Below, piece after piece: positions 1 through 32,208 of a DNA stretch of 32,208 nucleotides. Location: contig JAHBUR010000004.1 in assembly GCA_019637975.1 (NCBI GenBank), forward strand, positions 1 to 32,208, in the 5' to 3' direction. This DNA is from Bacteroidota bacterium (GTDB lineage Bacteria; Bacteroidota; Ignavibacteria; UBA10030; UBA6906). Position 1 is the first letter of the stretch, and each line of letters starts with the position of its first letter. Both the position numbers and the translations under genes were made by a program. A model generated the notes under the pieces. The model did not search any database. It saw only the letters and a program-made list of their open reading frames with translations, and was not told the DNA's origin.

Positions 1-91
1 GATCACATGACAGGGGGCCTTCCTTTGTGTTCAAAGGTACATGTACCCATGTCCGGTGGAGCGTGGTCGAATCAAGTTTTCGCGTTGTGAA

Positions 92-330
92 TCATTTCCC
101 CTTGTAACAGGTCTTTGTGCCAAACCAACGACCGTCATAATGCACGGTCACGAATAAACGCAAGTACGCCTCAGCGTACGGCACCCCGTTCCTGGATCGA
201 GGTGGGTAACACTTGTAGATATTGTTGTCCGCGGCCCTGATAGCGCGGACGGTATGCAGCAGTAAAATCTCGCCCTCATAACGATAGGAAAAGCGAATGA
301 GATTTTCAAGGGCTATGCCCTGAACGTGTC
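92..330 (-). pseudogene. Decayed coding remnant, C-terminal part of an unknown protein
   Basis: On the minus strand a frame stays open for about 78 codons and ends at a TGA at 92-94, but it has no start codon: a TGA lies directly upstream in frame. The translated text is protein-like (for example VRAIRAADNNIYKCYPPR and VTVHYDGRWFGTKTCYKGK at the end). The part at 198-263 is repeated at 1486-1551, where the same frame also reads as protein but is interrupted sooner. I do not recognise the family. The coding-like character is seen in the translation; that it is a degraded gene is inference. Confidence 0.45.
198..263. repeat. 66-bp dispersed repeat, copy 1
   Basis: Sixty-six bases match the segment at 1486-1551 with three substitutions and no gaps. 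The flanks do not match. The segment lies inside the decayed coding remnant and contains a 7-base perfect stem (GTCCGCG/CGCGGAC). The second copy has lost part of that stem, so RNA structure does not seem to be what is conserved. Confidence 0.85.
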
Positions 331-524
331 ACAGATCAACCCTCTTCACCTCAAGACCCCAAAAGAGCTCGAAAAAAATCCCCCCAACATGTATTGACCA
401 GCCTAATTTGCTGCTTCCAGTGATCTTGATTGGCTTCGATTGGCTACAAAGAGCATACACCATATTCAGTCAGGACTGACACATTCGTTGCGATCCTTTG
501 ATAAATCCATGACATACCAGGTCT

Positions 525-601
525 GCTATAAGGAAACCTGTGGCGATGTTGAAGAGGGTTGTTGTACCGGCGCCGTTGGGGCCGATGAGGGAGGTGTATT
601 G
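525..601 (-). pseudogene. Scrap of an ABC-transporter ATPase around the Walker A motif
   Basis: On the minus strand, between an in-frame TGA and roughly position 525, the translation contains SLIGPNGAGTTTLFNIATGF. This is the P-loop region of LivG/LptB-type ABC ATPases (GPNGAGKTTLFN), with the catalytic lysine replaced by threonine by one base change (AAA to ACA). Sequence on both sides does not continue the domain: the B-strand before it and the Q-loop after it are missing. It is a relic about 22 residues long, not a working gene. Confidence 0.5.
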
Positions 602-651
602 TGTTGTTCAATCAAGCTCGGATCGTTCTCTATGTGTCCACTTTCTTTGTC

Positions 652-672
652 CGTCACGCGAGAAGCGTGACG
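652..672. repeat. Perfect hairpin, 8-bp stem, 5-nt loop
   Basis: CGTCACGC and GCGTGACG flank the loop GAGAA. No T-run follows on either strand, so it is not a typical terminator. A second hairpin of the same 8-5-8 geometry but different sequence is at 1370-1390. Confidence 0.6.
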
Positions 673-862
673 AGATCTCGATGCCATTGGGATCGGACTC
701 GCCCAAAGTCCCGCTCTTTGAGATTCCGCAGATGCGGGATTCAAGGGCGGAAAAAGTGGACGGAAAGTCCGCCTTCCAGGATCCCGCACATAGGGCGGAT
801 CCAGAAGCGGGAAAAGGGCGGCGAAATCGTAACCCACGAATCACTCGCCACCCCGCATGCCA

Positions 863-905
863 GAGATTTCGGCCGTGGTGCAATTGCTTGTTTTGCCGAA
901 ATCTC
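863..905. repeat. Inverted repeat, 10-bp arms
   Basis: GAGATTTCGG at 863-872 is exactly complementary to CCGAAATCTC at 896-905, separated by 23 bases. The core GATTTCGG also recurs nearby at about 944. Its function is unknown. Confidence 0.55.
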
Positions 906-1108
906 AACCCCTTCGAGTGATTCTTCCCACTGCGCACCGCCAGCGATTTCGGAAGCCCACCACACGTTAGATCAGATCCCCTGCGCTAATTCATTATCAA
1001 CAGTTGTCATGGGACATCTTAAGGTTGATTCAAGTCAGTCTGTTGGTTTCGCCAAAGCCAAATTTTAAGCATGCGGTCAGTTCATCGCCCACTTTCTTTG
1101 CTCACCCA

Positions 1109-1345
1109 GTTGAAATCGCGAAGCTCTGCATGATTCGCCAACCCGCACAGCTCGTCAGAGTCCGTCGGACGACGGCCCTGCCGGAGTCTGACGACCGTCA
1201 ATTCCGGACACCTCAGCTTATTGGCGGGCAAGCTGAAACCGCAAAGCCAGATTGGTTTGCCATCCCACACAGCTCGTCAGAGTCCGTCGGACGACGGCCC
1301 CTGCCGGAGTCTGACGACCGTCGATTCGGGAGGAGTAAGGGGCTG
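1109..1345. repeat. Tandem ~122-bp repeat with palindromic core
   Basis: Two adjacent units share a nearly identical core at 1146-1199 and 1268-1322 (54 and 55 bases, differing by one inserted C), and looser similarity upstream of each core (TGAAA..CGC/AAAGC and the CCACACAG/CCGCACAG context). Each core holds CGTCAGAGTCCG and CGGAGTCTGACG, which pair with one mismatch across a GC-rich loop, so each unit can form a hairpin. The spacing is 122 bases from core to core. Confidence 0.7.
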
Positions 1346-1369
1346 GATTCTTGGGGCTATGTATATCTG

Positions 1370-1390
1370 GCAGATAGACGGCCTATCTGC
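1370..1390. repeat. Perfect hairpin, 8-bp stem, 5-nt loop
   Basis: GCAGATAG and CTATCTGC flank the loop ACGGC. No T-run follows. It has the same 8-5-8 geometry as the hairpin at 652-672. Confidence 0.55.
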
Positions 1391-1442
1391 TACAAATAGA
1401 TTCGATTGAGAAGACTCCTGCAAGGTACCGACATCTATCAAT

Positions 1443-1464
1443 GGCACATTATGCTCTATGTGCC
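1443..1464. repeat. Perfect hairpin, 7-bp stem, 8-nt loop
   Basis: GGCACAT and ATGTGCC are exactly complementary across eight bases. The hairpin lies 21 bases before the second 66-bp repeat copy. Confidence 0.5.
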
Positions 1465-1485
1465 GGTGATATATTCTCAGCCAAC

Positions 1486-1551
1486 CGAGGTGGGTAACAC
1501 TCGTAGATATTGTTGTCCGCTGCCCTGATAGCGCAGACGGTATGCAGCAGT
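1486..1551. repeat. 66-bp dispersed repeat, copy 2
   Basis: This is the second copy of the segment at 198-263, in the same orientation, with three substitutions. Its minus-strand frame reads LLHTVCAIRAADNNIYECYPPR, but a TAA replaces the TTA codon just before it, so this copy is also non-functional as a gene. Confidence 0.85.
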
Positions 1552-1644
1552 TACATTCTCAGAAAACGGTGCCGTACCCAACGTATTTCGGCTCAGCTGC
1601 AGCGACCACCTACTGTAGGAAAATAGATCGAAAGGAGAAGTGTT

Positions 1645-1701
1645 ATGGCAATGCGGGGTTTTGTATTCCTGATTCTTGTTGTGTCGGCTTTAACTGTGTA
1701 G
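1645..1701 (+). pseudogene. Short signal-peptide-like ORF with a good ribosome binding site
   Basis: AAAGGAG at 1631-1637 precedes an ATG by 7 bases. The frame encodes 18 residues, MAMRGFVFLILVVSALTV, then TAG. It looks like the first part of a signal peptide that has been cut short. It could be a decayed gene for a secreted protein or a true small membrane peptide; I favour the relic because the neighbourhood is full of decayed pieces. Confidence 0.3.
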
Positions 1702-1792
1702 GTCGGCGCCCGAAAAGAGTGCTTTTTGCGCATGGCACCAATGCCTTGACATGGCGAATCGATCTCCAAGCGTACGCTTAAGGCGGTTTGCC

Positions 1793-2788
1793 CTATCCGC
1801 CGATTGCGACCATTGCGGCATTTCCGGAATGTACTAACTCGGGGACATCGGGATGGCGCTCCCATTTGGCAATGACGCATGCTTGAATTGCCCGTTCGAT
1901 TTCCGTCTGCTCTGCTCCGCTACGAAGCAGCAGCTTGAGATCCGTTTCCTCGCGCGCAAAGAGGCAATTCCTGAGTTTTCCGTCTGCGGTGAGGCGCAAA
2001 CGATTACACGAATCGCAGAAGTGTTCGCTGATCGTCGGGATGAAGCCAACCACTGCATCGGTTCCGGCAACCCGATACTCTTTCGCTGTTCCCCGCACAC
2101 CTTCGCCCGGCAATATTGGAATGAGCTGATACCTCCGGCTGATTCTCTCTTTCATCTCACCGTAGGACATGAAGCGGACTTCGTTCCACCGGTTGCCGAG
2201 AAACGGCATGTATTCTATGAACCTGACATTCAGAGATTTGTCGACGGCAAGCGAAACGAAATCCGGTAATTCGTCGTCGTTGAAGTCTCTCATGACCACC
2301 GTGTTGATCTTCACCGATGCAAAACCGGTTTTCGATGCGGCTGAGATGCCGGCGAGAACATGGTCGAAGCCACTGCGAAGCGAGATATGCTCGAATCGTT
2401 CCGGTCGAAGTGTGTCAAGGCTGATGTTGATATGACGTACACCGGCCGCGTGCAGGGCTTGCGCATTCTCTTCCAGGAAAATGCCGTTGGTTGACAACGC
2501 AAGCGTTGTAAGACCGGGAATTGCCGAAAGGTGCGAACATAATTCCTCAACCCCCTTCCGCACCAAAGGCTCTCCCCCCGTCAACCGGATTTTGTGTACT
2601 CCCAGATCAACGAAGGTACGCGCAAGGGCCAGAATTTCATCGAACTTCAGAATCTCTTCCCGCGGCTGGATGGCAATTCCTTCCGCGGGCATGCAATACT
2701 TGCATCGCAAGTTGCATCTATCGGTGAGTGAAATCCGGAGATACTCGTGGCGACGATCAAATGTATCGGTGAGGGGGGTGACGGGCAT
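1793..2788 (-). CDS. moaA: GTP 3',8-cyclase MoaA (molybdenum cofactor biosynthesis)
   Basis: This 331-residue radical SAM enzyme rearranges GTP to (8S)-3',8-cyclo-7,8-dihydroguanosine 5'-triphosphate, the first step of molybdopterin synthesis in the cytoplasm. The N-terminal SAM cluster motif is C25-x3-C29-x2-C32 in the context DRCNLRCKYCMP, followed by the SAM-binding LTGGEP at about 69-74. The C-terminal cluster motif C258-x2-C261-x13-C275 is present, and the protein ends in Gly-Gly, the conserved tail needed for activity in this family. The length is normal. It is the last gene of the long unit, 5 bases after the barrel protein. No other moa or mob gene is in the window. Its product serves NarG, which needs the bis-MGD form of the cofactor. 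Confidence 0.96.
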   Translation of the reverse strand: MPVTPLTDTFDRRHEYLRISLTDRCNLRCKYCMPAEGIAIQPREEILKFDEILALARTFVDLGVHKIRLTGGEPLVRKGVEELCSHLSAIPGLTTLALSTNGIFLEENAQALHAAGVRHINISLDTLRPERFEHISLRSGFDHVLAGISAASKTGFASVKINTVVMRDFNDDELPDFVSLAVDKSLNVRFIEYMPFLGNRWNEVRFMSYGEMKERISRRYQLIPILPGEGVRGTAKEYRVAGTDAVVGFIPTISEHFCDSCNRLRLTADGKLRNCLFAREETDLKLLLRSGAEQTEIERAIQACVIAKWERHPDVPELVHSGNAAMVAIGG

Positions 2789-2793
2789 ACGTT

Positions 2794-4023
2794 TCAGAAC
2801 GTTACCATGGTCAAAAGGTATCCCCAGAATGCAGCATCGCTGCCGTTAAACCGTTGGCGCATCGCCGAGGCCGGGAGGAATACCGAAGTGCCCACTTCAA
2901 AATTGACATTCCTGTTGTAGCGGAGTGTGAGCACTACATCGATTTCCTGACCCAGGGTGCGTTGGCCCGCGATAGATTGATGGTAGGCGAAATGGTGGAA
3001 CCAAATGTTCAGGCTGAGTTTCTCGGAGGGCGTGATGGTGGAACGGATCATCAGATCAGTCAATCCGCGGTCAAGCGTCTGTGCCGGGATGTTGATGAAG
3101 TAGTCCATATACCCGTAGAACTTATGTCCCGTATGAAAGGCGGGATCAAACGACTTGTACGTCGTTCCGCCCGATAATCCGGACAGGAGTTCATAACCTG
3201 CCGCAACGCGGCTGAACACGGAACCTTCAAACGAGTATCCCACTCCTCCTGTCAACATATACGCCGAAATGTTGGTGGCCCGCCGCTTGCCCCCTTGATA
3301 GGCAAATTCACATTCGTAATCGAGAGCATTGGCCTTCCCTTTGACGTGCGAACCGGCTGTGAAACGCTGCAGTTCCGTGGCACCAGACGAAAGCGAGCGG
3401 TTCCATTCGTACAGAAGATAGCCGCTTACTGTGTGTTCGGGAATATTCTTTATTGAAAGATACGAACCGAAGAAATTGCTCCCCTCATCACTCACCGGTT
3501 GCACCGCCGGAGGAGTTGCCACCGGTGCATACGGTTGTACCTCGCCGGTGTTCATCGCAAAGAGATCGAGCATGAATGAAGGAATATCGAAACGGGCGAG
3601 ACCACCGTCAAATACGCGGCCGACGTTATGCCAGCCAACCGTCCCGACCATTCTCTCATTGCCGTACGACAATTCCTGGCGGCCGAGACGCAGCGTCAGT
3701 TCATCGAGAAACAGCTTTGTAAGCTCAACGTATCCTTGGTGAAGGTCGAGGTTGCGTGAATCGGAAAGAGTGCTTGTTTCCTGGCCGAACACCCGCGAAT
3801 CACGGGCCTGAATAAGAATGCGGACATCCTCCAACGGACGCGCTTCGAGCCCCAGCCGTGTTCGCAACAGCGTGTAGGTATTTGCATGGGTTCGCTGATT
3901 ACAATCGCGCATGTCCACTTCACTGCGGATCCGGATATCTCCCATCCACCGAAAAGAGGGAGAGAAATCCTGGGAGGATGCTGGCACAGCGGCAAGAAGA
4001 AGGAAGAAGGCAAGAAGGCGCAT
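2794..4023 (-). CDS. Outer-membrane beta-barrel protein (alginate-export/porin-like)
   Basis: The product has 409 residues. It starts with a signal peptide (MRLLAFFLLLAAVPASSQ, cleavage probably after SSQ), followed by a chain of alternating hydrophobic/polar strands rich in Tyr, Gly and Arg (RIRSEVDMRD, LLRTRLGLEARP, LTLRLGRQELSYGNERMVG) and a final residue Phe (LLTMVTF), as in outer-membrane barrels. The pattern RTRLGLEA...QARDSRVFGQE resembles the alginate-export domain family, often seen as a generic porin in Bacteroidota and Chlorobi. It lies 24 bases after actF and 5 before moaA, so it is co-transcribed with the respiratory genes. A role in letting nitrate or nitrite through the outer membrane is a guess from position. 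The start is preceded by AGGA at a rather long spacing. Confidence 0.75.
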   Translation of the reverse strand: MRLLAFFLLLAAVPASSQDFSPSFRWMGDIRIRSEVDMRDCNQRTHANTYTLLRTRLGLEARPLEDVRILIQARDSRVFGQETSTLSDSRNLDLHQGYVELTKLFLDELTLRLGRQELSYGNERMVGTVGWHNVGRVFDGGLARFDIPSFMLDLFAMNTGEVQPYAPVATPPAVQPVSDEGSNFFGSYLSIKNIPEHTVSGYLLYEWNRSLSSGATELQRFTAGSHVKGKANALDYECEFAYQGGKRRATNISAYMLTGGVGYSFEGSVFSRVAAGYELLSGLSGGTTYKSFDPAFHTGHKFYGYMDYFINIPAQTLDRGLTDLMIRSTITPSEKLSLNIWFHHFAYHQSIAGQRTLGQEIDVVLTLRYNRNVNFEVGTSVFLPASAMRQRFNGSDAAFWGYLLTMVTF

Positions 4024-4047
4024 ACGTACATTGTTCCTGAGACAAGT

Positions 4048-5220
4048 TCAAGAGAGATGGAGGCTTTCCTCCAGCATCGGGTCTTTCACGGGAACTACCG
4101 GGGCCCGGGAGAGCGCCCGGAAAGTTCCGAAAAAAAAGTATGCAAGTGCAGCGGCAATCGGCCCGATAACCCAGAGGCTGAACTCCGGCCCCGACTCGTG
4201 AAACGGCGGCAGTATCATCCAAAACAAATCTATCCAATGCCCGATCATGATGATGATGCAGACCTTGAAGAGCAGGCCTTCGTTCCGCTTCGCTGATTGC
4301 GGAAGAAGAACAGCGAAAGGAATCACCCAGTTGAAGACAACATTGAGTCCGGTGAAGATGAGCCAACTCCCTTGCTCCCGACGAAGATAATATACCACCT
4401 CCTCGGGAATATTGGCATACCAGATAAGAATGTACTGGCTGAACCAGATGTACATCCAGAATGTGCTGAAGGCGAAGATGAGCTTCCCGAGATCGTGCAG
4501 GTGGGATTCGTTCACAACTCTTTGCAGCGGCCCCCAGCGCCGCAACAGGATAACGACGATGGTAATGGCGGCCAGACCGTTCAACAGCAACCCGCAGAAA
4601 TTGTAAATACCGAAGATGGTGCTGTACCAGTGCGGCTCTAACGACATGATCCAATCCATGCTTGCGACAGTGAAGGTCAACGCAAACACGACAAGAAATA
4701 CTGCCGAGAGTTTTGTGCTTTTTGCCGTAAGCGTAATGTCGCCGCTCGCATCCTGCTTGCGTGAGTACTTTACCAGCAAGGCCACAAACAGCAGCCAGAG
4801 ACCAAGGTAAATCACCGTGCGGATCACGAAGAACGGGACGTTCAACCAGCCGGCCTTCTCGTGCAACATGTGGTCCGCCGCGACGACATCCTGATGACTC
4901 CACTCATACAACGTCCCTATGCCGAACAAAACGACGAACATTGCAAGGGCCGCGACGGGCAACACGCTTGTCATTGCCTCCGGTACCCGGCGGAATGCTA
5001 CGGCCCAACCGGCGTTGGTAACAAACAGCAGGGCGATAAACACAGCCCCGGCAATTCCCAGACTCAGCAGATAGTATGCAGCAAGCAGAATGTTCGGCCA
5101 GGTCGCCGCGGGATTGACGATCACGCCTATAGCGGTGATGATGAGTCCCGCCCCGGCCAACAGCAAAAGATTCCGACGGAGAGCGGGAGAGAGCTGAAAT
5201 GCAGCGTGCTTCATGATCAT
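4048..5220 (-). CDS. actF: Alternative Complex III subunit ActF (quinol:cytochrome c oxidoreductase membrane subunit)
   Basis: This 390-residue polytopic membrane protein has about ten hydrophobic segments, of the ActF/NrfD-like type. In ACIII, ActC and ActF form the membrane core around the quinol site. I chose ATG at 5220 (MIMKHAAF) because it overlaps the actE stop codon as ATGA; the longer open frame to 5286 would run 70 bases into actE and begin with a non-membrane stretch. The C-terminus is a charged tail (PVKDPMLEESLHLS). It is the last act gene; no actG and no cytochrome oxidase gene follows, unlike the usual Bacteroidota arrangement. Confidence 0.88.
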   Translation of the reverse strand: MIMKHAAFQLSPALRRNLLLLAGAGLIITAIGVIVNPAATWPNILLAAYYLLSLGIAGAVFIALLFVTNAGWAVAFRRVPEAMTSVLPVAALAMFVVLFGIGTLYEWSHQDVVAADHMLHEKAGWLNVPFFVIRTVIYLGLWLLFVALLVKYSRKQDASGDITLTAKSTKLSAVFLVVFALTFTVASMDWIMSLEPHWYSTIFGIYNFCGLLLNGLAAITIVVILLRRWGPLQRVVNESHLHDLGKLIFAFSTFWMYIWFSQYILIWYANIPEEVVYYLRREQGSWLIFTGLNVVFNWVIPFAVLLPQSAKRNEGLLFKVCIIIMIGHWIDLFWMILPPFHESGPEFSLWVIGPIAAALAYFFFGTFRALSRAPVVPVKDPMLEESLHLS

Positions 5221-5813
5221 GGCTGCCCCGCTGCAAGTGATCGTTGCTGTGTTTGCAACGACCGGATGTACGCGATAACATGCCATCGATCGGCACGCGT
5301 TACCTGCGCGGCAAGGGACGGCATGTTCTTTTGTCCGAATGTTATCACATGAAACATTTGTCCATTCTTCATCTTCATGGCATTCTCTGCAAAGAGTGAT
5401 GGTGGAGGGGGGAATCCACGCTGCGCGACAGTGCCGTCACCCGCTCCGCCGGCGCCATGGCACGGGGAGCACACTGCGGCGTACACTTTTCCACCGCGCT
5501 GAATATCGTGCAGGGTGTCGGCTGCGACCAGCGGGCTTTGCAATTCCTCGCCTGCCCGTTTTGCTTCGGCTTCGGAAGCCGAAAATGATATTGGCGGAAA
5601 TCCGCGCGCTATTGTTCCCTCCACCGGCGGCTGCAGAAGCTTCCCGTCGGGAAAGACACTTGTTGCTGCAAGTGACGGATACGAAGTATGTGCCACCATC
5701 CCCGGAAGTATCTCGATGTTGCGTGTGGTATAGTCACGCCGGACGAGAAAAATAGTCGCAATCAACATTATGAACAACAACAACAGGACAGTATTGACGA
5801 TTTTGATAACCAT
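5217..5813 (-). CDS. actE: Alternative Complex III subunit ActE, monoheme cytochrome c
   Basis: This 198-residue protein has an N-terminal hydrophobic segment (about 5-23) that exports or anchors it, and one heme c motif, C115-SP-C118-H119, in the context AAVCSPCHGAGGAGDG. A methionine in NMPSLA near the C-terminus is the likely axial ligand. In ACIII this subunit sits on the periplasmic side and can hand electrons to soluble cytochromes. Its start overlaps the actD stop by one base (TGATG), and its stop overlaps the actF start. Confidence 0.9.
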   Translation of the reverse strand: MVIKIVNTVLLLLFIMLIATIFLVRRDYTTRNIEILPGMVAHTSYPSLAATSVFPDGKLLQPPVEGTIARGFPPISFSASEAEAKRAGEELQSPLVAADTLHDIQRGGKVYAAVCSPCHGAGGAGDGTVAQRGFPPPPSLFAENAMKMKNGQMFHVITFGQKNMPSLAAQVTRADRWHVIAYIRSLQTQQRSLAAGQP

Positions 5814-6337
5814 CAGTCGGCCTCCACCTGTTCTTCCATCTTCAGTAGATGAAACGGTGTGAACATCTCACGCACGGTGTGCACGTCGAACGCGGCGTCC
5901 GTTTGTGTCAGGACAAGCACGAATTTGTCGTTTGTCACTCCCTCGAACAATCTCTTCGGCTTCCTGCCCGGAAGGAGCTTGCTGCGCAGCAGGAACGCGA
6001 GTACTGTTCCGACTCCGGCGAACAATACCGTCACTTCAAACGTGACAGGTACGAACGCTGGAAGCGAAATCAGGGGTTTCCCGCCGACATTGACAGGCCA
6101 ATCCCACGCCGAAGTCCAGATTTGAAATCCGAGCTTCGCAATCGCTCCGGTGAGGCCAAGCGCAAGACACACTGCAGCAATGCGAGTCGGCTTGATTCCT
6201 TGGGCGATGTCAAGTCCGTGCACGGCAAACGGCGTGTAGGCATCTACTATGTCATAGCCGCGGGTTCGTGCCGTCTTCGTCGCTGCAACGATATCGTGTT
6301 CGCTGCCGAACACGCTGACCAGCAGTCGTCTGCTCAT
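5813..6337 (-). CDS. actD: Alternative Complex III subunit ActD (DUF3341)
   Basis: This 174-residue protein has the DUF3341 layout: a short soluble N-terminus ([33 protein letters not shown]; written here in two overlapping parts it covers about residues 8-41), then two hydrophobic segments (about 54-74 and 95-118) and a cytoplasmic tail that resembles a small fold with FVLVLTQTD. It is a membrane accessory subunit of ACIII. AAAGGAGG precedes the ATG, and the start overlaps the actC stop as ATGA. Confidence 0.9.
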
Positions 6338-7707
6338 GCGTGACCTCCTTTCCCGTTGCGGCCGTAGTGGAGAACCCCTTTTACTTCACCGATTGCAACC
6401 ATCGGAAGGAAGCGGGCGAAGAGGAGGAAGAGTGTGAAGAACAACCCGAAGCTTCCGGCAAGTGTTGCAAGATCAATAATCGTGGGCGTGAAGCTTGCCC
6501 AGCTTGCGGGCAGATAATCCCGCGTCAGCGATGTCATGATGATAACAAAGCGCTCGAACCACATACCGACGTTGATAATGATGGAGATGATGAACACCCA
6601 GATGACATTCGTTCTCAATTTCTTGAACCAGAAGAATTGTGTCGCGAGAATATTGCAGCCCACCATCATCCAGTACGTCCAGCCGTACGGACCCAGCGCA
6701 CGGTTGATGAATGCAAACTGCTCGTAGCCGTTCGCCGAGTAGTATGCGACGAACAGCTCCGTCGCATACGCCAAGCCGACAATTCCTCCCGTTGCGAGAA
6801 TCACCTTGCACATGTTCTCGATGTGGTGTGTGGTGATATAGGCTTCCAAGCCATTTACCTTTCTCACAATCAGCATCAGCGTCAACACCATTGCGAAGCC
6901 CGAGAACACGGCACCGGCGACAAAATACGGGGGCAGAATTGTTGTATGCCAGCCGGGAATCACCGACGTGGCAAAATCCCAACTCACGATTGTATGCACG
7001 GAAACAACAAGCGGGGTTGCGAGTCCGGCAAGCAGCAAATAGACCTTCTCATACCGATGCCACGTCCGGTTGGAGCCGTTCCAGCCCAGACTGAAGAAGG
7101 CGTACACTTTTTGTTTGATGGTTGATGTTGTTCTGTCGCGCAGCGTTGCGAGATCGGGTATCAATCCCACATACCAAAAGACGAGCGAGATGGTGAAGTA
7201 ACAGCTGATTGCAAACATATCCCACTCAAGCGGCGACCGGAAGTTAACCCACAACGGCCCGCGGAAGTTGGGATAGGGAACAAGCCAGAATGCAAACCAG
7301 GGTCTTCCTGTGTGAATGATCGGGAAGATTCCGGCGCAGATCACGGCGAAGATCGTCATCGCTTCGGCAGAGCGGTTGACGGATGTTCTCCATTTCTGTC
7401 TGAAGAGAAAAAGAATAGCCGAGATCAGTGTGCCCGCATGCCCGATACCGATCCAGAAAACGAAGTTGGTGATATCGAACGCCCAGCCTACCGTATTGTT
7501 CAATCCCCACACACCAACACCAGTCATAATTTGATAGGCGACGGCGGCAGCACCGATCAGCAACACGCCGGCCGAAATGATGAACGCTGCCCACCATGCT
7601 GTGGAGGTTTTTCTTTCGAGAGGCTTCGCGATGTCGTGTGTGACGTCGGCGTACGACTTGTTGTCGAGAACGAGAGGCTTGCGCAACACGGAAAGGACTT
7701 CAGCCAT
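6334..7707 (-). CDS. actC: Alternative Complex III subunit ActC (NrfD/PsrC-like membrane subunit)
   Basis: This 457-residue integral membrane protein of the NrfD/PsrC superfamily has about ten transmembrane segments. Family-typical stretches include [20 protein letters not shown], the [10 protein letters not shown] region and [20 protein letters not shown]. In ACIII it docks the iron-sulfur subunit ActB and contributes the quinol-oxidising site. Its ATG lies just before the actB stop (8-base overlap) and is preceded by a full-strength AGGAGGTGA, so translation is probably independent of, but linked to, actB. Confidence 0.93.
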
Positions 7708-10648
7708 GTGTCACCTCCTTCGTCTCCTCACGGTCGTGCACAAGTGTCATATATCCCACCGAGGGTTTCACGCCGATTTCTTCCAACACGCGATAATAGC
7801 GGGGGTCCTTCATCTGTGCTGCAATTGTGCTCTTCGGATCGTTCATGTCTCCAAACATAATGGCTTTTGCAGGACACGATTGTGCGCACGCAGGTTGCAC
7901 GTCGCCATCCTTCACCGGACGGCCGTCGCGCTTCGCTTCGATTTTCGCAAGCTGAATCCGCTGAACGCAGAACGAACATTTCTCCATCACGCCGCGGTCA
8001 CGCACGGTCACGTCCGGATTCAGCACCATCCGCTGCATATCATCGCCGCGGTAGTAGTGGAACCAGTTGAAGCGGCGGATTTTGTACGGACAGTTGTTGG
8101 CGCAGTAGCGTGTTCCGACGCACCGGTTATAAATCTGTTGATTCAACCCTTCGTCGTTGTGCACTGTCGCAAGCACGGGGCAGACGGTTTCGCACGGCGC
8201 GTTGCCGCAATGCTGACACATCATCGGCTGGTGGGCAACGGAGAAGTTGCCGTCCGATTCATCGTAGTAGCGGTCAATGCGAATCCATGTCATTTCCCGG
8301 TTGCGACGGACTTCGTCTTTTCCCACAACCGGAATGTTGTTTTCCGCCTGACAACTCACGACACACGCCGAGCAGCCCGTACACGCCGTCAGGTCAATCG
8401 CCATTCCCCAATGATGCCCCGTGTACTTGTGATCGTCCGACCACATCGAAACGATCTCATGCTTGTCGAAACTTCCGGCGGAGGGATCCTTGGTGTATGC
8501 GGCGAGCGTTGTCTCCTGCACGATTGGCCGCCGTTCGGTGGTTGGCTTGCCTAACAGATCGGGATTGTAGAGAGAATCATACTCCTGCGTTGCAACCAAC
8601 TCGACACTCCGGCTGGTCGGCGCGAGTGTGACGTTGCGCCCCGCGTATTGCAGCGAGCCGTTCACGAAGGCGAGCAGCGGCGCGGCATTCACGCCGACAA
8701 GATGTCCCTTTTCAACCGTTGGTCGGGACTGCATCCACTTCGGACCGATATCGAAGAACCGGTCAGTTCCTTTGCGCCCATAGCCGAACGCAACGGCAAC
8801 TACACCCTCATGCTGGCCGGGCTGAATGTGCACCGGAAGTGCAATGCGTTTACCGTCATCGGTCGTGATGGTGACGATGTCCCCTTTTACAACACCGAGT
8901 CGCAGCGCAGCGCGTTGCGAAAGGGACGCGTAATTATCCCATACAATCTTCGTCACCGGGTCGGGCAATTCGTGCAGCCACGGATTGTGTGCGTGCCGGC
9001 CGTCGAGCATCGTGAGTGACGGCTGCAGAACGAGCATCATTGATCCCGTTTCGGTTGACGCCGGTTCGTTCAACGTGTCAGCAATTACAGATTGTTTGAA
9101 TGATGCTTTGACCGGCGGCGGATTGGCTTGCGCGACACCTGTCATCACAGCGTCGTTCCAGAACTTCTCGAACGTCGTTGCGCCGGTTGCACGCTTGAAG
9201 ATGGTAGCGTTCCATTCTTCACGAATCAATTCGTATGCTGTCTTCTTCTCACCCATCCACCGGGCCAATGATTCTGCAAGCGAACGCCCGTTCGAGAGGG
9301 ATTGCATGACAGGCTGCGTGACAGCGACAACGCCGGCAACAGGCTCCGCATCGTTCCAACCTTCAAGCGGATGCGGAAGCGGTAACGCAAACCGTGCCGC
9401 CGACGCGGTTTCATCAAGCCGGTCGGAAAGCGCGATCGTCAGCGGCAGAGTTGCCAACTTCTCCCCAAGCGAAGTTCCAACAGGAAGATCATACACCGGA
9501 TTACAGCCCGCGGTGATGAGGATGCCGACTTGGCCCGACTCAATCTCATCGAGCAATGAATTCAACTCTGCGTCATTTCCCTTCGCCTGCAATGACGGGC
9601 GTTCGACATCTAACGTGCTGCCGTAGTTGCCGAGCAGTTGGTTGATGACGTTTACCATCAATTGCGTGTGCGTATCATTTGCGCCGCATACCACGAGTGA
9701 TTCGCCGCGTGCGTTCCACAACTCCCCGGCAATTTCCTCGATCTGGTCAGCGAACGCAAGATTGGGTGCAGCTACAGAAGCGGGCGTGCCCGACTTCTTC
9801 AACAGATTCATCATCAAGAGCTTGACGGATGCCTGCATTTCACCGGGCGAGACGGCGATGCGTTTGTCCGCGTTACTGCCCGTGAGCGAGAGTGCCGATT
9901 CGATGTGGATATGACGGGAGAATTTCGGCGGCGTGCCTTCAAGCGAGCGGCCCTTCCTGTACGCAGCAGTGAACTCAACGGCCGAAATCCAGCTCCCCAG
10001 AAAATCCGCCGCAAAGCTGACGATCGTCTTCGCTTTATCGAAACGGTAATGCGGCAGAACGCGCACGCCGTGACTTAGCGCGTGTGCGTCGAGTATCGCC
10101 GAAGTTGAAATCGCATCGTACTGGATGTGCCTCGCATTGCCGTAGCGGGCGAGAAAGCGGTTGATGACCGCGAGCGTTGCGGGACTGTTGATCGTTCCGG
10201 TGAGAATGCGGATGCCGGATGGGGCATGACGCGCAAGCGCGTCCATCACTGCTGCGTCGAGTTCCTCCCACGTAATCTGCTTGCCTCCTGCGTGTGGTGC
10301 GCGCAAACGCTGCGAGTCGTACACTGTTAGAAGCGACGCCTGCCCGATAGCGCATAAGCCGCCGCGTGAAAGCGGGTGATCCGGGTTCCCTTCAAGTTTG
10401 ACCGGACGGCCGTCACGGTTCTTTGCCAAGACGCCGCATGCCGCGCTGCAACCATGACATGTTGTCGAGTACCAGTACGCGAGCCCGGGTGTCACTTCCT
10501 CCGGTTGTATCAGAAACGGAATCGCTTTCTCAAGCTTTCCTTCCTGACATCCGGCAAGGATTGCGCCGAACGAGAATCCCGCCAGCTTCAAAAACGACCG
10601 GCGGTCAAATCCCGTTGTCTCTTCTTCATGATGATGATCGTGACTCAT
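7700..10648 (-). CDS. actB: Alternative Complex III subunit ActB (molybdopterin-oxidoreductase-like/Fe-S fusion)
   Basis: This protein has 982 residues with the chosen start. The N-terminus is His/Glu-rich, followed by a twin-arginine signal [15 protein letters not shown] and a cysteine in ILAGC that fits a lipobox. The first two thirds resemble a molybdopterin oxidoreductase (domain B1), which in ACIII carries no molybdenum. The C-terminal third is a ferredoxin-type domain (B2) with four cysteine groups: [32 protein letters not shown] and CSFC...CAQSCP, giving the usual [4Fe-4S]/[3Fe-4S] set. The ATG at 10648 ([10 protein letters not shown]) matches the family's start better than the one at 10678, which has no ribosome site. 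It follows actA after 73 bases, the longest gap in the act part. Confidence 0.93.
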
Positions 10649-10721
10649 GGTGCCTGCTGTTGTTCTCCAAGAATGCATTGCAAATCGTTTTCGGGGGATG
10701 AGGTCTGTCGATGCTCACCCT

Positions 10722-11375
10722 CTAATGATGACACGTCACACAATCAGTTGACGCCTTCACTTGCATCCCGTTGATGCCGTTGATATTTGCGTCACGGTGG
10801 CAATTCACACACCAGCCCATTGAGAGGTCGGAGACCTGGCGCACACGCTCCATCGTCTCGACGGCGCCGTGGCATTTCTGACACGAGACACCCGCATTGA
10901 CATGTGCGCTATGATTGAAATAGACGTACGCCGGAAGATTGTGAACTCTCACCCATTCAACCGGCGTTGCGCTTGCCGCCAAAGCGCTGTCGCGGCTCAT
11001 GTGTTCATACAATTTCTTCAATTCGGGCGAGACGACTTCACGCGGCTTGCGCTTTTCTTTGTCCGCCACATCACCTTCCGCCTTCACGTCAACCCATGGT
11101 GCGGTCACAAATTTGTGACAGTTCATGCATGTGTTGACCGGGGGAATGCCGGCATTCTTGCTTCGCTCGGCTCCGCCGTGACAGTGCATGCAGTCGATGC
11201 CCAACTCTCCGGCATGGAGCCGATGCGAGTAGGCAATAGGTTGCACAGGTTCGTAGCCCTGATGATTGTCCGGAAGCTTGATGTTATAGGTGAAGGAGGT
11301 CATAAAGACACTTCCGGCAAGCAACACAGCGACACCGAGAATTACTGTAAGAAGTCGACTCTTCAACCAGTTCAT
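10722..11375 (-). CDS. actA: Alternative Complex III subunit ActA, pentaheme cytochrome c
   Basis: This 217-residue protein has one N-terminal membrane segment (about 7-26) and five heme c motifs: CMHCH (62-66), CMNCH (83-87), CQKCH, CVNCH and CVTCH at the very C-terminus. Extra histidines (SHRLHAG, NHSAHVN) are likely axial ligands. Five hemes and this size fit ActA of Alternative Complex III. It sits in the periplasm and takes electrons from the ActB/ActC core. It starts 37 bases after the second narK-type gene, the point where the nitrate genes give way to the act genes; I see no clear terminator in between. Confidence 0.92.
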   Translation of the reverse strand: MNWLKSRLLTVILGVAVLLAGSVFMTSFTYNIKLPDNHQGYEPVQPIAYSHRLHAGELGIDCMHCHGGAERSKNAGIPPVNTCMNCHKFVTAPWVDVKAEGDVADKEKRKPREVVSPELKKLYEHMSRDSALAASATPVEWVRVHNLPAYVYFNHSAHVNAGVSCQKCHGAVETMERVRQVSDLSMGWCVNCHRDANINGINGMQVKASTDCVTCHH

Positions 11376-11412
11376 GGATCTATCCCGTTATGCGTACTGA
11401 ATACATCATCTG

Positions 11413-12762
11413 TCAGCTTGGCTTCTCGCATCCTTTGCGTGTGTAGTACCACCAGTTGATGGCGGTGGCGATCACATAGAATACCCCGACACCAACGAAG
11501 AACGGCACCGGTGTTCCGACGTTCGTGATCACGGCTCCGATCAATGTTGCAAACACAAACGGCCCGTATGCGGCAACTGCGGCGGTCCATCCGATCACGC
11601 CGGCGGCCTGCCGGGGTGAATGGGAAAAGATAATCGGATACTGCCGGAAGGTCGAGGCATTCCCGACCCCTGTCAGGAAGAACAACACTAACATCAGCAC
11701 AACAAACATCGGGAACTGATCGATCGAAGCCGGATGCAGCAGGCCCATCCCGATCATGATTGCAACACCGGCAATCAGGCCGATGCCGACGAGATGAGTG
11801 AGTATAGCGCCGCCATACTTGTCCGCCAACGGCCCGGCAGCTACCCGCGCCGCTGAGCCGACAAGCGGGCCGAGAAACGCATAGGTCAGCGCGTCCGGTG
11901 CGTCAGGGAATCCTCCGTACAGTGTCTTGATCAGAAGAGGAAACGCCGCGGAGAGTCCCGAGAACGATCCGAACGTCATGATGTACGTGATCGTACAAAA
12001 CCAGGTGTGCTTATTCTTGAAAATATCGAGCTGCTCTCTGAAGGTTGCTTTGATAGGCACACTCCGCAAATAGCGCCACGCCACCACGCCGACAATCAAG
12101 AGCAAGGGCACGTACCAGAATGCGGCGTTTTGCAGCCAGATTTCGCTTGATACTCCTCCTTTTGTCATTGTGCGCGATTCGCCCAGCAGCGACCCGAACA
12201 TTGCGAAGCCGATGATCCAGGGAGTCACAAATTGTGTCAGGCTGACGCCGAAATTGCCAATGCCGGCTTGAATGCCCAACGCCGTGCCTTGCAGGCGCTT
12301 CGGGAAGAAGATACTTGTGCTCGGCATGTAGGAAGAGAAGTCGCCGCCGCCGAATCCCGCCGTAAATGCAAGAACCATGAAAATCCAGAACGGCGTATCC
12401 GGGTTCATCACCGCAAGCCCGATGCCGATGCACGGAATGAGTTTGATGAGAGTTGCGACAGAAATCACATTGCGCGTACCGAAAATCGGGATGAGGAATG
12501 TGTGCACGATGCGCAGAGTTCCCCCGGCGAGACCGGGCATAGCCGCCAGCCAGAACAGCTGCATCGTATCGAACGTGAAGCCGACTTGCGGCAGCCGCAC
12601 AACAATCGCGCTCATCATGAACCATGTGGCAAACGACAGAACCAGGCTCACCGTCGTGATCGTGAGCGTACGCCAAGCAATCTTCTTCCCCGTCTCTTCC
12701 CAGAATCGTTCATCTTCCGGGAGCCAAGTGTCAAGATACGTCGTGTTGGATGCGGTTCTCAT
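11413..12762 (-). CDS. narK: Nitrate/nitrite transporter, NarK family (MFS), second copy
   Basis: This 449-residue major facilitator protein has about twelve membrane segments. It carries the glycine-rich nitrate signatures of the NarK/NasA group: GFGGGDFSSYMPS with GIQAGIGNFGVS in the first half and GNASTFRQYPIIF with AAAVAAYGPF-like text in the second. An arginine lies in the second membrane segment (GGTLRIVHTF) and another in the seventh-eighth region (GSAARVAAGPLADKYGG), matching the pair that binds nitrate in NarK. It overlaps the first transporter gene by 4 bases. Proton-nitrate symport or nitrate/nitrite exchange cannot be told apart by eye. Confidence 0.88.
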   Translation of the reverse strand: MRTASNTTYLDTWLPEDERFWEETGKKIAWRTLTITTVSLVLSFATWFMMSAIVVRLPQVGFTFDTMQLFWLAAMPGLAGGTLRIVHTFLIPIFGTRNVISVATLIKLIPCIGIGLAVMNPDTPFWIFMVLAFTAGFGGGDFSSYMPSTSIFFPKRLQGTALGIQAGIGNFGVSLTQFVTPWIIGFAMFGSLLGESRTMTKGGVSSEIWLQNAAFWYVPLLLIVGVVAWRYLRSVPIKATFREQLDIFKNKHTWFCTITYIMTFGSFSGLSAAFPLLIKTLYGGFPDAPDALTYAFLGPLVGSAARVAAGPLADKYGGAILTHLVGIGLIAGVAIMIGMGLLHPASIDQFPMFVVLMLVLFFLTGVGNASTFRQYPIIFSHSPRQAAGVIGWTAAVAAYGPFVFATLIGAVITNVGTPVPFFVGVGVFYVIATAINWWYYTRKGCEKPS

Positions 12763-14357
12763 TGCCGTTTCCCTGACGTTGAGGAGGTCACTTCAATTGG
12801 TACCGGAACAGGCTCTCCCGAAACGACTGGTCCCAAAGTCGTGTGATGTGTACTCTCCTCCTCGATGTGATGCGGATCGAGTTCCTCATCGAAAGCCCCC
12901 TTCGGCTCTTTCAGGAACACGAGACAGTACAGGAAGCTGAACGCCGCTCCGCCCGCAAGGATGTAGAAGAAGGTTGTCGCATCGACCAGAGAGTAGATAA
13001 CAAGATAGATCACGGCTCCCACGTTGCCGAACGCTCCCGCCATTCCCGCAATCTGGCCGGTCATCCTCTTATTGATGAGGGGAATGATGGCGAACGTCGC
13101 CCCCTCCGCGCCCTGCACAAACATCGAACACATAATGGTGATGGCAACCGCAATCCAGATCGGCCAGGCTGAGTCGATCATTCCCATTCCGAAGAACCCG
13201 AGCGCGATACCAAACATGTAGATGCTCATGACAAGCTTGCGGTTCTTCATAGTGTCCGACAACAACCCCCCCAGCGGGCGGGCGAAAAGATTGACAAACG
13301 CGAATGACGAGGCCACAATGCCTGCAAATTCCGGCCCGACGGAAAACGTGCTCTCGAAGAACGCCGGCAGCATCGAGACGACGGCCAATTCCGCCCCAAA
13401 GTTTGCGACGTACGTCGTGTTGAGTGCTGCGACGTTGTTGAAGGAATAGCGTTCCTCTTCCGGCACACCTTTCTTCAGGATCGGGAGGTTGATCTGGAGT
13501 GTCTTGATCACGTGTCCGATGTACACAACGATCAGCCCTGCGTAAATGATGTACAGGTATTCCGCCGGGATCAGGCTGTGCGTCTCACCGGACTCGTTGG
13601 TCAACTGAATGCGGGCGATACGCCACGCAAGCAGCCCGAGCGCCCCCACGAGAGGGAATGACCAAAGCAGATACTGGACAAGATCGCCGTACGACGTCAC
13701 GGTCATCGGCTGGGTCTTCTTCGTTCCGACGAACCTCGTTCCCTTCGGCGTGTCTCTCACGACAAAATAGTACACGAAGCCGTATACAAGAGACACGAGG
13801 CCGTTGACGAACAGTGCCCATCGCCACCCATTCTCTGTCTGTCCGAACCATCCCTCCATCACGGTCAAGGCAATCCACGGCAATGTCATTGCGGCCCATG
13901 CCGAACCGAAGTTCCCCCATCCGGCATAAAAGCCTTCCGCCCGCCCGATCATTTTCGGAGGAAACCATTGTGACACCATCCGGATGCCGATAACGAAACT
14001 TGCGCCGATCATGCCGAGCACGAGCCGGGCGACAAGAAGCTGAAGGAAGGAGTTGCCGAACGCGAAGATGAATGTCGGAATCGCCATCACCACAAGCAGC
14101 CCCGAAAACACGATGCGCGGCCCGTACTTGTCAATCAACGCCCCGACGATGATGCGGGCGGGGATCGTCAGCGCGACATTGCAAATGGCAAGGATCTTGA
14201 TGTGTTCAGGCGTCAACCAGTTGACTTCACGCAACATGGTGGTCGCCAGCGGCGCCATATTGAACCACACGTAGAACGAGATGAAGAAGGCAATCCAAGT
14301 ATAGTGCAGCACACGGATGCGCTCTTGCGAGAAGTCGATCAGTTCAGGCTTTTTCAT
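12759..14357 (-). CDS. narK: Nitrate/nitrite transporter, NarK family (MFS), first copy
   Basis: This 532-residue MFS protein has about twelve membrane segments and a hydrophilic tail of about 45 residues rich in Glu, His and Pro (EELDPHHIEEESTHH). Signature regions are GFYAGWGNFGSAWAAM in the first half and GAEGATFAIIPLINKR with AGMAGAFGNVGAV in the second. Conserved arginines are in PARIIVGALIDKYGPR and FARPLGGLLSD. It follows narI after 18 bases and overlaps the next narK by 4. Paired narK genes after narI are known from other denitrifiers, where one member favours uptake and the other exchange. Confidence 0.88.
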   Translation of the reverse strand: MKKPELIDFSQERIRVLHYTWIAFFISFYVWFNMAPLATTMLREVNWLTPEHIKILAICNVALTIPARIIVGALIDKYGPRIVFSGLLVVMAIPTFIFAFGNSFLQLLVARLVLGMIGASFVIGIRMVSQWFPPKMIGRAEGFYAGWGNFGSAWAAMTLPWIALTVMEGWFGQTENGWRWALFVNGLVSLVYGFVYYFVVRDTPKGTRFVGTKKTQPMTVTSYGDLVQYLLWSFPLVGALGLLAWRIARIQLTNESGETHSLIPAEYLYIIYAGLIVVYIGHVIKTLQINLPILKKGVPEEERYSFNNVAALNTTYVANFGAELAVVSMLPAFFESTFSVGPEFAGIVASSFAFVNLFARPLGGLLSDTMKNRKLVMSIYMFGIALGFFGMGMIDSAWPIWIAVAITIMCSMFVQGAEGATFAIIPLINKRMTGQIAGMAGAFGNVGAVIYLVIYSLVDATTFFYILAGGAAFSFLYCLVFLKEPKGAFDEELDPHHIEEESTHHTTLGPVVSGEPVPVPIEVTSSTSGKRQ

Positions 14358-14375
14358 AAATGATGATGAGTGGAA

Positions 14376-15077
14376 TTATGCCTTGTTGCGCAGCAATGCA
14401 TACCATCGGACGACTTGCGGCTTCCGCCAGAAGTAGGGGTTCGGTGCCACAAGAATGTGCACGAGCCTCGTGAAGGGAGCGAAGGCAATCATCAGCCACG
14501 CACTGACGATGTGCAGTTTCACCATCCACGGCATTGCCGTCACATAGGTGATGTCGGGACTCAACGTGACGAGCGACCACAAATAGGGTGCAGCCAGAGA
14601 GGCAAACCATGACGAGCCCCAGCTGTGAAAGATTGCCACGTAAATGCCGCTCAGGATCTGCACCACAAAACTCGCAAACACAACCCAATCTGCCCAGCTT
14701 GTCACTTTTTTGACTTTCGGGTCTGTTATACGACGGAAGATGAGCGCACCAAGCCCGATCAATGTCAACAGCGCCGCGATGAAGGCAGATGCTTCGAGGA
14801 TGTACAGACGGAGCGGAACACTGTTCCATGCCAGCACTTCGCGAGGGAACAGGAAAGCAATAAGATGCCCCAAGAGAACGGTGATAATGCCGAAGTGAAA
14901 CGGCACGAGCCCCCAGAAATGCTGTTTGTTCTCAAGAAATTGAGATGAGAGACTCGAGAATGTGAAGGCCTCGGTCCGGTAGCGGCGAATTGAGACGAGC
15001 AAAAAGAGAATCACCGCCACGTACGGAAAGACGATGAAGAAAATCTGATCGAGGAAAAAAGGGCCCGTGCTGATCAT
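14376..15077 (-). CDS. narI: Respiratory nitrate reductase gamma subunit NarI (cytochrome b)
   Basis: This 233-residue protein has five membrane segments. It is the diheme b subunit that oxidises quinol and passes electrons through NarH to NarG. Heme-ligand histidines are visible at H61 and H71 (ten apart, FHFG...LGHL) and in the C-terminal helix pair LHIV...RLVHIL (eighteen apart), the same spacings as E. coli NarI H56/H66 and H187/H205. The start overlaps the narJ stop as ATGA. Confidence 0.95.
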   Translation of the reverse strand: MISTGPFFLDQIFFIVFPYVAVILFLLVSIRRYRTEAFTFSSLSSQFLENKQHFWGLVPFHFGIITVLLGHLIAFLFPREVLAWNSVPLRLYILEASAFIAALLTLIGLGALIFRRITDPKVKKVTSWADWVVFASFVVQILSGIYVAIFHSWGSSWFASLAAPYLWSLVTLSPDITYVTAMPWMVKLHIVSAWLMIAFAPFTRLVHILVAPNPYFWRKPQVVRWYALLRNKA

Positions 15078-15616
15078 GACTCTACTCCTTCATGAGTTTG
15101 TATCATCATTGTGAGCATCAACTGCACACTCACAAGGACATGTTCGTAGGGGTTTTCCTGCCCGGCAAACCCTTCGAGCATCTTCGCCATCGCTTTGAGA
15201 ACGCGGGAGGGGATGAATTCTTCCGCTTCACTACGCTCCATTCTCCCCACTGCGTGAAGCACCGAGGTGAGATGATCGGGCAGTTCAGTAGACTCCTCAA
15301 CGCCGCACCTTCTGAGCACATTCCGCATCTGTACCAGAAACGCCCCGCGTTCGTACGTCTCGCCATAGAGATGCCAACCCACTTCGAGACTGCTGACGGG
15401 ATTGATATCGAACGTGCGTGTGTAGAGTTCCTCCATCTCTCCCTTGTTCAGTCCTTCGATTGCTTTCGAGAATGCATACAGTCTTCCCACCATCTCCTCC
15501 GCGTCGGAATGTGCCGCAATGAATTGCAGGGACTCCGCCACGCGGGATTTGTAGTCTTCGCCGGGATAGGAGAGGATGGTGGCGAGTCCGTCAAGTGCTT
15601 GCGCGTAGTGTGTCAT
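15074..15616 (-). CDS. narJ: Nitrate reductase assembly chaperone NarJ
   Basis: This 180-residue protein belongs to the TorD/NarJ chaperone family, which holds apo-NarG while its cofactors are inserted; it is not part of the final enzyme. It has the family's opening (ALDGLATILSYPGEDY) and the central stretch EELYTRTFDINPVSSLEVGW (about 61-80), which matches the NarJ signature YTRTFD...P..SL. It lies between narH and narI with overlaps of 1 and 4 bases, its standard position. Confidence 0.93.
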   Translation of the reverse strand: MTHYAQALDGLATILSYPGEDYKSRVAESLQFIAAHSDAEEMVGRLYAFSKAIEGLNKGEMEELYTRTFDINPVSSLEVGWHLYGETYERGAFLVQMRNVLRRCGVEESTELPDHLTSVLHAVGRMERSEAEEFIPSRVLKAMAKMLEGFAGQENPYEHVLVSVQLMLTMMIQTHEGVES

Positions 15617-17106
15617 CAGAGACCTCGCTTCGGTGGTTCCATGAATCCGAATCCGACTGCCGTTTTGTGCTCCGCCGGGTCACGCATCATCTCGATCGCC
15701 TCTTCACGATGCATCGGCGGAATGACAAACCTATCATCGAATGTACAGAGTGATGTAAGATTGTAGATGGCTTCGGCTTGTTCAATCGAGCAATCTGCTT
15801 CACGGAGCATCTTTTCGGCAGTCTCCATCGGAATGTCGCCGACGGTTTTTGCGCGGCGGTAGGTTCGCACAGCCTTTTGCTTCTTCAGCGCATAGACCAC
15901 TTTGCCCTGATGTCCCGCGCCGAACAGATTCGCCATAAACTGCAGCGGCACACGCGAATGCTCGATGTCGTGGAAGAATTCCTCTGAAACGCTGCTCACG
16001 GTGTCATCGCCGCGGTTGGCCATCACAGGCGACATGGGCGGAACGTAGTAGAGCATCGGCATTGTGCGGAACTCGATGTGCGGCGGCAATGCGAGCTTCC
16101 ATTCCTTCACAAATTTGTAAACGGGCGATGCCTGCGCCGATTCAATCACGGAATCGTGGATGCCGTTCGCCTGCGCCCCCGCAACCACTGCAGGGTCGTG
16201 CGGATTCAGGACGAGCGAACGGTGGCCGTCGATCAGTTGATCATCGGGGAGCTTTGCGACCTCCTCGATCCGATCAGCATCATACAACATCACACCGAGA
16301 TAGCGTATGCGCCCGACGCATGAGTGGAAGCACGCTGGCGCCTGTCCTGTTTCGAGCCGCGGATAACACAACACGCACTTCTCTGACTTGCCCGTTGACC
16401 AGTTGTAGAACGTTTTCTTGTACGGACACGCGGCGACACATGCGCGCCAACCGCGGCAACGTTTCTGGTCGATCAACACAATGCCGTCCTCGCCTCGCTT
16501 GTACAATGCGCCCGAAGGACACGCAGCAACACAGCTCGGGTTCAGGCAGTGGTTGCAGATACGGGGAAAGTAGAAGAAGACAAGCCGTTCGATGGCAAAC
16601 AACTGCTGCCGTTGATCTTCCGTCAAGCCCTTCAGATTCGGGTCGCTTTCCGCGTACACGGGCGAGCCGCCGAGATCATCATCCCAATTCGGGCCCGATT
16701 CAACATTGATATACTCTCCCGTCACCATCGAGATCGGGCGGGCGGTCGGCTGGTCGGAACCTTCCGGTGCGTTGAACAACTCGTCGTACTTATAGGTCCA
16801 TGGTTCGTAATAATCATCCATGCTCGGCATGGAGGGATTATGGAAGATGTTTGTGAGCGTCTTCGCCTTGCTGGTGGATTTGAGCTGCAGCTTGCCGTCT
16901 TTCAATTCCCAGCCGCCGCGATACTTGTCCTGATCCTCCCACTTTGTCGGGAACCCGGTGCCGGGCTTTGTCTCGACGTTGTTCCACCACATGTACTCCG
17001 TCCCCTTGCGGTCCGTCCAGATGTTTTTGCATGCAATGCTGCACGTGTGGCAGCCGATGCACTTGTCGAGATGAAACACCATCGAAATCTGTGAGCGTAC
17101 GTTCAT
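15616..17106 (-). CDS. narH: Respiratory nitrate reductase beta subunit NarH
   Basis: This 496-residue iron-sulfur subunit carries electrons from NarI to NarG. The first cysteine group is C16, C19, C22, C26, the same numbering as in E. coli NarH. Further groups are CNHCLNPSCVAACP and CRGWRACVAACP, where Trp replaces a cysteine as expected for the [3Fe-4S] cluster, then CVLC...CFHSCVGR. No signal peptide is present, so it faces the cytoplasm with NarG. It starts 11 bases after narG and overlaps narJ by one base. Confidence 0.96.
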   Translation of the reverse strand: MNVRSQISMVFHLDKCIGCHTCSIACKNIWTDRKGTEYMWWNNVETKPGTGFPTKWEDQDKYRGGWELKDGKLQLKSTSKAKTLTNIFHNPSMPSMDDYYEPWTYKYDELFNAPEGSDQPTARPISMVTGEYINVESGPNWDDDLGGSPVYAESDPNLKGLTEDQRQQLFAIERLVFFYFPRICNHCLNPSCVAACPSGALYKRGEDGIVLIDQKRCRGWRACVAACPYKKTFYNWSTGKSEKCVLCYPRLETGQAPACFHSCVGRIRYLGVMLYDADRIEEVAKLPDDQLIDGHRSLVLNPHDPAVVAGAQANGIHDSVIESAQASPVYKFVKEWKLALPPHIEFRTMPMLYYVPPMSPVMANRGDDTVSSVSEEFFHDIEHSRVPLQFMANLFGAGHQGKVVYALKKQKAVRTYRRAKTVGDIPMETAEKMLREADCSIEQAEAIYNLTSLCTFDDRFVIPPMHREEAIEMMRDPAEHKTAVGFGFMEPPKRGL

Positions 17107-17117
17107 TGTTTGATCTC

Positions 17118-20100
17118 CTACCAGAGTAACTCGGGAAGTTTCCGCACAAGAATGTGCGTGTCACGGTTGCAGCCTGTCGGGCCCCAATAATTGAAGTGGA
17201 ACGTGAACTGTCCGTATCCACCCACCATCAGGTTGGGCTTCAGGCGCGTGCGTGTAAGACTGTTATGTCCGCCTGCGCGGCGGTTATTGCGCATCGGCGA
17301 TTTCGGAACCGAGTAGGTTCTCTCCGGCGAGTGGTAGATGATGCAGATGCCCCGTGGTATTCTGGCGCTGACAGCCGCACGCGTAACGACAACACCGTGA
17401 TCGTTATAGACTTCAACCCAATCGTTATCGTTGATGCCGAGTTCCGCGGCATCTTTATCGTTCATCCAGAAAGGTTCGATGCCGCGGGAAAGTGTCGTCA
17501 TCCGTTGGTTGTCGCCGTATGTCGAGTGGATATGCCACTTGCCATGCGGCGTCAGGTAATTCAGCATCTTCGTCTTGCCGCCATCGGTCGAGAACTGCAA
17601 GTCCGAATACTGTGTCGGTAGCGGCTTCGGTTTGTACGTGGGAAGATGTTCTCCGAACTGGATGTATCCCGGATGATCGAGATAGAAATGCTGGCGGCCG
17701 GTCAGTGTCCGCCACGGCACAAGCGCCTCGACGTTGTAGGTAAAGGGTGAATACGCACGGCCATTTTCCGTCAAGCCGGACCACATCGGACTGTTCAACA
17801 GCCGCATCGGCCTCCCCTGTAACTCACGATAGCTGATGCGGGTACCGCGGTTCTTTTCGGCGAGATGGACAAGCGGCAAGCCTACTTTCTCTTCCATATT
17901 CTTGTAGGAACGGTAGGCAAGCTCGCCGTTCGTGACTGTTGCGAGATGGAGAATCGCGTCGCACACATGCACATCTTTTTGGAGAGAAGGATATTTCTTG
18001 CCATCGAACGACGCAGTCGGACCGGTGACGAGCATCTGATCGTAGAAATCATCCACGGCGTACTTCGTGCCGTGCGCCCCGATACCGTTCGCCCTCACAT
18101 TCGGGCCGAGCGAAATGAACTGATTGTAAACGTTCTTGTAATCACGCGACACCACCGCAAGCGCCGGCATTGTTTTGCCCGGGATCGCTTCGATTTCGCC
18201 GCTCATCCAATCCTTGATGTCGAGTTGAGAGATCTCCGCGGCCGAGTCGTGCGCAAGCGGGGTAGCAACAATGTCCTTTACCGGGCCCGTGAAGTGCCGT
18301 TCCGCGAGTTCGGAGAATTGTTTTGCGATTGCCTTGAAGATATCCCAATCACTCTTCGACTCCCAGCACGGCGGCACAGCCGCCGACAAGGGGTGGATGA
18401 AGCTGTGCATATCGGTGGAGTTCAGATCGGCCTTTTCGTACCACGTTGCCGCGGGCAACACGATATCCGAGTACAACGCCGAGGTATCCATCCGGAAGTT
18501 CAGGTCAACAACAAGATCCATCTTGCCGTGCGGGACTTTGTCGTGCCAGGTAACTTCCTTTACGGAATCTTTTGCCAACTCGCCGGCAACGGCATTGTCG
18601 TGCGTGCCGAGGTAGTGGCGCAGGAAGTACTCATGCCCCTTGCTGCTCGCCATCAGTGCATTACCGCGCCAGATGTACCAGACACGGGGCCAGTTCGCTT
18701 CCGCATCGGGATCTTCAACTGAAAACTTCAGCTCGCGACTCTTCAGCTTCTTGACTGTCTCCTTGATCATTTCTTCGGGAGTCGAGCATCCGGCGGCTTC
18801 GAGTTCCCGCGCCAGGTCAAGTGAGTTCTTGTCGAATTGGGGATAGAACGGCAGCCAGCCGTTGCGCACCGCTTTCACCTGCACATCCATCGTGTGGCCT
18901 TTTGCGAGCGAGCCGTCCGGTTGCTTCATCGGAACGGTGTGGTAGTCGGTGAACTCCTTCTCATATCTCCATTGATCCGTGTGCACGTAGTGCCAGCTCG
19001 GCGCATTTTGCTGACGCGACGGGCCGAACCAATCTTTTGCAAAGGCAATTGCGCCCCACGATTCGCCCGGCGCGAGTTTTTCCTGCCCTACGTAGTGCGC
19101 AAGTCCGCCGCCATTGACGCCGATGCATCCGCTGAACATCAGCGCATGAATCGCCGCGCGGTACATCAAATTTGCATGATACCAGTGATTGATTCCGGCG
19201 CCGATGATGACCGTACACTTGCCGTTCGTATGTTCGGCGGTGCTTGCCCATTCCCTCGCAAACTTAATCAGGTCTTTCCGCCCGATGCCTGTGTATTTTT
19301 CCGACCATGCGGGTGTATAGGGCTTTTCTTCATCATCGTAATCTGAAGGATATTCACCTTGCAGGCCGCGAGGTACGCCGTACTGCGCCATCAGCAAGTC
19401 ATACACCGTTGCAACGAGAATCTTTTTGCCATCTTTTCCTTTGATGGATTTGACGGGGACGTGACGCGTCAAGCTGTTCCCCTCGCCAAAGTTATCGAAG
19501 CGGACGGGAGCAGTTGTCTCTGAATCCTGCAGGAAGGTGAGTTGGGGCTTGATGTCGGAATTATCGATGCCGTCCTTCAGCAGAAGATTCCATTTTCCCT
19601 TCTCCGCCCCCCACCGAAATCCGGAGCTTCCCATCGGCATTTTTGGTGCTTTCGCATCTTCATCCCACATCAAAAACTTCCAGTCGCCGTTCTCAACCTT
19701 CTCATACTTCGAAAGGCGGTTTGCCCGAAGCATTTGTCCGGATTCGTACACTCCGCCGTCTTCCGTTAATTCAACGAGATACGGGGCGTCGGTGTATTTC
19801 TTTGTGTAGTCGATGAAGTACGGGACCTGGCGTTCGTGATGAAATTCTTTGAGGAGAACGTGGTTGACGGCCATCCACCACGCGCCATCTTGTCCGGCGT
19901 TCAACGAGACCCAATGATCGGCGTACTTCGCAACCTGATTGAAGTCGGGAGAGAAGACGTACATCTTGGTGCCGTTGTGCCGTGCCTCTGCGGCGTAATG
20001 ACAATCGGGTGTACGTGTCATGTTGAGATTGGAGCCCATCACGGCGAGGAGCTTTGCGTTGTACCAATCGGCGGACTCTTGCACGTCGGTTTGTTCACCC

Positions 20101-20762
20101 CATGTTTCCGGAGAGGCAGAAGGCAAGTCACAGTACCAGTCGTAGAAGGAGAGCGATATGCCGCCGAGAAGCTGCATCAACCGGGCGCCTGCGGCATAGC
20201 TCACCATCGACATTGCCGGAATCGGCGAGAACCCTGCGATGCGATCCGGGCCATGCTCTTTGATCGTGTTGACGTTTGCAGCCGCCATGATTTCGAGAAC
20301 TTCGTCCCAACTTGCCCGCCGGAAGCCGCCTTTGCCGCGCGCACGCTGCCAACGCTGTCTGCTTTCGGGATTGGAGACGAGGAAGCGCCATGCGTCCACG
20401 GGGTCTTCGTATTCAGCACGCGCCTTGCGCCAGAGATCGAGCAACGCGCCGCGTATGTATGGGTACTTCACACGCAGCGGACTGTAGAGGTACCACGAGA
20501 ACGAGATGCCGCGCTGGCATCCGCGCGGTTCGTACGGCGGCAGGCCATGTTCAAGCGAGGGATAGTCGAGCCCCTGCATTTCCCACGTCACGATGCCGTC
20601 CTTCACGTGAATCATCCACGTGCAGCTTCCGGTGCAGTTCACACCGTGCGTGCTGCGGACGACCTTGTCATGCTGCCAGCGGTTCCGGTAGAATTCCTCC
20701 CAACTGCGCAACTCGGCACTTGCTTCATCCTTAATCCAGGAAATTTTGTTGTCATTACTCAT
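17118..20762 (-). CDS. narG: Respiratory nitrate reductase alpha subunit NarG (Mo-bis-MGD)
   Basis: This 1214-residue catalytic subunit reduces nitrate to nitrite. Near the N-terminus are H39, C43, C47 and C82 ([10 protein letters not shown]...PRGCQRG), which hold the FS0 [4Fe-4S] cluster. The YDWYCDLP motif supplies D212 as the molybdenum ligand. All are exactly ten residues below their E. coli NarG equivalents. There is no twin-arginine signal, so this is the cytoplasm-facing quinol-linked type, not the outward-facing archaeal or anammox type. Length is close to the 1247 of E. coli. Its ATG overlaps the stop of the upstream cytochrome gene by 8 bases. Confidence 0.97.
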
Positions 20763-21633
20763 GAACAGCCTCCAGACGTTTTTCGCGTACGAGTGCCCGG
20801 CGAACGGACCGCAGCCGGTTGTTCCAGATCAGATCGAACAGTGCCAGCACGAGCAATGCTCCGGCAAGTCCGACCAGTACAAAGTTCAGCCGCGCAGTTG
20901 ATGGATCTTCGGGATTGCGTTGCAGCGTGCTTTGGAAGTATGCGACCAGAGGAAGAACTTCCTCCGGGTCAATGGGGTGAGCTTTGAACACAGCTTGCAT
21001 TGTCGGGGTTGCCGGAGCAGTAAGCCACGTTGAAAGGGTTTTCCTCCCACCATACCGTTCCATCACGGTTGTGAGATCAGGCGCAAGTCCGCCCCCACCG
21101 AACCCTGACAGGCCATGCACATTATGGCATGCATTGCAGGCGGGGCCGCTGTTCTTCAGCTTCACGGTTCCGACAAACAGCTTGTGCCCTATCACGACAT
21201 CCTCGGCAGTGAAGGGGCGCTCGCTCAGTTTTATTCCCTGAAACTGCGACTTCTCAAGTTTCGACTCCGCCTCGATAAGATCAAGCAAGGCCTGAATTCT
21301 CTGAGGCGTCATTCCCGGCAGCGTCGGCATGATGACTCCGCGGGATTCCTCTTTGAGTTGCCGTGCGTACGGGTCACCGCTGTCGATGACGGCTTTGGGA
21401 TCGATCATGAACTTCGCGAGCCATGCGCGATCCTTGCGCTGCGAAACGTCTTTCAAATCAGGGCCGGTCAGGCGTCCTCCGCCAATCGTGTGGCAGCTCA
21501 TGCAGTTCTGGCGGTAGTCTGTTGCGGGATCCTGGGCAGCGAGCTGCATTGGAACAAGGAGGAATACGATCATTCCCGCGAGCCGGTTGATTTTCGGGAA
21601 GATGTTCCACTTCTCAATCGGGTGTTGTGGCAT
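20755..21633 (-). CDS. Membrane-anchored diheme cytochrome c, first gene of the nar unit (NarC-like by position)
   Basis: This 292-residue protein has an N-terminal signal or anchor (about 20-34), two heme c motifs (C44-MS-C47-H48 and C166-NA-C169-H170), and a C-terminal membrane segment at about 250-271 followed by a basic tail that would lie in the cytoplasm. The heme domains are therefore periplasmic. Methionines in VIMPTLPGM may be axial ligands. It overlaps narG by 8 bases. A cytochrome c gene, narC, heads the nar operon of Thermus thermophilus and is needed for active nitrate reductase there; similarity in position and heme number is seen, homology is not tested. AGAGGTGA lies 5 bases before the start codon. 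Confidence 0.85.
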
Positions 21634-21748
21634 GGGATGTCACCTCTCGTGATGCTGGAACTTTGGACTGGTGCAATTCTCCGTCACTAATCAGATAACG
21701 TGCTCTGAAATACACGTACATCACACTCTGCACCATGCAACAGTCATG
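21634..21748 (-). promoter_or_regulatory. Leader of the nar-act unit; possible operator
   Basis: This 115-base gap between the Rrf2 gene and the cytochrome gene is the only clear place for a promoter of the long unit. It contains an inverted repeat with 5-base arms (ACGTG/CACGT, 21698-21717) about 65-85 bases before the start codon. I could not find a convincing -35/-10 pair, nor the palindrome present before the Rrf2 gene, although a TTATCT half-like element lies at about 21691-21697. Read-through from the Rrf2 promoter is equally possible. Confidence 0.3.
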
Positions 21749-22207
21749 TTAAGATGTTTCGTTGTGCTCTTTCAAACGATTGAGATAGCCGGGTTTCCGT
21801 GTGCTGAGTGCCATGCTGGCGATGTTCTTTCTTGTGAGCATACGGTAGACAGCATCGCGCAATTCCGCCCATTCGTCGTGAACCCCGCACGGACATTGCG
21901 GCGTACACTCCGAGAAGCCGAGGACACACATTGTTGTGAATGCGATACCGTCGACTGCCTCGACGATGTGAAAGAGCGTGATATCTTCCGGGGGCACACT
22001 CAGTGCAAACCCGCCTGATGGACCTTTTTGCGACACGAGAAATTCCTTGCGAGACAGATCCTGAAGGATTTTTGCGAGGAAGTGATAGGGGATATCGAGT
22101 TCTGTCGCTAGCTCTCGTATTGATGTCATCTGTGACCGTGGCTTCAGTGCGAGATACAACACACTTTGGATTGCATACTCACATTGACGGCTAAAGATGA
22201 GGCTCAT
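21749..22207 (-). CDS. Rrf2-family transcriptional regulator with Fe-S-type cysteines
   Basis: This 152-residue protein has an N-terminal winged helix (residues 1-75, including FSRQCEYAIQSVLYLA and the recognition region IPYHFLAKILQDLSRK) and the Rrf2 signature KGPSGGFAL at 61-69. Cysteines C94, C101, C105 and C107 (MCVLGFSECTPQCPCGVHDEW) match the cluster-binding region of Rrf2 regulators such as IscR, NsrR and RsrR, so it probably senses NO, oxygen or redox state through an Fe-S cluster. It lies directly upstream of the nar-act unit on the same strand. Its own promoter carries a perfect palindrome, suggesting autoregulation. Which signal it senses cannot be read from the sequence. Confidence 0.88.
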   Translation of the reverse strand: MSLIFSRQCEYAIQSVLYLALKPRSQMTSIRELATELDIPYHFLAKILQDLSRKEFLVSQKGPSGGFALSVPPEDITLFHIVEAVDGIAFTTMCVLGFSECTPQCPCGVHDEWAELRDAVYRMLTRKNIASMALSTRKPGYLNRLKEHNETS

Positions 22208-22227
22208 CAGAATTATTCAGACTTATT

Positions 22228-22245
22228 TATCTTAAATATAAGATA
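22228..22245. promoter_or_regulatory. Palindromic operator candidate over the Rrf2 promoter
   Basis: TATCTTA-AATA-TAAGATA is a perfect inverted repeat (7-base arms, 4-base spacer), 21 bases from the Rrf2 start codon. It covers the -10 box of the promoter. AT-rich palindromes of this size are typical binding sites of Rrf2-family repressors, so autorepression is the simplest reading. Confidence 0.6.
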
Positions 22246-22465
22246 TGAAACTGCGTTTGTCAAGGGGGAGTGAAAAGGTTTCTTGGGGGGCAATAGCTCT
22301 GTAGAAATGCCAGGTTACGTTGGGGTTTCCATTACCACAAGGAGCCCCCGTGACAGATACGCTATCGTCGTGGGCGACGAGTTGCGCACACACATCCGAA
22401 AAGACGCCATTGGCAATCAGCATCATAACAATGGCTGCAGGTCGAAGATTCGAAATGAGCTTCAT
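22232..22465 (-). CDS. Small putative secreted protein, unknown function
   Basis: This is a 77-residue frame with an excellent ribosome site (AAGGAGG, 5 bases before the ATG) and a signal peptide (MKLISNLRPAAIVMMLIANGVFSDVCAQ, written here in overlapping parts: MKLISNLRPAAIVMM, then LIANGVFSDVCAQ). The mature part is only about 50 residues, with no motif I recognise. The last residues are encoded within the Rrf2 promoter, so the gene may be a truncated relic whose frame runs on into regulatory DNA, or a genuine small exported protein. The start is well supported; the 3' end is not. Confidence 0.45.
   Translation of the reverse strand: MKLISNLRPAAIVMMLIANGVFSDVCAQLVAHDDSVSVTGAPCGNGNPNVTWHFYRAIAPQETFSLPLDKRSFISYI
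22235..22263 (-). promoter_or_regulatory. Sigma70-like promoter of the Rrf2 gene
   Basis: On the minus strand TTGACA (22258-22263) is followed after exactly 17 bases by TATATT (22235-22240). Transcription would start near 22228, giving a leader of about 20 bases. No clear Shine-Dalgarno stands before the Rrf2 ATG. Confidence 0.6.
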
Positions 22466-22710
22466 AGAACCTCCTTATATGTTAAACATGATGAACATTC
22501 CCGCAAGTCACTGCACGCGTGTGCAATGATACTTGAGGGTAAGGTTGAAAATCTCAGACTCTTGCAGCAGCACAGAAATTCCTTCTCGCACAGAAAATGC
22601 TCAGTCGTACGATCAAGTCCAACTTCGGTCAAACGTGTTCGTGGTCTGGTTCACCGGGAACCACGTGATGCGTCAACTCGCAGTCGCAAAGGCCTGTCGC
22701 GTGAATTCAT

Positions 22711-24195
<1,485 letters not shown>

Positions 24196-24217
24196 TTATG
24201 TTGTGTCTGAATCTTGA

Positions 24218-25438
24218 TCAGGACTGGGGCACGGTCCGCACCCAACATCCGAACTGCTTCAACTCTTCCATGCGGCAAGACCATACCAACTCTCCGTTGT
24301 ACAGGGTCATGTCGGGGCAGCCGTCACACATGTTCTGCAAGCCGTTCTCCAGAAAATCCACGGGCTGAATGATCATCACGGATTGGTAGTGCAGTCCCTT
24401 GAACAGACGAACAGGATTAGCCAGCGTGGACGTCAGATAGTGTGCGGCAGTCGAGCGCACGCCTGAATCGATGGCAGAGAGCAGCAGCATCGTTCTTCCC
24501 ATGCTCGTCAGGCGCGGTTGGGCGTATGCAAGATACCGCCCTTTGAAGAGGTGGTAGGAAGTCTGAATTGCTTCCATGAACTTGGGACCGACGTATCCAT
24601 ACATCTTCTCCTTCGTGCCGATGCGGCCTGTGAGAAGCCACTTGAAGGAATTCGGTTTCTCCGTCCCATTCAAGTAAGCACAAGGCGTGAAGTCAGGGAA
24701 GCGCTTGCGAATTTCCGCGACCACATCCGTGGATTTTAGATCTATCTTGCGCTCGTGCGTTTCGCTATACACCAGCTTCTTGCGGTCAATCTTCTGCCCG
24801 CCGGCATACCAATCGAACGGAAGTTGCGGCGCGGCTGCACGGTAGAGGATAAACACCATCACGTGCACAATGTCTATGTGTTTTGCAGCCCAGTCGACGA
24901 GTTCGGGCGTGTAATGCAGCGTGTCTTCGTACACCGTCGAGTTGAACGCACAGGACAGCCCGCCGACTTCCGCAACCATCTCCGCATATTGCAGACGTAG
25001 CTCATTCATGTCCAGTTCGTTCTTGCCTCTCCACTTTGGCCTTCCTTGCTTGCTGTCGATGTGAAACGTGAAGCCGTACACGCCTGCATTCTTCAGGTCC
25101 CGCAAGAGTTCCTTCGTCAATGGCCCACCGTTGGTATTGATAATGGGCTTCAACCCTTTTGCAGCGACCAGCCTTACGATATCGGTAATCTGCGGATGCA
25201 TCAGCGGGTCCCCGCCGGCGATTGAGATGCCGTCGGAGTTGCGCAGCTCATGGAAGAGGTCCACTTCCTGCGATACGACATCCAACGACTTGTGACTGTT
25301 CCTGAGGTTCTCACGGTAACATCCATCGCACGCGAGATTGCACGCTGATGTTGGCTCAAGCCACGAGATGGCGTTGTCGGGTAACGACCAGGGCAGACGG
25401 TAGAGATCACGGTGATTTACAATTGCGTTGTTCGTCAT
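24218..25438 (-). CDS. Radical SAM enzyme with C-terminal cysteine cluster, substrate unknown
   Basis: The protein has 406 residues. The SAM cluster motif is C33-NLA-C37-DG-C40, with a GGDP-type SAM-binding stretch (SIAGGDPLMHP, about 92-102) and TNGG further on. The C-terminus has C371, C374, C388 and C398 in CDGCPDMTLYNGELVWSCR and FGCW, which may hold an auxiliary cluster as in SPASM-type or HpnH-like enzymes. I recognise the superfamily but not the reaction. A strong GAGGAGGA precedes the start at 11 bases. It is probably co-transcribed with the tyrosine phenol-lyase gene; a link to tyrosine or phenol metabolism is only suggested by that. Confidence 0.85.
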   Translation of the reverse strand: MTNNAIVNHRDLYRLPWSLPDNAISWLEPTSACNLACDGCYRENLRNSHKSLDVVSQEVDLFHELRNSDGISIAGGDPLMHPQITDIVRLVAAKGLKPIINTNGGPLTKELLRDLKNAGVYGFTFHIDSKQGRPKWRGKNELDMNELRLQYAEMVAEVGGLSCAFNSTVYEDTLHYTPELVDWAAKHIDIVHVMVFILYRAAAPQLPFDWYAGGQKIDRKKLVYSETHERKIDLKSTDVVAEIRKRFPDFTPCAYLNGTEKPNSFKWLLTGRIGTKEKMYGYVGPKFMEAIQTSYHLFKGRYLAYAQPRLTSMGRTMLLLSAIDSGVRSTAAHYLTSTLANPVRLFKGLHYQSVMIIQPVDFLENGLQNMCDGCPDMTLYNGELVWSCRMEELKQFGCWVRTVPQS

Positions 25439-25711
25439 GGGGAGTACTGTCCTCCTCTTGCTGGTGGTAATTGTGGTTTGATTTTTTCTTATCTACTCCA
25501 GAACTGAGTTTTCCACTTTTTTTCCCGAGTGCACGAGTATTCTATGCTGCTCCAGCATCTCCTTCAAAGCACCGGCCTTGTTATGGTTCTCATCGTTTGC
25601 TGTAAATAAAGAAGCGTCACGTCTTGCTTTCTGCGCTCGAATCGGTTGATGGTTCGAAGAAGTTCTGGCTTGGTTGTGAGCTTACGATCTCGACTGACGG
25701 CTGATGACATT
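25439..25711 (-). other. Intergenic gap with an open frame lacking a start
   Basis: On the minus strand about 60 codons stay open and end in TAG near 25498, with protein-like text (NKAGALKEMLEQHRILVHSG). There is no start codon or ribosome site that would use it fully; an internal ATG would give about 20 residues. It may be a relic, or chance. No clear terminator follows the RIC gene. Confidence 0.25.
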
Positions 25712-26440
25712 CTATGAGTTCGTTAATTCTTGCTCAAGCGCAATTGCCTTCGGAAAAAGAAGATTGTTTTCAAGATGAACGTGCTGATGAAGGTCTCGTT
25801 CAAATTGCTGTAACTCCTGAAAGCTCACACGATACGTTGTGCAAGCGTCTTCGGGGGGAACATAGTTACTGCTTAGAGTTCGTACTTTGTACAGTTCATC
25901 GCCCGCTGCTTGATGTTCGGCCTCCATCATTCGAATAGGATTTTGAATGGTACCAAACGGGGAAGCTATTGATGCGCCGTTCGTACGTTTTGCCTCAACA
26001 ATCGCCTTCATATAGGGAAAGAGCATATGTTCTTCCTTCATCATGTGCTGTTGCAAGTCTGAAGCCACAGCTTCGAAATGACGAGCAATCTCAATTACTT
26101 CAGGGTGGTTGTGACCGTGCACCATGGCAACCTTCTGAGTGTGCGCGTAAATGACAGGGGTCATTTCACGCACATACTTGTGGTGCACATTGACTATATG
26201 GTCAACAAGTTTGTCGATTGGCCACTCAGAGTACTTGAGCGTTTCCTCGGGTAACGTCTTTGTCAATTGCTCGAGCTCAGCGAGCACCAACTCTGCATTG
26301 ATGTGTTTTTCTGAGCACGCTTCTTTGATGGTGACCCCGCCTTTACAGCAGAAATCCAGTGAGTATTTTTCGAAGATAGCTGCTGTCCGATAGTCGCGTG
26401 TAACAATTGATTTGATTGTCGTGTTTTGCAGTGCTTCCAT
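25712..26440 (-). CDS. Iron-sulfur cluster repair di-iron protein (RIC/YtfE/ScdA)
   Basis: This 242-residue protein repairs Fe-S clusters damaged by NO or oxidants and may release iron or handle NO at its di-iron site. The N-terminal ScdA domain has the C31-C32 pair in LDFCCKGG. The hemerythrin-like domain has ligands in DHIVNVHHKYV, HGHNHPEVIEIARHF, HMMKEEHMLFPYM, EAEHQAAGDEL and HQHVHLENNLLFPKA. I chose ATG at 26440 (MEALQNTTIKSIVTRD), which matches the family's start and has AAAGGA before it; a longer frame to 26500 adds a lysine-rich stretch not seen in the family. NO arising from nitrite during nitrate respiration gives a reason for its presence near the nar unit. Confidence 0.92.
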   Translation of the reverse strand: MEALQNTTIKSIVTRDYRTAAIFEKYSLDFCCKGGVTIKEACSEKHINAELVLAELEQLTKTLPEETLKYSEWPIDKLVDHIVNVHHKYVREMTPVIYAHTQKVAMVHGHNHPEVIEIARHFEAVASDLQQHMMKEEHMLFPYMKAIVEAKRTNGASIASPFGTIQNPIRMMEAEHQAAGDELYKVRTLSSNYVPPEDACTTYRVSFQELQQFERDLHQHVHLENNLLFPKAIALEQELTNS

Positions 26441-26507
26441 TGATTTATTTTCCTTTCTGATTCGTTGATGTCTTTTTCCAAAGAATTTTTCGCTCATCAT
26501 CGAGACT

Positions 26508-26521
26508 AAGAGGATCCTCTT
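26508..26521. promoter_or_regulatory. Perfect 14-bp palindrome upstream of the RIC gene
   Basis: AAGAGGATCCTCTT, 68-81 bases before the RIC start codon, may be an operator. A wider inverted repeat CCAAAGA (26478-26484) / TCTTTGG (26518-26524) surrounds the same area. It is not similar to the palindrome before the Rrf2 gene. Confidence 0.3.
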
Positions 26522-27080
26522 TGGAGTCTGTTGAAATATGCGCCGCTTGCTCCACCACTAGGGCCGATCCAACAAAATGAATAGACGAAAATCGGCAGTA
26601 ACTGCATGTTGGATACGGCACTGTGCCCCTTTGCTGTACAAACAATTAGTTGGAGGGGCACTAGCATCCCACTGCACCGATTGTCGGGTTGAACCGGCTT
26701 GGATTATTCTGCGAGAGCGAACAATAGAGCGGTAGACCGTTTGTATTTCCCATGATTCCCGTGGTACCTCTCGTCGGCTATTCCTGTACTCTACTTGAGC
26801 TTGATCATCTATCCATCAAATCCTTTGCACGAACCCACTGCTCTGCCGTTCCATTAAACAGAATTTGCAGCGCGTGGCCAGGGAGTCAGACCGGGCTTGT
26901 CGTTCAGAACCTTCTTCAGCTTGACCAGCGCTGTCCTCTCTTATTCTCCAACGCCAGAGTCACCGATCGAAGACCATCAGATGCTTCACATCAATGCGCG
27001 CTCGATTGCGTTGGGTGTAGTCCCAACAGAACACTGCCGGGACTACCGAAGAAAGACACGTTTTGACCCTACAAGATCTC
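26522..27080. other. Gene-free stretch with a possible small relic
   Basis: No intact gene is seen. On the minus strand 26805-26885 reads HALQILFNGTAEQWVRAKD and a few more residues before TGA, and a different frame just upstream reads ALVKLKKVLNDKPGLTPW, so a frameshifted and degraded short gene is possible. I do not recognise it. Confidence 0.25.
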
Positions 27081-27602
27081 TCAATAGGAGATACTGCCTT
27101 CCAGGTTGAGGATAAAATCCCCCGTTGTCACCTGCACACTCCCCGATGGTGTGCCGCTCCCTGTCGCGTGTGCGAACCTGCCTGTTCCTCCAGTGAACGA
27201 AAAGCTGCCCGTGAGTGCGAATACAGTCGGATCGGCACTCGGCACTAAATTGCCAGAGTACGTCCCGGATAACCGATCGCCGTTGGCCGCCGTGTACTCG
27301 AACTCCCCGTTACTAAATGCACCTGTTGCAGGATTCAGGCAATGATGCTGAGACCCTGCCAGTCGTCCCAAGTGCGTGGCGGTTCCTTGAATGGTAAGCG
27401 CCGTAAGAAGCAAACCAGGACATTGTGGACTCGGCACTGGTGGTGTACCGCTTCCGCGAAGCGCTGCTCTAAATGGGACGAACTTCGCAAGTGGGGCCAA
27501 TGTGCCGTTGCCATCGCTCGGCGCGACGTCTGATGGTGACTCGTGCGCGCATCCGATCCACGCGAAGGACGCACACGCGACAAGGAAGAGAAGTTGTTTC
27601 AT
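27081..27602 (-). CDS. Putative lipoprotein/exported beta-rich protein, unknown function
   Basis: The product has 173 residues from the ATG at 27602, which has GGAGG six bases upstream (an earlier ATG at 27614 lies before that ribosome site). A hydrophobic leader (MKQLLFLVACASFAWIGC) ends in a cysteine that could be lipidated, although the residue at -3 is Trp, an imperfect lipobox. The mature part is Gly/Thr/Ser-rich with strand-like repeats (GEFEYTAANGDRLSGTYSG, FSFTGGTGRFAHATGSG), suggesting a small beta barrel on the cell surface. Similar hypothetical proteins exist in soil and sediment bacteria, but I know no function. It follows the large T9SS protein on the same strand. Confidence 0.65.
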   Translation of the reverse strand: MKQLLFLVACASFAWIGCAHESPSDVAPSDGNGTLAPLAKFVPFRAALRGSGTPPVPSPQCPGLLLTALTIQGTATHLGRLAGSQHHCLNPATGAFSNGEFEYTAANGDRLSGTYSGNLVPSADPTVFALTGSFSFTGGTGRFAHATGSGTPSGSVQVTTGDFILNLEGSISY

Positions 27603-27666
27603 GATACCCTCCATTTGATTTTGAATGAACTTATCACAGGGAAAATTCCGATGTCGGTCAAGGCAC

Positions 27667-30600
27667 CTACCTGACCAACAACATCTTCTTCACCTGATTG
27701 AATGAACCAGCCATGAGTTTGTAGTAATATACACCGCTCGCCACATTGCCCGCATCCCACGTGACCGAATACCTGCCCGGCGCTTTCACCTCGTTCACGA
27801 GTGTGGCGACTTCACGGCCAAGAAGATCGTAGACCTTCAACAACACCCTCACCCCTTTCTCCCCTCTCCCTGAGGGAGAGGGGTCGGGGGTGAGGGAATA
27901 TCGAATCGTTGTAGTTGGATTGAACGGGTTCGGATAGTTCTGCTCAAGCCTGTATTCATTCGGCAAGGCTGATCCCTGATCGTCGCCGATTCCCGTGGCT
28001 TGGTTCTGCAACTCAAGCGTATCGTCTATTGTCCCGTTGTTGCCGATATCAACATAGACGATGAGGTCGCCGTGGGTGATGTCGCTCCAATCAGGAACGA
28101 AGATGTGCGACGTGTTTGCGGGTAAGGAGACATGAGAACGAACAAACCGGCCGAGTCCTGTTCCTGTGGCATGATGAAGCTCAATATCATACTCTTTGGC
28201 CGGGCCGTAGGAGATGAGTTTCAACCTGTTGCTATCCGGGTTCTCGATTCTCACCGAGTCATTCTGCGCAAGCTCAAGCGACCGCAGCGAGAAGAGTTTC
28301 TCTTGCGCGGTTTCATTGATGATAGTGACGAGACTTGCGGACTTCACGAACTGGTCGGGATTCACGACTGACACGCCGTTGTCAAAGAACAACCTGTCCG
28401 TTTGATTCTGTGCGGCGTTGCTTCTTGTGTAGCTAAACACCTTGTTGCCGGTTGCGAAGAGCGCCTTGACGGTATCGGCGGTGAAGTCACTCATGCTGAC
28501 GGAGTACCTTCCCGTGGGAAGCACATACCCATACGGCGGCGTTTCACTTCCGTCCATCATGATAAGCGGCGTTGAGCCGGGAATCTGCGCATAGACAGTG
28601 TCGTTGTCATAGCCCGTGATGTTCCCGACACTGTCTCTGATCCGTGTTGAGGCAAATACTGAACCGAGAATCTGAAGCTGCGTGTCGGCAAGAACGAAAG
28701 GCGAGTGTTGAATGCCTTGCTTCGGCAGTATCGGGTCGACCAAATAGTCCACCGCCGGATCCATGAGAAAGATCCCGGTGTTCCCTCCCCAGGTGGGCCA
28801 ATTCGGGGTGAACCAGGTTCCACTCCCGCCGTTTGCTGCGGTATCAAGCCAGATTCGGGCGTCGGAGGTGGGAAATGTATTATCGTAGATACTTACATGG
28901 AAGAGGGCTGGATTCACCGGGTCACGATCCACGCGATACGGCAAAACGGCGTGTCCTCCACTCCCACTGTTCTTCCGGATGGTCAACGTTCTGGGAACTC
29001 CGGTATCCTCGATCAGCATCTCCTTCAGCTCGTTCAGAGTTTCTGTCGGCGTCTTTCCCATTCCTACGCTAACTGTGTATGTGATGTGAGGATCTCCTAT
29101 CTGGTGAGTATATAGCTCATTGACGACAGTCTTGACGCCCGGAGTAGACGCCAGCGTGACAGGCTCCAGGAAGGGGGGGAAGTTGGGATACGTGCTTTGA
29201 AATTGTTGCCTGTAGGAAAAGGCAAGCGCATTTGATACTGCTATTCCAAAACAGGAGCCGAACCACCGTTTCTTCAGGGCATTCCACCACGCAAGAGCAG
29301 TAGGTGAGTAGATCCCCAATGTGGTGCTTACATAACAGGCATCAACACTGAACGTGTTCACCCACGATACCCAGTCGGGAAACTCTGCCGAGATCGCCGC
29401 TGCAAAAACAAAATTCCCCTGCCACTGGGAATACTGACTATTGATAAATGGGTCGGTCCCTTGATAGTCGAATTGCTGATACCATGCGGGCGGGAACATA
29501 TCAGACCGCGTATTGCTGAATGCCCACTGATCCTGCCCGGGTCTGAACGGCTCATACTGTCCGCTGCTGTCGCGGGTCAGGACGTATCCTTTAATCTTGA
29601 ACACCTCGCTCGTGTCCACGATGCTCTGTGCATTAAAGTCCATGATCCGTATCATGCATTTCTTGGAGAGGATGTCACGGGGAATATCCCATACATATCT
29701 TCCCGTGTCACCGCTGGCTACGTAGTCCACCACATCGAACGTGGTTCCTCCATCTACGCTGTAGGAGATTTCCAGCACCTGATCCCGTTTGCCACCACTC
29801 CATGTGATCGTGTCTTTCTGTCCGGCGATCCATCGCCTGTTTGCGCGAGGCTCCGTGATGCGGAGGCCAGGCAACCTGACCCACCATCCCTCCTGGAAAC
29901 CACCGTGGTTCCCATATCCAACGATGACAGAACCCGAACTATCCACTGCCGTGGCACTGGTGAGCGTCCACCCTGCAATGTTGAGGTTATATTCATTCTC
30001 CAGCACAGTCTGAAGATCCCGCGCACCGGAATCCGGGTCCCAGATGAATGCCCTTGTATTTCCCAATGTGCCGACGATGGTGTTGCCATCGGCAGATACG
30101 TCGAAGGCACGACTGGGACTTGTTACACCCTGGAGAACTTCCCATCCACCTGCCTGCGTCCATCGCGCCGCAATGGGTGACCCACCAAGGGTGGCGGTAA
30201 GCGAACCAACAATGACCGCTCCACCTTCCGAGACACCGTTTGCCGTGCTCCCGTAGTAGCCACCGGTTCCCAGCGACTGAAGCCCGCCACCATTGATTCT
30301 CCTGAATGCAACGGAATAGGGTTCAGTAGGACTATAGTACAATCTATCATCACCAACAATGACCGAGCCGTCTGGTGATATGTTAGTCGCAACACTTGAA
30401 TTGCCTCCGGCGAGATAACCAAGGGGTTGCGGTGAACCATTAATCCACATCAATGCTTCATAACGATTGTCGGCATTGCTCCCCATTCCCACAATCACTG
30501 AACCATCATCTGAAACTTTACGCGCCCATGCAAAATTCCAGTTTTGAGGTATTGCGAGGACGGTGAGACTTCCCCCTACCCAACGAATTGCATTAGCTGG

Positions 30601-30909
30601 ATTATACCCGACTATAAGAGAGCCGTCGCCTGAAACACCTTGTGCAAACCACGATTGGTTTTGATAGACAGGAAGAGCAACCATTCCCCCAGATTCAGTC
30701 CATCGAAACGGGTTAATTGAATTCCCTTTAACCACCCGACCATCAGCAGATACATTGCTAGCGTTGCTGATGGTCGACCCCGGCAGAAATCCCAAGCCAA
30801 CGAACCTTGCAGTATCCTGAGCGGTAAGCGCGGCGGGAGAGAACAAGAGACCGAAGACAATGATCTTCCACCGTTCGGCAGGAACGATGTTAGCACACGC
30901 ACGATTCAC
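27667..30909 (-). CDS. T9SS-exported protein: HAF repeats, papain-like domain, sorting domain
   Basis: The product has 1080 residues. I place the start at GTG 30909: a strong AGGAGGAGG stands 6 bases upstream, inside the slightly longer ATG frame that would begin at 30936. A signal peptide ends at LTAQ (about 31). Residues 50-345 hold about seven repeats of the form VS.DG..IVG......A..W, the HAF extracellular repeat. Residues 347-440 look like an Ig-like domain (ITEPRANRRWIAGQ...ITWSGG). Residues about 540-700 have a papain-like arrangement: C553 in WFGSCFG, H653 in GGHAVLPYRV and D676/N677 in YDNTFP. From 982 is a type A T9SS sorting domain (EQNYPNPFNPTTTIRYS ... DLLGREVATLVNE), with an in-frame repeat insertion. 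Confidence 0.85.
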   Translation of the reverse strand: MNRACANIVPAERWKIIVFGLLFSPAALTAQDTARFVGLGFLPGSTISNASNVSADGRVVKGNSINPFRWTESGGMVALPVYQNQSWFAQGVSGDGSLIVGYNPANAIRWVGGSLTVLAIPQNWNFAWARKVSDDGSVIVGMGSNADNRYEALMWINGSPQPLGYLAGGNSSVATNISPDGSVIVGDDRLYYSPTEPYSVAFRRINGGGLQSLGTGGYYGSTANGVSEGGAVIVGSLTATLGGSPIAARWTQAGGWEVLQGVTSPSRAFDVSADGNTIVGTLGNTRAFIWDPDSGARDLQTVLENEYNLNIAGWTLTSATAVDSSGSVIVGYGNHGGFQEGWWVRLPGLRITEPRANRRWIAGQKDTITWSGGKRDQVLEISYSVDGGTTFDVVDYVASGDTGRYVWDIPRDILSKKCMIRIMDFNAQSIVDTSEVFKIKGYVLTRDSSGQYEPFRPGQDQWAFSNTRSDMFPPAWYQQFDYQGTDPFINSQYSQWQGNFVFAAAISAEFPDWVSWVNTFSVDACYVSTTLGIYSPTALAWWNALKKRWFGSCFGIAVSNALAFSYRQQFQSTYPNFPPFLEPVTLASTPGVKTVVNELYTHQIGDPHITYTVSVGMGKTPTETLNELKEMLIEDTGVPRTLTIRKNSGSGGHAVLPYRVDRDPVNPALFHVSIYDNTFPTSDARIWLDTAANGGSGTWFTPNWPTWGGNTGIFLMDPAVDYLVDPILPKQGIQHSPFVLADTQLQILGSVFASTRIRDSVGNITGYDNDTVYAQIPGSTPLIMMDGSETPPYGYVLPTGRYSVSMSDFTADTVKALFATGNKVFSYTRSNAAQNQTDRLFFDNGVSVVNPDQFVKSASLVTIINETAQEKLFSLRSLELAQNDSVRIENPDSNRLKLISYGPAKEYDIELHHATGTGLGRFVRSHVSLPANTSHIFVPDWSDITHGDLIVYVDIGNNGTIDDTLELQNQATGIGDDQGSALPNEYRLEQNYPNPFNPTTTIRYSLTPDPSPSGRGEKGVRVLLKVYDLLGREVATLVNEVKAPGRYSVTWDAGNVASGVYYYKLMAGSFNQVKKMLLVR
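27846..27896. repeat. Palindromic repeat element inside the T9SS sorting domain
   Basis: Nested inverted repeats: outer arms CCCTCACCCC/GGGGTGAGGG and inner arms CCCCTCTCCC/GGGAGAGGGG with loop TGA. In the minus-strand gene it encodes TPDPSPSGRGEKG, which interrupts the sorting domain between IRYSL and VRVLLKVYDLLGRE without breaking the frame. Elements of this sequence, translating to LTPDPSP.GRGE-like peptides, are known as intergenic and intragenic repeats in many bacteria. Confidence 0.8.
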
Positions 30910-31050
30910 GGCAAACCTCCTCCTGAAAATTCTCATGGTTCAGATTTATCTCTGCTGCTCCTTACTTCAAGACAACCAGCCCTTTCACATCCACGAAACT
31001 GCCACTGTGTAGCCTGTACAAACTGAACGCAGGTTCGCAGCCAATTCGAT

Positions 31051-31079
31051 TTCAGATATTTTTATCTGCAATATCTGAA
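31051..31079. promoter_or_regulatory. Nested inverted repeat, possible regulator site
   Basis: TTCAGATATT and AATATCTGAA are exactly complementary across nine bases, and the inner part also forms CAGATA-TTTT-TATCTG, so three related half-sites compete. It lies about 140-170 bases before the T9SS gene start. The AT-rich character suits a protein-binding site or a hairpin switch. Confidence 0.4.
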
Positions 31080-31657
31080 CACCACATTCGCTATGACAAC
31101 AAGGTGCGAGACAAGAAAATAAAATCACGGCTGTTGCGGCGACGAATCATCGTCCCGACTACACAACTATTGATTCACTTAAGAGCCTTCTGCAAGCACT
31201 GTTCGTTTCCGATAAAGTTCGTAGAGCAATGTGTTATTAAGGAAGCTCTGTGTGCAAGTTCTTTCGAGAGGGGATTGAGAATGGTTGTAAGAACGCAAGC
31301 AAGCATGATAATCAGACATAATGCTCTCAAATATAGCAAGTGGAATCGTTCATGTCAAGAGGCAATCGCGAAAATGACCTCGGAACACCAGTCAGAAGCC
31401 AACGCCCGGGGAGCCTGATCGTACGAACAAGGCGCCAAATAACAGAAACTTGGCAGTTATGAGTAGACTTTGCTTCAGCGCAACCAGCTTGCGTGTGGAT
31501 ACACAGCCTGCTGCCTTCCGCCACTTACTTCGTGCTAAAGGCATCCCACCAGCTTTTTCAGAAAGGAAAGAGTCGTCTAGCAGCAGAAAGGTGATCGTGT
31601 CTGCATCACGGACATGCGTTATAAATGTGTCAAGAAAAGCGAATAAAATGAACATGA

Positions 31658-31690
31658 ACATCCAGGCGGGACTGCCTCCCGCCCGGATGT
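31658..31690 (-). terminator. Probable intrinsic terminator after the phage-type ATPase gene
   Basis: The stem pairs ACATCC-A-GGCGGG with CCCGCC-C-GGATGT (12 pairs, one mismatch) around a 7-base loop, starting 8 bases after the stop codon. On the minus strand it is followed by a T-rich but interrupted tract (TCATGTTCATTTTATTC). Confidence 0.5.
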
Positions 31691-31698
31691 GTGTAGCA

Positions 31699-32208
31699 CT
31701 ACGCCGCTTTCTGTCGGGCAAGATGTGCGTTTCGCTCTTGAATGGCCCTCTTGACCCTGTCGGCTTGTTCCGCGGTAATACGCTTTGCGTTCAAGCCTTT
31801 GCTCATGCTCTGCTCAATCGAAAAGAGGCGCTCTGCGGTTGCCGCATGTTTGACGGCGAACAGCATGGCATTGGTTTCCTGTTCTCCGGGCCTGTGGCCG
31901 TTGTTGTCGAACAGATTAGGTTTAGAGGGTAGAGCAGGTTGAGGATGAGGTTCAGGTTGAGAAGCGGACGGACGACTGGAGACGGGGGACGGGTTAGTTG
32001 ATCGTTGTTGGCTGACAGTTGATTCTGCTGTTGTGTTTCGGTTCAACCATGAACCAATCTCTTGCCCGACTCTCTCATCGGGTTTGCTCAGCACGCGCCC
32101 ATCGAACAGGCTGGAGCGGTCTTTGCTTGACAGCGCATTGTGATTCAGGTCGAGGTCGAACACAATGTCGAATTCGTAATCCATTCCCTCACGCTGAATC
32201 GGTGCAAG
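31699..32208 (-). CDS. C-terminal part of a phage-type (Sak4-like) ATPase, cut by the window edge
   Basis: The frame is open to the right edge; residues encoded there are LAPIQREGMDYEFDIVFDL, with DLNHNALSSKDRSSLFDG following. The APIQREGMEYEF...FDLD..H.A..SKDR..LF pattern is typical of the end of the P-loop domain in phage nucleotide-binding proteins of the Sak4/RecA-like group, which pair with single-strand annealing functions. After this come a Pro/Ser/Gln-rich linker and a C-terminal helical part (TNAMLFAVKHAATAERLF to the ARQKAA end). The Walker motifs would lie beyond the window. The ATG at 32184 is internal, not the start. It suggests a prophage or other mobile element to the right. 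Confidence 0.65.
   Translation of the reverse strand, partial: LAPIQREGMDYEFDIVFDLDLNHNALSSKDRSSLFDGRVLSKPDERVGQEIGSWLNRNTTAESTVSQQRSTNPSPVSSRPSASQPEPHPQPALPSKPNLFDNNGHRPGEQETNAMLFAVKHAATAERLFSIEQSMSKGLNAKRITAEQADRVKRAIQERNAHLARQKAA

Follow-up and report, generated by a model that had tools for sequence, protein, structure and literature searches.

The window, by which we mean the whole 32,208-nt stretch of DNA analysed here, contains a 51-nt double palindrome that is translated within the T9SS C-terminal sorting domain (CTD) of a 1089-residue protein. We consider it quite probable that this element, here called family A, is a dispersed palindrome of the REP/RPE kind that has been captured recurrently and in frame at a length-tolerant hairpin loop of these domains, and that it has in part been copied between CTD paralogues.

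The host open reading frame, P0001, lies on the minus strand (27667-30936; 1089 aa) and joins a HAF-repeat-containing N-terminal part to the C-terminal sorting domain. The C-terminus scores over the cut-off with both TIGR04183 (30.9 bits, cut-off 23) and PF18962 (Por_Secre_tail; 29.5 bits, cut-off 27), matches by which the domain is assigned to T9SS type A, and the LLGRE motif and the basic C-terminus KKMLLVR can both be read in its sequence. As modelled, the domain comprises 101 aa (27670-27972, minus strand); the AlphaFold2 model, built from an alignment of five sequences, has seven strands and a mean pLDDT of 78. When the model was compared with solved structures by Foldseek, the matches were weak and included the T9SS CTDs 8glk_D, mirolase 8qb1 and PorZ 5m11.

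The palindrome occupies positions 27846-27896 and is read on the minus strand; its coordinates and length are exactly those of the original prediction, which had described it as a nested inverted repeat. Its 10-nt outer arms, CCCTCACCCC (27846-27855) and GGGGTGAGGG (27887-27896), pair perfectly, as do the 11-nt inner arms CCCCTCTCCCT (27861-27871) and AGGGAGAGGGG (27873-27883), which are separated by a single nucleotide; the arms are treated as unstranded, and the spacers of the element are TTTCT and TCG. The window has a single occurrence of the inner pattern CCCTCTCCC..GGGAGAGGG, against 0 expected from 100 shuffles. The P0001 frame remains open throughout the element, with neither a stop nor a frame break, and reads YSL-TPDPSPSGRGEKG-VRV-LLKVYD. 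The 51 nt encode TPDPSPSGRGEKG plus the strand ends L and VR, and the extra residues are located in frame between two strands, as had been proposed.

In the AlphaFold2 model, the 13 residues TPDPSPSGRGEKG correspond to residues 28-40, a low-confidence, disordered loop that runs from the second to the third strand. With strand numbers inferred from the model and the motif, this loop would be Lβ2β3 in the published CTD numbering. Lβ2β3 is long and variable across published CTD structures, is much longer in mirolase and follows differing paths in the Por proteins (PMC11285876). The Lβ3β4 motif with its glycine was found to be necessary in an Open Biology 2024 CTD study (PMC11285876); in P0001, LLGRE, which matches Lβ3β4, and the C-terminus are both intact despite the palindrome. 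Given that Lβ2β3 is free in length, export is probably little affected by the insert. It had also been predicted that the palindrome sits in the most conserved export signal of the protein and tests how far that signal can bend. This placement is not borne out, as the element fills a variable loop and leaves the LLGRE motif and the C-terminus unaltered; it informs us more on where the signal may vary freely.

Homologues were sought in 60 genomes, mostly of the genus, family and order of the window organism. P0001 homologues were found in nine of these genomes, and the insert is missing from all of their readable sorting domains. In the nearest homologue, from the same genus (L110), the loop reads IQASGFT, as opposed to LTPDPSPSGRGEKGVRV in the window, so that 21 nt have given way to 51 nt. 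A clean, simple insertion of family A in P0001 was thus ruled out, since a loop of the L110 type has been replaced. The extra residues TPDPSPSGRGEKG are present as predicted, but on balance the loop is longer by 10 residues and not by 13 or 17. The P0001 domain is a member of the T9SS type A domains (Por_Secre_tail), but one with a 10-residue net extension from repeat DNA. Besides the comparison with close homologues, a search of the genome for further copies had been suggested, and family A copies were found in CTDs and outside recognised genes. The idea that a repeat element can be tolerated as coding sequence is supported by the homologues without it and by related copies inside and between genes elsewhere in the genome, and the same residues were looked for, and not found, in homologues without repeat character.

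At least 150 CTD matches were counted in the window genome, and 133 of them were parsed for the distance between two conserved motifs. The loop has its standard length in 117 of the 133 and is extended in 16, and the CTDs with longer loops include unrelated in-frame palindrome families. The half-element CCCTCTCCTCACAGGAGAGGG is found in the loops of L012 and L013. The GTAG-type palindrome GTAGGGACG...CGTCCCTAC and its relatives occur in the loops of L007, L009 and L010, with a further relative in L023 that causes no net change in length, and decayed-looking ones in L006 and L020, half lost and with the frame still open. The CCTGCCCGTCCGRCAGGCGGG palindrome lies in the loops of L011, L016 and L017; the extended loops further include those of L014, L024, L028 and L050. 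A different loop, between the last two strands near the C-terminus, carries the GCTTCGACAGGCTCAGCACA palindrome in L056, L069 and C10:102302 (L254). Palindrome-bearing CTDs concentrate on a few contigs that are rich in clustered sorting-domain genes (G000:C23, C31 and C49).

For family C, the CTDs L017 and L051 differ by exactly 21 nt, revealing an empty site without target duplication. A target-site duplication of the MITE type is absent at this site; the family A site is a replaced loop, in which such a duplication would not be recognisable. On its two sides, the 21-nt difference is bordered by 24 and 28 identical bases, in domains that share just 77% identity overall; a tract so perfect locally, between paralogues otherwise diverged, hints that short tracts are copied from one CTD to another.

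We monitored the distribution of four families across the window genome. Family A has five real copies, three of which are at the Lβ2β3-type CTD loop and two outside recognised genes; a match with two mismatches at C10:124424, in a gene whose sequence suggests an ABC-type ATPase, was discounted as due to chance. Family B has five exact copies (one in a CTD, four apparently intergenic), family C four (three in the same CTD loop, one in an hsdM gene) and family D three, all in the CTD loop near the C-terminus. CTDs make up ~0.85% of the genome yet hold 10 of the 17 copies of families A-D (binomial ~3e-17), a figure that overstates the enrichment, as families B-D were selected on the strength of their presence in CTDs, which biases the CTD share upward, and copies may share an origin. 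Under the same caveats of ascertainment and shared origin, five distinct CTD events versus one elsewhere give ~4e-10 for random placement in coding DNA. The hsdM gene (G000:C4:67917-69710, minus strand; HsdM_N and N6_Mtase; L252, L292) carries two different in-frame palindromic inserts, namely NCPPNGRAGNGD, which belongs to family C, and TTPSLPLLTKEGDGG, of the CCCCCTCC/GGAGGGGG type, the latter between two likely strands.

When 1.14 Mb were scanned without bias for perfect hairpins, those with stems of at least 11 followed the usual pattern, with ~27 per 100 kb in intergenic DNA versus ~1 per 100 kb in coding DNA, and the 44 CTDs covered gave one match, that of the window. The evidence from such a generic scan is weak for CTDs as a whole, and the case rests on the family-level counts, which carry some ascertainment bias. 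Among the 44 CTDs on the six largest contigs, the window's palindrome is the sole strong hairpin.

At least five genomes of the order, more distant members among them, have family A in this same loop. In an Ignavibacteriae MAG of the same genus (G002), the element is present at this loop in at least nine CTDs, two of which have it in the opposite orientation (C77 and C237), and same-loop variants were also observed in G001, G089 (DeMMO3_9), G093 and one Melioribacter MAG. Among the CTDs, the core is read in three frames, giving PSPSGRGE, LSSQERGG or LSQQERVF, and PLPLGEG. A further insert of 18 nt or similar is located within the family A element of the G002 CTDs C151 and C237. There, a second repeat with CTACGAGGCGG or its complement is nested in frame (L131 in C151, L153 in C237), which indicates that inserts pile up in one loop. 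Another G002 copy (L129, in C221) shows C-G replaced by T-A on both sides of the inner stem and has lost its outer 5' arm; this is a single case and could be a variant element.

Family A also occurs in frame in two related G002 histidine kinases (G002:C282:2967-3020 and G002:C18:72168-72221; L148, L150). The insert lies in a two-strand hairpin of the ATPase domain, reading ...MVQIAL-TPIPSPTGRGERG-VRVVVSD..., with the same L...VRV context as in the sorting domains. Five genomes together hold 31 strict family-A copies, of which 11 lie in the CTD loop, two belong to other clear genes and the remainder are intergenic or uncertain.

Several first captures are needed to account for the differing families, frames and orientations. 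The inserts of the window and of four G002 CTDs (C251, C114, C151 and C113) are 89-98% identical, versus 65-73% for the 105 nt downstream; the 48 nt upstream of the same copies, where the conserved NPFNPTTTIRY motif is encoded, show 75-92% identity. In a tree of 146 CTDs, built from few columns with the loop left out and poorly resolved, the labels were not clustered, with 7 changes against a shuffled mean of 7.6 for family A, 5 against 5.6 for family B and 3 against 2.9 for family C. The diverged flanks and the unclustered labels indicate that the inserts were not simply inherited with whole CTDs, and this route was rejected as unsupported by either line of evidence. These observations agree with repeated capture as well as with copying between paralogues that is limited to the loop, the tree being too poor to separate the two.

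The pattern might instead reflect tolerance, if palindromes land everywhere, if their excess in CTDs comes from at least 150 domains with the freest loop, and if CTDs with an insert were duplicated together with it. We regard this explanation as possible without favouring it. The variability of the loop in solved CTDs (PMC11285876) is in line with it, as are the inserts in other β-hairpin loops, in the G002 histidine kinases and in hsdM with its two different palindromes, and the inserts of L012 and L013, which resemble a single event. However, although CTDs represent such a small share of the genome, 11 of the 13 clearly intragenic strict family-A copies in the five genomes lie in this one loop, and a flank identity far below the insert identity, together with unclustered tree labels, is unlike whole-CTD duplication.

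If family A was recurrently captured and partly copied, as we favour, non-coding repeat DNA would be taken up in frame and translated, the tip of the Lβ2β3 β-hairpin loop giving way to it. Across many CTD genes, palindromes from different families would all be captured at this one loop, whichever way round they lie and in several frames. Selective survival would then operate, in that the loop is free in length and the inserts that persist would be those keeping strand ends such as L...VRV in frame. A captured insert may subsequently spread by short-tract copying between CTD paralogues, which is conceivable because the domain has at least 150 copies and its two most conserved DNA stretches border the loop on either side. 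The first capture may have proceeded through short matches between the element ends and CTD codons (TCCCTC/GTGAGG). The ends do resemble such codons, with TCCCTC for SL, GTGAGG for VR, ACGTCCCT for TSL and CAGGCTCA for AGS. Capture through short matches would account for a replacement instead of a clean insertion, and the replacement, taken with the resemblance between ends and codons, suggests such a route, which we put forward as an idea only.

A further reading, about which we are rather doubtful, is that T9SS CTDs are the preferred target and breeding ground of these palindromes. Several families would enter specific hairpin loops by sequence-guided capture, followed by short-tract copying among the hundred-odd paralogues, and the CTD family, not intergenic space, would be the main reservoir.

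A dedicated transposase was also considered as the mover, and this candidate was rejected: five Y1_Tnp genes were found, none of them flanked by families A-D. A solo Y1_Tnp gene (IS200-like; L140, G000:C28) lies between two related hairpins, GAACGATTC...GAATCGTTC, which are unrelated to families A-D.

A function of the palindrome at the RNA or DNA level, as an mRNA hairpin, an attenuator or a protein-binding site near the 3' end of secreted-protein genes, is improbable. The coding-strand RNA is predicted to form a very stable hairpin, folding at -47.4 kcal/mol compared to -26.4 +/- 3.4 kcal/mol in shuffles (z = -6.2), and the exchange of C-G for T-A on both inner-stem sides in C221 of G002 would suit such a function. 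However, most CTDs are without a palindrome, the palindromes that do occur are unrelated in sequence, and several are half lost with the frame open (L006, L020). Furthermore, no Rfam family matched the 51-nt palindrome at the gathering score; membership in an RNA family was discarded, as the miRNA and snoRNA matches were sub-threshold only, which is normal for any strong hairpin. Least probable is an assembly or binning artefact: the named source genomes are MAGs and repeats are assembly-prone, but the same arrangement is found in separately assembled genomes with differing flanks and variants, and always in frame.

Translated palindromic repeats have been described as RPE and WPE in Rickettsia and Wolbachia, where they are in frame and where some sites carry different families in orthologues (PMC2229807, PMC3767692). 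Family A is likewise an in-frame palindromic repeat translated within an ORF. RPE measure ~100-150 nt and are found in many unrelated genes, whereas the inserts described here are of 21-51 nt and are concentrated in one loop of one multicopy domain. Moreover, RPE are defined by their sequence group and a Rickettsiales host (PMC2229807, PMC3767692), while family A is 51 nt long and its host shares a genus with an Ignavibacteriae MAG.

Short palindromes within ORFs are also known as intragenic GTAG- and CGTC-tagged REPs, which have been proposed to be neutral in flexible loops and which occupy a near-same recB site across Xanthomonas species (PMC3733652). Family B begins and ends with GTAG/CTAC and is the only one of our families with GTAG; family A is untagged, beginning with CCCTC and ending with GAGGG. 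REPs have a high copy number and are mostly extragenic, whereas family A has the five copies of the window genome, three of them in CTDs. In addition, the REP-associated RAYT gene is flanked by the repeat, which is the case for none of the five Y1_Tnp loci with regard to families A-D. By its length, tag, copy number and want of a flanking RAYT, family A, as tested here, falls outside the RPE and REP families, but it works like them.

Palindromes of the CCCTCTCCC...GGGAGAGGG type are widespread in other phyla, where they have the same core plus a GGTGAGGG side arm and occur on cyanobacterial and proteobacterial plasmids and many viral contigs. Of 88 such sites, 64 fall outside long ORFs, and the others are read in various frames. 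We found no named family for these palindromes in the literature searched, nor anything relevant there on palindromes in T9SS domains or on the loop peptides. Protein-coding palindromes as such are known from RPE and intragenic REPs; what appears new is that a single loop of a multicopy sorting domain captures them recurrently.

Whereas protein-coding palindromes are known mainly from many genes of Rickettsia and Wolbachia, here unrelated palindromes collect in a single export-domain loop of free-living bacteria. The finding is also a warning that some of the differences in length among annotated sorting domains are due to repeat DNA. Finally, these CTDs offer loop variants of natural origin, together with internal empty-site controls, which may inform both on the movement of small palindromes in cases where no transposase is obvious and on the freedom that the T9SS signal has in this loop.
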